Program-made: the position numbers and the translations under genes
Notes under the pieces: generated by a model
Told to the model about the DNA's origin: nothing
Database searches by the model: none
What the model saw: only the letters and a program-made list of their open reading frames with translations
From: Listeria innocua
GTDB taxonomy: Bacteria > Bacillota > Bacilli > Lactobacillales > Listeriaceae
Reading direction: 5' to 3'
Assembly (NCBI RefSeq): GCF_028596125.1
Contig: NZ_CP117229.1
Span: 914,001 to 978,000 of the forward strand
DNA: 64,000 nt
Part shown: positions 1 to 64,000 of the stretch, piece by piece
How positions within the stretch are numbered: the stretch's first letter is position 1
Layout of the letters: each line of letters begins with the position of its first letter

Positions 1-1692
1 CGATAACTCATTAATAGATTTACCAGACGTGAAAAGTTTTTTTATAAGCTCATTATCTAAATTTAAATACAAATGGGCAAGTGGAGCAGGGGCTTGTTCT
101 TGCTGAATACTCTCTAAAATATCACTGAAAACAGAACTCGTTTCTTCTAAAGAGCGTTCCAGTTCTCTGCTTGCCTGTGTAGCGGCAGAATGAATAAAAA
201 TAATAGGGAGCGTTTTAGGTTCAAAATGCTTAATTGTTATATCGGCATCAAATTCCGCCATCATTTTATTCATTTCAGCTAAGATTGGTTGATAAGTTAT
301 TTCTTCTTCAGCAGACATTGGTAACAATTTGTTAGTGATTTCTTCTGGTTGAATTAAAATAAACTCGGCTTCATCTACCAAATGATTTAACATTGTTAAA
401 ATTGGTGTATCGTAGGAGTAACCGCCATTAATCAATGTCATACCACTAGAGCGAGCAATATCAGTTATCTGTCTAAAATCGTCTACTGAAAAAGTATAGT
501 AGATTGTCGTCGTTTCTTTCATTATATCTGCTAATTTTTCTTCACCATTCAAAGTTTTAAACGGCAGATAAGAATAAATTAATTTTAAAAATGGCGCATC
601 TTCACTAGCTAATGCTTTAAAACCAAGATAATGCGTCGATAATAATTTTGTTAGTGCGCTCTCGGGTAACGTTTCAATTCCTTTTTTTAGCGCCACACCT
701 AGCTCCTTAGATACGATTTCAAGGCGCTCATTTTTATAAAAAGATTCCCGTGAAGCGACTGGCTGAAGCTCATCTGTCCAAAGTATACATTCAGCAAAAA
801 AAGCCCAGTTAGGAAGAACGTTATTCGCTTCGCTCGTCACATACATATTGTTTAAAAATACCGTTTGTTTGCGCACCGCATTCATTTGCACCGTATAAGG
901 AATCATAAAAGCGATTCCAAAAGTACGACCAGATTCATTTTCAATTAAGAAATAATCTTGAAAGCGAGTGCCGAGTAAATGTTCCCCGTAGCGAAGAATT
1001 TGCTCCCTCGGAAGACTGAACAGTATTTCTTTATCAGCAAACTGCTTGGTCCACGAGTTAATCTCTTGTTCATAACCATCTGCTTCTATTAAAATGGCGC
1101 TTTCTAAAGAAGAGCCGTATTTTTTTAATGTATTAATCAAGTATTCCGTTTTTTCGCATTCAGGGTGTTCATCCATATGAGGACGCAACCGTAAATAAAC
1201 TTGAGTACCAGGTTCGCGTTTTTCGGTTTTAATTTTACGGACAGAATAAGTACCATCAGCTTTTCCATGCCATTCAGTCGTTTCTCCGTTTTTTTGTGAG
1301 GTAGAAATCATTACAATCTCATCGCTAACAATAAAACAAGAAAGTAAACCGATCCCAAAGCGACCAATAAAATCATTGGTATCTTGACCATCAAAGTTTT
1401 TTTCACCTTTAGATGAATTAGCAATAGTTGCAAGGAAGGCATGGACTTCATCTTCCGTTAAACCAATCCCATTATCCTCTAAAATTAAAGTTTTGTTGTT
1501 TTTTTCACCAGATAATGAAACATGGATTTTTCCATTTAAAGTAGGCTCTATTTTCTTCCTAGCTCTAATTGCATCTGTAGCATTCTGTAATAATTCTCGA
1601 ATATAAACATCTTTTTCGTCATAAAGATGATTAGAGAGAATGTCAATCATACCAGCCAAGTTCACCTGAAAGCGGTGAGAATAATTTTCCAT
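1..1692 (-). CDS. htpG: Chaperone HtpG (Hsp90 family), 3' end outside window
   Basis: Bacterial Hsp90, an ATP-dependent cytosolic chaperone. The reverse strand reads in frame for 564 codons from an ATG preceded by a strong AGGAGG site and runs off the window edge, so the last few dozen residues are missing. The N-terminal GHKL ATPase domain is clear: ELLQNATDAI (Glu33, Asn37, Asp40), EDNGIGL and GRFGIGLLSCF. The middle domain follows, with PVASRESFY; the rest is the start of the dimerisation domain. It is divergent from fri across about 200 bp. No CIRCE or CtsR site was seen upstream. Confidence 0.95.
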   Translation of the reverse strand, partial: MENYSHRFQVNLAGMIDILSNHLYDEKDVYIRELLQNATDAIRARKKIEPTLNGKIHVSLSGEKNNKTLILEDNGIGLTEDEVHAFLATIANSSKGEKNFDGQDTNDFIGRFGIGLLSCFIVSDEIVMISTSQKNGETTEWHGKADGTYSVRKIKTEKREPGTQVYLRLRPHMDEHPECEKTEYLINTLKKYGSSLESAILIEADGYEQEINSWTKQFADKEILFSLPREQILRYGEHLLGTRFQDYFLIENESGRTFGIAFMIPYTVQMNAVRKQTVFLNNMYVTSEANNVLPNWAFFAECILWTDELQPVASRESFYKNERLEIVSKELGVALKKGIETLPESALTKLLSTHYLGFKALASEDAPFLKLIYSYLPFKTLNGEEKLADIMKETTTIYYTFSVDDFRQITDIARSSGMTLINGGYSYDTPILTMLNHLVDEAEFILIQPEEITNKLLPMSAEEEITYQPILAEMNKMMAEFDADITIKHFEPKTLPIIFIHSAATQASRELERSLEETSSVFSDILESIQQEQAPAPLAHLYLNLDNELIKKLFTSGKSINELS

Positions 1693-1812
1693 TGTCTATC
1701 CTCCTAGTTGTGTAAATATCATTTTTATTCTATCATAAAAGAAGAGATAAATATTGGAAAAACATTAATAGATGTTTAAAAAATCATATCAGTGGTAAAT
1801 ACTTTGTGATGG

Positions 1813-1839
1813 TTTCCACACTGGACATTGTAGTGGAAA
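1813..1839. promoter_or_regulatory. Inverted repeat overlapping the fri -35 region
   Basis: TTTCCAC (1813-1819) and GTGGAAA (1833-1839) form a perfect 7-bp inverted repeat with a 13-nt spacer. It encloses the putative -35 TGGACA (1822-1827). The sequence shows the symmetry; a role as operator is inferred. Confidence 0.45.
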
Positions 1840-1850
1840 TAGATTATACT
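1822..1850 (+). promoter_or_regulatory. fri sigma-A promoter
   Basis: TGGACA (1822-1827), a 17-nt spacer and TATACT (1845-1850) form a good vegetative promoter 44 nt before the fri start. The -10 hexamer lies inside the PerR-like box. Confidence 0.7.
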
Positions 1851-1874
1851 TATTATTAAGTGATAATCATTACA
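1844..1874 (+). promoter_or_regulatory. PerR-like box followed by Fur-like half site
   Basis: TTATACTTATTATTA (1844-1858) matches the PerR consensus TTATAATTATTATAA at 13 of 15 positions. The adjoining TGATAATCATTA (1860-1871) is a core Fur-type segment; about 13 of 19 bases match the full Fur consensus. Both sit on or just after the -10, as expected for metal-dependent repression of a Dps gene. In Listeria, fri is known to be PerR-controlled. Confidence 0.75.
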
Positions 1875-1893
1875 AAATAGGAGGAAGATAATT

Positions 1894-2364
1894 ATGAAAA
1901 CAATCAACTCAGTAGACACAAAGGAATTTTTGAATCATCAAGTAGCGAATTTAAACGTATTCACAGTAAAAATTCATCAAATTCATTGGTATATGAGAGG
2001 CCACAACTTCTTCACTTTACATGAAAAAATGGATGATTTATATAGCGAATTCGGTGAACAAATGGATGAAGTAGCAGAACGTTTACTTGCCATTGGTGGA
2101 AGCCCATTCTCGACTTTAAAAGAGTTTTTAGAAAATGCGAGTGTAGAAGAAGCTCCTTATACAAAACCTAAAACTATGGATCAATTAATGGAAGACTTAG
2201 TTGGTACATTAGAATTACTTAGAGACGAATATAAACAAGGCATTGAGCTAACTGACAAAGAAGGCGACGATGTAACAAACGATATGCTAATTGCATTTAA
2301 AGCTAGCATTGACAAACATATCTGGATGTTCAAAGCATTCCTTGGAAAAGCTCCATTAGAATAA
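1894..2364 (+). CDS. fri: Dps-family ferritin Fri
   Basis: Non-haem iron-binding ferritin-like protein of the Dps family, 156 aa. It assembles as a dodecamer that oxidises and stores iron and limits peroxide damage. The intersubunit ferroxidase ligands are visible: His31, His43, Asp47, Asp58 and Glu62, in HWYMRGHNFFTLHEKMDD and the following EQMDEVAE. The start ATG has an upstream AGGAGG. It is monocistronic, with a strong terminator directly downstream and a PerR/Fur-type operator upstream. Listeria Fri is also known for roles in virulence, cold shock and beta-lactam tolerance. Confidence 0.97.
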   Translation: MKTINSVDTKEFLNHQVANLNVFTVKIHQIHWYMRGHNFFTLHEKMDDLYSEFGEQMDEVAERLLAIGGSPFSTLKEFLENASVEEAPYTKPKTMDQLMEDLVGTLELLRDEYKQGIELTDKEGDDVTNDMLIAFKASIDKHIWMFKAFLGKAPLE

Positions 2365-2373
2365 GATGCAATC

Positions 2374-2410
2374 AAAACTGTGTGGGATTTATTTCTCACA
2401 CAGTTTTTTT
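2374..2410 (+). terminator. Intrinsic terminator of fri
   Basis: Inverted repeat AAAACTGTGTG / CACACAGTTTT followed by a T run. Confidence 0.9.
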
Positions 2411-2467
2411 ACCTCGAATCTGTTATAGTACAATATCCTTATTTTAAGGTTGTTTTAATACATAGTG

Positions 2468-2494
2468 GTTTGAATTTTATTAGAAAGAGGTATA
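2468..2494 (+). promoter_or_regulatory. Sigma-B-like promoter upstream of the YneR-like gene
   Basis: GTTTGA (2468-2473), a 15-nt spacer and GGTATA (2489-2494) resemble the sigma-B consensus GTTTAA / GGGWAT. It lies about 100 nt before the next start codon. Confidence 0.45.
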
Positions 2495-2598
2495 CTAACT
2501 GCATAACAAAAAGCAGAAAAAGTGAAATTCGATGTAAAATCTGCTATTCTTGAGTAATAATCAATACGTACAAAAAATGGAAACGAGGAGTGAAAAGT

Positions 2599-2901
2599 AT
2601 GAATATCGAGGTAACGGACCAAGCAAATAAATGGTTTCATGATGAATTTGATGTAGCTGATGGTAATGGAATTCGACTTTTTGCCAAATATGGTGGTTCT
2701 AATAGTTCCTTGCATCCTGGTTTCTCTATCGGTTTAGCTGCCGAAAAACCGCAAGAAGCAGCAGTCGCTGAAAAGAAAGAAGACTTAACTTTCTTTATTG
2801 AAGATCATGATTATTGGTATTTCAAAGACCACGACTGGAAAATTGACTATGAACCAAAAACGGAAGAAGTATCCTTTTCCTTTAAAGAAAAAGTGAAATG
2901 A
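2599..2901 (+). CDS. HesB/YneR-like protein
   Basis: Small cytosolic protein of 100 aa that resembles the HesB-like YneR family, related in fold to A-type iron-sulfur carriers. It contains no cysteine at all, so the Cys ligands used by IscA/SufA scaffolds are absent and a classical Fe-S carrier role is unlikely. I chose the ATG at 2599 because GAGGAG lies 8 nt before it; a GTG at 2590 overlaps that site and is less likely. It lies between fri and the MBL lipoprotein gene with its own terminator. The function is unknown. Confidence 0.8.
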   Translation: MNIEVTDQANKWFHDEFDVADGNGIRLFAKYGGSNSSLHPGFSIGLAAEKPQEAAVAEKKEDLTFFIEDHDYWYFKDHDWKIDYEPKTEEVSFSFKEKVK

Positions 2902-2916
2902 ATACAACATAAATTG

Positions 2917-2952
2917 CCGCGTGTAAATCGATTTTGATTTCATGCGGTTTTT
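2917..2952 (+). terminator. Intrinsic terminator after the YneR-like gene
   Basis: CCGCGTGTAAATC pairs, with wobbles, to GATTTCATGCGG, followed by TTTTT. Confidence 0.75.
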
Positions 2953-3015
2953 GTTTTAAAAGCTTTACTGTTCTCTATTCCTTTGCTATTCTACTAAGAG
3001 AGCAGGAGGAGAAAG

Positions 3016-4146
3016 ATGACAAAGAAATTAGTAATTTGTATTAGTTTAATCGCGATATTTTTAAGCGGTTGTAGTTTTTCAGAACCATCCACTAAACCAT
3101 CTAACATCACAGAAAAAACCTTAAATGGTGCAAGCTTTACTTTTTTTGATGTTGGTCAAGGGGACAGCACACTTATTCAAGCAGAAGACGGTACGACTAT
3201 TTTGATTGATACTGGTCGACAAGATGATGACCGGATTTTAACTTATTTAAAAGAAGCAAATATAAAAAAGCTAGATTTGCTATTACTGACACATCCACAT
3301 GCCGACCATATTGGTAATGCCGACAAAGTCATTGCTACATATAAACCGAAAGAAATTTGGATGGATGGCTTAACTTTTTCAAGCAGTATTTATGAGAAGG
3401 TAATTGATGCAGCACTGGCCTCAAATGCGAAATATAAAGAACCAAGACGCGGTGATAAAGCGACTTTTGGTCCATTTGATATAGAAGTCCTAAGCCCAGA
3501 TAAACTTCAAAACGACGCCAATAATGACTCCATTGCAGTCAAAATGACATACAAAGATATTTCTGCCATTTTCACTGGTGATGCGGAAAAAGGGCGGGAA
3601 CGAGAAATGGCAGATAGTGGCGCCAATTTAGAAGCAGATATTTTAGACTTAGGACACCATGGTTCATCCACTTCTAATCAACCATTTTTCTTAGATAAAG
3701 TGAAACCTCAAGTGGCTGTATACTCCGCTGAAATGGCCAACAGTTATGGACATCCCCATGTAGAAGTATTGGAATGGTTAAAAGAACGAGATATTAAAAC
3801 TTACGGGACAGATGTGAATGGAACAATTACAATCGAAACTGACGGCGAAAAAATTCATGTCCAAACCGAAAAAGAAGGCACCCCTAAGCCCGGTAGCAGC
3901 TATAACAAAGAAAATAATACACAAAAAACAGAAGATGCCACATCAGAAGAATTGCCTGAAAGTATTAATCTGAATTCAGCATCTAGTGAAGAATTACAAC
4001 TATTACCACTTATTGGCCCAGCGCTGGCAGAAAAAATCATTGCCGAGCGCCCGTATCAGTCCATAGATGAATTGAAAAAAATTAACGGCATTGGTGATGG
4101 AATTGTGCGCCAAATTAAAGAACAAGGCCTTGCCGTAACAAAGTAG
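3016..4146 (+). CDS. ComEC-like metallo-beta-lactamase lipoprotein with C-terminal HhH domain
   Basis: Predicted surface lipoprotein of 376 aa. The N-terminal signal ends in lipobox LSGC (Cys19). A metallo-beta-lactamase domain of the ComEC C-terminal type follows: FDVGQGD (44-50), zinc motif THPHADHIG (92-100, His93/His95/Asp97/His98), FTGDAEKG (Asp189), GHHGS (His214/215) and YGHPH (245-248). A ComEA-like helix-hairpin-helix domain spans about 313-376 (INLNSAS, LPLIGPALAEKI, INGIGDGIV). This combination suggests an extracellular nuclease or phosphodiesterase acting on nucleic acid, by inference. It abuts the DUF3006 gene in the same operon. Confidence 0.88.
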   Translation: MTKKLVICISLIAIFLSGCSFSEPSTKPSNITEKTLNGASFTFFDVGQGDSTLIQAEDGTTILIDTGRQDDDRILTYLKEANIKKLDLLLLTHPHADHIGNADKVIATYKPKEIWMDGLTFSSSIYEKVIDAALASNAKYKEPRRGDKATFGPFDIEVLSPDKLQNDANNDSIAVKMTYKDISAIFTGDAEKGREREMADSGANLEADILDLGHHGSSTSNQPFFLDKVKPQVAVYSAEMANSYGHPHVEVLEWLKERDIKTYGTDVNGTITIETDGEKIHVQTEKEGTPKPGSSYNKENNTQKTEDATSEELPESINLNSASSEELQLLPLIGPALAEKIIAERPYQSIDELKKINGIGDGIVRQIKEQGLAVTK

Positions 4147-4155
4147 GTGAATAGG

Positions 4156-4383
4156 GTGAAAAAAGCAATATTAGATCGTATAGAGGATGGAAAAGCCGTT
4201 TTTCTAATCGAACCGAACCATACAGAATGGTTAGTAAATCAAGAAGAACTTGATTCCTCTATAAAAGAAGGGGATGTCGTCACTATTTCAGAAACAAATG
4301 AAATAATGAAACACCCCCAAGAAACTGATGAAATGAAAAAACGTATTGCGGAAAAGCTAGAAAGACTAAGAGGAAAAAACTGA
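4156..4383 (+). CDS. DUF3006 family small protein
   Basis: Acidic protein of about 75 aa with the DUF3006 pattern KKAILDRIEDGKAVFLIEP. Such genes are commonly paired with ComEC-like MBL proteins, as here, where it starts a few bases after the upstream stop. I prefer the GTG at 4156, which opens with the family's typical MKKAILDRIE; a GTG at 4147, in frame, is the alternative. The region after it has no strong terminator before the LhrC5 promoter. I recall work on this Listeria gene as a stress and infection factor, but its molecular activity is not evident from sequence. Confidence 0.8.
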   Translation: MKKAILDRIEDGKAVFLIEPNHTEWLVNQEELDSSIKEGDVVTISETNEIMKHPQETDEMKKRIAEKLERLRGKN

Positions 4384-4463
4384 GAAAAACTTTTTTAAAC
4401 TCTCATGAAATTTTCATCTTTCTTTCAGCACATTCTTTTTTAGGAAAGTTATTATATGTATAA

Positions 4464-4569
4464 GCTAACAACAAGCAAAACATTTTCATTTCTTTCCCTT
4501 TTTAGAATGAAAATCCCAAACTCCCTTTTAGCTAGTGCGGTTTACTCCCTTTTTCCGCGCTAGTTTTTT
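4464..4569 (+). ncRNA. lhrC5: LhrC5 small regulatory RNA
   Basis: A -10 TTATAT at 4452-4457 precedes a gene-free stretch ending in an intrinsic terminator. The terminator stem CTAGTGCGG / CCGCGCTAG is followed by T6 at 4564-4569. Four TCCC motifs lie at 4495, 4514, 4522 and 4546, the last in the terminator loop. UCCC-rich single-stranded motifs and about 110 nt length define the LhrC family, which base-pairs with Shine-Dalgarno regions of surface-protein mRNAs such as lapB. LhrC5 is known to lie at this locus and to be induced by LisRK under cell-envelope stress. The exact 5' end is inferred. Confidence 0.85.
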
Positions 4570-4581
4570 CATGCGCAAAAA

Positions 4582-5799
4582 TCACTTTTTCTGTGGAAAG
4601 AGAAATTTATTGCGTCCAGCATCTAGGCCGCAATATAGCATAATTAGGGTAATGCCGATCAGAACATATAACGTTGGTTGCCAACTGCCAAGAGCATCAT
4701 GGAGTGTACCAAATAATATTGGACCGGAAGCAGCAAACAAATAACCTATTGATTGCGCCATTCCAGATAAATCCGCCGATTCGGTAGCGCTTGTTGTTCG
4801 CAAATTAAAGAACATCATCGAAAGACTAAATGACATCCCCGAACCAATCCCATATAAAATAATCGCAGTAGCTAAAATAAATAGATTACCAGAAGCGAAC
4901 ATAATCCCAAAAATCCCAATCATAAATAATAAAACAGAAATCCCAACGAGCAACTGCTGATTTTTCATTCGCCCAGCTATAATAGGAATAATAAATGTAA
5001 TCGGCATAACAGCAAACTGCATTAGTGAGAGCATAAGACCGCTAGAAGTACTTGATAATCCTTGATCTGCTAAAATGTTCGGTAACCAAGCAATCGAAAT
5101 ATAAAAAATCGCGGACTGTGAACCCATATATAATGAAATTTTCCAAGCAAGAGGGGACTTCCACACCGAAGTAGTAACTAAATGTGTGGCAATTTTTTCT
5201 GAGCTGCGTTGGTTATATCTTAACTGTGGTAGCCAGATAACTAACGCTAAAACACCCAGCATTGCCCAAAAAACCATGCTTCCATGCCAGCTGAATTTAT
5301 TATTCATCGCAATCGGCACCGTCAAACCAGCAGCAAGTGCCGCACATAAATTCATTGAAATCGAATATACCCCAGTCATTAATCCTAATTTAAAAGGAAA
5401 CTCCTTCTTAATCAAACTAGGTAAAATGACATTTCCCACTGCAATAGCAAGTCCAATCATAAATGTCCCAGCAAATAAATAGAATTCGCCTCCAAAAGGT
5501 CGAAGTAAACTACCAATAACAAGAGTTAAAAGTGCGATAAAAATAAGTACTTCTATCCCTAGTGAACGACTTAATTTCGAAACAAAAGGGGATAAACCAG
5601 CAAAAGCAAGTAGTGGTATCGTCGTTAGTAATCCTGCCATCGTGTTTGTTAAATGTAAATCTGATTGAATCATTCCAAGTAAAGGTCCAACTGACGTAAT
5701 TGGTGCACGCAAGTTTGCTGCAATTAAAATAATGCCGACAATAAGCATCACCCGACTTGAACGCGTCAGGATTTTTTTATTTGTTAAATCTGAATTCAT
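4582..5799 (-). CDS. MFS transporter, CynX/YycB-like
   Basis: Integral membrane protein of 405 aa with about 12 hydrophobic segments. It resembles the cyanate/NNP-type major facilitator family (CynX, YycB): an early NLRAPITSVGPLLGMIQSDL segment, then LLTTIPLLAFAGLSPFVSKLSR. It likely exports or imports a small anion or drug; the substrate cannot be read from sequence. Its start overlaps the stop of the upstream GntR gene by 4 nt, so the two are co-transcribed and translationally coupled, and the GntR protein probably controls it. Confidence 0.85.
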   Translation of the reverse strand: MNSDLTNKKILTRSSRVMLIVGIILIAANLRAPITSVGPLLGMIQSDLHLTNTMAGLLTTIPLLAFAGLSPFVSKLSRSLGIEVLIFIALLTLVIGSLLRPFGGEFYLFAGTFMIGLAIAVGNVILPSLIKKEFPFKLGLMTGVYSISMNLCAALAAGLTVPIAMNNKFSWHGSMVFWAMLGVLALVIWLPQLRYNQRSSEKIATHLVTTSVWKSPLAWKISLYMGSQSAIFYISIAWLPNILADQGLSSTSSGLMLSLMQFAVMPITFIIPIIAGRMKNQQLLVGISVLLFMIGIFGIMFASGNLFILATAIILYGIGSGMSFSLSMMFFNLRTTSATESADLSGMAQSIGYLFAASGPILFGTLHDALGSWQPTLYVLIGITLIMLYCGLDAGRNKFLFPQKK

Positions 5800-6485
5800 T
5801 TGTTATCTCCATTCTTAGCAGCAATTTGTTTGAAGAGCGTGATATACTCAGTTACTTCATGTGCTGCTCCTTCTTTATCTCGTTTTTCGATCGCTGATAC
5901 AAGAGTTGCATGGCCATTATGCTTATTAACAGCTGGATTCATTTCTGTTGTACTCGTAATCGAAAACTGTATTTCCTCTAAAATATTTACATACATATCT
6001 AACAATAAATCATTGTGCGCTGCCTTTACAATTGTTAGATGAAGAGCTGAATCGGCTTTTACAAAGGCAGTTACATCATTATCTTTATTAGCTAAATAGC
6101 AAAGTTGCTTATATTTTTTTAGCATTTTTAAATCTTCATCCGTGCGCCGTTCGCAAGCTAAAATAACTGCTTCTCGGTCTAGCGCATGCCTCATTTCTAG
6201 AATTTCTTGAACAGAGGATTCTCGCACGCGTTTTTGCATAATAGCATGAAGTTCACTATTATTGCGTACAAAAGTTCCGTCTCCTTGCTTTGTTTCAAGT
6301 AAACCAATATGGGCCAGCGCACGGATTGCTTCACGTAACGTATTTCGACTGATGCCAAACTGAGTCATTAAATCAGCTTCTTTAGGAATTCGTTCGCCGA
6401 TTTTCCAAGCGCCACTAGTAATTTCAGCTTTTATCTGATCATAGACTTGCTCAGCTAAAGATTTCCGCTCAATTTTTTCTACCAC
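5796..6485 (-). CDS. GntR family regulator, FadR/FCD subfamily
   Basis: DNA-binding repressor or activator of 229 aa. The N-terminal winged helix (QVYDQIKAEITSGAWKIGERIPKEADLMTQFGISRNTLREAIRAL) is followed by an all-helical FCD ligand domain (EMRHALDREAVILA, ADSALHLTIVKAAHN). It starts at GTG with GGGGAG upstream. It is the first gene of a two-gene operon with the MFS transporter and is divergent from the AI-2E permease gene. The ligand is unknown. Confidence 0.88.
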   Translation of the reverse strand: MVEKIERKSLAEQVYDQIKAEITSGAWKIGERIPKEADLMTQFGISRNTLREAIRALAHIGLLETKQGDGTFVRNNSELHAIMQKRVRESSVQEILEMRHALDREAVILACERRTDEDLKMLKKYKQLCYLANKDNDVTAFVKADSALHLTIVKAAHNDLLLDMYVNILEEIQFSITSTTEMNPAVNKHNGHATLVSAIEKRDKEGAAHEVTEYITLFKQIAAKNGDNK

Positions 6486-6546
6486 AAAAAAACTCCCCTT
6501 TCTAAAGGTAGGATGATTGGTTCTATTCTACAGAAGAAAAATTTTT

Positions 6547-6575
6547 TTGTAAACCCTATTTAACTAATTTATGAT
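6547..6575 (+). promoter_or_regulatory. Promoter of the AI-2E family gene
   Basis: TTGTAA (6547-6552), a 17-nt spacer and TATGAT (6570-6575), about 30 nt before the start codon. Confidence 0.55.
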
Positions 6576-6606
6576 AAAATGAAGAAAGAAAAGGGCTGGT
6601 GAGGAA

Positions 6607-7653
6607 ATGAATTGGTTGGAGAAGCTAAAAGAAAATGACACGGCAAGACGGGTGCTAGTGTTTGTTCTTCTAGGGATTGTATTATATTTACTTAGAAGCA
6701 TGATAGATTTAATATTACTAACATTTATTTTTGCATTTTTAGTTACGCGATTAGAAAATGTAATTTTAAAAAGAATACGAATACCACGAAAATTAATCGT
6801 TATCGTTTTATATTGTTTAGTAGCAATGTTTTTATATGTTGCTATTGTTCATTTCTTACCAATTTTAATTGACCAAATATCGCAACTTGTAGACTCTCTT
6901 GTAAAAATTTATAATAACCCGAGTGATAATAAGATTGTGCAGTGGATTGTCGGATTTTTGAAGGAATCGAATATTCAAAAATACCTCCAAACTGGTGTTG
7001 ACTTTATTATTGCTTCACTTTCTGGAATCGGTTCGGTTGGATTATCGTTTTTCTTAGCTTTAATCCTTAGTTTGTTTTTCTCTTTAGAAAAAGAACGGGT
7101 AACTTCTTTTACAGGGCAATTTTTAACAAGTAAAGTAGGCTTTATTTTTAAAGAAGCAGCGTTTTTTGGGAAAAAATTTGTTGCGACTTTCGGGGTGGTG
7201 TTAGAGGCACAATTGATGATTGCGCTTGTTAATACAATCATTACAACGATAGCACTATATTTAATGAATTTCCCACAACTTCTTAGTCTATCCATAATGG
7301 TGTTTGTATTAGGGTTAATTCCCGTGGCTGGTGTAATTATCTCATGTGTTCCACTTGTTCTTATTGCATACTCTGTTGGTGGTTTTCAAGATGTCGTTTA
7401 TATTTTAATTACGGTAGTTATCGTTCATGCGATTGAAACATATATTTTAAATCCGAAACTAATGTCTTCCAAAACGAATTTACCTGTATTTTATACCTTT
7501 ATCATTTTAATTTTTTCAGAAACTTTCTTTGGCGTATGGGGCTTAATTGTTGGTATCCCAGTATTTGTATTCTTACTGGATATTCTAGACGTACGAAATT
7601 CTGAAGATATTCAAAAAAGAACTATATTTGGACGTAAGAAAAAAGTAGATTAA
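6607..7653 (+). CDS. AI-2E family permease
   Basis: Polytopic membrane protein of 348 aa from the PerM/YdiK/TqsA-like AI-2E family. Two N-terminal hydrophobic segments, a soluble amphipathic stretch (SQLVDSLVKIYNNPSDN) and at least five later segments are visible. The conserved GLIPVAGVIISCVPLVLIA and the C-terminal FGVWGLIVGIPVFVFLLDIL are typical. Members act as autoinducer-2 exporters or Na+/H+ antiporters; the substrate here is not predictable. The ATG has GGTGAGG upstream. Confidence 0.85.
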   Translation: MNWLEKLKENDTARRVLVFVLLGIVLYLLRSMIDLILLTFIFAFLVTRLENVILKRIRIPRKLIVIVLYCLVAMFLYVAIVHFLPILIDQISQLVDSLVKIYNNPSDNKIVQWIVGFLKESNIQKYLQTGVDFIIASLSGIGSVGLSFFLALILSLFFSLEKERVTSFTGQFLTSKVGFIFKEAAFFGKKFVATFGVVLEAQLMIALVNTIITTIALYLMNFPQLLSLSIMVFVLGLIPVAGVIISCVPLVLIAYSVGGFQDVVYILITVVIVHAIETYILNPKLMSSKTNLPVFYTFIILIFSETFFGVWGLIVGIPVFVFLLDILDVRNSEDIQKRTIFGRKKKVD

Positions 7654-7677
7654 GCTTAATGCTTAATCTACTTTTTC
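7639..7677. terminator. Bidirectional terminator shared by convergent genes
   Basis: A 16-bp perfect inverted repeat (AAAAAGTAGATTAAGC and its complement, loop of about 5 nt) has poly-A on one side and poly-T on the other. It extends into the last codons of both the AI-2E gene and the DUF915 hydrolase gene. Confidence 0.9.
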
Positions 7678-8565
7678 AGTTCCCCATAAAAAATTAGCTA
7701 CTTTGGCATCTACATCTGTATTTTCATGTAGTTTACTGTGAGCTGCTTTTTTTCCAGTAAAGATTTTTTCTTCGTAACTTTTAGCTTGTCCTTCAAAAAT
7801 AAATTTACCAGAGAGAGCGCTTGCGACCGATACACTACCATCGCTTTTGGTTCCGTCTAGCATATCACCGGCAATATTTAATACTTGTAAATTAGTAGGG
7901 ATTTTTTGTTTGTTTTTCATAAATTCACTATAACGATCAGAGGACTGTTTTGGTCCTTCATCCGTTAAATCGTAGGCAGTTACACCATTATCACCAACAA
8001 CTAGCCCATTAAGTGGTGCGCCAATTAAAACTAGATTTTCAAGAACTGGATAGGCTTTATCACTACCAACTTTCTCAATATAACTCGTTAGGCTAACTCC
8101 GCCCATTGAATGACCAACCGCATCTACTTTTTCAATATGATAATTATTTTTTAACTCTTTCATCACATTTTGTATCCACTGAGTTTGATTAACCATCGAA
8201 CTTTTATTATCCTCAAAAATGACTTGGATAGTTGGATTATGACTAAATTTATCGTAACTTCCTGTTGTGCTCACACTTCCATCAGCAGCAACAGTCATAA
8301 CAAGTGATTCTGTTACGATACCATCATCAGCAAGGCGATTAATCATGCCTTTAAATGAATTAGCTGTCCCTGAATAGCCATGAACAAAAAGCGTTGGTAC
8401 AGCAATTTCTGAAACTGGATTTTTAGCTTTTTTGGAAAATTTTTGTGCAGTAGCATTCGTAGGTTCTTTAGCAGCTTTTTTAGTAGGTTCAAACTGCAGG
8501 AAAATTATCCCAAAGCCTGTAATTATGATGGCTAAGATGATAATCGTGAGTATAACTTTTTTCAT
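7663..8565 (-). CDS. Secreted DUF915 alpha/beta hydrolase (first of a pair)
   Basis: About 300-aa alpha/beta hydrolase with an N-terminal membrane anchor or signal segment (VILTIIILAIIITGFGIIF) and a nucleophile elbow GHSMGG (Ser near residue 153). An oxyanion region PTLFVHGYSGTANSF is present, and a His near the C-terminus (AAHSKLHENTDVD) completes the triad. DUF915 proteins are extracellular lipase- or esterase-like enzymes. I start at the second Met (8565) because AAAGGA lies 7-8 nt before it; the Met at 8574 overlaps that site. A close paralogue lies just upstream in the same operon. Confidence 0.85.
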   Translation of the reverse strand: MKKVILTIIILAIIITGFGIIFLQFEPTKKAAKEPTNATAQKFSKKAKNPVSEIAVPTLFVHGYSGTANSFKGMINRLADDGIVTESLVMTVAADGSVSTTGSYDKFSHNPTIQVIFEDNKSSMVNQTQWIQNVMKELKNNYHIEKVDAVGHSMGGVSLTSYIEKVGSDKAYPVLENLVLIGAPLNGLVVGDNGVTAYDLTDEGPKQSSDRYSEFMKNKQKIPTNLQVLNIAGDMLDGTKSDGSVSVASALSGKFIFEGQAKSYEEKIFTGKKAAHSKLHENTDVDAKVANFLWGTEKVD

Positions 8566-8584
8566 TCGAAACATCCTTTAACTT

Positions 8585-9406
8585 TTATTTCTGCCCCCAT
8601 AAAAATTGACCGACATACTTATCAACGACAGTGGATTCATGCATGCTACTATGGGTTGCTTTGGGGCCTTTAATAACGTGAGTAATGACTTTCTGATGTG
8701 CAAATAACTTTTGACCATATAAGACGCTATTTAGTTTTACTTCGCCATCACTGTTTGAGCCGTCTTCTAAGTCGCCACCGATAATCATAATTTCCGTATT
8801 ATCAGGTAATACTTTGGCCATTTTTTGAGCAAACTTGGCATGAACATTATTGGCATTTTTAATGTCCACTTGCTGATCTCCATTTACATATTCTTCTGGG
8901 TAAAAAGGTACTGCGAGAAAAACAATTTTATTTACTTGTGGATAAGATTTGTTTTTTTCATAAGATGCTAAATAGGAAACCCAAGCACCGCCACCCATTG
9001 AGTGACCAATTGCATTGAATTTTTTGATGTCATAATTTTTTTGTAAATAGGACATTACTTTTTTTGTCCACATCGATTGCTGAGGGAGGGTTGCTCGGTT
9101 ATCTTCAAAAACAATATTAATTAACGGATTTTTTTCATTTTTACTATAAGTACCAGTAGTAGAAATGTTTCCGTCTGGACTTACATTTACTGTTAATGAC
9201 TCTGTGCCCCAATTATATTTTTGGTCGAAGCGTCGTATCATTCCATGAAGTGAGCGATCAGTTCCTCGGTAACCATGTATAAATATAGTTGGAATAGCAT
9301 CATTAGCTGCTTTTGGATATGTCGTGTTAATCGTAAGTAAAATAAAAATTGCTCCAACTAAACACCCTAAAGGTAAGACAATCGAGAAGAACACGCGCTT
9401 TAGCAT
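8585..9406 (-). CDS. Secreted DUF915 alpha/beta hydrolase (second of a pair)
   Basis: 273-aa paralogue of the adjacent hydrolase. It has an N-terminal hydrophobic anchor (VFFSIVLPLGCLVGAIFILL), the oxyanion region PTIFIHGYRGTDRSLHGM, the nucleophile elbow GHSMGG (Ser136) and the C-terminal ATHSSMHESTVVD with the likely catalytic His. The ATG follows AAAGGGG. The pair probably arose by tandem duplication: the middle section with STTGTYSKNEKNPLINIVFEDN is shared. The substrate is unknown. Confidence 0.85.
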   Translation of the reverse strand: MLKRVFFSIVLPLGCLVGAIFILLTINTTYPKAANDAIPTIFIHGYRGTDRSLHGMIRRFDQKYNWGTESLTVNVSPDGNISTTGTYSKNEKNPLINIVFEDNRATLPQQSMWTKKVMSYLQKNYDIKKFNAIGHSMGGGAWVSYLASYEKNKSYPQVNKIVFLAVPFYPEEYVNGDQQVDIKNANNVHAKFAQKMAKVLPDNTEIMIIGGDLEDGSNSDGEVKLNSVLYGQKLFAHQKVITHVIKGPKATHSSMHESTVVDKYVGQFLWGQK

Positions 9407-9563
9407 TATTTTACGCCCCTTTAAATTTCGTTATGAACAAATTATACATTTTTTTAAAGCAAAACGCACGACTAGTCTTCTTTTTCTAATATTTAAATAG
9501 TTTATTCTCACTAAAACATATAGTATACTGGAAAAATAAGCGAAGAAACGGAGGCATATTTTC

Positions 9564-10022
9564 ATGATTAAACGAACTGGTGAGATAGTTCTCGCTATTA
9601 TTGGACTTATTTTTAGTGTACTTATGCAAGCAGCTATTGCTGTCATTGGTCTATTACTTGTAAATGGCTCAAAAGGAAAAGAAGGCTTAACAACTTATTA
9701 CAATAACTACTACCAAACTGTTACCGAATGGGAAATTCCTAAAGATGAGATACCGGACCCGGATCGTATCTTTGATTTTGTACATACATTATCTTGGACT
9801 GCACTTTCTGGCGGGATAATCACTTTAATTGTTGGAGCAGCAGGCATTTACTATATTATGAAGAATAAAAACCCAATACTTGCTGGATTTTTATTTTTAG
9901 CAGCCGGTATTGTGTCACTTTTATCCACTGCACTTATTGGTTTCATTCCCGCTTTACTTTTCGTTATTGCGGCAATGCTATGTTTTATTCGTAAACCAAA
10001 AAGCACTTTTTCTGGATTCTAA
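9564..10022 (+). CDS. DUF4064 family membrane protein
   Basis: 152-aa membrane protein opening with MIKRTGEIVLAIIGLIFSVLMQ, typical of DUF4064. It has about four hydrophobic segments with one hydrophilic extracytoplasmic loop (GKEGLTTYYNNYYQTVTEWEIPKDEIPDPDR). No catalytic motif is seen and the function is unknown. The ATG is preceded by GGAGG; a strong terminator follows. A more distant relative is encoded at 47613-47981. Confidence 0.8.
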   Translation: MIKRTGEIVLAIIGLIFSVLMQAAIAVIGLLLVNGSKGKEGLTTYYNNYYQTVTEWEIPKDEIPDPDRIFDFVHTLSWTALSGGIITLIVGAAGIYYIMKNKNPILAGFLFLAAGIVSLLSTALIGFIPALLFVIAAMLCFIRKPKSTFSGF

Positions 10023-10028
10023 TATCGA

Positions 10029-10058
10029 AACGAGTTTGCATCAGGCAAACTCGTTTTT
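10029..10058 (+). terminator. Terminator of the DUF4064 gene
   Basis: AACGAGTTTGC / GCAAACTCGT stem with loop ATCAG and a T run. Confidence 0.9.
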
Positions 10059-10084
10059 GTTTTAGTTCGCTTTTTTTAGGGAAT
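10059..10084 (+). promoter_or_regulatory. Sigma-B promoter of the small gene at 10117
   Basis: GTTTTA (10059-10064), a 14-nt spacer and GGGAAT (10079-10084) closely match the sigma-B consensus, 33 nt before the start codon. I recall this gene being listed in the Listeria sigma-B regulon. Confidence 0.75.
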
Positions 10085-10116
10085 AAAATAGTGGATTTCA
10101 AGAGGAGGTTGATAGT

Positions 10117-10341
10117 GTGAAAAATAAAGTAGGAATTATTGCTGGAGCTGTTGCGGGTGTAGTAGCTTGTGCTGCAATTTATGTGGTGAAAAAGCAACAG
10201 CCACCCACGCCTTTTGATGAAGTAAATGATATTAGAACACGCTATGCGGACAAAGAAATCTCAGAAACAGAGCTAGAGGAAAACAATATGATTTCTGAAG
10301 GCGGAGTTTCATCTCTTCAATATGAAGAAAAAATAAAATAG
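10117..10341 (+). CDS. Small membrane-anchored protein, sigma-B type
   Basis: 74-aa protein with one N-terminal glycine/alanine-rich membrane segment (VGIIAGAVAGVVACAAIYVV), then KK and an acidic hydrophilic tail. The topology is like YtxH-type general stress proteins, but no family is assigned with certainty. It starts at GTG after AGAGGAGG. It is flanked by terminators on both sides, so it is a single-gene unit driven by the sigma-B-like promoter. Confidence 0.75.
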   Translation: MKNKVGIIAGAVAGVVACAAIYVVKKQQPPTPFDEVNDIRTRYADKEISETELEENNMISEGGVSSLQYEEKIK

Positions 10342-10343
10342 CC

Positions 10344-10390
10344 AAAAAGCAGTTTGTATCTTGTGTTACACGAGAAGCAAGCTGTTTTTT
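10344..10390 (+). terminator. Terminator after the small membrane protein gene
   Basis: AAAAAGCAGTTTG pairs with CAAGCTGTTTTTT (with wobbles), ending in a T run. An inner hairpin TGTGTTACACG lies in the loop. Confidence 0.7.
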
Positions 10391-10435
10391 GTTCGTTAAA
10401 CATTTCTTAATATGTTATCCTGTAGTTAGATAATA

Positions 10436-10475
10436 GGACTCAAGTTGTAGGTGAATTTCCTTCTACAGTGGGTTC
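10436..10475 (+). promoter_or_regulatory. Putative LiaR-type operator upstream of the liaI-like gene
   Basis: Interrupted inverted repeat: GGACTCA + TTGTAG (10436-10450) against CTACAG + TGGGTTC (10463-10475), with a 12-nt centre. It ends 6 nt upstream of the -35, the usual position for a response-regulator activator. The assignment to LiaR is inferred from the downstream genes. Confidence 0.5.
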
Positions 10476-10481
10476 TTATAC

Positions 10482-10510
10482 TTGATACATAGCGTTATGA
10501 TAGGTACAGT
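10482..10510 (+). promoter_or_regulatory. Promoter of the liaI-pspA-like operon
   Basis: TTGATA (10482-10487), a 17-nt spacer and TACAGT (10505-10510), 50 nt before the first gene. Confidence 0.65.
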
Positions 10511-10559
10511 AATAAAAGAAAAATATTTCAGCTACACTTGGAAATAAGGAGGTAGACAG

Positions 10560-10874
10560 ATGAGAGCGATTTTGATTGGCGTATTAATAGTTTTACTCTT
10601 AGCAATGATACTTATCGTCTTATGGCCAGCAATTATGGCAACTATTGGCGCAGTGCTCGGCTTTTGGTCACTTAAGAAACTACTCGAAGCAAGGTCTGTA
10701 GGTGAAAAAATCGTTTATGGTGTATTAATCGGCGTAGGTGCCTTAATCATTCTAGCTAACTTAAAAGGAATCCTGGTTGTTGCAATCATTGGAGCAATCA
10801 TTTACTTCCTAACTAGAAATAAAAATAAACCTAGAAAAAATGATGATGTATTCGACTACCCATACAATAAATAA
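10560..10874 (+). CDS. LiaI-like membrane protein
   Basis: 104-aa membrane protein with hydrophobic helices at about 4-38 and 51-84 and a charged C-terminus (RNKNKPRKNDDVFDYPYNK). The arrangement next to a PspA-like gene matches the LiaI anchor that recruits LiaH in Bacillus cell-envelope stress. The ATG is preceded by AAGGAGG. The Listeria LiaSR system strongly controls this pair; an operator-like repeat and promoter are visible upstream. Confidence 0.75.
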   Translation: MRAILIGVLIVLLLAMILIVLWPAIMATIGAVLGFWSLKKLLEARSVGEKIVYGVLIGVGALIILANLKGILVVAIIGAIIYFLTRNKNKPRKNDDVFDYPYNK

Positions 10875-10889
10875 TTGGAGGAGAAAAAA

Positions 10890-11735
10890 ATGGCAAACCT
10901 TTTTGAAAAAATGAAACAATGGAATAAAGAAGTTAGTGAAAAAATCGAAAAACGTGAAGAAAAACGTCGTAATTCGGTAAGTTACTATATGGATAAAACA
11001 AAACAAGAAATGAAAGACGCAGAACGCATGGTAGAAAAACAACGCGAACTGAAATCTCTTTTCTATAAAGAATATAAAGAAATGGAAGTTTATGTAGAGA
11101 AACGCCGTCATCAAGCTGAAATTGCAAAAGAAGCTGGTGAAACTAAATTAGCTGACTTTGCATTAGAAGAAGTAGCTCAATATGAAGAACAATTAAAAGC
11201 AACTAAATCTCATTATGATCAAGCTTCTGAACAACTTGAAAAATTAGAACTACGTATGCACGAAATGCGCTTAAAATGGAAAAACCTTAAAACACAACAT
11301 CTAGCTGAAATGGCTGAAAAAAATGCAACAGAAACTTCCGAAAAAATGGACAAAGTTATCCATGATATGAGCTGGGGTAGCGTAAGTGACTATCATGAAG
11401 CTCAAAAACAACGCGACTTAGCTGAAGAAGCTGAAAAGAAAGCTGATATGAGCAAAGAACTTTCCCAATCTTTTGATGATCTAATGGATGAACTAGAAAA
11501 GAAAACCAAGAAAAGCAAAGAGATTATTAAAGACAAAGCCCAAAATTTCACAACAATGGTAGATGAAATTATTGAACGCGAAAAACAAAATTTCAAGAAA
11601 CCAGAAAAAGCTTCTATGGAAGATCAGTTAAATGAACTTGAAAAAGAGGCTGCTAAAGAACAACCAAAAGAAGAAAAAGAAGTGCTCATTCCAGAATTAG
11701 AGAAAAAAGAAGAAGAAAACGAAACAGATAAATAA
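10890..11735 (+). CDS. PspA/LiaH-like phage-shock protein
   Basis: 281-aa, highly charged, almost entirely alpha-helical coiled-coil protein of the PspA/IM30/LiaH type. It would bind the inner face of the membrane and stabilise it under envelope stress. The N-terminal amphipathic segment MANLFEKMKQWNKEVSEKIE is followed by coiled coils to about residue 225. The acidic C-terminal tail (EEKEVLIPELEKKEEENETDK) is longer than in LiaH. The start is the ATG at 10890 after GGAGGAG; the upstream in-frame TTG is itself part of that site. It is the second gene of the operon with the LiaI-like protein. Confidence 0.85.
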   Translation: MANLFEKMKQWNKEVSEKIEKREEKRRNSVSYYMDKTKQEMKDAERMVEKQRELKSLFYKEYKEMEVYVEKRRHQAEIAKEAGETKLADFALEEVAQYEEQLKATKSHYDQASEQLEKLELRMHEMRLKWKNLKTQHLAEMAEKNATETSEKMDKVIHDMSWGSVSDYHEAQKQRDLAEEAEKKADMSKELSQSFDDLMDELEKKTKKSKEIIKDKAQNFTTMVDEIIEREKQNFKKPEKASMEDQLNELEKEAAKEQPKEEKEVLIPELEKKEEENETDK

Positions 11736-11743
11736 AAGTAACG

Positions 11744-11773
11744 AGCGTAGAATAATCATTCTGCGCTTTTTTT
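11744..11773 (+). terminator. First of two tandem terminators
   Basis: AGCGTAGAAT / ATTCTGCGCT stem followed by T8. Confidence 0.9.
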
Positions 11774-11783
11774 ATAACGAAAT

Positions 11784-11816
11784 GCTACGGGCCTTTTAAA
11801 TGCTCGTGGCTTTTTT
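11784..11816 (+). terminator. Second of two tandem terminators
   Basis: GCTACGGGC pairs with GCTCGTGGC through two wobbles, followed by T6. Confidence 0.7.
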
Positions 11817-11856
11817 GGTTACTTTACTTTTTTTTGGGTAAATAGGAAAAGATAAG

Positions 11857-11884
11857 TTGCATTTTAATGGATACATGCTATAAT
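11857..11884 (+). promoter_or_regulatory. Promoter of the nag operon
   Basis: TTGCAT (11857-11862), a 16-nt spacer and TATAAT (11879-11884). Confidence 0.7.
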
Positions 11885-11885
11885 A

Positions 11886-11901
11886 ATTGGTATAGACCGA
11901 T
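11886..11901 (+). promoter_or_regulatory. dre-type NagR operator
   Basis: ATTGGTATAGACCGAT is close to the NagR/YvoA (dre) palindrome with core TGGTATAGACCA. It begins immediately after the -10, where bound repressor would block initiation. The cognate GntR-family regulator is the third gene of the operon. Confidence 0.8.
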
Positions 11902-11922
11902 TTAACGAGGAGGCAATACGTA

Positions 11923-13056
11923 ATGACTAATAAAGTAATTACTAACGCTACAATTTATACTGGTAAAGGTGTTCTAGAAAATGCTTTTGTACGATTTGAT
12001 AAACAGATTTTAGAAGTTGGCTCAATGACTGACTTTCAAGCGGAAAAAGCAGAAGAAGTAATCGATGCAAAAGGACAAAAGTTAGTTCCTGGTTTCATTG
12101 ATGTCCATTCTCATGGTGGTTATAGTTTTGACGCAATGGATGCAGATCCTGAAGCACTTAAAAAACAAGTGAATGGTATGTTAAACGAAGGTATCACTAC
12201 TTACTTCCCAACAACAATGACTCAATCACATGAAAATATTGAAAAAGCTTTAAAAGTTATTAATGAAGTCGCTCAAACTGAACCTGTAATTGGCGGGATT
12301 CATCTTGAAGGTCCATTTGTATCTAAAGTCTTCAAAGGAGCGCAACCAGAAGAATACATTCAAGCACCTGACTTGGAACTTTTCAAGAAGTGGTTTGATA
12401 TTTCTGGTGGCTTAATTAAATTAGTTACCTACGCGCCAGAACACGATACTTCAGCTGATTTTGAAAACTTGTGTTTTGAACTTGGAGTTGTTCCAAGTAT
12501 TGGTCACTCCAACGATGTGCGCGAACACTTAAAAACAAGTAAAGCGACACATGCGACACATTTATATAATGCCTGTCACCGCATGACGCACCGTGAACCA
12601 GGTGTTCCAGGTCATGTTTTACTCGAAAAAGGTATTAATGCAGAATTAATTGTCGATGGTATTCACGTTCACCCTGATATGGTGAAATTAGCATACCAAA
12701 TGAAAGGCCCAGAACATTTATGCATTATTACTGACTCGATGCGAGCAAAAGGTATGCCAGAAGGAAAATCCGAACTTGGCGGCCAAACAGTTATCGTGAA
12801 AGATAAACAAGCTCGTTTAGAAGATGGAACATTAGCCGGAAGTGTACTCACTTACGACGACGGTTTCCGCAATATGATTAAATTTACTGGATGCACGGTG
12901 GAAGAAGCAGTTCTAATGTCTTCTGGTAACCAAGCACGCGAATTTAATTTAACACAAAAAGGTGCAATCCAAGCTGGTAAGGATGCAGATTTCAACTTAC
13001 TAGATGAAGATTTAAACATTACAGCAACATATTCATTCGGAAAAAAACATTCTTGA
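11923..13056 (+). CDS. nagA: N-acetylglucosamine-6-phosphate deacetylase
   Basis: Cytosolic amidohydrolase of 377 aa converting GlcNAc-6-P to glucosamine-6-P and acetate. The metal motif VHSHGG (His62, His64), a downstream GHSNDVREH, THLYNACH and the catalytic Asp region ITDSMRAKG are present, in the family order. It is the first gene of nagA-nagB-nagR, with 15 nt to nagB. It supplies amino sugar from cell-wall or chitin breakdown to glycolysis and is repressed through the dre site. Confidence 0.96.
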   Translation: MTNKVITNATIYTGKGVLENAFVRFDKQILEVGSMTDFQAEKAEEVIDAKGQKLVPGFIDVHSHGGYSFDAMDADPEALKKQVNGMLNEGITTYFPTTMTQSHENIEKALKVINEVAQTEPVIGGIHLEGPFVSKVFKGAQPEEYIQAPDLELFKKWFDISGGLIKLVTYAPEHDTSADFENLCFELGVVPSIGHSNDVREHLKTSKATHATHLYNACHRMTHREPGVPGHVLLEKGINAELIVDGIHVHPDMVKLAYQMKGPEHLCIITDSMRAKGMPEGKSELGGQTVIVKDKQARLEDGTLAGSVLTYDDGFRNMIKFTGCTVEEAVLMSSGNQAREFNLTQKGAIQAGKDADFNLLDEDLNITATYSFGKKHS

Positions 13057-13071
13057 GAGGAAGATATTATT

Positions 13072-13776
13072 ATGCAACTTATCACAACAGAAAATAAATT
13101 AGCAGGTTCTAAAAAAGCACTAGAAATTATTGAAAAAGGCATTACATCAGGTGAAGTAAATACACTTGGTCTAGCAACAGGAAGCACTCCAGAAACACTT
13201 TACGCTGAGCTTGTAAAAAGCGACGTTGACACAAAAAATGTAACAACAACTAACCTAGATGAATATGTAGGTCTTGCAGCAGGCGACCCAAACAGTTATC
13301 ATTACTATATGAATGACTTATTATTCTCTAAAAAAGCATTTAAAGAAAGTTTCTTACCAAACGGGGAAGCGACTGACGCTGAAGCAGAATGCGCACGTTA
13401 TGAAGGAATTTTATCTGAGCATCCAATCGATATTCAAGTGCTTGGAATTGGAACAAACGGCCACATCGGTTTTAATGAACCAGGAACTTCTTTTGATTCA
13501 TTAACACATAAAGTTGTTTTAACAGATTCCACTCGTGAAGCTAACAAACGCTTTTTTGAAAGAGAAGAAGATGTTCCAACACATGCTTATTCTATGGGAA
13601 TTAAATCAATCATGAATGCGAAGAAAATTATCCTACTTGCTTTTGGTGAAAACAAAGCACAAGCAATCCAAGAAACTATTAAAGGACCTGTAGATGTGAA
13701 TTGTCCTGCTTCTGTTCTTCAAAATCATCCAGATGTTACTGTGATTCTTGACAACGAGGCGGCGTCACTTCTATAA
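13072..13776 (+). CDS. nagB: Glucosamine-6-phosphate deaminase
   Basis: 234-aa enzyme of the short (Bacillus-type) NagB class that converts glucosamine-6-P to fructose-6-P and ammonia. It shows GLATGSTPE, TTNLDEYVGL, the active-site LGIGTNGHIGFNEPG and SMGIKSIMNAKKI. It is shorter than E. coli NagB and lacks the C-terminal allosteric region, as usual in Firmicutes. AGGAAG precedes the ATG. Confidence 0.96.
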   Translation: MQLITTENKLAGSKKALEIIEKGITSGEVNTLGLATGSTPETLYAELVKSDVDTKNVTTTNLDEYVGLAAGDPNSYHYYMNDLLFSKKAFKESFLPNGEATDAEAECARYEGILSEHPIDIQVLGIGTNGHIGFNEPGTSFDSLTHKVVLTDSTREANKRFFEREEDVPTHAYSMGIKSIMNAKKIILLAFGENKAQAIQETIKGPVDVNCPASVLQNHPDVTVILDNEAASLL

Positions 13777-13791
13777 GAAGAGGGCGGGGAA

Positions 13792-14514
13792 ATGATCGAT
13801 AAACAATCAGGAATACCGATTTACATTCAGATTCAAAGTGAAATTAAAAAGAAAATGGAAGATGGTGTCTGGAAAGTTGGCACTTCTATTCCAGCTGAAC
13901 GTCAACTTGCTGAAATGTTTCACGTTAGCCGAATGACAGTAAGACAAGCCATTCAAGGACTAGTCGATGATAATATTTTGCAAAGACGTGTTGGCGCTGG
14001 GACTTTTATTGCGGAAAAGAAATTAACCGAACGACTAGAAGCTGTCACAAGTTTTACGAATTTGATGTTGCAAGAAGGGAAAGTTCCTTCAACGCGTATC
14101 GTATCGTATGGCATTCGTCCGGCAAGTACGCAAGAACAAGAAGCGTTACAACTACCAGAAAACAGCAATGTAATGAAAATTGAACGGATTCGTTACGGCG
14201 ACCGTGTACCAATTCTTTATGAAGTTGCCGCCATTCCAGAAAAAATTGCTTCACTGCTTACAAAGGAAGACATTATGGATTCCCTTTATAAAGCGATTGA
14301 ATTAAAACTTGGTCAAAAAATCGGAGAAGCAGAACAAACGATGGAAGCTTCTTTAGTATCAGAAAAAATTGCGCCATATCTTGATGTGAAACTCGGATCA
14401 CCGGTTATGAAACTTCGGCAGATTACAACTTTAGAAGATGGTCGACCATTTGAATTTACACGTTCTCAATATGTAGGTAGTAGATTTCAATTTGTAGCTA
14501 GGATTAAACAATAG
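13792..14514 (+). CDS. nagR: GntR/HutC-family repressor NagR (YvoA-like)
   Basis: 240-aa regulator. The N-terminal winged helix (IPIYIQIQSEIKKKMEDGVWKVGTSIPAERQLAEMFHVSRMTVRQAIQ) is followed by a UTRA ligand domain that binds amino-sugar phosphates. It starts 16 nt after nagB with GAGGGCGGGG upstream. By context and the dre site in front of nagA it represses its own operon. Confidence 0.9.
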   Translation: MIDKQSGIPIYIQIQSEIKKKMEDGVWKVGTSIPAERQLAEMFHVSRMTVRQAIQGLVDDNILQRRVGAGTFIAEKKLTERLEAVTSFTNLMLQEGKVPSTRIVSYGIRPASTQEQEALQLPENSNVMKIERIRYGDRVPILYEVAAIPEKIASLLTKEDIMDSLYKAIELKLGQKIGEAEQTMEASLVSEKIAPYLDVKLGSPVMKLRQITTLEDGRPFEFTRSQYVGSRFQFVARIKQ

Positions 14515-14520
14515 ATAGAA

Positions 14521-14557
14521 AGCTTGAAGCTTGCTCCGTGCGCTTCAAGCTTTTTTT
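14521..14557 (+). terminator. Terminator of the nag operon
   Basis: AGCTTGAAGC / GCTTCAAGCT stem followed by T7. Confidence 0.9.
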
Positions 14558-14648
14558 ATTAAAAATGTTCGGATAATGATTTTCGTTGTCTTTTTGATAA
14601 TAAAAAAGTATAATGAGATGAGTAAAAAATTTGCGGGGAGGACTAACC

Positions 14649-15704
14649 ATGAGCTGGATGATAATTTTTATATGTTTTGGTGCGTCCGTGTTACTTACAC
14701 CGCTAATTCGAAAGATAGCTCTTTATTTTGATATTACTGATAAACCCGATCAGCGACGCATTAATGTGAAGCCGATTCCTAGTTTAGGTGGCTTAGCGAT
14801 TTTTATTAGTTTTGCCATTGGTTTATTTTTACTTCCAATTGAAAACGAATTCTTATGGGCTTTATTGATTGCTGCATTTGTAATGGTCATAACTGGCCTG
14901 TTAGATGATATTATGGAATTTAAGGCAAGATATAAATTAATTGGTCAAATTACCGCTGCCTTTATTATAGTTTTTTGGGGCGATATTAGTATTGATTTTA
15001 TAAACTTACCTTTTGGTGGAGAAATTCATTTTGGCATTTTGAGTATTCCACTCACGATTATTTGGATTGTAGCGATTACGAATGCAATTAATCTCATTGA
15101 TGGGCTTGACGGACTGGCAGCTGGTGTTTCCACTATTGCTTTACTGACAATTTTAGGAATGGCATTTATTATGGGGGATGCGCTTGTTATTATGATTGCT
15201 AGCGTTTTAATTGCTGGGACTCTTGGCTTCTTACCATATAATTTCAATCCTGCTAAAATATTTATGGGTGATACAGGAGCGCTTTTCTTAGGTTTCATTA
15301 TTGCGGTACTTTCTATTATGGGCTTCAAGAATGTCACTTTTATCTCTTTAATTGTACCGATTTTAATTTTAGGAGTACCAATTTCTGATACAGTTTTTGC
15401 TATTGTACGCCGTATGGTTACGAAACAACCTATTGCTATGGCAGATAAATCGCACTTACATCATTGTTTACTTCGGTTAGGTTTTACACATCGACAAACA
15501 GTGATATTAATTTACGCGATTGCAGCATTATTTTCCTTATTTGCATTCATTTTTACGATGTCGACCTTGTGGGGTTCGATGATATTAATTGGAGTACTTT
15601 TAATTTTAATCGAAGTGTTAATTGAAACGCTTGGATTAGTAGGAAGCACTTATCGACCGTTGTTAAACTTATTTAAGATTACGAAAGAAGATAAAATAGA
15701 TTAG
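14649..15704 (+). CDS. tagO: TagO-type undecaprenyl-phosphate GlcNAc-1-phosphate transferase
   Basis: 351-aa polytopic membrane enzyme of the WecA/MraY/TagO family. It transfers GlcNAc-1-P to undecaprenyl phosphate, the first step of wall teichoic acid linkage-unit synthesis. Family motifs: DKPDQRRIN, GLLDDIMEFKARYK, the catalytic ITNAINLIDGLDGLAAG, FMGDTGALFLG and the cytoplasmic loop DKSHLHHCLLRLGFTHRQ. I chose the ATG at 14649, 9 nt after GGGGAGG; upstream in-frame codons lack such a site. Listeria carries a second tagO-like gene elsewhere. Confidence 0.9.
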   Translation: MSWMIIFICFGASVLLTPLIRKIALYFDITDKPDQRRINVKPIPSLGGLAIFISFAIGLFLLPIENEFLWALLIAAFVMVITGLLDDIMEFKARYKLIGQITAAFIIVFWGDISIDFINLPFGGEIHFGILSIPLTIIWIVAITNAINLIDGLDGLAAGVSTIALLTILGMAFIMGDALVIMIASVLIAGTLGFLPYNFNPAKIFMGDTGALFLGFIIAVLSIMGFKNVTFISLIVPILILGVPISDTVFAIVRRMVTKQPIAMADKSHLHHCLLRLGFTHRQTVILIYAIAALFSLFAFIFTMSTLWGSMILIGVLLILIEVLIETLGLVGSTYRPLLNLFKITKEDKID

Positions 15705-15735
15705 AGATTAGCTACTTCAGTTAGTCTCTTTTTTT
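15703..15735 (+). terminator. Terminator of tagO
   Basis: AGAGATTAGCT pairs with AGTTAGTCTCT (wobbles), followed by T8. Confidence 0.75.
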
Positions 15736-15750
15736 ATGCCAAAATTCTTA

Positions 15751-15779
15751 TTGAGTAACAAGTCTTCTTGTGATACATT
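15751..15779 (+). promoter_or_regulatory. Promoter of the U32 peptidase pair
   Basis: TTGAGT (15751-15756), a 17-nt spacer and TACATT (15774-15779). The spacer holds ACAAG-TCTT-CTTGT, a 5-4-5 palindrome that could be an operator. Confidence 0.5.
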
Positions 15780-15817
15780 TATCAAGTAACGTTTTTAGTA
15801 GAAATGAGGAGAAAAAC

Positions 15818-16726
15818 ATGGAAATCATAGCGACAGCAGATTCAATGAAACAAGCTGAACAATTGCTTCGCGCGGGGGTAGACAGATTATATATAGGTAA
15901 CAGCCAATTTGGTTTAAGATTACCTCATTCCTTTTCTGTCGAAGAATTACGTGAAATAGTTCATTTAGCGCATCAAGAAAAGAAAAAAGTAACCGTAGCT
16001 GTAAATTCGTTAATGCACAACGAACATATGGAAGAGCTACCAACATTTTTAGACCAACTTGCTGAAATGAAAGTAGATGCAGTTGCATGCGGCGACCCAG
16101 GAGCGATTATGCTTCTTGGCGAAATGGCTCGACCGATACCTTTTATTTACGATGCCCAAACATTTGTCACTAGCGCAGAACAAATCTCATTTTGGGAAAA
16201 ACAAGGAGCAGTCGGAGCGGTACTTGCAAGAGAACTTACTGAAGACGAAATAAAAGCAATTGCTAAAAGTCTTACTATTCCAGTAGAAGTACTGGTTTAT
16301 GGCCCAACATGCATCCATCAATCAAAACGCAAACTAGTTACTAACTACCAACGAATTGTTGAAATGGAAGATGATACCTCGAAGGAACGTGGACTTTATT
16401 TACGCGAACCTAATGATGAAACTAGCCAATTACCAATCTATGAGGACGAATCTGGAACGCACATTTTTGCTTCAGAAGATGTTTCACTGGTACCATACTT
16501 AGCTGATTTATATGAAGCAGGCTTGAAAACTTGGAAACTGGACGGGGTTCTTGCAGAATCGGATAATTTTGTACAAATTGCCACTCTATTTGTCGAGGCA
16601 AAAGAAGCCGTTATTAATGGACAATTTGTTGCGGAATATTTTGTCAATAAATTAACGGAACTACAACCTAAAACAAGAAAACTAGATGCAGGATTTTATT
16701 TGAAAAATCCGGATGATGTGAAGTAG
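15818..16726 (+). CDS. U32-family protein, short partner
   Basis: 302-aa cytosolic U32 family protein (TIM-barrel-like). It opens MEIIATADSMKQAEQLLRAGVDRLYIG and carries VEVLVYGPTCIHQSKRKLV at the position of the family signature. It is the short member of a pair, like YrrN of Bacillus. Such pairs act in tRNA uridine 5-hydroxylation or were annotated as collagenase-like proteases; which applies here is undetermined. I use the ATG at 15818 after GAGGAG. It is 13 nt from its partner. Confidence 0.82.
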   Translation: MEIIATADSMKQAEQLLRAGVDRLYIGNSQFGLRLPHSFSVEELREIVHLAHQEKKKVTVAVNSLMHNEHMEELPTFLDQLAEMKVDAVACGDPGAIMLLGEMARPIPFIYDAQTFVTSAEQISFWEKQGAVGAVLARELTEDEIKAIAKSLTIPVEVLVYGPTCIHQSKRKLVTNYQRIVEMEDDTSKERGLYLREPNDETSQLPIYEDESGTHIFASEDVSLVPYLADLYEAGLKTWKLDGVLAESDNFVQIATLFVEAKEAVINGQFVAEYFVNKLTELQPKTRKLDAGFYLKNPDDVK

Positions 16727-16739
16727 GGGGAATAGCATA

Positions 16740-17966
16740 ATGAGTAAAGTATTAAAAAAACCAGAAGTGCTAGCTCCGGCTGGTAACTTAGAAAAATTAA
16801 AAATTGCCATTCGTTACGGAGCGGATGCTGTATATATTGGTGGCCAGGCGTTTGGGCTTCGGTCACGAGCAGGGAATTTTAGTTTTGATGAAATGAAAGA
16901 AGGTATCGCATTTGCGCATGAGCGAAATGCAAAAGTGTATGTAGCTGCCAATATGGTTGCGCACGCAGGGGATACAGAAGGTGCTGGTGAATTTTTCCGG
17001 ACACTCCGGGATATTGGCATTGATGCAGTCATCGTTTCTGATCCTGCACTAATTAGCATTTGTTTTCAGGATGCGCCAGGCTTACCAGTCCATTTATCAA
17101 CACAAGCATCTGCAACCAATTATAAAACGCTAGAATTTTGGAAAAAACAAGGATTAGAACGCGTGGTGCTTGCCAGAGAAGTAAGTATGCAAGAAATCCA
17201 AGAAATCGGCGAAAAAACGGATGTCGAAATGGAAGCATTTATTCATGGTGCAATGTGTATTTCTTATTCCGGCCGTTGTACTTTATCCAATCATATGGCG
17301 AACCGGGATGCGAATCGAGGCGGTTGTGCGCAAAGTTGTCGCTGGAAATATGATTTATTTGAGATAGATAATGGCGTTTCTAAAAATTTAGTTGATACAG
17401 ACGAAGAACCGTTTTCGATGAGTGCGGTAGATTTATCTATGATTAAATATATTCCAGATATGGTTGATGCTGGCGTAGATAGCTTAAAAATCGAAGGAAG
17501 AATGAAATCGATTCATTATGTCTCAACGGTAGCAAGTGTGTATCGCCGTGCGGTAGATGCATACTGCGCGGACCCTGAGAATTACGAATTTGATCCAGCC
17601 TGGGAAGAAGAATTATGGAAAGTTGCACAGCGCGAGTTATCAACAGGCTTTTTCTATAAAGAACCAACCGAGGACGAGCAATTATTCGGGAAAACTCGGA
17701 AAATACCTCAATATGCTTTCGCCGCTCAAGTACTTGAATACGACGCAGAAACAAAAATTGCTACCTTACAACAACGAAATAATTTTGGTGTCGGGGAAGA
17801 AATTGAGTTTTATGGACCGGGAGATACTGGTTTTAAACAAGTTGTCGAAGTTCTTTGGAATGAAGACGGGGAAGAAATTGACCGTGCTCCAAATGCGATG
17901 ATGACGATAAAAATGCCGGTAGATAGACCTGTTAAGCCATTTTACTTTATGCGAAAGAAAAAATAG
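16740..17966 (+). CDS. U32-family peptidase-like protein, long partner
   Basis: 408-aa protein with the U32 signature EAFIHGAMCISYSGRCTLS and, further on, a Cys-rich GGCAQSCRWKYDLFE stretch that probably binds an Fe-S cluster. N-terminal KPEVLAPAGNLEKLKIAIRYGADAVYIGG is typical. The family now includes TrhP/RlhA RNA hydroxylation factors, so a nucleic-acid modification role is as likely as proteolysis. It is operonic with the short U32 gene. Confidence 0.88.
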   Translation: MSKVLKKPEVLAPAGNLEKLKIAIRYGADAVYIGGQAFGLRSRAGNFSFDEMKEGIAFAHERNAKVYVAANMVAHAGDTEGAGEFFRTLRDIGIDAVIVSDPALISICFQDAPGLPVHLSTQASATNYKTLEFWKKQGLERVVLAREVSMQEIQEIGEKTDVEMEAFIHGAMCISYSGRCTLSNHMANRDANRGGCAQSCRWKYDLFEIDNGVSKNLVDTDEEPFSMSAVDLSMIKYIPDMVDAGVDSLKIEGRMKSIHYVSTVASVYRRAVDAYCADPENYEFDPAWEEELWKVAQRELSTGFFYKEPTEDEQLFGKTRKIPQYAFAAQVLEYDAETKIATLQQRNNFGVGEEIEFYGPGDTGFKQVVEVLWNEDGEEIDRAPNAMMTIKMPVDRPVKPFYFMRKKK

Positions 17967-17986
17967 AATCTCATGCTGCAGTAGGA

Positions 17987-18016
17987 TTGTCGTGTACTCC
18001 CCAAGTAAGGTATAAT
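17987..18016 (+). promoter_or_regulatory. Promoter of lemA-htpX
   Basis: TTGTCG (17987-17992), an 18-nt spacer and a perfect TATAAT (18011-18016), about 33 nt before lemA. Confidence 0.65.
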
Positions 18017-18048
18017 GGGATTAGTACATATGAAGGAGGAGATTAATT

Positions 18049-18606
18049 ATGATAGGATGGATTATTGCTATCGCTGTTGTTGTAATTCTAGTATTGATTT
18101 ATTTCGGTCTATACAACAGCCTTGTAAAATACCGTAACCGTGTTGACGAAACTTGGGCGCAAATTGACGTACAATTAAAACGTCGCTTTGACTTGATTCC
18201 TAATTTAGTTGAAACAGTTAAAGGGTATGCAACACATGAAAAAGAAACACTAACACAAGTAATTGAAGCTCGTAACAAAATGATGGAAGTTCCTGCTGAC
18301 AACCGTCAAGGGCAAATCGAAGCAGATAATATGCTAAGTGGGGCGCTTAAATCTATTTTTGCATTAGGTGAAGCTTATCCAGACTTAAAAGCAAATACTT
18401 CCTTCATCGAATTACAACATGAACTAACTACTACGGAAAACAAAGTGGCGTATTCTCGCCAACTTTATAACACAACCGTAATGACTTATAACACAAAAGT
18501 ACAATCAGTACCAACAAACATCGTAGCAAAACTGCATAACTTTAAAGAACGCGATATGCTTTCGATTCCAGAAGTAGAGCGTGTTGCACCAAAAGTAGAG
18601 TTTTAA
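18049..18606 (+). CDS. lemA: LemA family protein
   Basis: 185-aa protein with one N-terminal transmembrane helix (IGWIIAIAVVVILVLIYFGLY) and a long helical cytosolic or surface domain: KYRNRVDETWAQIDVQLKRR, FDLIPNLVETVKGYA and YNTKVQSVPTNIVA. This is the standard LemA layout. The L. monocytogenes LemA is known as a source of an N-formyl peptide presented to T cells. The start has AAGGAGGAG. It is paired with htpX, 22 nt downstream, as in many bacteria. Confidence 0.93.
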   Translation: MIGWIIAIAVVVILVLIYFGLYNSLVKYRNRVDETWAQIDVQLKRRFDLIPNLVETVKGYATHEKETLTQVIEARNKMMEVPADNRQGQIEADNMLSGALKSIFALGEAYPDLKANTSFIELQHELTTTENKVAYSRQLYNTTVMTYNTKVQSVPTNIVAKLHNFKERDMLSIPEVERVAPKVEF

Positions 18607-18628
18607 GCCATGAAGGAGAGCGAAAATT

Positions 18629-19543
18629 ATGCTATTTGAACAAATTGCAGCAAATAAGCGAAAAACTGTTTTTATCATTCTTGGCTTTTTTATTTTCGTT
18701 CTTATGGTTGGGGCTGCTATAGGTATAATTGTTTGGAATAACTATCTAAATGGACTCATACTTGCGGCGGCTATTGGTGCGGTTTATATTTTGATAATGG
18801 TTATGAGCAGTTCGTCGGTTGTCATGGCGATGAATCATGCGAAAGAAGTCACCTCAAAAGAGCAAGCACCAGTTTTATGGGATACTGTTGAAAGCATGGC
18901 GATGGTTGCTGGTATCCCAATGCCAAAAGTTTATATTGTAGAAGATCCAAGTCCGAATGCATTTGCAACCGGTATTTCTCCTGAAAAAGGCGCCGTAGCT
19001 GTCACTAGAGGATTGTTAAATAAATTAGAACGATATGAGTTAGAGGGCGTTATTGCTCATGAGATTTCTCATATTCGTAACTATGATATTCGCTTGTCGA
19101 CTATTGCGATTGCCTTAGTTGCGGTTATTGCTATCCTAAGTGATTTAGCTATGCGTTTGATTTTCTGGGGTAGCTTAACAGGTGGAAGAAATAGCCGTAA
19201 AAGTGACAATAATAATGGTGGCGGGGCACAGATAATTATCTATGTAGTAGCACTAATTTTTGTTATTTTAGCTCCGATTATAGCTACGGCGATTCAGTTC
19301 GCTTTATCTAGAAATAGGGAGTACTTGGCTGATGCGAGTGCAGTGGAATTAACTCGGAATCCAGATGGGCTTATCCAAGCATTACAAAAAATTAGCGGTG
19401 ATACGAAAAAAATGGAAGAAGTTAGCGCTTCTAGTGAGTCCATTTACTTTTCGTCGCCATTGAAGTCTAAAAAAGATAAACCAGGTCTTTTCGATTCCCA
19501 TCCGCCGATTAGTTCGCGAATTGAGCGGTTGGAAAACATGTAA
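18629..19543 (+). CDS. htpX: Membrane zinc metalloprotease HtpX
   Basis: 304-aa M48 family protease that degrades misfolded membrane proteins. Two N-terminal TM segments and two in the middle flank the zinc site HEISH (His144, Glu145, His148) and the downstream RNREYLADASAVELTR with the third ligand. The C-terminal DSHPPISSRIERL is characteristic. It is the second gene of lemA-htpX and ends at a bidirectional terminator. Confidence 0.95.
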   Translation: MLFEQIAANKRKTVFIILGFFIFVLMVGAAIGIIVWNNYLNGLILAAAIGAVYILIMVMSSSSVVMAMNHAKEVTSKEQAPVLWDTVESMAMVAGIPMPKVYIVEDPSPNAFATGISPEKGAVAVTRGLLNKLERYELEGVIAHEISHIRNYDIRLSTIAIALVAVIAILSDLAMRLIFWGSLTGGRNSRKSDNNNGGGAQIIIYVVALIFVILAPIIATAIQFALSRNREYLADASAVELTRNPDGLIQALQKISGDTKKMEEVSASSESIYFSSPLKSKKDKPGLFDSHPPISSRIERLENM

Positions 19544-19544
19544 T

Positions 19545-19583
19545 AAAAAAGTAGCAGCCGAGGATTAGGCTGCTACTTTTTTT
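19545..19583. terminator. Bidirectional terminator between htpX and spxH
   Basis: AAAAAAGTAGCAGCC pairs perfectly with GGCTGCTACTTTTTT. Confidence 0.9.
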
Positions 19584-19584
19584 A

Positions 19585-20406
<822 letters not shown>

Positions 20407-20503
20407 CTATCACCTGATTTTCAAATTCTAAATACCTTCAAGCAGATATTCATTTCAATGTACCAGTGTGAAAAGAAATAATTCACTGCTAAGTAAAAGC
20501 TGA

Positions 20504-20521
20504 TACAAAATTGGTTTTGTA
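20504..20521. repeat. Perfect 7-4-7 inverted repeat upstream of spxH
   Basis: TACAAAA-TTGG-TTTTGTA lies about 100 nt before the spxH start in an otherwise featureless 244-nt spacer. It is not followed by a T run, so it looks more like a protein-binding site than a terminator. Confidence 0.4.
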
Positions 20522-20647
20522 ACTTACATATCTATTTTATCAGCGTAATGTAAATTTAACAAATAATTGTCATTGGCTTAATATATTTATTCGTTATTTT
20601 TTAAGAATTTGTGTCATTTCGCTATAAATTAGTACGTTTTTCGTTAG

Positions 20648-21232
20648 TTAGTCATTATTTTTATACACATGATTATAAAAACGAGCTACTTTGTTTTCTG
20701 CTGGATGATTCGTTATTTGATATTCTTTGAGTAGTTTATCAAAAATTTCTTTTCCTTTATCGTAATCAGAAACTTCATATTCTAAATCAAAATCTGAAAT
20801 AGAACCATAGAAATTTTTGTCGAATACGAGTAGTCCTTTTTTATAATCTTTTTCGGCACGGATTGTTTTAAGGGAACCAAAGACTTGTAAATCTTCATGA
20901 TTAATACCGATTTCTTTTAAAGTATCGCGCACTGGACCAACTGGAATATTTGCTCCGTCTGTAATGGCTGTTGCTTGATCTGCTGCTAAAATTTGAGTTG
21001 TTTCCATTAAACCGCGTGCTTCAGGAGTTTTTAGCGTTAATTGGTACTGCGTTTCTAACTGACGAATTCGAAGAGCAGAGTTACGTTCTTTTAAGCCGAA
21101 ATCTGCCGTATCTAAATAAAAATTAGTTTGTTCAAAAAAATCATCCTCTTTAATTCGAAAATCCTCTATAAGTCGATCATATTCCTCTTTTGTCAAAAGA
21201 TTGCGGAATTCTATTTCTAGTTCTTTTACCAT
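20648..21232 (-). CDS. CYTH domain protein (YjbK-like triphosphatase family)
   Basis: 194-aa cytosolic protein of the CYTH/triphosphate tunnel metalloenzyme superfamily. The diagnostic acidic motif is present at the start (KELEIEFRN), followed by ALRIRQLETQYQLTLKTPE and later DFDLEYEVSDYDKG, which supply the charged residues lining the tunnel. Likely substrate is inorganic triphosphate or a nucleoside triphosphate. It lies 17 nt downstream of the TPR gene, both on the minus strand. Confidence 0.88.
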   Translation of the reverse strand: MVKELEIEFRNLLTKEEYDRLIEDFRIKEDDFFEQTNFYLDTADFGLKERNSALRIRQLETQYQLTLKTPEARGLMETTQILAADQATAITDGANIPVGPVRDTLKEIGINHEDLQVFGSLKTIRAEKDYKKGLLVFDKNFYGSISDFDLEYEVSDYDKGKEIFDKLLKEYQITNHPAENKVARFYNHVYKNND

Positions 21233-21248
21233 GAAAATTCATCTCCTC

Positions 21249-21716
21249 TTAATGAAATAATGCATCTAAATCTTGTGCATAAAATTGAATCGCTTTTTTG
21301 TAACTTAAAATATCTTTGTCATTAGTTGTATTTGTTAGTAACAGAAGTGCTTCTTGTAAGGCTTCTTTTTCCTTACCTTGATTATACTTAGCCATGATGA
21401 AAAAAGTACGTAAAGCATTATTTTCTGGGAACTCTTCTATCGCTTTTTGGAAAAGAAGGACGGCTTTTTCGGGAGAACCTGTTATCCGGTAGGTGCTACC
21501 AAGACCAATATAAGCTTCTTTTTTATCTGCATCAGGAAGACCAAGCTCCAGTGCTTTCTCATAAAAAGGGATAGCGGCATCTTCTTTACCGAGCGCATCG
21601 TGTGCCCATGCTGCAAAATAATTTAGTTCCGCATTTTCTGGGGCGTTTTTTAATTCTGCAAGAGCTTTTAGTCGAGCAGTTTCGTAATCGCCATTTTGAA
21701 GTAAAGTAAGAATCAT
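21249..21716 (-). CDS. TPR repeat protein
   Basis: About 155-aa helical repeat protein with three or four TPR units (NAELNYFAAWAHDALGKEDAAIPFYEKAL, KEAYIGLGSTYRITGSPEKAVLLFQKAI, NALRTFFIMAKYNQGKEKEAL). It should be a protein-interaction scaffold; no catalytic domain is visible. I start at the third in-frame ATG cluster (21716), because AAAAGG lies 9 nt ahead; ATGs at 21734, 21725 and 21722 are alternatives. It is divergent from relQ. Confidence 0.8.
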   Translation of the reverse strand: MILTLLQNGDYETARLKALAELKNAPENAELNYFAAWAHDALGKEDAAIPFYEKALELGLPDADKKEAYIGLGSTYRITGSPEKAVLLFQKAIEEFPENNALRTFFIMAKYNQGKEKEALQEALLLLTNTTNDKDILSYKKAIQFYAQDLDALFH

Positions 21717-21874
21717 TTCCATCATCCTTTTCATTGTATCGTTAGCGCTTCAGTTTTATTTTAACATGTGATTGAAAAAAAGGTTACTTTTAGCAAGGTG
21801 GATTAATCACTTTTGTGTTAAAATATAACTGATGTTGCATAAATTTAATCATGAATATACTTGAGGTGAGCGAT

Positions 21875-22543
21875 TTGAATCATTGGGAAGACTTTTTAGC
21901 GCCTTATAAACAGGCAGTAGAAGAACTTAAAATTAAACTTAAAGGAATGCGTTCACAATTTGAGCTTGAAAATAATCATTCGCCAATTGAATTTGTTACA
22001 GGACGAGTGAAGCCAGTTGCGAGCATATTAGACAAAGCTAATCAAAAACATATCGCACTTGACCATTTAGTGGAAGAAATGCAAGATATTGCGGGACTGC
22101 GAATGATGTGTCAATTTGTAGATGACATTGAGGTTGTTGTTCGTCTTTTAAGGCAACGCAATGATTTTCGGATTGTGGAAGAGCGCGATTATATTACAAA
22201 TAAGAAACCCAGTGGATACCGTTCGTATCACGTCGTTATTGAATACCCAGTGGAAACAATTCAAGGTGAGAAGAAGATTTTAGCTGAAATCCAAATTAGG
22301 ACATTAGCAATGAATTTTTGGGCGACTATTGAGCATTCGGTAAACTATAAATATCAAGGCGAATTTCCAGAAGCGATTAATAAGCGACTAAAACGCGCTG
22401 CCGAGGCGGCTTTTCAATTAGATGAGGAAATGTCGCAAATTCGTGAAGAAATACAAGAAGCGCAAGTCTATTTTTCTCAAAACAAAGATGTATCAAAGGA
22501 TAAAAAAGCGGTGCATCAAGTAATGCCAAAGAAAAATAAGTAA
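21875..22543 (+). CDS. relQ: Small alarmone synthetase RelQ (YjbM)
   Basis: About 222-aa single-domain (p)ppGpp synthetase without the hydrolase domain. Signature segments: FVTGRVKPVASILDKA, DIAGLRMMCQFVDDI, KPSGYRSYHVVIEYP, EIQIRTLAMNFWATIEHSVNYKY. I start at TTG 21875 (MNHWEDFLAPYKQAVEELK), which has GAGGTG 6 nt before it and matches the Bacillus YjbM N-terminus; an ATG at 21851 lacks an RBS. It begins the relQ-nadK-rluD run. Confidence 0.93.
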   Translation: MNHWEDFLAPYKQAVEELKIKLKGMRSQFELENNHSPIEFVTGRVKPVASILDKANQKHIALDHLVEEMQDIAGLRMMCQFVDDIEVVVRLLRQRNDFRIVEERDYITNKKPSGYRSYHVVIEYPVETIQGEKKILAEIQIRTLAMNFWATIEHSVNYKYQGEFPEAINKRLKRAAEAAFQLDEEMSQIREEIQEAQVYFSQNKDVSKDKKAVHQVMPKKNK

Positions 22544-22574
22544 TTAAGCGTAGGAATAGGGGCGAATAGAAATA

Positions 22575-23369
22575 ATGAAATATATGATTACTTCAAAAGG
22601 GGACGAGAAGTCAGATTTGCTGCGATTGAATATGATCGCTGGTTTTGGGGAATATGACATGGAATATGATGAGATAGAACCTGAAATCGTTATTTCTATT
22701 GGCGGAGATGGAACTTTTTTGTCTGCGTTTCATCAATATGAAGAGCGCTTAGATGAAATTGCTTTTATCGGAATTCATACTGGTCATCTTGGCTTTTATG
22801 CTGATTGGCGCCCAGCTGAAGCAGATAAATTAGTTAAGTTATTAGCAAAAGGAGAATATCAAAAAGTTTCTTATCCACTGCTTAAAACTACAGTAAAATA
22901 CGGCATTGGCAAAAAAGAAGCTGAGTATTTAGCGCTAAATGAGTCAACCGTAAAAAGTTCAGGTGGACCTTTTGTTGTGGATGTAGTTATTAATGATCTC
23001 CATTTTGAACGATTCCGCGGAGATGGTTTATGTATGTCAACACCAAGCGGAACGACTGCATATAATAAATCACTCGGGGGAGCGCTAATGCATCCGTCCA
23101 TTGAAGCAATGCAATTAACTGAAATGGCGTCGATTAATAATCGAGTTTACCGGACAATTGGTAGTCCACTCGTTTTTCCGAAGCATCATGTAGTTAGTTT
23201 ACAACCGGTTAATGACAAGGATTTTCAAATTTCTGTGGACCATTTAAGTATTTTGCATCGTGATGTTCAGGAAATTCGTTATGAAGTATCAGCGAAAAAA
23301 GTTCATTTTGCGAGATTCAGATCATTTCCATTTTGGCGTCGAGTACACGATTCATTTATTGAAGATTAA
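22575..23369 (+). CDS. nadK: NAD kinase
   Basis: 264-aa cytosolic enzyme phosphorylating NAD to NADP. The catalytic IGGDGTFLSAFH (GGDGT), the NESTVKSSGG segment and STPSGTTAYNKSLGGALMHPSIEAMQLTEMASIN are diagnostic. Listeria NadK1 has been crystallised and used as an inhibitor target. It is 31 nt after relQ and 18 nt before the pseudouridine synthase, as in Bacillus yjbM-yjbN-yjbO. Confidence 0.96.
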   Translation: MKYMITSKGDEKSDLLRLNMIAGFGEYDMEYDEIEPEIVISIGGDGTFLSAFHQYEERLDEIAFIGIHTGHLGFYADWRPAEADKLVKLLAKGEYQKVSYPLLKTTVKYGIGKKEAEYLALNESTVKSSGGPFVVDVVINDLHFERFRGDGLCMSTPSGTTAYNKSLGGALMHPSIEAMQLTEMASINNRVYRTIGSPLVFPKHHVVSLQPVNDKDFQISVDHLSILHRDVQEIRYEVSAKKVHFARFRSFPFWRRVHDSFIED

Positions 23370-23387
23370 GCTAGCAGGAGGAAGCAT

Positions 23388-24278
23388 GTGTTTTTAGAAT
23401 GGCAAGTAAAAAATGAAGAAGATGGGTTGTTGCTTAGAACTTTTCTGAAAAGCAAGCACATATCTAAACAATTATTAACCGCAGTAAAATTTGGCGCGGA
23501 TGGTAAAATTGAAGTTAATAACGAAGAACAAAATGTTTTATATCATGTTAAAACTGACGATAAAGTTCGACTTACCTTTCCAACTGAACAACAAAATGAA
23601 CGATTATTGGCAGAGCATACAGATTTAGAAGTAGTTTTTGAAGATGACTTTTTATTAATTATTAACAAACCGGCCGGAATGGCTTCAATTCCGTCTCAAT
23701 ATCATCCGACCGGTTCAGTAGCAAATTTTGTAAAAGGACACTACGAAAATCAAGAGCTTACAAGTGCTATCCATATCGTAACAAGGCTTGACCGAGAAAC
23801 ATCAGGATTAATGTTAATCGCCAAAAATAGATACGCACACGCCAGACTCAGTAGTTTTTTGCAACAAGGACTACTCAAAAGACGATACCAAGCTTTCACT
23901 TCTGGTACCCTGGAAGAAGAAGCAGGATCTATTGAAGCACCAATAGGACGTAAAGATGTAAGTATAATGGAGCGTTTTGTTACTCCAGAAGGAAAATATG
24001 CGAAAACAAACTACGAAGTTCTCATGCGTTATAACGGGTTTGATCATTTAGCGATCCAGCTTGAGACAGGGCGAACGCATCAAATTCGGGTGCATTTTTC
24101 TTATATCGGTCATCCGCTTATTGGTGATGACATGTACGGCGGGGATCAGGTGCTACTTAAAAGACAAGCACTTCACTCTTGTCATCTACATTTAGTCCAC
24201 CCAGTCACAGAAGAATATATGGCATTTGATTTGCCTTTACCAGAAGATATGGAACAGATAATTCAAAAATCGAAGTAA
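23388..24278 (+). CDS. RluD-type pseudouridine synthase (YjbO-like)
   Basis: 296-aa RNA pseudouridine synthase of the RluA/RluD family. A short N-terminal S4-like part (FLEWQVKNEEDGLLLRTFLKSKHISKQ) precedes the catalytic domain with TRLDRETSGLMLIAK (catalytic Asp in RLDRETSG) and the later LETGRTHQIRVHFSYIGHPLIGDDMYGG. It starts at GTG after GGAGGA. The target RNA position is unknown. Confidence 0.92.
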   Translation: MFLEWQVKNEEDGLLLRTFLKSKHISKQLLTAVKFGADGKIEVNNEEQNVLYHVKTDDKVRLTFPTEQQNERLLAEHTDLEVVFEDDFLLIINKPAGMASIPSQYHPTGSVANFVKGHYENQELTSAIHIVTRLDRETSGLMLIAKNRYAHARLSSFLQQGLLKRRYQAFTSGTLEEEAGSIEAPIGRKDVSIMERFVTPEGKYAKTNYEVLMRYNGFDHLAIQLETGRTHQIRVHFSYIGHPLIGDDMYGGDQVLLKRQALHSCHLHLVHPVTEEYMAFDLPLPEDMEQIIQKSK

Positions 24279-24355
24279 TAAGTGTTTTAAAAAGTTATTT
24301 GGTCATGTAAAATGGAAGAAGCGAACAAATCGCATCAAAATTAGGAGGAAAGAAC

Positions 24356-25144
24356 ATGAATTTATCATTAGAGGGAAAAACATATGTTGTAATGGGAGTA
24401 GCTAATAAACGCAGTATTGCTTGGGCGATTGCTCGTTCATTAAATGAAGCAGGAGCAAAACTAGTATTTACATATGCGGATGATCGTGCGAAAAAAAGCA
24501 TTACTGAACTAGTACCTTCATTAAACGAAATAAATCAAGATCCACTTATTTTAGCATGTGATGTAACAAGTGAGGACGCTATTACAGCGACATTTGAAAC
24601 AATTAAAGATAAAGCAGGCAAACTTAGTGGTTTAGCACATTGTATTGCTTTTGCTAATAAAGATTACTTAACTGGTGACTATTTAGAAGTAGATCGTAAA
24701 AGCTTCTTACAAGCGCATGAAATCAGTGCTTATTCGTTTACAGCGGTGGCGCGTGCGTTAAAACACTTAGATATGTTAACTGAAGATGCTAGCTTGCTTA
24801 CTTTAACTTATCTTGGCGGTGAGCGTGTTGTAGAAAACTACAATATCATGGGTGTTGCTAAAGCTTCTCTTGATGCTAGCGTGAGATACCTTGCAATGGA
24901 CCTAGGAGCTATCGGAGTGCGTGTGAATGCTATTTCTGCTGGACCAATTAGAACAGTCTCTGCACGTGGCGTTAGCGGCTTCTCTGACTCGATTTCACTT
25001 GTAGAAGAAAGAGCACCTTTAAAACGTGCAACACAAGCAGAAGAAGTAGGAGATACAGCTTATTACTTATTCAGTAACTTATCACGAGGCGTAACAGGTG
25101 AAGTAATTCATGTGGATAGCGGTTATCATATTATTGGATTCTAA
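24356..25144 (+). CDS. fabI: Enoyl-ACP reductase FabI
   Basis: 262-aa NAD(P)H-dependent enoyl-ACP reductase, the last step of the fatty-acid elongation cycle and the triclosan target. Nucleotide-binding VMGVANKRSIAWAIARS and the catalytic Tyr-x6-Lys in NYNIMGVAKAS are present, and LTYLGGERVV supplies the second Tyr. AGGAGG precedes the ATG. It is followed directly by the terminator shared with the dlt operon. Confidence 0.96.
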   Translation: MNLSLEGKTYVVMGVANKRSIAWAIARSLNEAGAKLVFTYADDRAKKSITELVPSLNEINQDPLILACDVTSEDAITATFETIKDKAGKLSGLAHCIAFANKDYLTGDYLEVDRKSFLQAHEISAYSFTAVARALKHLDMLTEDASLLTLTYLGGERVVENYNIMGVAKASLDASVRYLAMDLGAIGVRVNAISAGPIRTVSARGVSGFSDSISLVEERAPLKRATQAEEVGDTAYYLFSNLSRGVTGEVIHVDSGYHIIGF

Positions 25145-25150
25145 CAATGA

Positions 25151-25194
25151 AAAAAATCCAGGAGTAGTTTAAATACTACTTCTGGATTTTTTTT
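25151..25194. terminator. Bidirectional terminator between fabI and dltD
   Basis: AAAAAATCCAGGAGTAGT pairs with ACTACTTCTGGATTTTTT. It covers the last codons of dltD. Confidence 0.9.
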
Positions 25195-26450
25195 GGTCCA
25201 TTATCTGGATGACTTTTAATATAATAATCATCTACTGTTGGTTTATAGTTTGTTTGAACCGGTGCTTTGACAAAATCAGCAAGGACTTGGTCGATTTTTA
25301 CCCAACCGCGCCAGCTTAAATGAATAGGATCTTCTAAAAAGAAAGAATTATTTTGATATTGTTCTAGAGAGTAATAACGGAAGCCTTGACTCTCGATTTG
25401 TTGTTTTGTTTTAGCATAGTAACCATCTAAGCCTTGTTTGTTCATACCAATGTAGTCAATCCATTTACCATTAATAGGAGGATTGATGAAAATAACATCA
25501 GCGCCAGCTTTTTTAAATGCGTCCATTAGAAGTTGTAAATCACCAAATTCTGGAGATTCATCGTAACGCAAATCTTTACGGCTGTCTTTTAGCTTACCTT
25601 CAATTGGTTTGATTTTTTTCTGGTAATATTTTTCTTTCACTTGGAAAGGATTGTCACCGATACTTTTCTCACCAGTTTCTTTTGCTAGGTCATCTAGTTG
25701 TTTATAATCTAATTTTTCTGGGAGATCTTTTAGACCTTTTTCTATACGATCTTGTTTAGAACCTGAAACTGTTTTCGATTCTAAATCGTCTTTACGTTCT
25801 AAAATTTTCAGTTCGACATTACCAGCAAGTTTTACAAGTTTTGGATCATGAGGTTTTTTAGGACCTTTTGCGACGATGTTTTCAAGTAATTTCTTTAAAG
25901 TAGAGTCGCTTTGAACCACTTGGAACGATAATAATCTTTTAGCTGCATATCTGCGTTCAGGTGTGTTTTTCGCGTCTTCAAGTGCAAATTTATAAGCATG
26001 AAGAGGGGAGAAGTTAGCACCAAACGATGGATCAGAAACGCCTTTAGGTTGGAACCATTGTGGAGATAAAACTACAGCCACTTTTTTGCCTCTTAAGTCA
26101 TCACCAAGTGCATTTACATCAAGAAAATGGCTTAATGATTGTGTACCCGGACGACCTAATAGGAATGGTGTATAACCTTGATCATATTTTTTTGAGACTA
26201 CGCTAGGATGAAATGGATCGACACGAGAAAGCTCCGAAGAACCATAAATTGGTAAATAGTTTCCTTCTTTTAAAGCTTCTTTCTGGATGTCTAAGCCTTG
26301 GATGACGTATTCGTTCATAGACGTAGCACTCTTTTCTACAGTCTCCGAAGACACATAAGAAAATAAGCTGCTAGGTCCAAATAGAACGAAAAGGAAAACC
26401 GCGAATGCGACCAGTAAAGGCCCAAATGTCATCCACAGCTTTTTTTTCAT
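25176..26450 (-). CDS. dltD: D-alanine transfer protein DltD
   Basis: 424-aa membrane-anchored protein with one N-terminal helix (LWMTFGPLLVAFAVFLFVLFG) and an extracytoplasmic SGNH-like domain containing PIYGSSELSR with the likely nucleophile Ser. D/H residues lie in FLEDPIHLSWRGWV near the C-terminus. It performs or assists the final transfer of D-alanine to teichoic acids on the cell surface. The start overlaps the dltC stop by one base. Confidence 0.95.
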   Translation of the reverse strand: MKKKLWMTFGPLLVAFAVFLFVLFGPSSLFSYVSSETVEKSATSMNEYVIQGLDIQKEALKEGNYLPIYGSSELSRVDPFHPSVVSKKYDQGYTPFLLGRPGTQSLSHFLDVNALGDDLRGKKVAVVLSPQWFQPKGVSDPSFGANFSPLHAYKFALEDAKNTPERRYAAKRLLSFQVVQSDSTLKKLLENIVAKGPKKPHDPKLVKLAGNVELKILERKDDLESKTVSGSKQDRIEKGLKDLPEKLDYKQLDDLAKETGEKSIGDNPFQVKEKYYQKKIKPIEGKLKDSRKDLRYDESPEFGDLQLLMDAFKKAGADVIFINPPINGKWIDYIGMNKQGLDGYYAKTKQQIESQGFRYYSLEQYQNNSFFLEDPIHLSWRGWVKIDQVLADFVKAPVQTNYKPTVDDYYIKSHPDNGPKKIQK

Positions 26451-26686
26451 TATTTTAGCGCCTCAAGTTGTGTAATAATCATTTCAGGAGTAGCCCATTC
26501 GTCGCGGTCAAATTCTGAAACGGGTACAGTAATATCTAGTCTTGATTCAATTTCAATTAAAAGTTGAACAGTTGCCATTGAGTCTAGTAAACCTTCATCA
26601 AATAATTTGATATTTGTATTTTGTACTACTTCATCAGTTTCTGTAATTTCTTCTAAGATTTCTAATACATTTTCACGAAAAGCCAT
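26450..26686 (-). CDS. dltC: D-alanyl carrier protein DltC
   Basis: 78-aa acyl-carrier-like protein. The phosphopantetheine attachment site is [11 protein letters not shown], with Ser36. It accepts D-alanine from DltA and hands it to DltB at the membrane. It begins [16 protein letters not shown] and is preceded by AAAGGTGG. Confidence 0.96.
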
Positions 26687-26710
26687 TTAAATTACCACCT
26701 TTAGTTAGTT

Positions 26711-27895
26711 TTAAAAATTAATTTTATCTAAAATACCTGAGAAAATCAGGAATCCGAAACAAACAAATTGGAATGTAATGATAACGCCGATTACATAAGT
26801 TATTTTGTTTTTTGGATAGAACTTGTGCTTTTTGTTAAAGCGTTCGATTAGGTCGAAACCAACAATTAAAGTGGCTTGATAAAGACCATAAACGATGTAA
26901 TACCAGTGAAGTCCGTGCCATACACCCATAATGAAAAAGTTAACAAAATATGCGATATAGGCGATGGTGAACTTACTCTTGAACCATTTCTTTTTTGTAA
27001 GCCATAAGACAAAACGCATAAATACATAATCACGGAACCAGAAGGAAAGAGTCATATGCCAGCGATTCCAGAATTCTTTAATGTTTCGTGCTGCAAAAGG
27101 CTTATTGAAGTTCATTGGTGTTTGAACGCCGAGTAGATAACTCACTCCGACTGCGAAGGCACTGTAGCCAGCAAAGTCAAAGAATAAGTACATACTGTAT
27201 GCGTACATATAACCAATCAAACTTGTTGTTGTATCAACATTGTGTGTAATCGCGATGTCTAGTGGAACAACAAAATGTTTGTTTACTAAGTATGCGATAA
27301 TGAATTTATAGAGAAAACCAAGGAAGATAAGGAAAATTCCTCGATTCAGTAAAGCAACATAAGCTTCTTTACTAGGCGGATTATCAACGTCTTTTTTAAA
27401 GCGACGGAACCGGTCAATCGGTCCTGATGAAATAGTTGGGAAAAATAGTAAGAAATTAACAAAATCCCATGCGTTGTACTGTTTAATTAAGTTATCGCGT
27501 ATTTCAATAATCATTTGTGTCGCTTTAAAAGTTAAGTACGAAATCCCTAGGAAACCAACCATTGTTACTTGGTCCCCTAAAATTGGAACTACTTTAGAGA
27601 TTACAAGCGGGAGAATGGAGAGAATCACTGCTATGACGAATACGCCGCCATGATTCTGTTTTTTCTCCTGCCTGTAATGGAAGTAAAGTCGTACGAGTGC
27701 AAGTTGCCAGAAAACAAAGAAGATAAAAGTAACTCCTTGGACTGGATTTGCAGCGAATAAAAAGTATAAAAATACTAATGTGACAAAAGCGTTATATATC
27801 GGTAATCTTTTTCCTAACAAACCAGCTACTATGATAGGAATGAAAAACAGAAGAAGTACTCCAAAATAAAGTATTGTACCGTATGGTGTGCTCAC
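26711..27895 (-). CDS. dltB: MBOAT D-alanine transferase DltB
   Basis: 394-aa polytopic membrane protein of the MBOAT family with 10-12 hydrophobic segments. The catalytic His region is IMGVWHGLHWYYIVYG, and FWNRWHMTLSFWFRDYVF is the second conserved motif. It moves the D-alanyl group across the membrane. Its start overlaps the dltA stop by 4 nt. Confidence 0.96.
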   Translation of the reverse strand: MSTPYGTILYFGVLLLFFIPIIVAGLLGKRLPIYNAFVTLVFLYFLFAANPVQGVTFIFFVFWQLALVRLYFHYRQEKKQNHGGVFVIAVILSILPLVISKVVPILGDQVTMVGFLGISYLTFKATQMIIEIRDNLIKQYNAWDFVNFLLFFPTISSGPIDRFRRFKKDVDNPPSKEAYVALLNRGIFLIFLGFLYKFIIAYLVNKHFVVPLDIAITHNVDTTTSLIGYMYAYSMYLFFDFAGYSAFAVGVSYLLGVQTPMNFNKPFAARNIKEFWNRWHMTLSFWFRDYVFMRFVLWLTKKKWFKSKFTIAYIAYFVNFFIMGVWHGLHWYYIVYGLYQATLIVGFDLIERFNKKHKFYPKNKITYVIGVIITFQFVCFGFLIFSGILDKINF

Positions 27896-29439
27896 TTGTT
27901 AACCTCGCTGTTAAGTGCTTTTCGATCAATTTTGCCATTCATTGTCAACGGGAATTCCGTTTTATAAATCCATTTTCTTGGGATCATATATGCTGGCATA
28001 AATTCTTTTAATTCGTTTTTGATTGCTGCACTTAGCTGGTATTCTTTTTCAAAATCGTGGGAAGACGGGATGACCTGAGCGACCAACATATCAACCTTTT
28101 CATCTTTCATTTTAGGAATAATAGCGCAGTTTTGGATGTAACTTACTTTTTTTAGATTGTTTTCAATATCTTCAAGTTCGATTCTGTAACCATGAAGCTT
28201 AATTTGGAAGTCAAGACGACCTTGGAAGAAGAGATAACCATCTTTTATAACACCAGAGTCACCAGTATGGTAGGCTTGGTAACCTTTGTAATCAAAGAAT
28301 ACTTGGTCTGTTTTTTCTGGTTCGTTTAAATATCCTTTTGAAACACTTGCACCGATTAGGATGATTTCGCCTTTTTCGCCTTCAGGAAGTATTTCACCAG
28401 TTTCTTGATCGACAATATGAAGTCGCATATCTGGTTTAATAACTCCAAGTGGTAGGCTCGGATAAGCATCAATCAACTCGCGTGTTACTTTTACTTGTGT
28501 AACAGCAACTGTAGCTTCTGTCGGCCCGTATGTGTTATAAATGACTGCATCTGGGAAACGGTCAAGTAGTTCACTTGCTGTTTTCTTAGCAAGTACTTCA
28601 CCACAGAATAAGAAACGTGTTAAATTAGGGTTGTTTTCTTGGTTGAAATTATCATCTAGTAAACATAAGTCTGCAAATGATGGAGTAGAAACCCATACAT
28701 CAAAATTTTGAGCAGGTATTTCGCGATATAAATCTTTCATGTTAGCAGTGATTGTTTTATCTAGTGGTACAAGAGTTCCGCCTGAAAGTAAGCTTGGATA
28801 TAAGTCCATAACCGACAAGTCAAAGGAAAATGGTGCTTGGTTTAAGAAGCGCAATCCTTGTCTTAACGAGAAATCTTGTAAAATCCAATTGCTAAAACTA
28901 ACTAAATTGTTTTGGCTAATTTGAACGCCTTTTGGATTTCCTGTGCTTCCTGATGTGTATATAATATAATAATTATCATCATTTTTAACACATTCAGCAG
29001 GGTCTGGCACTTCTTCAAAATGTTTTTCCAAAGCATCCATCAATTGGTCTTGTGTTAGAACGGGACAACCTGTAATTGTAAGGTTGCTTGGAAGCTCTTC
29101 TGTGCAAATGAATAGTGCAGGATCTGCTGCTTTTTTGATTTGTTCTATACGTTCAACTGGCATAGAAACATCTACAGGAACATAAGCACGTCCTGATTTA
29201 ATAGTACCTAAAAACGCAATAAGCATTAGTGGGGACATGTGTCCGTACACGATAATAGGTTTTTCTTTGTCAGAGTTTAAAGTATTTAGTAGAAAAGAGC
29301 CGAATGCATCCGATTGCCGTTTAAGTTCTTTGTAGGAAAGACGTGTTCCAGCATATTCATAGCAAGGGAAATCCGGTGTCTTTTCTGCCCATGCATCAAT
29401 TCTTTCAATGATACTCGTTGTCATAATTGATATTCCCAT
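27892..29439 (-). CDS. dltA: D-alanine--D-alanyl carrier protein ligase DltA
   Basis: 515-aa adenylate-forming enzyme that activates D-alanine and loads DltC. The nucleotide-binding YYIIYTSGSTGNPKGVQIS, FCGEVL, YNTYGPTEATVAV, YHTGDSG and the C-terminal catalytic Lys in MNGKIDRKAL are all present. I start at the ATG at 29439, about 10 nt after AAAGGA; the ATG five codons later (MTTSIIERID) is the start often annotated. It lies in dltX-A-B-C-D. Confidence 0.96.
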   Translation of the reverse strand: MGISIMTTSIIERIDAWAEKTPDFPCYEYAGTRLSYKELKRQSDAFGSFLLNTLNSDKEKPIIVYGHMSPLMLIAFLGTIKSGRAYVPVDVSMPVERIEQIKKAADPALFICTEELPSNLTITGCPVLTQDQLMDALEKHFEEVPDPAECVKNDDNYYIIYTSGSTGNPKGVQISQNNLVSFSNWILQDFSLRQGLRFLNQAPFSFDLSVMDLYPSLLSGGTLVPLDKTITANMKDLYREIPAQNFDVWVSTPSFADLCLLDDNFNQENNPNLTRFLFCGEVLAKKTASELLDRFPDAVIYNTYGPTEATVAVTQVKVTRELIDAYPSLPLGVIKPDMRLHIVDQETGEILPEGEKGEIILIGASVSKGYLNEPEKTDQVFFDYKGYQAYHTGDSGVIKDGYLFFQGRLDFQIKLHGYRIELEDIENNLKKVSYIQNCAIIPKMKDEKVDMLVAQVIPSSHDFEKEYQLSAAIKNELKEFMPAYMIPRKWIYKTEFPLTMNGKIDRKALNSEVNK

Positions 29440-29461
29440 TTTTTAACAGTCCTTTCTTTTT

Positions 29462-29608
29462 TTAAAATTCATTGTAAATAAATTTGGCGCCTTCAGGGTT
29501 TTTGAAACCATAAAACCATAGCAACCCAAGCAAAACAGTCAAGTAAAAAATAGTCTTCATTGTAAAAATTGTTGCTGGATGATGCAAAAATAGTTTTACT
29601 TTATTCAT
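29462..29608 (-). CDS. dltX: Teichoic acid D-Ala incorporation-associated protein DltX
   Basis: 48-codon gene between the dlt promoter region and dltA. It starts at ATG with AGAGGTGG upstream. The sequence has one transmembrane helix (MKTIFYLTVLLGLLWFYGF) and ends with the conserved FIYNEF tail of DltX. Recent work shows DltX carries D-alanine on its C-terminal motif between DltB and DltD, and it is required for D-alanylation in several Firmicutes. It is easily missed by gene callers. Confidence 0.93.
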   Translation of the reverse strand: MNKVKLFLHHPATIFTMKTIFYLTVLLGLLWFYGFKNPEGAKFIYNEF

Positions 29609-29673
29609 AAATCCACCTCTTTATTATTTCAGTTATGTTACAAATATTAAAATTAAACTCTTAATACTTACTT

Positions 29674-29717
29674 ACTGTAATACATCTGTCTTTAAATGTC
29701 TAATTACATTTTTGTAA
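29674..29717 (-). promoter_or_regulatory. dlt operon promoter with adjacent palindrome
   Basis: On the minus strand TAGACA (29702-29697), a 17-nt spacer and TACAGT (29679-29674) form a promoter 66 nt before dltX. A 5-4-5 palindrome TTACA-TTTT-TGTAA (29704-29717) sits just upstream of its -35. VirR is the known activator of Listeria dlt; assigning this palindrome to VirR is inference. Confidence 0.5.
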
Positions 29718-29738
29718 GGTTAGAAAAATAAACTTACT

Positions 29739-29766
29739 TTGAACTTAAAAGTAGGTAGCGTATAAT
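29739..29766 (+). promoter_or_regulatory. rpiA promoter
   Basis: TTGAAC (29739-29744), a 16-nt spacer and perfect TATAAT (29761-29766). It is divergent from the dlt promoter. Confidence 0.75.
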
Positions 29767-29815
29767 GAAAATATCGATATCGCAATGCTTTAATGCTAAG
29801 TTGGGAGGAAAATAA

Positions 29816-30490
29816 ATGATTAATCAAAAGAAAATCGCAGGTGAAAAAGCGTGTGAATGGATTGAAGATGGAATGGTTGTCGGTCTTGGAACGGGAAGTA
29901 CCGTTTATTATACGATTGAAAAATTAGGGGAAATGGTGCAAAAAGGCTTAAACATTACTGGGGTGGCTACTTCTATAGAAACAGAACAACAAGCTCGGAC
30001 ATTAGGGATTCCGCTAAAATCTTTAAATGATGTAACGAAAATTGATGTCACAATTGATGGCGCTGATGAAATTAATCAAGCTTTTCAAGGAATAAAAGGG
30101 GGCGGAGGAGCACTTTTACGAGAAAAGATGGTTGCTCAAGCTAGTTCAAAGAATATTTGGGTTGTTGGGGAAGAGAAGCTTGTGACAGAGCTTGGAAAAT
30201 TTCCTTTGCCACTTGAAGTGATTCCTTTTGGATGGAAGCAAATTAAACGAATGCTAGAAAATGACGGGGTTGAAACTACTTTGCGCAAACAGTCGTCAGG
30301 AGAAATATATGAAACAAATAACGGCAATTATATTTTAGATATTATAAATCAGACCTTTACTAATCCAGAAGCCTGGCATGAAAAGTTAGCGGGCATTCCT
30401 GGGGTACTTGAGCACGGCTTATTTCTTCATTATGTAGATATAATTATTTGCGGCAAAGCATCAGGAGAAATAGAGATAATAAAAAAATAG
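29816..30490 (+). CDS. rpiA: Ribose-5-phosphate isomerase A
   Basis: 224-aa isomerase interconverting ribose-5-P and ribulose-5-P in the non-oxidative pentose phosphate pathway. Diagnostic segments: GLGTGSTVYYTIEKL, DVTIDGADEI (catalytic Asp) and IKGGGGALLREKMVA. The ATG follows GGGAGGA. It stands alone between the dlt promoter region and a bidirectional terminator. Confidence 0.95.
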   Translation: MINQKKIAGEKACEWIEDGMVVGLGTGSTVYYTIEKLGEMVQKGLNITGVATSIETEQQARTLGIPLKSLNDVTKIDVTIDGADEINQAFQGIKGGGGALLREKMVAQASSKNIWVVGEEKLVTELGKFPLPLEVIPFGWKQIKRMLENDGVETTLRKQSSGEIYETNNGNYILDIINQTFTNPEAWHEKLAGIPGVLEHGLFLHYVDIIICGKASGEIEIIKK

Positions 30491-30526
30491 TTATTTCTTC
30501 TATTAGAAAGAAATAACTATTTTTAT
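30482..30526. terminator. Bidirectional terminator between rpiA and the GNAT gene
   Basis: AAAATAGTTATTTCTT pairs with AAGAAATAACTATTTT, loop of about 9 nt. Confidence 0.9.
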
Positions 30527-30963
30527 TAATAAGTTAATGTTTTTTTCATTTCTTTATGTTTAATTCCTGCATCTAAGAATACATCAGAGCACGTTTCATA
30601 GCCAAGTTTTTCATAAAAGGGGATTGCTGTTAACTGGGCGCCTAATTTTAGTGTTGTTAATCCACGCTTTTTAGCTTCCAGTTCAATAGCTTCCATGATT
30701 CTACGTCCACTGCCGGAGCCACGGGCTATTTTTTGGGTGCAAATGCGTTCGACTTTACCGTAACCATCCTTTACGCGAAATCTGCCTGTCGCGAGCGCTG
30801 TGCCGTCTTCAGCGTAATCAACAAACATATCCACCGAAGCCATTTCATCAAATTCATCCCATTCTAATGCAGGATCTACATTTTGTTCGACAACGAAAAC
30901 GTCATTTCGAATTTTTAGTGCTGCTTGTTTACCTAGTTCATCTGTTACTTTTTTTACCGTCAA
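30526..30963 (-). CDS. GNAT family N-acetyltransferase
   Basis: 145-aa acetyltransferase of the ElaA-like GNAT class. It opens with a short FVVEQNVDPALEWDEFD stretch and has the acetyl-CoA-binding VERICTQKIARGSGSGRRIMEAIELEAKK with its R-x-x-G-x-G/A region, then IPFYEKLGYETCSDVF. The substrate is not predictable. Its start lies 16 nt after the esterase stop, so the two are probably one transcript. Confidence 0.85.
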   Translation of the reverse strand: MTVKKVTDELGKQAALKIRNDVFVVEQNVDPALEWDEFDEMASVDMFVDYAEDGTALATGRFRVKDGYGKVERICTQKIARGSGSGRRIMEAIELEAKKRGLTTLKLGAQLTAIPFYEKLGYETCSDVFLDAGIKHKEMKKTLTY

Positions 30964-30979
30964 GTTGTTCCGTCCCTTC

Positions 30980-31729
30980 CTATGCGCGCATGCTTTCTAA
31001 ATCAAACGTATTTACTGGAAGCATAAATTGTAAGGATTCTTTAATAAATGGCTGCCAGTATTTCCAGCGATGATCGCCGTTAAATACGCGGAAATAATAA
31101 TCAAACCCACGAGAGGTTAAAATTTGTTCTAAAGATTTGTTTGGTGATAGAAAATCGAGTATTTCATCTCCAGTAGTTTCAACTGCAGTTTCTTGGTCGC
31201 CAATAATATGGTAGATTTTTACTTTGGCAGGGTCAGCTTTTTCTGCTAATGTAAGGATTGCATCATCGACATAAGGAGAATGTAAGATAACATTACCGAA
31301 CGTAAACGGAAATAGTAGTGCGGCTTTTAATGAAACAGATGCACCAAGGGAGTCACCCATAAGAAATCTACTCGTTGGCATTTGGAAAGAAGGGAAGCGT
31401 TCTTCAAGATAAGGAACAAGTTCGAATGCTAAGAACCGGATGTATGCTTCATTTTGTTCACCATCTGGATGATACTTTTCTCGGCGATCCATGACAGTTT
31501 TGTAAGGAATACCAATGAAAATGGCTTTTTGAATCTGCTCGTTTACTGCTAATTCTTCAGAGTGACGCGCAAGTTTACCAAACTGAAAATAATCTTTTCC
31601 ATCTTGTACAATAAATAAAGGATATTTGTAAAGTGGCGAAAAATCAGGTGGTAAGCAAATAATTAAATCGAGTTCCTCTCCTAGCAATTTACTGTAAAAT
31701 TTCTCATCTAACATTTTATGAGCTGTCAT
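30980..31729 (-). CDS. Esterase (IroE/Fes-like alpha/beta hydrolase)
   Basis: About 249-aa alpha/beta hydrolase of the putative-esterase (PF00756-type) family. The Ser nucleophile lies in FLMGDSLGASVSLKAA, and FNGDHRWKYWQPFI carries the C-terminal His. No signal peptide is present, so it acts in the cytosol. Family members hydrolyse siderophore esters or other acyl esters. I start at the second Met (31729), 9 nt after GGAG; the first Met is only 3 nt from it. Confidence 0.8.
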   Translation of the reverse strand: MTAHKMLDEKFYSKLLGEELDLIICLPPDFSPLYKYPLFIVQDGKDYFQFGKLARHSEELAVNEQIQKAIFIGIPYKTVMDRREKYHPDGEQNEAYIRFLAFELVPYLEERFPSFQMPTSRFLMGDSLGASVSLKAALLFPFTFGNVILHSPYVDDAILTLAEKADPAKVKIYHIIGDQETAVETTGDEILDFLSPNKSLEQILTSRGFDYYFRVFNGDHRWKYWQPFIKESLQFMLPVNTFDLESMRA

Positions 31730-31870
31730 TTTCATTCTCTCCTTTCTTGAAATCCTTCCTTCTAGATGATTGTTTTTTGAAAAGTTACTCTATTTTAGCA
31801 TGAATTACATTAAAAGAAAGAACATTTTGCCTATTTATTAGAAAAAATTTTCTTTTTCATAGGACTTCAC

Positions 31871-31899
31871 TGCAATAATAGCGTTTATTGTGCTATACT
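31871..31899 (+). promoter_or_regulatory. ilvE promoter (extended -10)
   Basis: Weak TGCAAT (31871-31876), a 17-nt spacer and TGCTATACT (extended -10, 31891-31899). Confidence 0.5.
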
Positions 31900-31946
31900 G
31901 AAACATACAATAATTCTGATTTATCGATAGAAAGTGGGGATTTTGA

Positions 31947-32966
31947 ATGAGTAAAGATATTGACTGGAGTAATTTAGGGTTTAGTTATATTAAAACGGAC
32001 AAGCGTTATATTTCACATTGGAAAGACGGAGCGTGGGATGAAGGTACTTTGACGGAAGATAATACACTTCATATTAGTGAAGGTTCTACTGCACTTCATT
32101 ATGGCCAACAATGTTTTGAAGGTTTGAAAGCATATCGTTGTAAGGATGGTTCCATTAACCTTTTTCGTCCAGATCGTAATGCTGCTCGTATTCAAAAAAG
32201 TTGTGAACGTTTATTAATGCCTCATATTCCAACAGAAAAATTTATTGATGCTTGTATGCAAGTTGTTCGTGCAAATGAAGAATTTGTTCCACCTTATGGT
32301 ACTGGAGCAACTCTTTATTTACGACCGTTTGTAATTGGCGTAGGTGATAATATTGGCGTTCATGCAGCTCCAGAGTATATTTTCTCTGTTTTTTGTTCAC
32401 CAGTTGGTCCTTATTTCAAAGGCGGAATGGCACCAACTAACTTTATCGTTTCTGACTTTGACCGTGCCGCTCCAAATGGAACAGGTGCAGCAAAAGTAGG
32501 CGGTAACTATGCAGCAAGTTTACTTCCAGGGCAAAACGCAAAAGATCGTAATTTTGGGGATTGTATCTACTTGGACCCAGCTACTCATACAAAAATTGAA
32601 GAAGTTGGCTCGGCTAATTTCTTTGGTATTACAAAAGACGATAAATTTATTACGCCGTATTCTCCTTCTATTTTGCCAAGTATCACAAAGTATTCATTAC
32701 TTTATTTGGCAGAACACCGTTTAGGTTTAAAAGCAGAAGAAGGCGATGTATTTATTGATAAGTTAGATGAATTTAAGGAAGCAGGCGCATGTGGAACCGC
32801 CGCAGTTATCACACCAATTGGCGGTATTCAAACAAAAGATGACTTCCATGTGTTTTACAGTGAAACAGAAGTAGGTCCAGTAACAAAACGCCTATTTGAT
32901 GAACTATGTGGAATTCAATTTGGAGATGTAGAAGCTCCAGAAGGTTGGATTTATAAAGTGAAATAA
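31947..32966 (+). CDS. ilvE: Branched-chain amino acid aminotransferase
   Basis: 339-aa PLP-dependent fold-type IV transaminase interconverting leucine, isoleucine and valine with their keto acids. The Lys of [12 protein letters not shown] is the likely PLP Schiff-base residue. The conserved [14 protein letters not shown] near the start, [10 protein letters not shown] and [13 protein letters not shown] are family features. In Listeria the keto acids also feed branched-chain fatty acid synthesis. It is a single-gene unit. Confidence 0.95.
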
Positions 32967-32970
32967 TGAC

Positions 32971-33000
32971 AAACCGTCCGTTTATCGGGCGGTTTTTTTT
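32971..33000 (+). terminator. Terminator of ilvE
   Basis: AAACCGTCCG pairs with CGGGCGGTTT, followed by T8. Confidence 0.9.
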
Positions 33001-33049
33001 ATGCTTAATTTTAGTTAATTTATTTAAAAAAAAGAATATAAGTTTTTTG

Positions 33050-33114
33050 TTGACAGCATATCAACTAAGTGTTACTATATAGTGGTAATAAGTGATACAG
33101 AATACCCGTGATAC
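33050..33114 (+). promoter_or_regulatory. Promoter and repeat cluster of the ABC exporter operon
   Basis: Perfect TTGACA (33050-33055), a 17-nt spacer and TACTAT (33073-33078). A 10-bp palindrome ACTATATAGT (33074-33083) covers the -10. The element GTGTTAC/GTGATAC is repeated at 33069, 33092 and 33108. Together these suggest a repressor operator; the regulator is not encoded next door. Confidence 0.6.
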
Positions 33115-33160
33115 TAAGTAGTGAAATAAAATAGGAAATTGGAAGGAAGGGTGAGTTCAA

Positions 33161-33925
33161 ATGAACGAATGGATGATTGAAGCTAGTGGGTTAAGAAAGT
33201 CTTTCAAAAAAAACGAAGTCTTAAAGGGCGTTGATTTTGGAGTAAGGCGCGGTGAGATTTTTGCTTTACTTGGCTCTAACGGTGCTGGGAAAACAACGAC
33301 TATTCAAATTTTAACTACACTTTTGAAAGCAGATAATGGAAAAGCGAGTGTTGCTGGGTTAGATGTTACGAAAGAACCAGAGAAAGTGAGAGAGCATATT
33401 AGTCTTACAGGACAATTTGCTGCAGTAGATGGTTTACTAACTGGTCGTGAGAATATTTTACTCATTGCAAAATTACGAGGAGAAAAAAATCCTGATCAAA
33501 CAGCCAAAGATTTACTAGCACGTTTTGGTTTAGAAAAAGCTTCAGACCGAAGAGCAGACACATATTCAGGCGGGATGATGAGACGTCTTGATATTGCAAT
33601 GAGTTTAGTGGGATCTCCGGATGTGATTTTTCTTGATGAACCGACGACAGGTCTTGATCCAGAAGGACGGATTGAGGTATGGAAAACGATTAAAGCTCTT
33701 TCTGATGGAGGAACTACTATTTTACTGACGACACAGTATTTAGATGAAGCGGAGCAACTTGCTGATAGAATTGCAATCCTTCACGGCGGAACGATTATTG
33801 CAAATGGTACTTTAGAGGAACTTAAAAAATTGTTCCCACCTGCTGAAATTGAATATGTCGAGAAACAACCGTCACTGGAAGAAATTTTCTTAGCAATTAT
33901 TAATGGTAAGGAGGGAGTAAAATGA
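33161..33925 (+). CDS. ABC transporter ATP-binding protein (DrrA-like)
   Basis: 254-aa ATPase of the drug or daunorubicin-resistance type. Walker A is GSNGAGKTT, the signature motif is YSGGMMRRL (an unusual GGMMR form found in DrrA), Walker B is VIFLDEPTTGLDP and the switch is LLTTQYLDEAEQLADRI. It overlaps the permease start by 4 nt, indicating translational coupling. The substrate is unknown. Confidence 0.92.
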   Translation: MNEWMIEASGLRKSFKKNEVLKGVDFGVRRGEIFALLGSNGAGKTTTIQILTTLLKADNGKASVAGLDVTKEPEKVREHISLTGQFAAVDGLLTGRENILLIAKLRGEKNPDQTAKDLLARFGLEKASDRRADTYSGGMMRRLDIAMSLVGSPDVIFLDEPTTGLDPEGRIEVWKTIKALSDGGTTILLTTQYLDEAEQLADRIAILHGGTIIANGTLEELKKLFPPAEIEYVEKQPSLEEIFLAIINGKEGVK

Positions 33926-34674
33926 AAGCAATTCGCGATACAAGAATCTTGTTTGGTCGCTCGATGCGTCACATTTTGCGTAGTCCAGATACAATTATTA
34001 CAGTAGCAATTATACCCATTATGATTATGTTGATGTTCGTCTATGTACTAGGTGGAGCGATTCAAACAGGAACAGATAATTATGTTGATTACTTGTTACC
34101 AGGGATTATTTTAATGGCAATTGCAAGTGGGATAGCTTATACGGCAGTACGATTATTTACAGATGTGCAAAAAGGGCTGTTCCAACGATTTCATTCTATG
34201 CCAATTAGTCGTTCTTCTGTATTATGGGGACATGTTTTAACTTCTTTAGTTTCTAATGCAATTTCAGTTGTTTTGATTATTCTAGTTGCTTTATTAATTG
34301 GATTTAGGTCATCTGCTGGGATTTTAGAATGGCTTGCTGTAGCTGGGATATTGCTACTTTTCACGCTAGCTTTAACTTGGGTGGCTGTTATTCCTGGTTT
34401 GACTGCAAAATCGGTTGACGGGGCGAGCGCTTTTTCTTACCCACTGATTTTCTTGCCTTTTATAAGTTCTGCTTTCGTTCCAACTGATACGATGCCAACT
34501 GCGGTTCGGGTATTTGCGGAAAATCAACCAGTAACTTCTATTGTAAATACAATTCGAGCATTGTTATATTCAGGGTCCGTTGGTAATGAAATCTGGATTG
34601 CACTTGCCTGGTGTGTTGGTATTACAGTCGTAGCTTATATCTTTGCAGTACTAAAATATAAAAAAACAATCTAA
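33922..34674 (+). CDS. ABC-2 type permease (DrrB-like)
   Basis: 250-aa ABC-2 family membrane protein with about six hydrophobic segments: RHILRSPDTIITVAIIPIMIMLMFVYVLGGAI, GIILMAIASGIAYTAVRLF, then the hallmark ISRSSVLWGHVLTSLVSNAISVVLI. It pairs with the preceding ATPase as a two-component exporter, probably of a hydrophobic toxin or drug. Confidence 0.9.
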   Translation: MKAIRDTRILFGRSMRHILRSPDTIITVAIIPIMIMLMFVYVLGGAIQTGTDNYVDYLLPGIILMAIASGIAYTAVRLFTDVQKGLFQRFHSMPISRSSVLWGHVLTSLVSNAISVVLIILVALLIGFRSSAGILEWLAVAGILLLFTLALTWVAVIPGLTAKSVDGASAFSYPLIFLPFISSAFVPTDTMPTAVRVFAENQPVTSIVNTIRALLYSGSVGNEIWIALAWCVGITVVAYIFAVLKYKKTI

Positions 34675-34675
34675 C

Positions 34676-34712
34676 AAAAAAGGATTGGCTCAAAGGAGCC
34701 AATCCTTTTTTT
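34676..34712. terminator. Bidirectional terminator
   Basis: AAAAAGGATTGGCTC pairs perfectly with GAGCCAATCCTTTTT, loop AAAG. Confidence 0.92.
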
Positions 34713-36186
34713 AATTTTCACCAGAAATATGTTTTTTCGGTAAAATGAAATGGATAAAATAACTAACGATACAACAAGCAAACATTACCCAGAATACCAT
34801 GTGGAGTCCGCTATATAAAATATCTCTAAGCGGTTCGACTAGATCTGGATTAACATTACCTGAAGTTTGTGGGCTGATTAGCTGATTTAAATTACTACGA
34901 TTTACTTCGCTACCAGCTGCTGCACGGAATTGTGTGGTTAATACGGAGTTGAAAATAGTTCCAAAGACAGCGACACCAATCGTTTGACCAACAGTTCTAA
35001 ATAGTGTGTTGGAAGCAGTAGCAATACCAGTTTGGAATCTCGGTACAGCATCTTGGACGGTTACAGTTGTAGTAGTAAAAATAATCCCAAATCCAAATCC
35101 CATAAAGGCACTATTTAAATAGAAGAAGATGTCATTTGTAGAAGCTGGGAATAAAGCTAAAATAAGTCCACTTGCAGCTGTTATTAATACGCCGATTCCG
35201 ACTGTATGGCGATTTCCTAGTGTCATTAAAAGCTTTCCGCCTATAAATGAACCGATAATCCACGTGACGGAAAGTGGTGCAAGCATAAATCCAGCAATTG
35301 TGGCTCCGTGGCCAAGCATTCCTTGCGCCCACATTGGAATATAAACATTAATACCAATTAAAAAGGCACTAATTAGAAAACCAATTAAGTTTCCAATTAA
35401 AACAACTGGATTTTTAAATAAAACAAATGGCATAATCGGATCTTTGGCACGTTTTTCGACAAAATAAAAAGCAACAAATAATAATATCGAAACGGCAAAA
35501 AGAATGACTACGAGCGGTTCTGTCCAGTTGAGGGACTCTCCAGCACGCTGTAATGCAAATAATAATCCTAAAAGTGCTACAGTAAATAATGAGGCCCCAA
35601 GATAATCAATTGGTAATTTTACTCGTTCGACCTCTTCACGTAAATAAAGCAAAATAAGTAAGATAGTTAGAAGTCCGATTGGCACATTAATAAAGAAAAT
35701 CCAATGCCAAGAAAGTTGGTCTACTAAAAATCCACCAACGAGCGGCCCGAAAACACCTGCAATACCCCAAGCAGAACCCATGAAGCCAAGTACTTTTGCT
35801 CGTTTTTCAAATGGGTAGACGTCTGCGATAATCGTCATAGTAGATGGTAAAATCCCGCCTGCTCCAATACCTTGAATCGCGCGAAAAATAATTAATTGCT
35901 CCATATTTTGTGCAAATCCACAAAGTGATGAACCAATGATAAAAATAATTGTCGCAATTACAAAGATATTTTTTCGTCCATACAAATCAGACAGTTTTCC
36001 GTAAATAGGAACCGTCACTGCTGATGTTAGTAAATAAACAGAAAAAATCCAGTTCATTAACTCTATGCCGTCCAACTGACTTACAATCGTTGGCATCGCA
36101 GTACTCACGATGGTACCTTCAATAGCTGCCATAAATGTTGCGACAAATACGGCGATGGTAACGGCTTTTACTTTTGTTTGTTCCAA
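34711..36186 (-). CDS. DHA2 family MFS drug exporter
   Basis: 491-aa transporter with 14 hydrophobic segments, the size and topology of the EmrB/QacA (DHA2) group. Motif A-like GKLSDLYGRKNIF, motif C-like GSAWGIAGVFGPLVGG, and SWHWIFFINVPIG are visible. It starts at TTG with AGGGAGGG ahead. A proton-driven multidrug exporter is the likely role; no regulator gene is adjacent. Confidence 0.9.
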   Translation of the reverse strand: MEQTKVKAVTIAVFVATFMAAIEGTIVSTAMPTIVSQLDGIELMNWIFSVYLLTSAVTVPIYGKLSDLYGRKNIFVIATIIFIIGSSLCGFAQNMEQLIIFRAIQGIGAGGILPSTMTIIADVYPFEKRAKVLGFMGSAWGIAGVFGPLVGGFLVDQLSWHWIFFINVPIGLLTILLILLYLREEVERVKLPIDYLGASLFTVALLGLLFALQRAGESLNWTEPLVVILFAVSILLFVAFYFVEKRAKDPIMPFVLFKNPVVLIGNLIGFLISAFLIGINVYIPMWAQGMLGHGATIAGFMLAPLSVTWIIGSFIGGKLLMTLGNRHTVGIGVLITAASGLILALFPASTNDIFFYLNSAFMGFGFGIIFTTTTVTVQDAVPRFQTGIATASNTLFRTVGQTIGVAVFGTIFNSVLTTQFRAAAGSEVNRSNLNQLISPQTSGNVNPDLVEPLRDILYSGLHMVFWVMFACCIVSYFIHFILPKKHISGEN

Positions 36187-36325
36187 AAAATTCCCTCCCT
36201 TTTCGTCTACCGAATTATAGCATATAAAAGGACTGATTTGGAAAAAAATTAATCTTAAGAAATGCGTTAGGTGAAGATAAGCGCTATAATATAATAGAAT
36301 AAAGCGAACTAAAGGAGGAATATTT

Positions 36326-37378
36326 TTGAGTTACGAACCAAATACAACACAAACGATGCAAAAAATTAAAGAGTTAACTTCTATCCCTAGTCCGACAGGG
36401 AACACAGGGCAAATCATTGAAAAACTAGTGAGGGATTTAGAAGCTTCTAACATCCCATATAAATTGAACAATAAAGGCGGATTAATTGTAACTCTACCAG
36501 GAAAAGATGACTCCAAACATCGTATGCTAACGGCACATGTTGATACGTTAGGCGCGATGGTAAAAGAAATCAAAGCAGATGGAAGATTACTATTAACTTT
36601 AATTGGTGGCTATCGTTTTAATGCGATTGAAGGCGAATATTGTACGATTGAAACTAGCGAAGGCGATTTATATAGCGGAACAATTCTTATGCATCAAACC
36701 TCCGTTCACGTATATAAAGACGCTGGTACGGCTGAACGCAATGATAAAAATATGGAAGTTCGTTTAGACGTAAAAGCGCTAGATGCTGACAAAGTTCGCG
36801 CTCTTGGAATAGAAGTTGGTGATTTTGTTTCCTTTGATCCACGCGTCCAAATTATTAATGATGAGTATATTAAATCTCGCCATTTGGATGATAAAGCAAG
36901 TGTCGCGATTTTATTACAACTCATTAACCATATTCATGAAAATAAATTAGAGCTACCACATACAACTCATTTCCTTATCTCTAATAATGAAGAAATTGGT
37001 TATGGTGGTAATTCAAATATCCCAGCTGAAACAGTGGAATATTTAGCTGTCGACATGGGAGCGCTTGGTGATGGTCAAACTTCTGATGAATACACTGTTT
37101 CTATTTGTGCTAAAGATGGCAGTGGTCCTTATCATCTAGGTTTGCGCAAACATTTAGTTGAATTAGCTAAGAAGAATAATATTGATTATAAAGTAGACAT
37201 TTATCCGTTTTATGCATCAGATGCGAGTGCGGCGATTAACTCTGGTAATGACATCGTTCATGGTTTAATTGGCCCGGGAATTGATGCTAGCCATGCATAC
37301 GAACGAACACACCGCGATTCACTCTATCATACAGAAAAATTAGTTTATGCTTATTTATTTTCGAATATATTGAAATAG
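36326..37378 (+). CDS. M42 family metallopeptidase
   Basis: 350-aa aminopeptidase of the M42 (FrvX/YsdC-like) family, cytosolic. Metal-binding motifs are TAHVDTLGAM, RHLDDKASVAIL and NNEEIGYGGNS (Glu catalytic), then DASHAYERTH. It starts at TTG 5 nt after AGGAGGAA. It is 12 nt from the downstream glutathione peroxidase gene and likely co-transcribed with it. Confidence 0.92.
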   Translation: MSYEPNTTQTMQKIKELTSIPSPTGNTGQIIEKLVRDLEASNIPYKLNNKGGLIVTLPGKDDSKHRMLTAHVDTLGAMVKEIKADGRLLLTLIGGYRFNAIEGEYCTIETSEGDLYSGTILMHQTSVHVYKDAGTAERNDKNMEVRLDVKALDADKVRALGIEVGDFVSFDPRVQIINDEYIKSRHLDDKASVAILLQLINHIHENKLELPHTTHFLISNNEEIGYGGNSNIPAETVEYLAVDMGALGDGQTSDEYTVSICAKDGSGPYHLGLRKHLVELAKKNNIDYKVDIYPFYASDASAAINSGNDIVHGLIGPGIDASHAYERTHRDSLYHTEKLVYAYLFSNILK

Positions 37379-37390
37379 GAGGAATTCTAC

Positions 37391-37867
37391 ATGAATGTCC
37401 ATGATTTTTCTGAAAAAGCAATGAATGGTAAAGAAATAGCATTAAGTGACTATAAAGGCAAAGTTTTACTCATTGTCAACACAGCGAGCAAATGTGGTTT
37501 AACACCTCAACTGGAAGGTCTTGAAAAAATGTATAAAAAACTTGGCGGAGATAACTTTGAAATCCTTGGTTTCCCGTGCAATCAGTTTTTACGTCAAGAT
37601 CCTGGTAGTGACGAAGAGATTTTAGAATTTTGTCAAATGAATTACGGCGTGACTTTCCAAATGTTCTCTAAAATTAAAGTGAAAGGCAAAGACGCTGCCC
37701 CACTTTATAAATATTTAACTGAACAAACTGGAGGCAAAAAAGTTGAATGGAACTTTGCCAAATTCCTCATTGATGAAAATGGCGAAGTTGTTGAACGTTT
37801 CCCATCAAAAATGAAACCAGAAGAGTTTGAGGACAAAGTTGAAGCGCTTGTTGCAGCAGTAAAATAA
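37391..37867 (+). CDS. Glutathione peroxidase-like thiol peroxidase
   Basis: 158-aa thiol peroxidase of the glutathione-peroxidase family. The peroxidatic Cys is Cys35 in NTASKCGLTPQ, and GFPCNQF carries the conserved Gln and a second Cys used for thioredoxin-linked resolution. The Trp is in VEWNFAKFLID. It reduces peroxides and lipid hydroperoxides. AGGAGG precedes the ATG; it is the last gene of its operon. Confidence 0.93.
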   Translation: MNVHDFSEKAMNGKEIALSDYKGKVLLIVNTASKCGLTPQLEGLEKMYKKLGGDNFEILGFPCNQFLRQDPGSDEEILEFCQMNYGVTFQMFSKIKVKGKDAAPLYKYLTEQTGGKKVEWNFAKFLIDENGEVVERFPSKMKPEEFEDKVEALVAAVK

Positions 37868-37872
37868 ATAGT

Positions 37873-37910
37873 AAAACTCGGTAGTGAATAATCCGCTACC
37901 GAGTTTTTTT
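37873..37910 (+). terminator. Terminator after the peroxidase gene
   Basis: AAAACTCGGTAG pairs with CTACCGAGTTTT. Confidence 0.9.
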
Positions 37911-38003
37911 GCATCTTAGGGAGGTTAATTTGCAAGTTACAGAAATCAACTTGTAGTTTTTAGTGTAGCGTTTATAATAAAAAGAAAAAAGGGAGGCAAC
38001 CAG

Positions 38004-38459
38004 ATGAATTTCCATGTAAAGCAAAATAATAATTTAGCGATTGGCGAAGTAGACATATATTGCCACCCAAATAATCTGGAAGAAGTAACTAAAATAGTGA
38101 TGGGGCTAGAAGAGCAAACCGAGAAAATCTCTGTCAAAAAAGACGGAGTGACATATTTAATCGCTAAAAGAAAAATTTTATATTTTGAGGCTGTAGAAAG
38201 TAAAATTTTTGTGTATACAGAAAAAGACGTATATGAAACTACTTGGAAGTTATACGAGTTGGAAGAAAAATTTAAAGATAGCTCCTTTTTCAGGTGTTCG
38301 AAATCCATGATTTTAAATATCGAATGGATTGAAAAAATTGCGCCTGGCTTCCACGGGAAATTTGAAGCTAGCCTTTTTAATAGAGAAAAAGTGATTATTT
38401 CTAGGCAATATGCCAAAATCTTAAAGCAAAAATTAAACTTGGGAGGGAAGGGCAAATGA
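38004..38459 (+). CDS. LytTR family DNA-binding regulator
   Basis: 151-aa protein with a C-terminal LytTR domain (KKDGVTYLIAKRKILYFEAVESKIFVYTEKDVYET... SFFRCSKSMILNIEWIEKI) and no response-regulator receiver. The N-terminal about 60 residues form a small domain. It is the first of four overlapping genes and is expected to control their expression. GGGAGG precedes the ATG. Confidence 0.88.
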   Translation: MNFHVKQNNNLAIGEVDIYCHPNNLEEVTKIVMGLEEQTEKISVKKDGVTYLIAKRKILYFEAVESKIFVYTEKDVYETTWKLYELEEKFKDSSFFRCSKSMILNIEWIEKIAPGFHGKFEASLFNREKVIISRQYAKILKQKLNLGGKGK

Positions 38460-38884
38460 GCGCAAAATTAATTCAATTTATTCAATCAGCGTGTATTATT
38501 TTCACAGCTGCAATTATCACGATGATTTGTTCCTATATCTCAACTGGAGAATCTGAAACGATAGCTATTCGCGATATTTTTACTATGCTAGGTTTTAGTG
38601 TTATTACTACTTTTGTTCAGCAATTACTTTTCAATAATTCGATAAAAACGAAATTTGCTTTTTATGTCCGTTTACTTGTTTTTTTCTTTTTTATTAGCGC
38701 AGCAATTTTAGGTCTTGGTTGGTTGTTTGATTGGTATCATTCATTAACTGGATTTATGATTATTTTTGGCTTTATTTGCGTGACTTTTCTTGTAATGCAT
38801 CTGTTTTTCAGTTTTAGAGATGCGAAATTTAGTAATGAAATTAACCAAAAACTAGCAGAAATGCGAGAAAGGGAGACAAAATGA
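38456..38884 (+). CDS. DUF3021 membrane protein
   Basis: 142-aa protein with four hydrophobic helices and a charged C-terminus (FSNEINQKLAEMRERETK). DUF3021 proteins are usually encoded next to a LytTR regulator and probably modulate it at the membrane, as seen here with 4-nt overlaps on both sides. Direct function is not established. Confidence 0.85.
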   Translation: MSAKLIQFIQSACIIFTAAIITMICSYISTGESETIAIRDIFTMLGFSVITTFVQQLLFNNSIKTKFAFYVRLLVFFFFISAAILGLGWLFDWYHSLTGFMIIFGFICVTFLVMHLFFSFRDAKFSNEINQKLAEMRERETK

Positions 38885-39792
38885 TAAAATTAACGAATGT
38901 AGTTAAAACGTTTGGAAAAGTAGAAGCAGTTAAAGGCATTAATTTAGAAGTTGAAAAAGGTTCGTTGTTTGCTTTCTTAGGTGAGAATGGGGCGGGGAAA
39001 TCGACTACGCTTAGCATGATTTGCACAGAAAGCGAGCCAACATCTGGAGAAATTTTTATTGACGATGAAAAATTGACCTTTAAAAATAGGAAAAATTTCA
39101 GACAAAAGTTGGGCGTTGTTTTTCAAGAAAACGTGTTGGACGATTTACTTACCGTGCGTGAGAATCTGTATAATCGTGCCAGTTTATATGGAAAAACAAA
39201 AGCGGAAATTACCGAACGTTTAGAGCTTGTTTCTTCTATTATGGGAATTGAGGATATCTTAAATCGCCGTTTTGAAAAACTATCAGGGGGACAAAAACGC
39301 CGAGCTGAAATTGCTAGGGCTATTATGCATGATCCAGAAATTTTACTACTCGATGAACCGACTACTGGGCTGGATCCGAAAACTCGAGTGAGCGTTTGGA
39401 AGATTATTGATTATTTGCGAGAAGAATTCGGCATGACGGTGTTTTTAACGACGCATTATTTAGAAGAAGCGAAGGACGCGGATCAGCTGGCAGTTATTCA
39501 TAAGGGGAATATTATCGCTCAAGGCACCCCCGCTAATATTAGAAGTCGTTTTTCAGTAGATAAAATCTTTTTTTACGATGCAAATGTGGAAGAACTTCAG
39601 GTAATTATTGAAAAGGCAAATTTACCTTATAAAGTGTCAAAAGGAACGATACGTGTTGACGTAATAGATGAAAATATCGGAATTTTGGCTATTTTGAATC
39701 AAGCAGCGGGACTTTATAGTTCTTTTGAAGTAATAAAAGGAAATCTTGATGATGCATTTATCTCGATGATTAAGGAGGATTCAAATGATTAG
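38881..39792 (+). CDS. ABC transporter ATP-binding protein
   Basis: 303-aa ATPase with Walker A GENGAGKST, signature LSGGQKRR, Walker B ILLLDEPTTGLDP and switch LTTHYLEEAKDADQL. The C-terminal about 80 residues extend beyond the canonical core and may pair with a regulator or permease. It overlaps the DUF3021 gene by 4 nt and the permease gene by 8 nt. Confidence 0.9.
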   Translation: MIKLTNVVKTFGKVEAVKGINLEVEKGSLFAFLGENGAGKSTTLSMICTESEPTSGEIFIDDEKLTFKNRKNFRQKLGVVFQENVLDDLLTVRENLYNRASLYGKTKAEITERLELVSSIMGIEDILNRRFEKLSGGQKRRAEIARAIMHDPEILLLDEPTTGLDPKTRVSVWKIIDYLREEFGMTVFLTTHYLEEAKDADQLAVIHKGNIIAQGTPANIRSRFSVDKIFFYDANVEELQVIIEKANLPYKVSKGTIRVDVIDENIGILAILNQAAGLYSSFEVIKGNLDDAFISMIKEDSND

Positions 39793-40639
39793 TCGTAATT
39801 TAAAAATCTATTTTCGTGATAGAACTGCGGTATTTATGTCGTTACTCACGATTTTAATTATTATCGGACTCTATGCCATTTTTTTAGGAAATAATATGGA
39901 AGAAATGTTTAAACAGGCTTCTGGAAAAACGATTGGAATACAGGAATTAGTGAATACGTGGGTAATTGCGGGGATTTTGTCTATTACGCCGGTCACTGTT
40001 TCTTTAGCTGTTTTCTCATTAAAAGTGCACGATGAAGAGGAGAGCATTGCTAGAAGTTTTGCAATAACTCCAGCTTCCAGATGGCGAATTGTCGCAAGCT
40101 ACATCGTTAGTGGTTTAGTTGCTTCATTTGTTTTGTCAATTATCACTCTTTTTGTTGGTGAAATGTACATCTGGTTAACAGGAGGAGCGTTTTTACCGCT
40201 TGAAAGTTGGGTTAGTTTAATCGGCATTATTTTAATTAATGTTCTATGTTGTAGTAGCATTATGTTTTTTATCGCAAGCCTAGTGAAAAAAGCGAGCGCC
40301 TTTAGTTCGGTTTCGACTATTGTTGGAACTGTTATCGGTTTTATTGCTGGAATTTATTTGCCGATTGGTTCGCTTCCTGCTGCGGTTCAATCGGCGATGA
40401 AATGTTTTCCTTTCACATACGGGGCGTCTACTATTCGTGAAATCATGACAAAAGAGCCTTTACAACAAGTTTTCGCAGGTAATACTGAGGCGATGGATGC
40501 GACAAAAGAAATGATTGGTATTACTATTTATTGGGGTGATAAAACAGTAACGACAGGAGTAAGTTTGCTGATTTTAAGCGTCTTTGCAGTGCTTTTTGGC
40601 ATTTTATCTGTCGTCTTAATGAAACGACAAACAAAATAA
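39785..40639 (+). CDS. ABC-2 type permease
   Basis: 284-aa ABC-2 membrane subunit. An N-terminal TM segment is followed by a large extracytoplasmic loop (NNMEEMFKQASGKTIGIQELVNT), then the helix cluster with RSFAITPASRWRIVASYIVSGLVASFVLS and KCFPFTYGASTIREIMTK. It completes the LytTR-DUF3021-ABC cassette as an exporter. The substrate, perhaps a peptide or drug, is unknown. Confidence 0.88.
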   Translation: MISRNLKIYFRDRTAVFMSLLTILIIIGLYAIFLGNNMEEMFKQASGKTIGIQELVNTWVIAGILSITPVTVSLAVFSLKVHDEEESIARSFAITPASRWRIVASYIVSGLVASFVLSIITLFVGEMYIWLTGGAFLPLESWVSLIGIILINVLCCSSIMFFIASLVKKASAFSSVSTIVGTVIGFIAGIYLPIGSLPAAVQSAMKCFPFTYGASTIREIMTKEPLQQVFAGNTEAMDATKEMIGITIYWGDKTVTTGVSLLILSVFAVLFGILSVVLMKRQTK

Positions 40640-40720
40640 TTTTTGAATAAAAAAACAGCCGAAATTCTCCTAGTTATGCTATACTAATGGAATGTGAATG
40701 AATCTAGGAGGAAAATAACA

Positions 40721-42289
40721 ATGAGTCAAGATTTGCAAAAAGAAGTTGCTTCACGCAAAACGTTTGCGATTATTTCTCACCCGGATGCTGGGAAAACGAC
40801 GATTACTGAGCAATTACTATTATTCGGTGGCGTTATCCGTTCAGCTGGGACTGTAAAGGGAAAGAAATCTGGCAAGTTTGCGACAAGTGACTGGATGGAA
40901 ATTGAAAAACAACGTGGAATCTCGGTAACGAGTTCTGTGATGCAGTTTGATTATAATGGTTCAAGAATTAATATTTTGGATACACCGGGGCACTCTGACT
41001 TCAGTGAAGATACGTACCGGACCTTAATGGCGGTTGATAGTGCTGTCATGGTTATTGATGCTGCGAAAGGTATCGAAGCCCAAACGCTAAAACTGTTTAA
41101 AGTTTGTCGGATGCGCGGAATTCCAATTTTTACTTTTATTAATAAAATGGACCGTCAAGGAAAAATGCCACTAGAACTACTTGCTGAATTAGAAGAAGTT
41201 TTGGGTATTGAATCTTATCCAATGAACTGGCCAATTGGTATGGGAAAAGAATTAGCTGGACTTTATGACCGCTATCATCGCGTTATTGAGCAATATCGCT
41301 CAGAAGAAGATGAACGTTTCTTACCACTTGGGGAAGATGGAGATTTGAAGGAAGCACACGCTATTCAAAAATCACTTTATTACGATCAAGCATTGGAAGA
41401 AATTATGCTGTTAGACGAAGCGGGAAATGACTTTAGTCGGGAACGCATTATTGCGGGTGAGCAAACACCAGTATTTTTCGGAAGTGCCTTAACTAACTTT
41501 GGGGTAGAAACTTTCTTACGTACATTTGTTGATTTTGCGCCATCTCCTTCAAGCCATGAATCGAATGAAGGTGTGATTGAAGCTGATAATCCGAAGTTCT
41601 CTGGCTTTATTTTTAAAATCCAAGCGAACATGAACCCTGCTCACCGGGACCGGATTGCTTTTATTCGAATTTGTTCAGGCGAATTTGAACGCGGCATGAA
41701 CGTTACATTAACGCGAACTGGGAAAAGTATGAAGCTTGCGAACTCAACGCAGTTTATGGCGGATGACCGGGAAACTGTTAATCGTGCGGTAGCTGGTGAT
41801 ATTATCGGTTTGTACGACACGGGTAATTACCAAATTGGCGATACGATAACGAATGGCAGTAAAAAACTCGAATTTGAAAAACTTCCTCAGTTTACACCCG
41901 AATTATTTATGCGTGTTTATGCAAAAAATGTAATGAAGCAAAAACACTTTCATAAAGGCGTAGAGCAACTTGTTCAAGAAGGTGCGATTCAATTATTTAA
42001 AACGTGGCGTACGGAAGAATACATTATTGGGGCTGTTGGTCAGTTGCAATTTGAAGTATTCGAACACAGAATGCGCGGCGAATATAATTCTGAAATCCGG
42101 ATGGAGCCAATCGGTAAAAAAATCGCTCGTTGGGTGAAAGAAGAAGATGCGGATGAAAAACTATCTACCGCTAGAAGTATGCTAGTGAAAGACCGTTTTG
42201 ACCAACCGCTATTCTTATTCGAAAATGAATTCGCGATTAATTGGTTTAATGATAAAAATCCAGATATTGAGTTAACTTCATTACTATAA
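40721..42289 (+). CDS. prfC: Peptide chain release factor 3
   Basis: 522-aa translational GTPase that recycles RF1/RF2 after termination. It shows the P-loop [12 protein letters not shown], switch 2 [17 protein letters not shown], and the RF3-typical [23 protein letters not shown]. The correct start is the ATG at 40721 after CTAGGAGGAAA; nine upstream in-frame codons lack an RBS. It has its own terminator. Confidence 0.95.
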
Positions 42290-42294
42290 TAGCT

Positions 42295-42333
42295 ACAACC
42301 TATTTGTACTTTCGCAAATAGGTTGTTTTTTTT
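42295..42333 (+). terminator. Terminator of prfC
   Basis: ACAACCTATTTG pairs with CAAATAGGTTGT, followed by T8. Confidence 0.92.
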
Positions 42334-42335
42334 GC

Positions 42336-42363
42336 TTGACAATTTTTTGAAACGCGCTATAAT
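42336..42363 (+). promoter_or_regulatory. Promoter of the MarR-MATE operon
   Basis: Perfect TTGACA (42336-42341), a 16-nt spacer and perfect TATAAT (42358-42363). Confidence 0.8.
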
Positions 42364-42364
42364 T

Positions 42365-42380
42365 AGTTAGAATTCTAATT
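42365..42380. promoter_or_regulatory. MarR operator, copy 1
   Basis: AGTTAGAATTCTAATT contains the 12-bp perfect palindrome TTAGAATTCTAA, just downstream of the -10 of the marR-like gene. Confidence 0.75.
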
Positions 42381-42397
42381 AATAAGGAGGAATACTC

Positions 42398-42823
42398 GTG
42401 AGAAGAGAGAAGACGATGGATACATTAATTCGTTCTATTATGATTAAATCCAAGCGAAAAATGGACGCAAAAGTAGCTCAGTTTGGGCTGACAACACAAC
42501 AAGCAAGAGTTCTGGGATTTTTAAATGATAATGCTGCAAATGAAATAATCCAAAAAGATCTTCAGCGAATCTTCCAAACACGTGGCGCAAGTATCACTAG
42601 CCTCATTCAAGGACTCGAGAAAAAACAATTAATTTCACGCAAACCAAGCCTTCGTGATGGCCGAGAAAAAGTCGTTACGTTAACAAAAGAAGGCAAAGAT
42701 ATTGTGGATGAATTTAATGCCTCTTTCCCACGAGAAGATGATAAAGCGAAGAAAATCCTTTCCGCTGACGAGTATAAAACCTTTATTGAACTACTTAGTA
42801 AAATTGACGATCAGACAGATTAA
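42398..42823 (+). CDS. MarR family repressor
   Basis: 141-aa winged-helix regulator. Helix-turn-helix core: LTTQQARVLGFLNDNAANEIIQKDLQRIFQTRGASITSLIQGLEKKQLI, with wing RKPSLRDGREKVVTLT. It starts at GTG after AAGGAGG. The downstream MATE exporter and two matching palindromes suggest it represses both genes. Confidence 0.9.
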   Translation: MRREKTMDTLIRSIMIKSKRKMDAKVAQFGLTTQQARVLGFLNDNAANEIIQKDLQRIFQTRGASITSLIQGLEKKQLISRKPSLRDGREKVVTLTKEGKDIVDEFNASFPREDDKAKKILSADEYKTFIELLSKIDDQTD

Positions 42824-42839
42824 AAAAATTTAACTATAT

Positions 42840-42855
42840 AGTTAGAGTTCTAACT
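42840..42855. promoter_or_regulatory. MarR operator, copy 2
   Basis: AGTTAGAGTTCTAACT matches copy 1 at 14 of 16 positions and lies between the marR-like stop and the MATE start. Confidence 0.7.
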
Positions 42856-42875
42856 AATTTTTAGGGGGAATTAAA

Positions 42876-44237
42876 ATGAAACACTCAGATAACTATTATT
42901 TAACAAAAGCGAGCATTCCTAAAGCGATTGCTCACTTATCTATTCCAATGATGCTTGGGATGTCCGTTGGGGTCATTTATAATATTATCAATACATTCTT
43001 TATAGGGTTGTTGCATGATACGTCGATGTTAACAGCTGTGACACTCGGTTTACCAATGTTTACGATTTTAATGGCTATTGGGAATATGTTTGGTGTTGGC
43101 GGCGGGACGTACATTTCTCGTTTACTAGGGAAAGAAGACGGGATTAAGGCGAAGCAAGTATCGGCTTTTGTTTTATATGGAAGTTTGGTTTTAGGTATTA
43201 TATGCGCGATTATATTAGGCTTTTTAATTAATCCAGTTACTCATTTTCTAGGAGCAGACGCGACAAGTTTTTTACACACGAAAAATTATACATTGGTGCT
43301 TCTAATTTGTAGTCCTTTTATTATTGCTAACTTTGCTTTAGAGCAAGTCGTTCGGGCGGAGGGAGCTTCTCGTATTTCTATGAATGGGATGCTTATTGGT
43401 ACGCTTGTAAATTTAGTGTTTGATCCACTGCTTATTTTGTATTTTAATTTTAACGTTGTAGGTGCTGCAGTTTCAATTGGACTTGCAAGTACGGTTTCAC
43501 TTATTTATTATGCCTGGTATTTGGAGAAAAAAAGTGACTATTTATCCATTCGGTTTAAATGGTTTAAAGCAACGAAAGAAATCGTTCAAAATGTTTTTAA
43601 AATTGGCGTTTCAGAACTACTTTTATCATTATTCTTGATTGTTACTACACTTGTTTTAAATCATTATTCGATGATTTACGGGGAAGGCGTTGTTGCAGGT
43701 TTTGGGGTGGCACTACGAGTAGTTCAGTTACCAGAGTTTATTTGTATGGGGCTCTATATGGGAATTATTCCACTCTTAGCATATAACTTTAGTGCGGGAA
43801 ATATTGCACGGTTTGAAAAAGCGATTCGGTTTACAGCTGTTAGTATTGGCTTGATTGTGCTTGTGATTTCTAGTTTTGTATTTATCTTCCGTTTCCAAGT
43901 GATGCATTTATTTAGTGAAAATCAAAGTGTTATATCACTTGGGGTGCATATTATGGTTGCGATGCTGATTTCTTCTCTATTCAGTGGTTTTACTGGTCTC
44001 TTTACGAGTACTTTTCAAGCGATTGGGAAAGCTATTCCGGCTACGATTATGTCTGTTTCACAAGGAATTATTTTTATCCCAGTGATTATTTTGGGACAAC
44101 ATTATTTTGGTCTAATAGGCGTGATTTGGTCTTTAACAACAACAGAAATTCTTACTTGTTTAATCGGTGTGATTCTATTCACAATCCATAATATTAAAAT
44201 AGCCAGTAGCGCAAAAACTAAAGACTTGGCTGTTTAA
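42876..44237 (+). CDS. MATE family multidrug exporter
   Basis: 453-aa polytopic membrane protein of about 12 helices of the MATE (NorM/MepA-like) family, a cation-driven drug exporter. It has the conserved NIINTFFIGLLHDTSMLTAVTLGLPMFT and MFGVGGGTYISRLLGKEDG, plus PFIIANFALEQVVRAEGASRISMNGMLIG. It follows the MarR gene by 52 nt, a spacer that holds the second operator. Confidence 0.92.
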   Translation: MKHSDNYYLTKASIPKAIAHLSIPMMLGMSVGVIYNIINTFFIGLLHDTSMLTAVTLGLPMFTILMAIGNMFGVGGGTYISRLLGKEDGIKAKQVSAFVLYGSLVLGIICAIILGFLINPVTHFLGADATSFLHTKNYTLVLLICSPFIIANFALEQVVRAEGASRISMNGMLIGTLVNLVFDPLLILYFNFNVVGAAVSIGLASTVSLIYYAWYLEKKSDYLSIRFKWFKATKEIVQNVFKIGVSELLLSLFLIVTTLVLNHYSMIYGEGVVAGFGVALRVVQLPEFICMGLYMGIIPLLAYNFSAGNIARFEKAIRFTAVSIGLIVLVISSFVFIFRFQVMHLFSENQSVISLGVHIMVAMLISSLFSGFTGLFTSTFQAIGKAIPATIMSVSQGIIFIPVIILGQHYFGLIGVIWSLTTTEILTCLIGVILFTIHNIKIASSAKTKDLAV

Positions 44238-44258
44238 AAAGTTTGTGAGAAAAATTAG

Positions 44259-44288
44259 TTGACGAGAACTTCTAAATCATGGTATTAT
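44259..44288 (+). promoter_or_regulatory. Promoter of the riboswitch-terC unit
   Basis: TTGACG (44259-44264), an 18-nt spacer and TATTAT (44283-44288), about 230 nt before the coding region. Confidence 0.65.
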
Positions 44289-44295
44289 TCTCTAG

Positions 44296-44459
44296 GTAAT
44301 CATATATCGTTCTTTGACAAATGTCAGAGGGGAGTAGCGCTGATTAGCTTTTAATCAGGATAAAGTCGTCATTACATGATAGAGATATCATCGGTTTTAT
44401 CACATTTAACTTTAAATGTTAGCGAGACCTTTGCCTTTACGGGCAGGTCTCGCTTTTTT
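44296..44459 (+). ncRNA. yybP-ykoY manganese riboswitch
   Basis: The leader contains the conserved AGAGGGGAGTAGC (44326-44338), a hairpin-rich middle with AAAGTCGTCA, and ends in AGCGAGACCTTTGCC paired to GGCAGGTCTCGCT with T6 (44421-44459). These are hallmarks of the yybP-ykoY class, which binds Mn2+ and controls TerC-type exporters, as in Bacillus ykoY. The terminator hairpin implies a transcriptional switch, anti-terminated by Mn2+. The 5' boundary is inferred. Confidence 0.88.
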
Positions 44460-44517
44460 GTTTCTTCAAAATAGGAGATCTTTGACATTTTAATAGAACA
44501 AAGGAGGAAAAGAATTA

Positions 44518-45285
44518 GTGGATACAGCAATGATTTTAGAGTACGGATGGGTATTACTTGTCCTAATCGGTCTTGAGGGGATTTTAGCAGCGGATAATGC
44601 AGTAGTTATGGCTGTTATGGTAAAACATCTCCCAGATAAACAACAGAAAAAAGCGTTATTTTATGGATTGATGGGTGCCTTTGTTTTCCGTTTTGGCGCA
44701 TTATTCTTAATTTCCTTTTTGGCAAACGTTTGGCAAGTTCAAGCGCTTGGTGCCGCATATTTACTATATATTGCGATTAGTCACATTTGGAAACATGCAA
44801 AAGGAAAAGACGGAGAAAAAGAGAAGAAGGAAAAAGCTGGCTCTGGTTTTTGGATGACAGTTCTAAAAGTAGAGATTGCAGATATTGCGTTTGCGATTGA
44901 TTCCATGCTTGCGGCAGTAGCCCTTGCCATTACGCTTCCAGAAACAGGATGGGGACACATTGGGGGAATTGATACCGGGCAATTTGCGATTATGTTCTTA
45001 GGTGGACTTGTTGGCCTAATTATTATCCGTTTTGCAGCAACTCAATTTGTTAAATTACTAAAAAGCTATCCAAGTCTCGAAACAGCCGCATTTTTAATTG
45101 TTGGTTGGGTAGGCGTGAAGCTAGTTATTTATACATTAGCACACCCTAGTCTTGGCGTAATTCCACACAGCTTCCCTGAATCAACACTTTGGAAATTGAT
45201 TTTCTGGGGCGTGATGATTCTGATTATTCTATGGGGATGGTTCGTTTCCTACCGTAGTAAGAAAAAAACAGAAACAACTAAATAA
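44518..45285 (+). CDS. TerC family membrane protein (first paralogue)
   Basis: 255-aa integral membrane protein of the TerC/YkoY family, with about seven helices and metal-coordinating acidic motifs LEGILAADNAVVMAVMV and EIADIAFAIDSMLAAV. Such proteins export Mn2+ and can also supply metal to exported enzymes. It starts at GTG after AAGGAGG and is controlled by the Mn2+ riboswitch. Confidence 0.92.
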   Translation: MDTAMILEYGWVLLVLIGLEGILAADNAVVMAVMVKHLPDKQQKKALFYGLMGAFVFRFGALFLISFLANVWQVQALGAAYLLYIAISHIWKHAKGKDGEKEKKEKAGSGFWMTVLKVEIADIAFAIDSMLAAVALAITLPETGWGHIGGIDTGQFAIMFLGGLVGLIIIRFAATQFVKLLKSYPSLETAAFLIVGWVGVKLVIYTLAHPSLGVIPHSFPESTLWKLIFWGVMILIILWGWFVSYRSKKKTETTK

Positions 45286-45295
45286 TTTTAACTGA

Positions 45296-45325
45296 CCAGA
45301 AGTGCAAATGTGTACTTCTGGTTTT
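45296..45325 (+). terminator. Weak terminator between the two terC genes
   Basis: CCAGAAGTGCA pairs with TGTACTTCTGG with one wobble and is followed by only TTTT. Read-through is likely. Confidence 0.5.
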
Positions 45326-45386
45326 ACATACAACCAGATGCTGAAAACACAATTTTATGATAGAGTAGAAGGATGGTGAATGAGGA

Positions 45387-46154
45387 ATGGATGTTTCTAT
45401 TTGGGGAGAATATGCGTTAGTTTTCCTCGTTTTAGTAGTACTCGAGGGAATTCTTTCCGCAGATAATGCCGTAGTTATGGCAGTAATTGTTAAAGGTTTG
45501 CCGCACGATAAACAACGAAAAGCCTTATTTTATGGGTTAGTTGGTGCATTTGTTTTCCGCTTTGTTGCACTATTTTTAATTTCATTTTTAGTAAAAATTT
45601 GGGAAATACAAGCTATCGGCGCGGTTTATTTATTGTACTTAGCAATCAAGCATATGTGGCGCCTTAAAAAAGGTAAGCAAGAAGAAGTCAAAGAAGCATC
45701 AGAAGCCAAATCAACTTCCTTTTGGGGTGTAGTTGCTCGTGTTGAGTTGACTGACATTGCTTTTGCACTGGATTCCATGTTAGCTGCAGCAGCACTTGTT
45801 GTTACTTTACCAGATTTAGGGAATTTTGATATTGGGGGAATGAACGGTGGACAATTTATCGTGATGTTCCTTGGTGGTATTGCAGGACTTGTTGTAATTC
45901 GTTTTGCAGCCACACAAGTTGTTAAATTATTAGAGCGTTACCCTACACTTGAAACAGCAGCGTTTTTAATTGTCGGTTGGGTAGGTGTGAAAATGGCGGT
46001 CTTAACGCTAGCACATCCATCTGTTGCAATTATTCCAGAAGATTTTCCGGATTCAGCGGTTTGGAAGCTGACATTCTGGTCGGTTATGATAATTATAGGT
46101 TTGGGTGGTTATATCATTGCGAGAAAAAAAGAGAAGAAAACCAAAAGAGTTTGA
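45387..46154 (+). CDS. TerC family membrane protein (second paralogue)
   Basis: 255-aa paralogue of the gene at 44518, the same length and conserved from LEGILSADNAVVMAVIVKGLPHDKQRKALFYG to VKLLERYPTLETAAFLIVGWVGVK. The metal motif ELTDIAFALDSMLAAA is intact. No riboswitch lies in its 101-nt leader, so control must come from read-through or a separate promoter. The K+ channel gene follows without a spacer. Confidence 0.9.
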   Translation: MDVSIWGEYALVFLVLVVLEGILSADNAVVMAVIVKGLPHDKQRKALFYGLVGAFVFRFVALFLISFLVKIWEIQAIGAVYLLYLAIKHMWRLKKGKQEEVKEASEAKSTSFWGVVARVELTDIAFALDSMLAAAALVVTLPDLGNFDIGGMNGGQFIVMFLGGIAGLVVIRFAATQVVKLLERYPTLETAAFLIVGWVGVKMAVLTLAHPSVAIIPEDFPDSAVWKLTFWSVMIIIGLGGYIIARKKEKKTKRV

Positions 46155-46173
46155 ATATGATCAAGAAGTAAAA

Positions 46174-47532
46174 TTGCGCAGAAGATTAAAACTGGTGTTA
46201 GCGCGTATGACACCCGTTCAAGTAATTATCGCGTATTATTTTATTGCGGTTACGATTTCTACTATCGTCTTAAGTTTGCCGTTCACTTTACAAAAAGGGG
46301 TTAAGGTGTCGTTTATTGATACTCTATTCACAGCGGCGAGTTCTGTTAGTGTTACCGGGCTTGCGACAGTAGATGTTAGCCAGACGTATAGTACTGCTGG
46401 AATTTGGGTCTTAATGGCGATTTTCCAAATTGGTGGACTGGGTGTTATGATGATTAGCACATTCTTCTATTTGATTTTGAAGAGACGGATTGGACTGAAA
46501 CAGCGCCAACTTATTATGACAGATACGAATCAATTTACGATGAGTGGAATGGTTCGGATGTTGCGCGAAATTCTTGTCTTGATTTTTGGAATTGAATTAG
46601 TGGGCGCGTTGATTTTAGGGATTTATTTTATCCCGCTGTATCCTAATTTTTGGGAAGCGATGTTCCAAGGTTTATATAACTCAGTTTCGCTTGTTACCAA
46701 TGCTGGTGTGGATATTACTGGTAAATCGCTAATACCATTCGCAAATGATTATTTTGTCCAATTTATTTCGATATTACTAATTATTGCTGGTGCGATTGGG
46801 TTTCCGGTTTTACTGGAAACAAGACGATTTTTATTTGAGAAAAATACGCTAATACCGTTTCGTTTTTCGTTGTTTGTAAAGGTGACTACACTTACTTATT
46901 TTGTACTTTTGATTGTCGGCGGCTTACTCATTTGGTTGTTTGAATACAATCACTTCTTTAGTGGCAAAAGTTGGGACTTTGGTTTCTTTAACTCGATGTT
47001 CTTATCGGCGACATCCAGAAGTGCTGGACTCCAAACAATGGACAGCGGGGCGCTTTCAGTTTCTACCCTTTTACTTGTGTCGTTCTTGATGTTTATCGGA
47101 GCTTCGCCAAGTTCTGTTGGTGGTGGGATACGAACGACTACTTTTGCGATTACCATTTTATTTATTTATTCGGTTATTCGCGGTCGGAAACATGTTTATA
47201 TTTTTGGGCGAGAATTGCATCAAGAAGATGTTCGCAAGTCGCTTGCCGTCACGCTTGTTGCAGGATTTCTCAGTATTTCTGCTATAGTCATACTTATGCA
47301 GACAGAAACGGCCTCGCTCATTTCAGTTATTTTTGAAGTGTTCTCGGCGTTTGGAACGTCAGGTTTATCAGTTGGTTTGACGCCTGATTTGTCCACCCCA
47401 GGTAAATTAATTATTATCGTCTTGATGTTCATTGGACGGGTTGGCATCATGTATTCGATGCTTAGTTTAAGAAATAAAAATCAACCTAAAAATGCTATTC
47501 GATTACCAAAAGAAAAAATTATTACTGGCTAA
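46174..47532 (+). CDS. KtrB/TrkH-type potassium uptake protein
   Basis: About 452-aa channel-forming subunit of a Ktr-type K+ transporter. It has four M1-P-M2-like repeats with filter-like segments (ASSVSVTGLATVD, NAGVD, SATSRSAGLQT, SAFGTSGLSVG). The start is uncertain: TTG 46174 has a weak AAGAAG; an earlier GTG at 46105 would overlap the terC gene by 50 nt; ATG 46208 is a third option. The KtrA/KtrC partner is not in this window. Confidence 0.88.
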   Translation: MRRRLKLVLARMTPVQVIIAYYFIAVTISTIVLSLPFTLQKGVKVSFIDTLFTAASSVSVTGLATVDVSQTYSTAGIWVLMAIFQIGGLGVMMISTFFYLILKRRIGLKQRQLIMTDTNQFTMSGMVRMLREILVLIFGIELVGALILGIYFIPLYPNFWEAMFQGLYNSVSLVTNAGVDITGKSLIPFANDYFVQFISILLIIAGAIGFPVLLETRRFLFEKNTLIPFRFSLFVKVTTLTYFVLLIVGGLLIWLFEYNHFFSGKSWDFGFFNSMFLSATSRSAGLQTMDSGALSVSTLLLVSFLMFIGASPSSVGGGIRTTTFAITILFIYSVIRGRKHVYIFGRELHQEDVRKSLAVTLVAGFLSISAIVILMQTETASLISVIFEVFSAFGTSGLSVGLTPDLSTPGKLIIIVLMFIGRVGIMYSMLSLRNKNQPKNAIRLPKEKIITG

Positions 47533-47536
47533 AATA

Positions 47537-47571
47537 AAATCCTTTCTGCAAAACGCGGAAAGGATTTTTTT
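47537..47571 (+). terminator. Terminator of the K+ transporter gene
   Basis: AAATCCTTTC pairs with GAAAGGATTT, followed by T7. Confidence 0.9.
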
Positions 47572-47575
47572 GGCA

Positions 47576-47606
47576 TTAAAAACCCCTAACCAATTTGATT
47601 AGGGGA
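47576..47606 (-). terminator. Terminator of the DUF4064-like gene
   Basis: On the minus strand CCCCTAATC / GGTTAGGGG is followed by TTTTT. It lies next to the plus-strand terminator of the convergent gene. Confidence 0.8.
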
Positions 47607-47612
47607 TAATAA

Positions 47613-47981
47613 TTAATATTTTGATTTTGGAATTGGTCTTCTGAAAATTCCCATTAAACCAGTTAGTGTAATTAAGATACCTGATACAATCCAAGCAGTA
47701 CCAATAACAAAGAATAAAACGATACCGATAACTACTAAGATAACACCCCAACCGCGAGGAGCTGATTTAATTAAGAGAGAAGCAATTAATGCAACTACTG
47801 AGGCAATTAAAGTAATCCACCCTAGATTTGCCAACTCATTTCCTAGTTCACCTGGTAAATAAGTAAATGTCTGTATATAATCTGTGACTGAATCTCCATA
47901 ATTAATAATCCAAAAACCAACTACAATCCCAATGATGGAGCCAATTAATCCGATAATAACTTCTGGCTTTCTTGAGCCCAT
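47613..47981 (-). CDS. DUF4064-like membrane protein
   Basis: 122-aa membrane protein with about four hydrophobic segments (VIIGLIGSIIGIVVGFWII, LGWITLIASVVALIASLLI, GVILVVIGIVLFFVIG, WIVSGILITLTGLMGIF) and one hydrophilic loop. The layout is similar to the 152-aa protein at 9564. AAAAGGAGG precedes the ATG. A sigma-B-like promoter lies in the last codons of the upstream gene. Function unknown. Confidence 0.75.
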   Translation of the reverse strand: MGSRKPEVIIGLIGSIIGIVVGFWIINYGDSVTDYIQTFTYLPGELGNELANLGWITLIASVVALIASLLIKSAPRGWGVILVVIGIVLFFVIGTAWIVSGILITLTGLMGIFRRPIPKSKY

Positions 47982-48010
47982 AATAAAACCTCCTTTTTCT
48001 ATCTATACGT

Positions 48011-49042
48011 TTAATAACTTTCCCGCTTTGTTAATCGGCTAAACACGTTATAGAGCATTGAAGCACGAAGCTCAATCACTGGCTGAACAACTGTTTTTAC
48101 CAATCGGCTGGATAATAACACCGTCAAACCAAAAGTAATTCCAAATAATAGTAAAAACGTAGACGGGCTATATTGAAAGTCAGTTTGGCCACCTTCACGA
48201 AAGAACTTAATAAAGAAGCCATGTAACAAATAAACATATAACGTATTTTTACCCCATTTAGTAAAAAATAACCTTTTTTGTGGGATAAAACTGAAAAAAG
48301 CAGCGATAGAGCAAAAACTAATCATGTAGACGAGCGCGCGAATGAAAAGACCAAGCGACTTCACTTCGACAAAGTTAGCATATGGTTTTGATCCTAAAAA
48401 CCATTTATCGTTTAGATTCGGATGCATGGTAATAAAAATCAGTAATAATACAACGAAAATACCCCCAATAATAGAAGCTATATGCGTTTTAAGAAAGTAA
48501 AAATGTTCCTTTTTTAAAAAGTAGCCTACTAAGAAGAATGGGAAGAAGACAAGGGTTCTAGATAAACTTAAATAACCACCAATAATATCAAAGTATCCAG
48601 CAACCAGTCCTAATAAAAGCGCAATACTCACAGACTTCCAAGGTTTGATTTTTGAAAAAACAAGCAACATTAAATTCCAGAAAAATAAACTGAGTAAAAA
48701 CCAAAGCGACCATTCTGGATCTAAAAATTTAATAGAAAGATTCTCCTTATTTAAAAGAAAATAGTAAAAAATACTGTAGATTAGTTGGAAAAAAACATAT
48801 GGTAAAATTAACTTTTTCATCGTCTTTTTTAAATATCCTGGCTTACCAAAACTTTTAGCAAAAAAACCAGAGATTAGTATAAAGGCAGGCATATGGAAAG
48901 TGTAAATATAAATGTAAAGGACACGAACCCCAGCATATTCTGCAATAAATGTTTGAAGAAAATGCCCGAATACGACTAAGAAAATTAAAATAAACTTAGC
49001 ATTATCGAAGTAACTTTCCCGTTTAACCTCGGTTTGCTCCAT
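48011..49042 (-). CDS. Acyltransferase family 3 membrane protein (YkrP-like)
   Basis: About 343-aa membrane protein with ten hydrophobic helices. The opening RESYFDNAKFILIFLVVFGHFLQ is typical of the OafA/YkrP acyltransferase-3 family, which moves acyl groups to surface glycans; FHMPAFILISGFFAKSF is a second family motif. The likely start is the second Met at 49042, 9 nt after AAAGGA. The acceptor is unknown. Confidence 0.85.
   Translation of the reverse strand: MEQTEVKRESYFDNAKFILIFLVVFGHFLQTFIAEYAGVRVLYIYIYTFHMPAFILISGFFAKSFGKPGYLKKTMKKLILPYVFFQLIYSIFYYFLLNKENLSIKFLDPEWSLWFLLSLFFWNLMLLVFSKIKPWKSVSIALLLGLVAGYFDIIGGYLSLSRTLVFFPFFLVGYFLKKEHFYFLKTHIASIIGGIFVVLLLIFITMHPNLNDKWFLGSKPYANFVEVKSLGLFIRALVYMISFCSIAAFFSFIPQKRLFFTKWGKNTLYVYLLHGFFIKFFREGGQTDFQYSPSTFLLLFGITFGLTVLLSSRLVKTVVQPVIELRASMLYNVFSRLTKRESY
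48019..48044 (-). promoter_or_regulatory. Sigma-B-like promoter inside the acyltransferase 3' end
   Basis: On the minus strand GTTTAG (48044-48039), a 14-nt spacer and GGGAAA (48024-48019), 38 nt before the start of the DUF4064-like gene. Confidence 0.6.
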
Positions 49043-49229
49043 AAAAAACATTCCTTTCTATTCTAAGTTGGAAATATCTTGTTTTATTTTACCCTAGAAT
49101 CTGTAACGAATATCCAACAGTTCGATAACAAAAGGTATCAAATATTAATAGGCGATGACATACGTTTGCGCATTATTAAAAGAAGTGCTATCTTTAGAGC
49201 AATATCATATTCGGAGGGAAGTATGGAAG

Positions 49230-49709
49230 ATGTTGAAACAAACAAGCGATTCGCCGGTGGGTACGTTGTTTATCATAATAGAGGATGCGCATATTACAAA
49301 GATTTCATACGATGAGCCGACTAATTGGGAAATTTTAGCGGGAGAGAAGGGCGAGATAGCAATATATCAGCAGCTTCTAGAACAATTAGCAGGTTATTTT
49401 GAAGGAGAGCGGGAAGTATTTGATTTACCAATTTTCTTGCAAGGAACTCCTTTTCAACAGCGTGTTTGGCAAGCACTTAGTGAAATTCCATACGGGGTAG
49501 TTGTTAGTTATAAAGATATAGCAATAGCTGCTGGGAGTCCAAAAGCAGTGCAAGCAGTGGGGCAAGCTAATCGCGCTAATCCTATTCCTATACTTATTCC
49601 ATGTCATAGGTGTGTGAAAAGTGATGGGGCGCTTGGTGGGTATAACGGAGCGGACATTGATAAGAAGCAATATTTACTTGCATTAGAAAAAGGCTTGCGT
49701 TTAAGTTAA
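49230..49709 (+). CDS. ogt: O6-methylguanine-DNA methyltransferase
   Basis: About 159-aa suicide repair enzyme that takes methyl groups from O6-methylguanine onto its Cys in the IPCHRCVKSDG motif. The DNA-binding part includes GTPFQQRVWQALSEIPYGVVVSYKDIA and the Asn-rich turn VGQANRANPIPI. I start at ATG 49230 (MLKQTSDSPVGTL), 11 nt after GGAGGG; an earlier in-frame start would add 25 residues not seen in the family. Confidence 0.92.
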   Translation: MLKQTSDSPVGTLFIIIEDAHITKISYDEPTNWEILAGEKGEIAIYQQLLEQLAGYFEGEREVFDLPIFLQGTPFQQRVWQALSEIPYGVVVSYKDIAIAAGSPKAVQAVGQANRANPIPILIPCHRCVKSDGALGGYNGADIDKKQYLLALEKGLRLS

Positions 49710-49723
49710 CGCAAGCCTTTTTT
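49691..49723. terminator. Bidirectional terminator between ogt and clpE
   Basis: AGGCTTGCGTT pairs perfectly with AACGCAAGCCT. It includes the last codons of ogt. Confidence 0.9.
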
Positions 49724-49724
49724 A

Positions 49725-51899
49725 TTAAACTGTTACTTGTTCAGTTATAACGATATTTTTATCGTCATTTAGTGTGGCATTTAATTTTTTCGCTTCTGGT
49801 TGATCAATTAAACTATCGGCAATCGCATCTTCTAAGTGTTCTTGGATTGTGCGGCGAAGTGGTCTAGCACCAAATTTAGGGTCATATCCAAGCTCGATTA
49901 AATGTTCTTTAACTTCTTTAGAAACGTCTATAGTTACTCCTTCTTGTGCGAGCATTGAATTTAAGTCAACGAGCATTAAGTCGATAATTTGTACTAAATC
50001 ATCTTTTTCAAGAGATTTAAATTCAATAACGCTATCTAGACGGTTTAAAAATTCTGGTTTAAAGTATGCGCCTAGTTTTGCAAGGATATCTGAGCCTTTT
50101 TCAAGTTTATTGTCAGTTGCTGTATTAAAGCCAACAGAAGCTTCTGTATCAGTCGTACCAGCATTACTTGTCATGATAATCACTGTATCTTTAAAGCTTA
50201 CTGTGCGTCCTTGAGAATCAGTTAGACGTCCATCCTCTAGAATTTGTAAAAACATATGTTGTACATCCGGGTGTGCTTTTTCAATTTCGTCTAAAAGGAT
50301 GATGCTATAAGGATTACGACGAACTTTTTCAGTTAATTGACCAGCTTCTTCGTGACCAACATAGCCTGGAGGAGAACCGATTAATTTAGAGACGCTGTGT
50401 TTTTCCATGAATTCACTCATATCTAAACGAATCATCGCTTCACTTGTACCAAATAATTCACGAGCAAGTGTGCGACCAAGTTCTGTTTTTCCGACACCAG
50501 TAGGTCCGACGAATAAGAACGAACCAATTGGACGATTTTTAGCTTTTAACCCAACACGGCTACGACGAATTGCTTTTGCTACTTTTTTCACGGCATCATC
50601 TTGACCGATTACTTTTCCGGTTAAGTTGCTTTCTAGGTTTTTCATTTTGGATTGTTCGTCTTCTTGTAAACGTCCTACTGGAATACCAGTTTTTTCTTCA
50701 ATAATCGCTTGAATATCAGAAGATTGAATAACTGGCCGTTCTGAAAAGGAGTTACTAGTTTTATTTTCTTCAAGTCGAGTAATTTCGTCCCGAACTTTGG
50801 CTGCTTTTTCGTAGTCTTCCATTTGAAGGGCTTGGTTTTTTTCTTCTTCTAAACGAGCAACACGTTCACTAACGGTGTTTTCATCCAATTTTTCAATAGA
50901 TAGATTGTATTTTGAACCAACTTCATCCATTAAATCAATCGCTTTATCTGGCAAATGACGGTCTTGAATGTAGCGAGAGCTTAATTCAACCGCTGCTTTT
51001 AAAGCTTCCGGAGAATAAACAACTTCATGGAAATCTTCATATTTGGATTTCAAGCCATTTAAAATAGTAAGTGTTTCTTCGGTAGAAGGTTCATTCACCG
51101 TTACTGGTTGGAAACGACGCTCAAGTGCAGCATCTTTTTCGATAGTACGATATTCTTTTAGCGTTGTTGCACCAATCATTTGTAAGTCACCGCGAGCTAA
51201 GGCTGGTTTTAAAATATTTCCTGCGTCCATTGAACCTTCTGCGGATCCAGCGCCGACAATTGTGTGCACTTCATCAATAAACAAGATGGTGTTTTTGCGT
51301 TCTTGTAATTCTTTAATTAATTGTTTCATTCGTTCTTCAAACTGTCCGCGGATTCCAGTTCCAGAAACGAGAGAAGCAACATCTAGTAAGATAACTTCTT
51401 TGTTCATTAACTTACTTGGAACTTCACCTGCGACAATTGCATTTGCAAGTCCTTCGACAACCGCAGTTTTACCAACACCTGGTTCACCGATAAGGACAGG
51501 ATTGTTTTTATTACGACGATTCAAGATTTCGATGACACGTTTAATTTCTTTGTCACGACCAATTACTGGATCGAGTTGATCGTTTTTCGCCATATCTGTT
51601 AAGTTTGTTCCAAATTCATCTAGTAAGCCGTTTCCAGCGCCACCAGTTTGTGTTTGTACTTGTGCGTTTCTTTGACTTTGTTGTTCACGGCTTGCTTGGT
51701 TTGCAGCGCCACTTAGTTGACGGAAAATATCATCGAACGGGGAACCGCCAGCACCTGGAAATTCATTTGCCCCAAAGTTTGCTTGATTTCTAACTTCTGC
51801 GTAACAAGAGGCACAAAGCGGCATTTCTACACGCTTGCCGTTAATATTCATATATAGTTGGATTGTTGCTTGATTTTGATTGCATTTTTCACAGTTCAT
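49725..51899 (-). CDS. clpE: ATP-dependent Clp protease ATP-binding subunit ClpE
   Basis: 724-aa Hsp100 chaperone that works with ClpP. It has an N-terminal zinc finger ([10 protein letters not shown]... CASCYAEV), a linker rich in Gln, then two AAA+ domains: Walker [14 protein letters not shown] and [17 protein letters not shown]-like segment ([25 protein letters not shown]) lies between them, as in ClpE and unlike ClpC. In Listeria it is CtsR-controlled and needed for virulence and long-term survival under stress. Confidence 0.96.
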
Positions 51900-51943
51900 A
51901 GTTAATTTCCTCCTTTTAAAAATGAGAAATGAAAGGCCTTGAC

Positions 51944-51961
51944 TTTGACTATCTTTGACCT
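51944..51961 (-). promoter_or_regulatory. CtsR operator 1 of clpE
   Basis: On the minus strand AGGTCAAAGATAGTCAAA, close to the CtsR heptad repeat RGTCAAA-N3-RGTCAAA. It lies 10 nt downstream of the -10. Confidence 0.85.
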
Positions 51962-51970
51962 TATGAATTA

Positions 51971-51999
51971 ATTATATACTGACCTATTTTGACTTTCAA
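51971..51999 (-). promoter_or_regulatory. clpE promoter with second CtsR operator
   Basis: TTGAAA (51999-51994), a 17-nt spacer and TATAAT (51976-51971). A second CtsR-type box, AGTCAAAATAGGTCAG (51994-51979), fills the spacer between them. Confidence 0.85.
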
Positions 52000-52022
52000 G
52001 TATTTTGCTTCAAATTTTTCAT

Positions 52023-52053
52023 AAAAAAACATTCCTATAAAAAAGGAATGTTT
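52023..52053 (-). terminator. Terminator of the CPBP gene
   Basis: On the minus strand AAACATTCC / GGAATGTTT followed by TTTT. Confidence 0.8.
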
Positions 52054-52062
52054 CTAAGTTTT

Positions 52063-52674
52063 TTAATAAATTGGCAATGCCGCGAGTAATAAAAAGGCAA
52101 AGGTCAAATGCGACAGATAAACCATGAGAAGGCTCGGGCGATAAGAGTACATCACATTCCATACAAGAGATGCAACAAAAATACCGATGATAGCGGCAAA
52201 ATTACCACTAGGCAACATCATGACCATACATAGTAAGGCGGCAAAAATATTAGAGAACCAATGATTAAAATAATGGTTCAAACGTTTTAATACAAATCCA
52301 CGCCAGAAAATTTCTTCACCGGGGATAATCGCGACAATCAAAAGCAACCATATTACTAAAGAGTGGGTGGAATACTTATTAAATGCAGCTTCTACAGAAT
52401 GTTCTAGACCACCTGGCATTACTTTAATAATAAAGGCACCTATGTAAAAAATAATATAAAGGACAATTCCGGAAAAAATTCCAGGTAAAATGCCTTTAAC
52501 GAACGAAAATTCCTTTTTTAAATCGTCATTAAATATCACAAAACTAAGTAAAAATAACATCCCAGCTCCATATAAATACCAAAAAACACGTGGGAACTGA
52601 TATGTTAATATAACAAGTAGGGCACATAAAATAAGTCCCAATACGAGTTTATAATCAATCTTGATGCTCTTCAA
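52063..52674 (-). CDS. CPBP family intramembrane metalloprotease (CAAX-like)
   Basis: About 203-aa membrane protein with the CPBP motif PGEEIFWRGFVLKRL (Glu-Glu-x3-Arg) and further family regions FNHWFSNIFAALLCMVMML and YLSHLTFAF. Such proteins act as intramembrane proteases, some in bacteriocin self-immunity. The likely start is TTG 52674, 8 nt after GAGGTG, giving MKSIKIDYKLVLG. No toxin or bacteriocin gene is adjacent. Confidence 0.82.
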   Translation of the reverse strand: MKSIKIDYKLVLGLILCALLVILTYQFPRVFWYLYGAGMLFLLSFVIFNDDLKKEFSFVKGILPGIFSGIVLYIIFYIGAFIIKVMPGGLEHSVEAAFNKYSTHSLVIWLLLIVAIIPGEEIFWRGFVLKRLNHYFNHWFSNIFAALLCMVMMLPSGNFAAIIGIFVASLVWNVMYSYRPSLLMVYLSHLTFAFLLLAALPIY

Positions 52675-52818
52675 ATACTTTACACCTCTTCTTAACAAAT
52701 ACTTCTCATACTACTTTAAAACAAATGAAATCGTTTGGCAACAATTAAACAAAAGATAAGATAAAAGTTGTGCAATTTAATAAATCCTATATAATGAAAA
52801 AATAGGAGTGGTTCATAG

Positions 52819-53610
52819 ATGTTAGAAAAAAACTACAAATTTTTACTTTGGGTATATATATTCTGGTTTTTAGGTAGTGTATTGCTAGTTTCTTTACACA
52901 TTATTCCGCCGCGTTTAACAACAATCCAATCGCTATTTTTAGTATTTACTGGAGTTTTTGCAGCAGTTTTCTTTATTATGCAATATGGCAAATGGCTTGG
53001 ATCTGCTATTACACTACTTATTTTTGTTGTCAGTACTTGTATTGAATGGATGCAATTAAGTTATACGGATGAATATATTGGCTCGACGCTAGGCGGGAGT
53101 TTGTACGGTATTCCTATTACGATGGGATTCATTTGGGTCGGAATGATTGCCGGGACACACATTATCGCACGTGAAATCACACTTAAAATCAATGTTGATT
53201 GGATTCGTGGAGGAATTTATTCTTTTATCGCAGCTACGATGGTGATGATTTTTGAAGTCTTAATTGAACCAATCACAATGCAATCTAAACAACTATATAT
53301 TACGCAAAATGGTTTTACGATCTTACAGCTATCTGATTTTATAAATTGGTGGCTCTTAGGCCTGATTTTACATTTAATGATTTATTTTATTTTAAGTTTA
53401 ACGGATAGTTGGGAACGACTTAAATATCCAGATTTAAAATCAGAAATTGTCATCGTTTATTGGATTATTATCGCTTTCTTTGTCTTTTTATCGTTCTATC
53501 TTGATTTATGGACCTCGATTGCTATTATTATTGTTTCAAATATTATTTTTACAGCTTGTTATTTCTTTAGCCTTGAAAAAGAAACGAAGACTACAAAGAA
53601 ATCCGAGTAA
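52819..53610 (+). CDS. CruF-like carotenoid biosynthesis membrane protein
   Basis: 263-aa polytopic membrane protein with about seven helices. The region IEWMQLSYTDEYIGSTLGGSLYGIPITMGFIWVGM resembles the carotenoid biosynthesis (CruF/DUF422) pattern, which I use as a tentative assignment. It faces a CrtN-like gene. GGAGTGG precedes the ATG. Listeria is not known to make carotenoids, so the function may be different. The family call is moderate, not certain. Confidence 0.6.
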   Translation: MLEKNYKFLLWVYIFWFLGSVLLVSLHIIPPRLTTIQSLFLVFTGVFAAVFFIMQYGKWLGSAITLLIFVVSTCIEWMQLSYTDEYIGSTLGGSLYGIPITMGFIWVGMIAGTHIIAREITLKINVDWIRGGIYSFIAATMVMIFEVLIEPITMQSKQLYITQNGFTILQLSDFINWWLLGLILHLMIYFILSLTDSWERLKYPDLKSEIVIVYWIIIAFFVFLSFYLDLWTSIAIIIVSNIIFTACYFFSLEKETKTTKKSE

Positions 53611-53640
53611 TCAGCTAATCGATTACTCGGATTTCTTTTC
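53599..53640. terminator. Bidirectional terminator between the CruF-like and CrtN-like genes
   Basis: AAATCCGAGTAATC pairs perfectly with GATTACTCGGATTT, loop AGCTAATC... centred at 53617. Confidence 0.85.
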
Positions 53641-55089
53641 TTTTTGCAAAAATTTCTTGGTAGCAATTTGTGCGTTTTCAATAATGAAAGGGAGGGAGCT
53701 ACTAGACATGGCTCCAGCTCCGACAACAAATAAGTTCTTAAACTTAGGTGACTTTTTCGCAGGATGTAAGAAACCTTGTTGATGCCATAAATGTTGTAAA
53801 CCGAATATTGCCCCGTATTTTACATGATATTTTTCTTCCCAATCAGTTGGAGTAATAATATATTCTTCTTCAATATAATCCTCTAAATCAGGAATCTCTA
53901 ATCTCGCCTTTACCGTATCTAATATTAATTGACGGAATGCAGGTGTTTGTTCTTTCCAATCAATGCCACTAGTAGTATTTGGAGCAGAAACCATAATCCG
54001 AACGCTTGAATGATTCATTGGCGCCATTGTGTTATCCGTGGCTGAAGGATTAGTTATATGAATCGCTAAGTCTTTAGAAAGGATTTTTTTATGGATGGTA
54101 TTATTCGCAAATTCTCGGTAATTATCTGGAAAAATAATGGATTGATGTGAAAAGGGAAGCACTGTTTTCAAACCAAGATACAACATAAAAGCAGAAGAGG
54201 AGTATTCTTTTTCTTTCTCCTTTACTTTCGTGTTACTTGTTAACGAATAAATAAAATCCAAATTAGTAAAGTAATAATCAGCTTCAATCGATTGTCCGTT
54301 AGCAAGAGTTGCACTAGTAATTTCTTTTCCATTCGTTTCAAAGGAGGTTACTTCAGAATTAAAGTAGAATTTCCCTTTATTTTCCATAACGACTTGTTGC
54401 ATCGCTTCGACAATTTTATTTTGACCACCGATTGGATGAAAAGTGCCGAAATAATACTCAGAAAAAGGAATAATACTATATGCTGCTGGAATATCCCATG
54501 GTGACATTCCTAAATAACGCATTTGTAAGGAAAAAGCGATACGAAGATATTTGCTATTAAAATATCTGGCCAAATCATCCATTAAAGATCGCCCAAGCGT
54601 GAGACTTGGAAGTGCGCGTATTGTAGTTGGTCGAAAGAAATCAAATAAGGAACTGTAGTTAAATTGATTAAGCGGCGAAATATAAAGCATTTTTTTCGTA
54701 TTTTCTCTCATAAAACGATCAAATCCATCTTCTTCACCAGGAAAGTAAGTTTTAATAACTGTTTTTGTTTCAGAATAATCGCTATAAAGCGGAAAAGTAA
54801 TATCTTTAAAATAAAGCGTGTGTATTGGATTGATTGGTAAAAGGGAAACATAATCTAAAATATTACGGTTACAATCCATAAAAAGAGAAGTTAATACATG
54901 CGTCATTGTTAAAGCGGAAGGTCCTACATCAAATGAATATTTACCCATTTTATGCAGTGCAGTTCTACCACCAATACGGTCATTTTTTTCATAGATGCTT
55001 ACTTGATAGCCGAGTTGACTTAAAAGCATACCAGTAGCTAAACCACCCGGACCTGCTCCAATAATGGCAATTTTCTTTTTACTTTCCAC
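53623..55089 (-). CDS. CrtN-like FAD-dependent phytoene desaturase family protein
   Basis: 488-aa flavoprotein of the carotenoid desaturase/oxidoreductase family. N-terminal ADP-binding IIGAGPGGLATGMLLSQLGYQVSIYEKNDRIGGR and the C-terminal FAD motif KNLFVVGAGAMSSSSLPFIIENAQIA are present, as is GPSALTM. It could desaturate or oxygenate a polyene or another hydrophobic substrate. It converges on the CruF-like gene, which supports a shared pathway. Confidence 0.82.
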   Translation of the reverse strand: MESKKKIAIIGAGPGGLATGMLLSQLGYQVSIYEKNDRIGGRTALHKMGKYSFDVGPSALTMTHVLTSLFMDCNRNILDYVSLLPINPIHTLYFKDITFPLYSDYSETKTVIKTYFPGEEDGFDRFMRENTKKMLYISPLNQFNYSSLFDFFRPTTIRALPSLTLGRSLMDDLARYFNSKYLRIAFSLQMRYLGMSPWDIPAAYSIIPFSEYYFGTFHPIGGQNKIVEAMQQVVMENKGKFYFNSEVTSFETNGKEITSATLANGQSIEADYYFTNLDFIYSLTSNTKVKEKEKEYSSSAFMLYLGLKTVLPFSHQSIIFPDNYREFANNTIHKKILSKDLAIHITNPSATDNTMAPMNHSSVRIMVSAPNTTSGIDWKEQTPAFRQLILDTVKARLEIPDLEDYIEEEYIITPTDWEEKYHVKYGAIFGLQHLWHQQGFLHPAKKSPKFKNLFVVGAGAMSSSSLPFIIENAQIATKKFLQKEKKSE

Positions 55090-55192
55090 ATTAAAACGCT
55101 CCTTTTCCCGTTTTTAAACATATAAAAAACGCAAAAACATAAAGCATTGTTAAACGAAAATGCTTTACTTTTGCGCAGTTAGAAATAATTTT

Positions 55193-55402
55193 TTATTCTT
55201 CTGTCTCTTCTTCGTCTTCTTCTACAGAATGAATAATTTGATAATTTTTGTGATTTACCACTGTTTTTTCTTCAATACCTAAATCTTTAAAATTTTCCAT
55301 ATAAGTTAAGTCGACAATAACAGAATTTTCGTTGAGCTTTTCAACAATTCCTGTTAAGCCATCCTTAAATTCAATAATGTCTCCAACATGTGCCTTTGCC
55401 AT
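55193..55402 (-). CDS. DUF2187 (YkvS-like) KOW-containing small protein
   Basis: 69-aa protein opening MAKAHVGDIIEFKDGLTGIVEKLNENSVIVDLTYMENF, a KOW-like beta fold, with an acidic C-terminal tail (EEDEEETEE). The DUF2187 family is present in many Bacilli; function unknown. I use the ATG at 55402 after AAGGAG; a longer reading from 55462 has no RBS. Confidence 0.85.
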   Translation of the reverse strand: MAKAHVGDIIEFKDGLTGIVEKLNENSVIVDLTYMENFKDLGIEEKTVVNHKNYQIIHSVEEDEEETEE

Positions 55403-55770
55403 TGTTATCACTCCTTCAATTTTCGGTGTTGCGTTTATCTTGATGAAAAAGAATGTATGCATTTTTGAACCTTCCTTAAATTCTGCACTAAAAACCTATT
55501 AAAATCAACTATAAGCCTTTAAAAAGTGCATTTTAAATCAAAAATGCAACAATTTAGTGACAAAATTATAGAAAACGCTCCCTTTCTTCCAGTTGTAAAA
55601 GAACGAAAGAAGCCGTAATAGAAAAAAACATTCTAAAAAATTTTTAATCAAATAGTTGTAACAATAGGTAAAACATGGTACTCTTTTTAATTGAGGGATA
55701 GTCTTTTTTGCTGAAAATTTTTCGGCTTAAAAGGTTACAACAAATTTCTTTACAAAGGAGAATGTAAATT
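55403..55770. other. 368-nt gene-free stretch upstream of ptsH
   Basis: AT-rich spacer between divergent genes. It holds the minus-strand leader of the DUF2187 gene, the ptsH promoter at 55656-55684 and an 86-nt ptsH leader. No further ORF of clear quality or structured RNA was recognised. Confidence 0.6.
55656..55684 (+). promoter_or_regulatory. ptsHI promoter
   Basis: TTGTAA (55656-55661), a 17-nt spacer and TACTCT (55679-55684), with a TG one base upstream of the -10. Confidence 0.6.
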
Positions 55771-56037
55771 ATGGAACAAGCAAGTTTTGTAGTAATCGAT
55801 GAAACAGGAATTCACGCACGCCCAGCAACTCTATTGGTGCAGGCTGCAAGTAAATACAGCTCTGACGTTCAAATTGAATACACTGGCAAAAAAGTAAATC
55901 TTAAATCAATCATGGGTGTTATGTCCCTTGGTATTGGTAAAGGCGCTGACATCACTATCTATACTGAAGGTAGCGACGAAAAAGAAGCAATTGAAGGACT
56001 AACTGAAGTTCTTAAGAAAGAAGGATTGGCTGAATAA
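55771..56037 (+). CDS. ptsH: Phosphocarrier protein HPr
   Basis: 88-aa general phosphocarrier of the PTS. The active-site His15 lies in [10 protein letters not shown] and the regulatory Ser46 in [12 protein letters not shown], the HPr kinase site used with CcpA for catabolite control. AAGGAGAATG precedes the start. The stop TAA and the ptsI ATG share a base, so translation is coupled. Confidence 0.98.
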
Positions 56038-57755
56038 TGGCTAAAGAGTTGAAAGGTATCGCAGCATCTGATGGGATTGCCATTGCGAAAGCTTATCTGC
56101 TCGTTGAACCTGATCTTTCCTATGAAAAAACTGAAGTTACGGATGTTGAAAGTGAAGTAAAACGTTTTGAAAGCGCGTTAGAAGTTTCTAGAACAGAACT
56201 TTCAACGATTCGTGAAAAAGCAGCTAAAGACTTAGGCGAAGATAAGGCACAAATTTTTGACGCGCATCTTCTAGTTTTAAACGATCCTGAATTAACAGGA
56301 CCAATTGAAGAAAGCATCAAAAATGCTAAAACGAATGCAGAAACAGCTTTACAAGAAACGACAGACATGTTTATTGGTATGTTTGAATCTATGGACAACG
56401 AATACATGCGTGAACGTGCAGCTGATATTAAAGATGTACGCAAACGTGTTCTTTCTCACTTACTAGGTGTGACTATTCCAAATCCAGCTTTAATTGATGA
56501 GGAAGTAGTTGTTGTCGCAGCTGATTTAACGCCTTCTGATACCGCACAACTTAACCGTAAATTTGTTAAAGGTTTTGTGACGGATATTGGTGGTCGTACT
56601 TCGCATTCTGCTATTATGGCACGCTCTCTTGAAATTCCAGCAGTAGTTGGAACAAAAGAAGTAACTGCTAGCGTAGCGAAAAACGATATTGTTATTATTG
56701 ATGGTTTGGAAGGTAATGTTATCATCCACCCAACAGAAGAACAAATCGCTCACTATGAAAAAATTAAATCTGATTTTGCTTTACAACAAGCAGAATGGGA
56801 AAAACTTAAAAATGAAAAAACAGTTTCTAAAGACGGCGTTCACGTTGAGCTTGCAGCAAACATCGGAACTCCGAATGATTTAGAAGGTGTCATTTCTAAT
56901 GGCGGGGAAGCAGTTGGACTTTATCGTACAGAATTCTTGTACATGGGTCGCGACAATTTCCCAACAGAAGAAGAACAATTCGAAGCGTATAAAGCAGTAG
57001 TTTCTGGTATGAACGGAAAATCTGTGGTAGTTCGTACATTAGATATTGGCGGCGATAAAACGTTACCTTATTTAGAACTTCCAGAAGAAATGAACCCATT
57101 CCTAGGATTCCGTGCGATTCGTCTTTGTTTTGCGAATGAAGAATTATTCCGTACACAACTTCGCGCTCTACTTCGCGCAAGTGTATATGGTAACTTAAAA
57201 ATTATGTTCCCGATGATTGCAACAGTAAATGAATTCCGCCAAGCGCGCGATATTTTACTAGATGAAAAAGCGAAACTAAAAGCTGCTGGAACAGAAGTAT
57301 CTGATTCCATCGAACTTGGAATTATGATTGAAATTCCTGCTGCTGCAGTTTTAGCTGATCAATTTGCAAAAGAAGTTGATTTCTTCTCAATCGGAACAAA
57401 TGACTTGATTCAGTATACAATGGCTGCTGACCGTATGAATGAACGCGTTTCTTACCTTTACCAACCATACAATCCATCTATTTTACGCTTAGTAAAAATG
57501 GTAATTGATGCTTCTCATAAAGAGGGCAAATGGACTGGTATGTGTGGGGAAATGGCTGGAGATCAAACGGCTGTACCACTTCTTTTAGGCTTAGGCTTAG
57601 ATGAATTTTCAATGAGTGCTTCAAGCATTCTTAAATCTCGTTCGTTAATCAAACGTTTAGATCAATCTGAAATGGTTAAATTAGCGGAAGAAGCTTTAAA
57701 TAAATCTACAGCAGAAGAAGTTGTAGAATTAGTTGAGAAATATACTGCAGAGTAA
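56037..57755 (+). CDS. ptsI: PTS enzyme I
   Basis: 572-aa phosphoenolpyruvate-protein phosphotransferase, the first enzyme of the PTS. The active-site His is in [21 protein letters not shown], the PEP-binding section includes [22 protein letters not shown] and FRAIRLC, and the catalytic Cys is in GMCGEMAGD. It is the second gene of ptsHI and ends at a strong terminator. Confidence 0.98.
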
Positions 57756-57763
57756 GCTCTGAT

Positions 57764-57799
57764 GAAGACCTAGACAAATTTCTTTGTCTAGGTCTTTTT
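57764..57799 (+). terminator. Terminator of ptsHI
   Basis: AAGACCTAGACA pairs with TGTCTAGGTCTT, followed by T5. Confidence 0.92.
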
Positions 57800-57867
57800 A
57801 TATTGTGAAAAAAGGGTGTGCAAAGTATAATTAAAAATACAGTTAGCTTAAAAAGGAGGCAACAAGA

Positions 57868-58902
57868 TTGGTTATCTATTCATTAGCAGGATTTTTTCTT
57901 CTGCTTTTCATTGTTTTATCTTTTATAGATAGACGAAGAATAAGTAACGGGATTGTTTTAACACTTGCACTATTTTTCTCTTTACTTTCCCTTATTTACG
58001 TTACTCTTTCAAACGGGAACGAGTTGTTTGTTTCAATTATGAGTACGGTGTTGATTTTACTGTTCTTACTTATTCCATTTTTTATAATTGGACTTGCAAC
58101 AACACTAATTATGAATGGGCGTTTAATGTTAAAACGGGAAGGACGAAAACTCGCTAATATGCTACCGTTATTTATTGGCTTAGTTATCGTCATTTTATTT
58201 ATTTTTTGGTTCGGTAGTATTTTGAAAAACGGCAGCCCGATACTTGGAATGGTTGTAGTATTTGTAATGGCATTTGTAGGATATTTTTCGTTTTTATTTT
58301 TATCATTTCTTCTATCAACGTTCCTATATCAATTCAATTTCCCAAGATATAATCAAGATTTTCTTATTGTGCTTGGTAGTGGCTTGATTGATGGGGATAG
58401 GGTGCCACCGTTACTTGCGAGCAGATTAAATCGTGCTATCGCGTTCTATGAGAAACAATATGACAAAAAAGGGAAACGCGCTACTTTCATCGTTTCGGGT
58501 GGACAGGGCGCAAATGAGACGGTCTCAGAAGCAAGAGCGATGCGTGACTATTTAATTAGTAAAGGTATTGATGAAAACTTCATTATCATGGAAGACAAAT
58601 CGGTTAATACACTTCAAAATATGCAATTTTCAAAAGCAAAAATGGATGCAATTATGCCGACATATAACAGTTTATTTTCGACTAATAACTTTCACCTTTT
58701 CCGAGCAGGTTTATACGCAAGAAAAGCTGGTCTGAAAAGTCAGGGGATTGGTGCAAAAACAGCACTTTATTATATGCCAAATGCCTTGATTCGAGAATTT
58801 ATTGCGATTACCGTAATGTATAAAAAAGTTCATTTGATACTACTTGGCTTAGTTGTATTGTTCTTTGTATTTTTAGCGATAATTGGTATTACATTTAGGT
58901 AG
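57868..58902 (+). CDS. DUF218/YdcF-like membrane protein
   Basis: 344-aa protein with four or five N-terminal TM helices and one at the C-terminus, flanking a DUF218 (SanA/YdcF-like) domain: FLIVLGSGLIDGDRVPPLLASRLNRAIAFYEK, TFIVSGGQGANETVSEARAMRDYLISKGI and EDKSVNTLQNMQFSKAKMDAI. The family binds nucleotide-like ligands, and some act at the cell envelope. It starts at TTG after AAGGAGG. It is 12 nt from the next gene. Confidence 0.85.
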   Translation: MVIYSLAGFFLLLFIVLSFIDRRRISNGIVLTLALFFSLLSLIYVTLSNGNELFVSIMSTVLILLFLLIPFFIIGLATTLIMNGRLMLKREGRKLANMLPLFIGLVIVILFIFWFGSILKNGSPILGMVVVFVMAFVGYFSFLFLSFLLSTFLYQFNFPRYNQDFLIVLGSGLIDGDRVPPLLASRLNRAIAFYEKQYDKKGKRATFIVSGGQGANETVSEARAMRDYLISKGIDENFIIMEDKSVNTLQNMQFSKAKMDAIMPTYNSLFSTNNFHLFRAGLYARKAGLKSQGIGAKTALYYMPNALIREFIAITVMYKKVHLILLGLVVLFFVFLAIIGITFR

Positions 58903-58914
58903 GAGGTTTTTTAG

Positions 58915-59775
58915 GTGGAAAAAATAGGTTTTGTTGGTACTGGCGTGATGGGGTCAAGCATGGCTAAACATCTTCTTGAGGCTGGCTATGAGGTGCATAT
59001 TTATACGCGTACGAAAGAAAAAGCAGAAGCACTTCTTAGTCAAGGGGCGCTATGGGAATCTGATCCGGGCTCACTAGGAGCTAAAGTGGATATCTTAATT
59101 TCAATGGTTGGCTATCCAAAAGATGTAGAACAACTATACTTAGGTGAAAATGGTTTCTTAGATAATTTGAAAGCAGGTTCTGTTGCGATTGATATGACGA
59201 CCTCCTCACCTGCATTAGCTAAAAAAATTGCTGAAGCGGGCCACGAAAAAGGGCTAGGTGTACTTGATGCACCAGTTTCAGGCGGTGATATTGGAGCAAA
59301 AAATGGAACACTTGCGATTATGGTTGGTGGAGCAGAAGATGTATTCTTAAAAGTGAAACCGATTTTTGAAATTCTTGGTAGCAGTGTGATATTACAAGGA
59401 GATGCTGGCTCTGGCCAACATACAAAAATGGTAAATCAAATTGCAATTGCTTCTAACATGATTGGTGTGACAGAAGCGATTATTTATGCAGAAAGAGCAG
59501 GACTTAATCCTTCGCGCGTTCTTGATTCTATTTCAGGTGGAGCAGCAGGAAGTTGGTCACTTACAAACTTGATTCCACGGATACTAGAAGATGATTTTTC
59601 ACCAGGATTCTTTATTAAACATTTTATTAAAGACATGGGAATTGCTTTATCTGAAGCAAAACAAATGGGGTTAGAGCTTCCCGGGCTTACCTTGGCTGAG
59701 AAAATGTATCAGACTTTGGCAGAACAAGGCTTGAGCGAGGAAGGCACACAGGCGCTCATTAAATATTATCGGTAA
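58915..59775 (+). CDS. 3-hydroxyisobutyrate dehydrogenase-like (YkwC-like) oxidoreductase
   Basis: 286-aa NAD(P)-dependent beta-hydroxyacid dehydrogenase. The Rossmann motif is IGFVGTGVMGSSMAKHLLEAGYEVHIYTRT, DAPVSGGDIGAKNGTLAIMVGG follows, and the catalytic Lys is in GSGQHTKMVNQIAIASNM. Substrate (3-hydroxyisobutyrate, tartronate semialdehyde or similar) is not determined. It starts at GTG after AGGAGG. Confidence 0.88.
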   Translation: MEKIGFVGTGVMGSSMAKHLLEAGYEVHIYTRTKEKAEALLSQGALWESDPGSLGAKVDILISMVGYPKDVEQLYLGENGFLDNLKAGSVAIDMTTSSPALAKKIAEAGHEKGLGVLDAPVSGGDIGAKNGTLAIMVGGAEDVFLKVKPIFEILGSSVILQGDAGSGQHTKMVNQIAIASNMIGVTEAIIYAERAGLNPSRVLDSISGGAAGSWSLTNLIPRILEDDFSPGFFIKHFIKDMGIALSEAKQMGLELPGLTLAEKMYQTLAEQGLSEEGTQALIKYYR

Positions 59776-59777
59776 AT

Positions 59778-59818
59778 AAAGAAACACCCGCTAACTAATT
59801 TAGCGGGTGTTTCTTTAT
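59778..59818. terminator. Bidirectional terminator
   Basis: AAAGAAACACCCGCTAA pairs perfectly with TTAGCGGGTGTTTCTTT, loop CTAAT. Confidence 0.92.
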
Positions 59819-60960
59819 TTTGCTAAAAATTGAGCCATCCGATCTAACGCTTCTGCAAGGTTATTAACGGAAGTAGCATAAGAAAGTCGGAAGTAACGGT
59901 CACCTTTTTCAGAAAAAGCATTTCCTGGTACGACAGCTACTTTGGCTTCTTCTGCGAGTCTAACAGCCCAATCAAAGGAGTTTTCAGTTATGTCATCTGG
60001 CAGTTTTACAAAGAAATAGAAAGCTCCATCAGGTGGGATGACTTTAAAGCCCATTTTTTCTAAGCGATCTTGTGTGAAGTTTGCTCGTGTTTTATATTCC
60101 GTGCGCATTTGGAACGCATCGTCTTTTCCGTTTGTAATGGCTTCTAAGGCTGCTTTTTGAGAAATTGAGCTGGCGCATGTCACCGAATATTGATGAATTT
60201 TCAGCATTTCGGTAGTGATTATTTCTGGGGCTAGTAGGAAGCCGATTCGCCAACCAATCATTGCATGCGATTTAGATAGGCCATTGATTACAATTGTTTG
60301 ATCACGGAGCATTGGTGCAATACTTACGTGCTCTTCATGGTACGTTAATTCACTATAAATTTCATCTGCAATAACGAAAATACCTGTTTCTTTTAAAACT
60401 TCTGCTAGATCTCTTAGTTCTTGTTTAGAAAGTGAGACACCAGTTGGGTTAGACGGATAAGGAATAATAAGTGCTTTCGTTTTTGGTGTAATATGTGCTC
60501 GTAATTGTTCTGGCGTTAATTTGAAATTGGATTCCGTTGTATCTACTTTGACCGGGCGGGCTTTATTTAGTGTTATAAGTGGTTCATACCCAGGATAAAT
60601 TGGGTCAGGTAAGATAACTTCATCACCTGGCTCTAAGATAGTTTGCAGCGCGACTGAAATAGCCTCTGTAGCACCTACTGTAACGATGATTTCTTTATTA
60701 CTATAAGTTAGGTCATATTTCTCCTCAAAGTACGAAGAAGCTGCTTCAAGTAGTTCTGGCATACCTGCATTTGGTGTGTAATTGGTGAAATTTTCTTGAA
60801 TGGCGGTGATGGCTGCTTGTTTTACATGCTCTGGTGTTGGAAAATCAGGTTCCCCAAGTGTTAAACGAATCATATCAGGAATACCAGTAACTCTTGTGTT
60901 AAATGTTCTGATACCACTAACTTCAATGTCGCGCAATTCTGGTCGAATGGATTTGGTCAT
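59815..60960 (-). CDS. patA: PatA-type aminotransferase (N-acetyl-LL-diaminopimelate transaminase)
   Basis: About 381-aa PLP fold-type I aminotransferase. The PLP Lys is in INGLSKSHAMIGWRIGFL, with IIPYPSNPTGVSLSKQEL and VIADEIYSELTYHEE upstream. By similarity to Bacillus PatA it acts in the acetylase branch of diaminopimelate/lysine synthesis, the same route as DapH at the window end. I use ATG 60960, 6 nt after AAAGGTG; the GTG at 60969 is part of that site. Confidence 0.88.
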   Translation of the reverse strand: MTKSIRPELRDIEVSGIRTFNTRVTGIPDMIRLTLGEPDFPTPEHVKQAAITAIQENFTNYTPNAGMPELLEAASSYFEEKYDLTYSNKEIIVTVGATEAISVALQTILEPGDEVILPDPIYPGYEPLITLNKARPVKVDTTESNFKLTPEQLRAHITPKTKALIIPYPSNPTGVSLSKQELRDLAEVLKETGIFVIADEIYSELTYHEEHVSIAPMLRDQTIVINGLSKSHAMIGWRIGFLLAPEIITTEMLKIHQYSVTCASSISQKAALEAITNGKDDAFQMRTEYKTRANFTQDRLEKMGFKVIPPDGAFYFFVKLPDDITENSFDWAVRLAEEAKVAVVPGNAFSEKGDRYFRLSYATSVNNLAEALDRMAQFLAK

Positions 60961-61119
60961 TTTTGTCACCTTTCTTTATAAGAAAATCCCGTGAAAATCA
61001 GGTGGGAGTAAGCTTCATAATTTCATTCCATTATAGCTTAAAAAGGGAGAAAAGCAAAATATCTGAAAATATTACTAAAAAGCCTTGCACTTTTATTTAG
61101 AATGCTATAAGATAGTTTT

Positions 61120-61138
61120 AATAATGATAATCATTTTC
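61120..61138 (+). promoter_or_regulatory. Fur box of the small gene at 61180
   Basis: AATAATGATAATCATTTTC matches the 19-bp Fur consensus GATAATGATAATCATTATC at 17 positions. It lies about 42 nt before the start codon, downstream of a TTGCAC (61085-61090) / TATAAG-like promoter. Confidence 0.88.
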
Positions 61139-61179
61139 AGTTAGAAATGATTGGTTGAATGTGGAAGGGGCCACCGGAT

Positions 61180-61401
61180 ATGACTAAACCAGGTAAATAC
61201 GAAGCTCTCTTTTTTCCAACAAAAGACGGCTTGCTAAAAATACATGCTTACGGCTTTAATCCCTGTGGTTCATGGGGGGAAGTATTTGCTACAATTGGCG
61301 ACCAAACGATTTGTGTTAAAGGATTTAATCGCCATAAAACAATTGTTCGAGCAACAAAAATGATTATAAGTGCTACGGCAAACCGAAAAAATGAATTTTA
61401 A
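61180..61401 (+). CDS. Small Fur-regulated hypothetical protein
   Basis: 73-aa protein (MTKPGKYEALFFPTKDGLLKIHAYGFNPCGSWGEVFATIGDQTICVKGFNRHKTIVRATKMIIS) without a membrane helix or signal. It has two Cys and a basic C-terminal half. I do not recognise a family. I recall this gene among Fur-repressed Listeria genes; the operator supports that. I use ATG 61180, 9 nt after AAGGGG. Confidence 0.75.
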   Translation: MTKPGKYEALFFPTKDGLLKIHAYGFNPCGSWGEVFATIGDQTICVKGFNRHKTIVRATKMIISATANRKNEF

Positions 61402-61406
61402 TTATC

Positions 61407-61449
61407 AAAGACTGTAAAAAAGATAAATACTTTTTTATAGTCTTTTTTT
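61407..61449 (+). terminator. Terminator of the Fur-boxed gene
   Basis: AAAGACTGTAAAAAAG pairs with CTTTTTTATAGTCTTT, followed by T. Confidence 0.85.
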
Positions 61450-61713
61450 GAGATAAAATAAGCATGAAAATAGAACAAATCGTGTCATTCTGGTTAATTT
61501 AAAATAATTTCTTTTTCTGAATATTTCCAGAACCCTTGCGTTATACGTGCGGTTTGCGATAAAATTTGGTAGTATAGTGAAAGAAATAAGATATGGCGAA
61601 AAAACCAGATATGAGGAAATATGTAAAAAAGCATTGCCACGCGCGTATTACAATTACAGCAAGGTAGCAAATTTTTTGCACGTCAGATGGTGGATTTGAG
61701 AGGAGAGTATAAG
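61450..61713. other. 264-nt spacer before ykuJ-like gene
   Basis: AT-rich. It contains a TATAGT-like -10 near 61574 without a well placed -35 and no strong hairpin. I see no gene or known RNA in it. Confidence 0.5.
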
Positions 61714-61947
61714 ATGTCTCAGTTACTGGGAATTATTCAACGTTTACATGCAATGCAAGAAGATGAGTCAGCTGAAACACAAGCAAGACGTTTTGAAAAA
61801 AATGGTACGCCTGTGTGCGAAGTGAAGTTTTTCCAAGCTTCTAACTCATTTGAAGTAGAAATCTATGGCGACAATAGCAAATATCAATTTGATGATATTG
61901 ATATGACTGCAATCGAAATTTTTGAAACGTTACAAGAAAACGAATAA
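61714..61947 (+). CDS. DUF1797 (YkuJ-like) protein
   Basis: 77-aa protein MSQLLGIIQRLHAMQEDESAETQARRFEKNGTPVCEVKFFQASNSFEVEIYGDNSKYQFDDIDMTAIEIFETLQENE in pieces matches the YkuJ/DUF1797 family. A small alpha/beta fold with unknown function. GAGAGGAGAG precedes the ATG. The ykuJ-ykuL-ykuM-dapH order parallels Bacillus. Confidence 0.85.
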   Translation: MSQLLGIIQRLHAMQEDESAETQARRFEKNGTPVCEVKFFQASNSFEVEIYGDNSKYQFDDIDMTAIEIFETLQENE

Positions 61948-61984
61948 CAAGGTAAACAATCAGTCAATCTGGTTATTTACTTAG

Positions 61985-62015
61985 AAGCCGTGAATATTTA
62001 TTCACGGTTTTTTTT
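61985..62015 (+). terminator. Terminator of the ykuJ-like gene
   Basis: AAGCCGTGAAT pairs with ATTCACGGTTT, followed by T8. Confidence 0.92.
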
Positions 62016-62163
62016 ATGTAAAAATTCACTTTCAAGCACTAAATGAAAGAAATCAGACTAAATAGTATGGTAGAATAGGAGATGGAAAAGTTTCGTTTTA
62101 TTTTTTTTAAAGTTGAAAGGAACTTCGCAGAGCTTGAAAATACAAGGAAGAGGAAGATTCTAA

Positions 62164-62616
62164 ATGATCTCTAATAGATTTGGACAATTTATTGACAATG
62201 AACTAGCTGATTCAATGATTTCCGCTGAAAAAGTAGCTCACGTGCAACTGGGTAATAATCTCGAACATGCGCTACTTGTATTAACGAAATGCGGTTATTC
62301 TGTTATTCCAGTACTAGACTTTGAATTTAAACTCCATGGATTAATTAGCGCAGCAATGATAACAGATGCCATTCTCGGACTCGAACGGATTGAATTTGAA
62401 CGACTAGAAGATTTAAAAGTGGAAGATGTTATGCAAACGGATTTCCCGGTGATTAAAGATTTTAATAATAACGAGCGAATTGTACGCTTACTTGTTGATC
62501 ATCCTTTTGTTTGTGTTGTAGATGAAGACCACCATTTTGAAGGAATTGTGACAAGACGCGTTGTTTTAAAACAAGTCAATCGTTATATTCATTTACAGGT
62601 GGAGGAAAATAGATGA
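62164..62616 (+). CDS. cbpB: CBS domain c-di-AMP-binding protein CbpB
   Basis: 150-aa cytosolic protein of two CBS repeats (about 15-75 and 85-145), equivalent to Bacillus YkuL/DarB. Listeria CbpB binds c-di-AMP and, when free, activates the Rel (p)ppGpp synthetase; c-di-AMP blocks this. AAGAGGAAG precedes the ATG. The stop overlaps the next gene start by 4 nt. Confidence 0.93.
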   Translation: MISNRFGQFIDNELADSMISAEKVAHVQLGNNLEHALLVLTKCGYSVIPVLDFEFKLHGLISAAMITDAILGLERIEFERLEDLKVEDVMQTDFPVIKDFNNNERIVRLLVDHPFVCVVDEDHHFEGIVTRRVVLKQVNRYIHLQVEENR

Positions 62617-63491
62617 TTGTAACGGAATATGAACTTCTTGTTTGTTTGGCAGAAGAACTAAATATGCGTAAAAGTGCGGAGAAATTATTTTTAAGTCAGC
62701 CTGCGTTGTCCCAGCGTCTGCAAACGATTGAAAGCAGATGGAATACAAAAATTTTCATTCGAACGCAAAAAGGTTTGCTTCTAACACCTGAAGGAGAAGC
62801 CATTGTCCGTCATGCATCCAGTGTGATTGAGCGCGAGCATACCATTCAAGAAAAACTAGAAGCAATGGAAGGCGTCGTTCGCGGGACACTGCGCATTGCT
62901 TGTGCGAGCGTTGTGGCTCAAATGTGGTTGCCACGTGTATTAAAGGCATTTGCAAGTGCTTATCCTAATGTCCAGATTTCCCTTGTTACTGGTTGGAGCA
63001 GTGAAGTAACTCAGCAATTAGCGGCTGGTAATGTCCATATAGGTATTGTACGCGGAAACTCGACATGGAAAAGTGTTCAAAAACCCTTATTTAACGATAA
63101 ACTCGTTTTAGTTGATACAGAAATCACTAAAATTGAAGAAGTTTTCCAGACAAATCGTCCGTTTATCCAATTCCGTAGTGATTCGAATTACTATCAAGTG
63201 ATTCAAGATTACTGGCAAAGAAATTTCGGGAAGATGCCGCGCCAAGCTATGTTGATGGATCAAATGGAAACCTCTAGACAAATGGCTTTAAACGGTATTG
63301 GTTTTGCCATTTTGCCAGAAGTGACGATGTTAGGCTATACGGACAAAATCAACAAAATACCACTAAGAGAAAAAGATGGCTCGATTTTAAGCCGAGAAAC
63401 CAACTTATTGACCTATGAACAGTCACTTGGTCTACCGCAAGTGAAGGCGTTTTTAGAAATAACAGATAAATTCCTTGAACAAGTTAAATAG
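62613..63491 (+). CDS. ccpC: LysR family regulator, CcpC-like
   Basis: 292-aa LysR-type regulator. The N-terminal helix-turn-helix is EYELLVCLAEELNMRKSAEKLFLSQPALSQRLQTIESRW. The ligand domain has ISLVTGWSSEVTQQLAAGNVHIGIVRGN and DQMETSRQMALNGIGFAILPEVT, both close to Bacillus CcpC (YkuM), a citrate-responsive repressor of TCA-cycle genes. It overlaps cbpB by 4 nt. Confidence 0.88.
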   Translation: MIVTEYELLVCLAEELNMRKSAEKLFLSQPALSQRLQTIESRWNTKIFIRTQKGLLLTPEGEAIVRHASSVIEREHTIQEKLEAMEGVVRGTLRIACASVVAQMWLPRVLKAFASAYPNVQISLVTGWSSEVTQQLAAGNVHIGIVRGNSTWKSVQKPLFNDKLVLVDTEITKIEEVFQTNRPFIQFRSDSNYYQVIQDYWQRNFGKMPRQAMLMDQMETSRQMALNGIGFAILPEVTMLGYTDKINKIPLREKDGSILSRETNLLTYEQSLGLPQVKAFLEITDKFLEQVK

Positions 63492-63538
63492 CTATGGCAA
63501 AATAGAAAACAGAACATATCGGAAGGAGACAAAAATTC

Positions 63539-64000
63539 ATGGAACAAATGGATGCGCACCAAATTATTTCTTTTATTCAAAATAGCAAGAAAGCAACACC
63601 AGTAAAGGTTTACCTAAAAGGGGACCTAGAAAAAATCGATTTTCCTAGTGATGTAAAAACATTTATCACTGGAAATGCGGGAACTATTTTTGGAGAATGG
63701 GCTGTTGTTGAGCCATTGTTAGAGGCAAATAAAGCGAATATTGAAGATTACGTTATCGAAAATGATCGTCGTAACTCTGCTATTCCTTTGTTAGATATGA
63801 AAAATATTAACGCTCGTATTGAGCCTGGCGCAGTTATTCGCGACCAAGTTACAATTGGCGATAATGCTGTAATTATGATGGGAGCAAGCATAAATATCGG
63901 TTCTGTTATCGGTGATGGTACTATGATTGATATGAATGTTGTTCTTGGAGGCCGCGCAACTGTTGGTAAAAACTGCCACATTGGTGCTGGTTCCGTCCTT
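63539..64000 (+). CDS. dapH: Tetrahydrodipicolinate N-acetyltransferase DapH, 5' part
   Basis: The first 154 codons are present; the gene continues past the window. [28 protein letters not shown] is the DapH N-terminal domain, and hexapeptide-repeat left-handed helix follows ([56 protein letters not shown]). The enzyme acetylates tetrahydrodipicolinate in lysine and diaminopimelate synthesis. GGAAGGAG precedes the ATG. Confidence 0.93.

What the first reader, a model, noticed from the sequence alone, without database searches (positions are those of the whole stretch)
3016..4569. Surface MBL-HhH lipoprotein, DUF3006 partner and LhrC5 sRNA as one locus
A ComEC-like metallo-beta-lactamase fused to a ComEA-like HhH domain carries a lipobox, so the catalytic part should sit outside the membrane as a free-standing version of two halves of the DNA-uptake machinery. 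It is directly followed by DUF3006 and then LhrC5, with only a weak hairpin between. Both the enzyme activity and possible read-through from the operon into the sRNA look underexplored.
Basis: partly seen in the sequence, partly recalled or inferred. Interest (0 to 1): 0.75.

Follow-up and report, generated by a model that had tools for sequence, protein, structure and literature searches.

The report
Surface nuclease paired with cytosolic guard
Listeria and many related bacteria carry a gene pair, also found on some phages, that makes a DNA-cutter-like enzyme sent outside the cell and a tiny protein kept inside it; the patterns suggest the small protein guards the cell against its own enzyme, which would explain a puzzling DNA-damage response.

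Summary
In detail: 3016-4146 encodes a lipobox-bearing ComEC-like metallo-beta-lactamase (MBL) with a C-terminal HhH domain, then DUF3006 (4156-4383), then LhrC5 (4460-4570), with no strong terminator between the last two. Much is published: the DUF3006 gene is sif (lmo0946), whose loss triggers SOS by an unknown route, and co-transcription into lhrC5 is shown (PMC10794523). The sRNA follows sif in only part of Listeria.

What looks new is the protein pair. DUF3006 sits beside an exported ComEC-like MBL across Bacillota in either order, and on phages (GBSV1; 10 of 11 viral-contig loci). Genomes with DUF3006 nearly always have a free-standing MBL of this kind (42 of 45 and 44 of 45 at 240 bits or more); those without rarely do (3 and 4 of 45). 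MBLs with DUF3006 within 1.5 kb keep their metal ligands (129 intact, one split ORF), whereas 25 without it have lost them. Listeria's second MBL, 62.5% identical to the GBSV1 enzyme, is degenerate in 14 of 14 genomes and has no DUF3006 beside it.

Best reading: an exported nuclease with a cytosolic antidote; Sif loss would expose DNA to Lmo0945. Binding and activity are untested.

The parts
1894..2364 (+). fri (Dps/ferritin-like), first gene of the published ferritin operon
   Evidence: Pfam Ferritin 121 bits; operon PMC10794523
2374..2407 (+). strong hairpin with T run after fri, terminator-like
   Evidence: fold of 2364-2412, -19.6 kcal/mol
2608..2901 (+). lmo0944, Fe-S_biosyn-like small protein
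   Evidence: Pfam PF01521 25.7 bits, just below its cut-off of 26.3
2909..2954 (+). strong hairpin with T run after lmo0944, terminator-like
   Evidence: fold of 2900-2960, -18.0 kcal/mol
3016..4146 (+). lmo0945: exported lipoprotein, ComEC-like MBL plus HhH
3070..3072 (+). lipobox cysteine, Cys19 (LSGC)
   Evidence: read
3139..3822 (+). MBL domain aligned to ComEC/Rec2 C-terminus (aa 42-269)
   Evidence: TIGR00361 148.9 bits, below its cut-off of 190.05; PDB 9ic4 E 1.4e-31
3289..3309 (+). THPHADH metal motif (H93, H95, D97, H98)
   Evidence: in 59 aligned MBLs H93, D97, H98 are H/D/H in 59 of 59; H95 is H in 55 and D in 4
3580..3582 (+). Asp189 of TGDA, metal ligand position
   Evidence: 59 of 59 D
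3652..3666 (+). GHHGS (H214, H215)
   Evidence: H in 58 and 59 of 59
3751..3753 (+). His246 of YGHPH
   Evidence: 57 of 59 H
3961..4122 (+). HhH_3 (ComEA-like) domain, aa 316-369
   Evidence: Pfam 49.8 bits; PDB 2duy ComEA-related E 2.6e-10
4156..4383 (+). lmo0946/sif, DUF3006, 75 aa, no leader
   Evidence: Pfam 61.4-61.6 bits
4381..4405 (+). weak hairpin behind sif
   Evidence: -2.9 kcal/mol, no T run
4450..4455 (+). TATTAT, -10 box of lhrC5
   Evidence: published as TATTAT in PMC10794523; located by reading
4460..4570 (+). LhrC5 sRNA with its own terminator stem (about 4530-4565)
   Evidence: Rfam RF00616 125.6 bits; fold -23.3 kcal/mol

Best explanation
Lmo0945 is a metal-dependent nuclease of the ComEC type that is exported and lipid-anchored, so that it cuts DNA outside the membrane; the HhH domain would hold the DNA. 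Sif (DUF3006) stays in the cytosol and neutralises any Lmo0945 that folds there before export, as barstar does for barnase (recalled) or Nin for NucA. When Sif is missing, pre-Lmo0945 nicks or resects the chromosome, RecA is activated and SOS, prophage excision and slow growth follow. LhrC5 is a neighbour in part of Listeria that uses its own stress promoter and also receives read-through. Shown here: the domains, intact active site, partnership, compartment pattern, phage carriage, and the link between partner and intact active site. Published: the sif phenotype, operon and sRNA facts. Inferred: Lmo0945 nuclease activity, Sif binding it, and this being the cause of SOS.
For: (1) Partnership: of 90 DUF3006 loci fetched from the phylum sample (the 30 best-scoring plus 60 I picked, mostly one per family), 71 have an MBL of this kind in the stretch, 70 on the same strand, in both orders (51 MBL first, 19 DUF3006 first); 62 of the 80 named loci kept. 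(2) Genome level, at 240 bits or more: free-standing MBL in 42 of 45 DUF3006+ against 3 of 45 DUF3006- genomes (phylum sample) and 44 of 45 against 4 of 45 (Bacilli); one of those 4 has a divergent DUF3006 next door. In Listeriaceae 32 genomes have both and 4 have neither. (3) Compartments: leader or lipobox in 67 of 71 MBLs, leader-like start in 1 of 71 DUF3006 (heuristic). (4) Active-site link: 129 MBLs with DUF3006 within 1.5 kb keep at least 7 of 8 ligand positions, one is a split ORF; 25 MBLs with 4 or fewer, and degenerate L124 (5), have no DUF3006 there. The second Listeria MBL is 62.5% identical to phage GBSV1 gp37, which has DUF3006 as its neighbour, yet carries H98N, H214A/T, H215Q in 14 of 14 genomes, each of which has one DUF3006 match only, at the sif locus. 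(5) Phage cassettes. (6) Published asymmetry: sif nonsense mutant sick with SOS, lmo0945 deletion without growth effect, and a regulator role rejected by EMSA. (7) ComEC MBL domains are Mn2+ nucleases (PMC8579336, PMC12455585), and a ComEC-like MBL is toxic to its cell once opened (PMC12799240). (8) C-terminal extras include LTD (9), Ada_Zn_binding (5) and HHH_3 (3) of 59.
Against: No activity, binding or double-mutant data exist. DUF3006 without an MBL in the fetched stretch is common (19 of 90 and 18 of 80 loci), and 2 of 45 DUF3006+ genomes of the phylum sample show no free-standing MBL. Nine intact MBLs in 6 genomes have no detected DUF3006 at all, and 11 others lie in genomes whose DUF3006 is elsewhere, so a neighbour is not strictly required. 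The 240-bit limit was set after the scores were seen: with E 1e-20 alone the Bacilli contrast is 44 of 45 against 15 of 45. ComEC, whose MBL domain is intact (27 of 27 ComEC-sized ORFs), occurs in genomes without DUF3006. The inactive MBLs fall mostly into one family, so 25 is not 25 independent losses, and inactive enzymes would also not need a metal-loading or activating partner. Charges do not favour binding: the Lmo0945 MBL domain is -17 and Sif -4. DUF3006 matches no known inhibitor; its best solved match is the yeast Chs5 N-terminus, E 1.5e-5. In the sif paper complementation restored SOS genes but not ICELm1, hfq, zea and rsbV.
Confidence: 0.53

Rival explanations
1. DUF3006 is a positive partner of the MBL: a secretion chaperone or metal-loading factor that the enzyme needs in order to be exported or active.
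For: Same co-occurrence and compartment data; inactive MBLs would not need it either.
Against: A helper's loss should look like loss of the enzyme, but the published lmo0945 deletion shows no growth effect while sif loss is severe.
Confidence: 0.2
2. Sif has its own cytosolic role in DNA replication or repair, independent of the MBL; the two genes merely share regulation.
For: DUF3006 genes without an MBL nearby (19 of 90, 18 of 80 loci); phenotype seen for sif alone.
Against: Paired presence or absence in 36 of 36 Listeriaceae genomes, conserved adjacency in both orders, phage two-gene cassettes, and the tie to an intact active site.
Confidence: 0.18
3. The MBL acts on cell-wall phosphodiesters such as teichoic acids, like pneumococcal Pce, not on DNA.
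For: Pce (1wra) matches at E 1.5e-12; fri, lmo0944 and lmo0945 are penicillin G-inducible (PMC3534079).
Against: ComEC domains are much closer (E 1.4e-31); HhH, LTD and Ada-type extras; SOS induction on sif loss.
Confidence: 0.1
4. MBL, Sif and LhrC5 form one conserved regulatory unit.
For: Co-transcription and Hfq binding are published; LhrC5 follows sif in at least 14 genomes.
Against: In the rows shown, 18 of 32 sif-bearing Listeriaceae genomes have no LhrC directly behind sif (capped list); LhrC5 has its own LisR-dependent promoter.
Confidence: 0.08

Closest known systems
ComEC/Rec2 C-terminal MBL domain (PDB 9ic4)
   Same: Same family by sequence (E 1.4e-31), same metal-ligand motifs, outside the membrane
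   Different: No channel or OB domain, soluble lipoprotein; ComEC domains form their own clade (support 0.84), the grouping of the free-standing ones is poorly supported
NucA/Nin (Bacillus) and NucA/NuiA (Anabaena); barnase/barstar (recalled)
   Same: Nuclease paired with a small inhibitor; nin lies beside nucA (PMC5758888 passages)
   Different: The DUF3006 profile does not list them among solved structures; inhibition not shown for DUF3006
HamM and related MBL pro-nucleases of Hachiman/AVAST/Lamassu
   Same: ComEC-like MBL whose DNase activity is kept in check (PMC12799240 passages); Lmo0945 matches PADLOC models of this fold, best LmuA 74 bits
   Different: Controlled by gating insertions and a protease; here exported and partnered by DUF3006
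Sif/Lmo0946 (PMC10794523)
   Same: It is this gene
   Different: The paper's held main text has no occurrence of nuclease, toxin, metallo or immunity protein and leaves the mechanism open
LhrC sRNA family (RF00616)
   Same: LhrC5 is a full member
   Different: Nothing unusual seen in the sRNA itself

Membership tests
ComEC/Rec2 (TIGR00361) | Full-length score over the curated cut-off, including channel domain | tested here: not met
   148.9 bits against 190.05; only model positions 444-663 match
ComEA (TIGR01259) | Score over the curated cut-off | tested here: not met
   44.8 bits against 152.35
MBL superfamily (PF00753) | Score over cut-off and HxHxDH | tested here: met
   76.7 bits; THPHADH present
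MBL superfamily (PF00753) | Metal-dependent nuclease activity of this protein | not testable with these tools
   only relatives are shown active
DUF3006 (PF11213) | Score over the cut-off | tested here: met
   61.4 bits against 32.3
LhrC (RF00616) | Score over the gathering score | tested here: met
   125.6 bits against 110
Exported nuclease with cytosolic inhibitor | Two neighbouring genes, enzyme with leader, partner without | tested here: met
   67 of 71 MBLs with, 70 of 71 DUF3006 without (heuristic)
Exported nuclease with cytosolic inhibitor | Partner sits only beside catalytically intact enzymes | tested here: met
   129 intact with partner; none of 25 inactive has it within 1.5 kb (one split ORF, L055, set aside); no inactive MBL hidden in the 19 loci without MBL
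Exported nuclease with cytosolic inhibitor | Enzyme not found without partner | tested here: not met
   9 intact MBLs in 6 genomes without detected DUF3006
Exported nuclease with cytosolic inhibitor | Direct binding and inhibition | not testable with these tools

The most novel reading that the evidence does not exclude
The MBL-DUF3006 pair is a portable surface-nuclease-plus-antidote cassette, spread partly by temperate phages, that degrades incoming DNA at the cell surface (a barrier to superinfection or transformation), and the SOS phenotype of sif mutants is self-inflicted DNA damage by its own partner enzyme.
Probability: 0.28. Interest if true: 0.82.

Novelty: new variant of a known kind. 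Interest (0 to 1): 0.62.

Why it matters
It offers a concrete explanation, testable in one experiment, for why loss of a 75-aa protein of unknown function sets off SOS and prophage excision in Listeria. It proposes a role for a domain (DUF3006) found in 217 of 398 sampled genomes of the phylum whose name and Pfam number occur in no paper of the held library, and would add a ComEC-type enzyme to the exported nucleases with inside inhibitors. Phage carriage suggests a use in DNA-entry control.

Tried and rejected
Natural MBL-DUF3006 fusions: none seen among the listed DUF3006 rows (open frames at most 210 aa, apart from one N-masked stretch, G590; the row list was cut). Cytosolic MBL in Bacillus sp. 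J37 (L256): rejected, a hydrophobic leader lies just upstream of the start my ORF caller chose. 'Broken MBL with kept sif' in G003: rejected, the catalytic part is whole and only the HhH is split off; in G001 the MBL does look split into two frames. Known defence systems: PADLOC matches of Lmo0945 are to parts of MBL-fold models, and none to Sif. Fold of DUF3006: not obtained. 'Listeria phage' contigs LM 4-11-1 and 4-14-1 with sif-like DNA at 84.6-85.9% are unverified wastewater assemblies and probably carry host DNA; not counted as phage evidence. Labels wrong: L125 (a ComEC fragment) and L274 (a phage MBL with DUF3006); both moved when reading the tree. Set aside in the active-site count: ComEC-sized ORFs (27), one split ORF (L055), hits covering under 170 model positions, and identical sequences; loci L186-L279, L002, L016 and L337 were left out. 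The groups with and without DUF3006 were fetched by different routes (through DUF3006, and through the MBL profile). A loose search of the 19 loci without MBL found only the end of an MBL about 2.1 kb away (L091) and a weak, short lipobox ORF (L036, E 3e-4), possibly a remnant, besides chance-level hits. Profiles used in scripts were built from the fetched loci themselves, so they lean to this family. Mirror-tree comparison was not done. The handles for searches were picked by me: 45 of 181, 45 of 217, 45 of the 63 over the cut-off (70 with any match), and 45 without a listed match (43 of 229 from the class sample, plus G431 and G432 from the phylum sample).

Full report
What is there. The window is a Listeria chromosome (own assembly of 2,887,185 bases; the genus is inferred from gene order and LhrC). 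In order: fri 1894-2364, lmo0944 2608-2901, the MBL-HhH gene 3016-4146, DUF3006 4156-4383, LhrC5 4460-4570, then an ORF on the other strand (4582-5799). Gene names come from published accounts of the same gene order (PMC10794523, PMC3534079; passages read). Strong hairpins with T runs follow fri and lmo0944, none was found right behind sif, and LhrC5 has its own terminator. The MBL-sif message could therefore end at the sRNA's terminator; a start near 3000 would give about 1.57 kb (my arithmetic), close to the published ~1,600-nt band.

What was known. Passages and sections of PMC10794523 show: co-transcription of fri, lmo0944, lmo0945, lmo0946 and lhrC5; lmo0945 and lmo0946 seen without monocistronic bands; a nonsense mutation in lmo0946 causing slow growth, SOS and A118 excision; no growth effect of deleting lmo0945; and complementation with a construct made from the lmo0945 deletion strain. 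The authors write that the route to SOS is unclear. PMC13350326 (passages) shows LhrC5 acting on fri mRNA with Hfq. PMC4132741 (passages) shows the LisR-dependent lhrC5 promoter. PMC3534079 already noted the ComEC and ComEA similarity and a putative signal sequence of Lmo0945 (passages). Searches for DUF3006 and PF11213 found no paper in the held library; searches for lmo0946 and lmo0945 found 6 and 5 papers, not all of which were opened.

The pair is widespread. DUF3006 occurs in 32 of 36 Listeriaceae genomes; the four without it have only ComEC-sized, ComEA-like or weak hits for the MBL query. It occurs in 217 of 398 genomes of the phylum sample and 70 of 299 of the class sample. Of 90 loci fetched from the phylum sample, 71 hold an MBL of this kind, 70 on the same strand; 19 do not. 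Stretches were 1.5 or 2.5 kb either side and some were cut by contig ends; in two of the 19 the MBL lies further off (L034, 3.8 kb; L091, 2.1 kb). Named loci (the best 80 of 484 confirmed): 62 have an MBL, in near-equal orders (31 and 30, one on opposite strands), and 18 do not. In the 62, three MBLs had no leader by script: two are fragments (L187, L255) and L256 has one upstream.

The reverse question. With a profile of 18 MBL domains (A1) at E 1e-20, free-standing MBLs (open frame under 600 aa) were found in 43 of 45 DUF3006-positive genomes from 30 families (missing G055, G164) and in 3 of 45 negative ones (G040, G076, G087; two short fragments, G075 and G057, not counted). At 240 bits or more this is 42 (G179 drops out) against 3. 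In Bacilli it is 44 of 45 (missing G590, whose stretch is masked) against 15 of 45 at E 1e-20, and 44 against 4 at 240 bits or more (G437, G446, G458, G488). The bit limit was set after seeing the scores. All eleven genomes that it removes were fetched: ten hold inactive MBLs (G441 and G473 also a lower-scoring intact one) and G431 only a contig-edge piece. G446 has a divergent DUF3006 behind its MBL. Fisher p-values are 3e-19, 4e-18, 2e-19 and 2e-11 for 43/3, 42/3, 44/4 and 44/15, but genomes are related, so these overstate the case.

The active-site link. In 59 aligned MBLs the metal positions are nearly invariant. Sorting the free-standing MBLs of the unnamed-genome loci (intact means at least 7 of 8 positions, H95 may be D; inactive means at most 4): with DUF3006 within 1.5 kb, 129 intact and one split ORF; without, 29 intact and 25 inactive outside Listeriaceae, plus in Listeriaceae the degenerate L124 (5 of 8) and a ComEC fragment (L125). 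Of the 29, eleven lie in genomes with DUF3006 elsewhere, one is the G446 case, three look like ComEC fragments (L310, L338, L339), five are low-scoring others, and nine (six genomes) have no DUF3006. The inactive ones look mostly like one family. The clearest case is Listeria's second exported MBL (G000:C2 274,513-275,355): 62.5% identical over 277 residues to GBSV1 gp37, but with H98N, H214A/T and H215Q in 14 of 14 genomes examined and an open frame of 280 aa in all. Each of these 14 genomes has a single DUF3006 match, at the sif locus, so none lies beside the second MBL at that threshold.

Phage carriage. In Geobacillus phage GBSV1, gp37 (MBL) and gp36 (DUF3006) abut, run opposite to holin and endolysin, and are followed by an annotated terminator. 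Of 11 IMG/VR loci with DUF3006, 10 have an MBL on the same strand (L267 cut by the contig end; L268 and L276 with one or two ORFs between), one (L271) has none. Among ten neighbours scanned, endolysins (L266, L267, L274), integrases (L268, L269, L276) and a minor head protein (L267) were recognised, two had no match and one only a family of unknown function.

How it works. The enzyme belongs outside and is closest to ComEC's Mn2+ nuclease domain (abstract of PMC8579336; abstract and one section of PMC12455585). A partner inside that is tied to an intact enzyme, and whose loss hurts more than loss of the enzyme, is what an antidote predicts; a helper would give the opposite asymmetry. ComEC may escape the need because its MBL domain is delivered together with the membrane channel (inference). 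DUF3006 is small and mostly acidic (56 of 66 with negative net charge, Sif -4), but so is the Lmo0945 MBL domain (-17; mean -6.7 of 59), so charge does not argue for simple attraction. The C-terminal extras (LTD in 9, Ada_Zn_binding in 5, HHH_3 in 3 of 59) point to DNA or envelope binding.

What is not shown: nuclease activity of Lmo0945, any contact between the two proteins, and cause and effect in the sif mutant. Verdict: the locus is ordinary as an operon with an sRNA, but the protein pair is a good, untested explanation for the sif phenotype. On checking, confidence in the antidote was lowered slightly (0.55 to 0.53) for the charges and the post-hoc bit limit.

Noticed in passing
G000:C2 274513-275355 (L124 4513-5355, - strand): Second exported Listeria MBL, 280 aa, key metal ligands lost in 14 of 14 genomes but frame kept: a conserved pseudoenzyme close to phage GBSV1 gp37.
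   Followed up: yes
L289-L293, L315-L324 and others: Exported-looking MBLs with lost metal ligands; in L291 one lies near genes that look like Ku and a LigD-type ligase (names recalled from sequence, not searched).
   Followed up: partly
PHROG phrog_7043: A 1077-position phage tail protein family contains a ComEC-like MBL region at 610-886, matched by Lmo0945 at E 3.6e-59.
   Followed up: no
window 4156-4380: The DUF3006 profile matches the N-terminal domain of yeast Chs5 (PDB 4wjw, E 1.5e-5; CHS5_N weakly in 37 of 66 members at E up to 1), hinting at a shared small fold.
   Followed up: partly
window 4156-4158: sif starts with GTG here; PMC13068326 names Lmo0946 in a section on start-codon usage, most of whose genes differ between lineages (passage). 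Dosage of an antidote could be tuned this way.
   Followed up: no
L123 3687-4884: In one Listeria genome (G003) the MBL and HhH parts are separate ORFs.
   Followed up: no
window 44317-44420: Manganese riboswitch (yybP-ykoY), 68.3 bits; of note only because ComEC-type nucleases need Mn2+.
   Followed up: no
window 7663-9406: Two tandem, similar exported-looking hydrolase-like ORFs on the - strand.
   Followed up: no
G419, G037, G492: Some genomes hold several DUF3006 matches (3, 3 and 6), some without an MBL beside them.
   Followed up: partly
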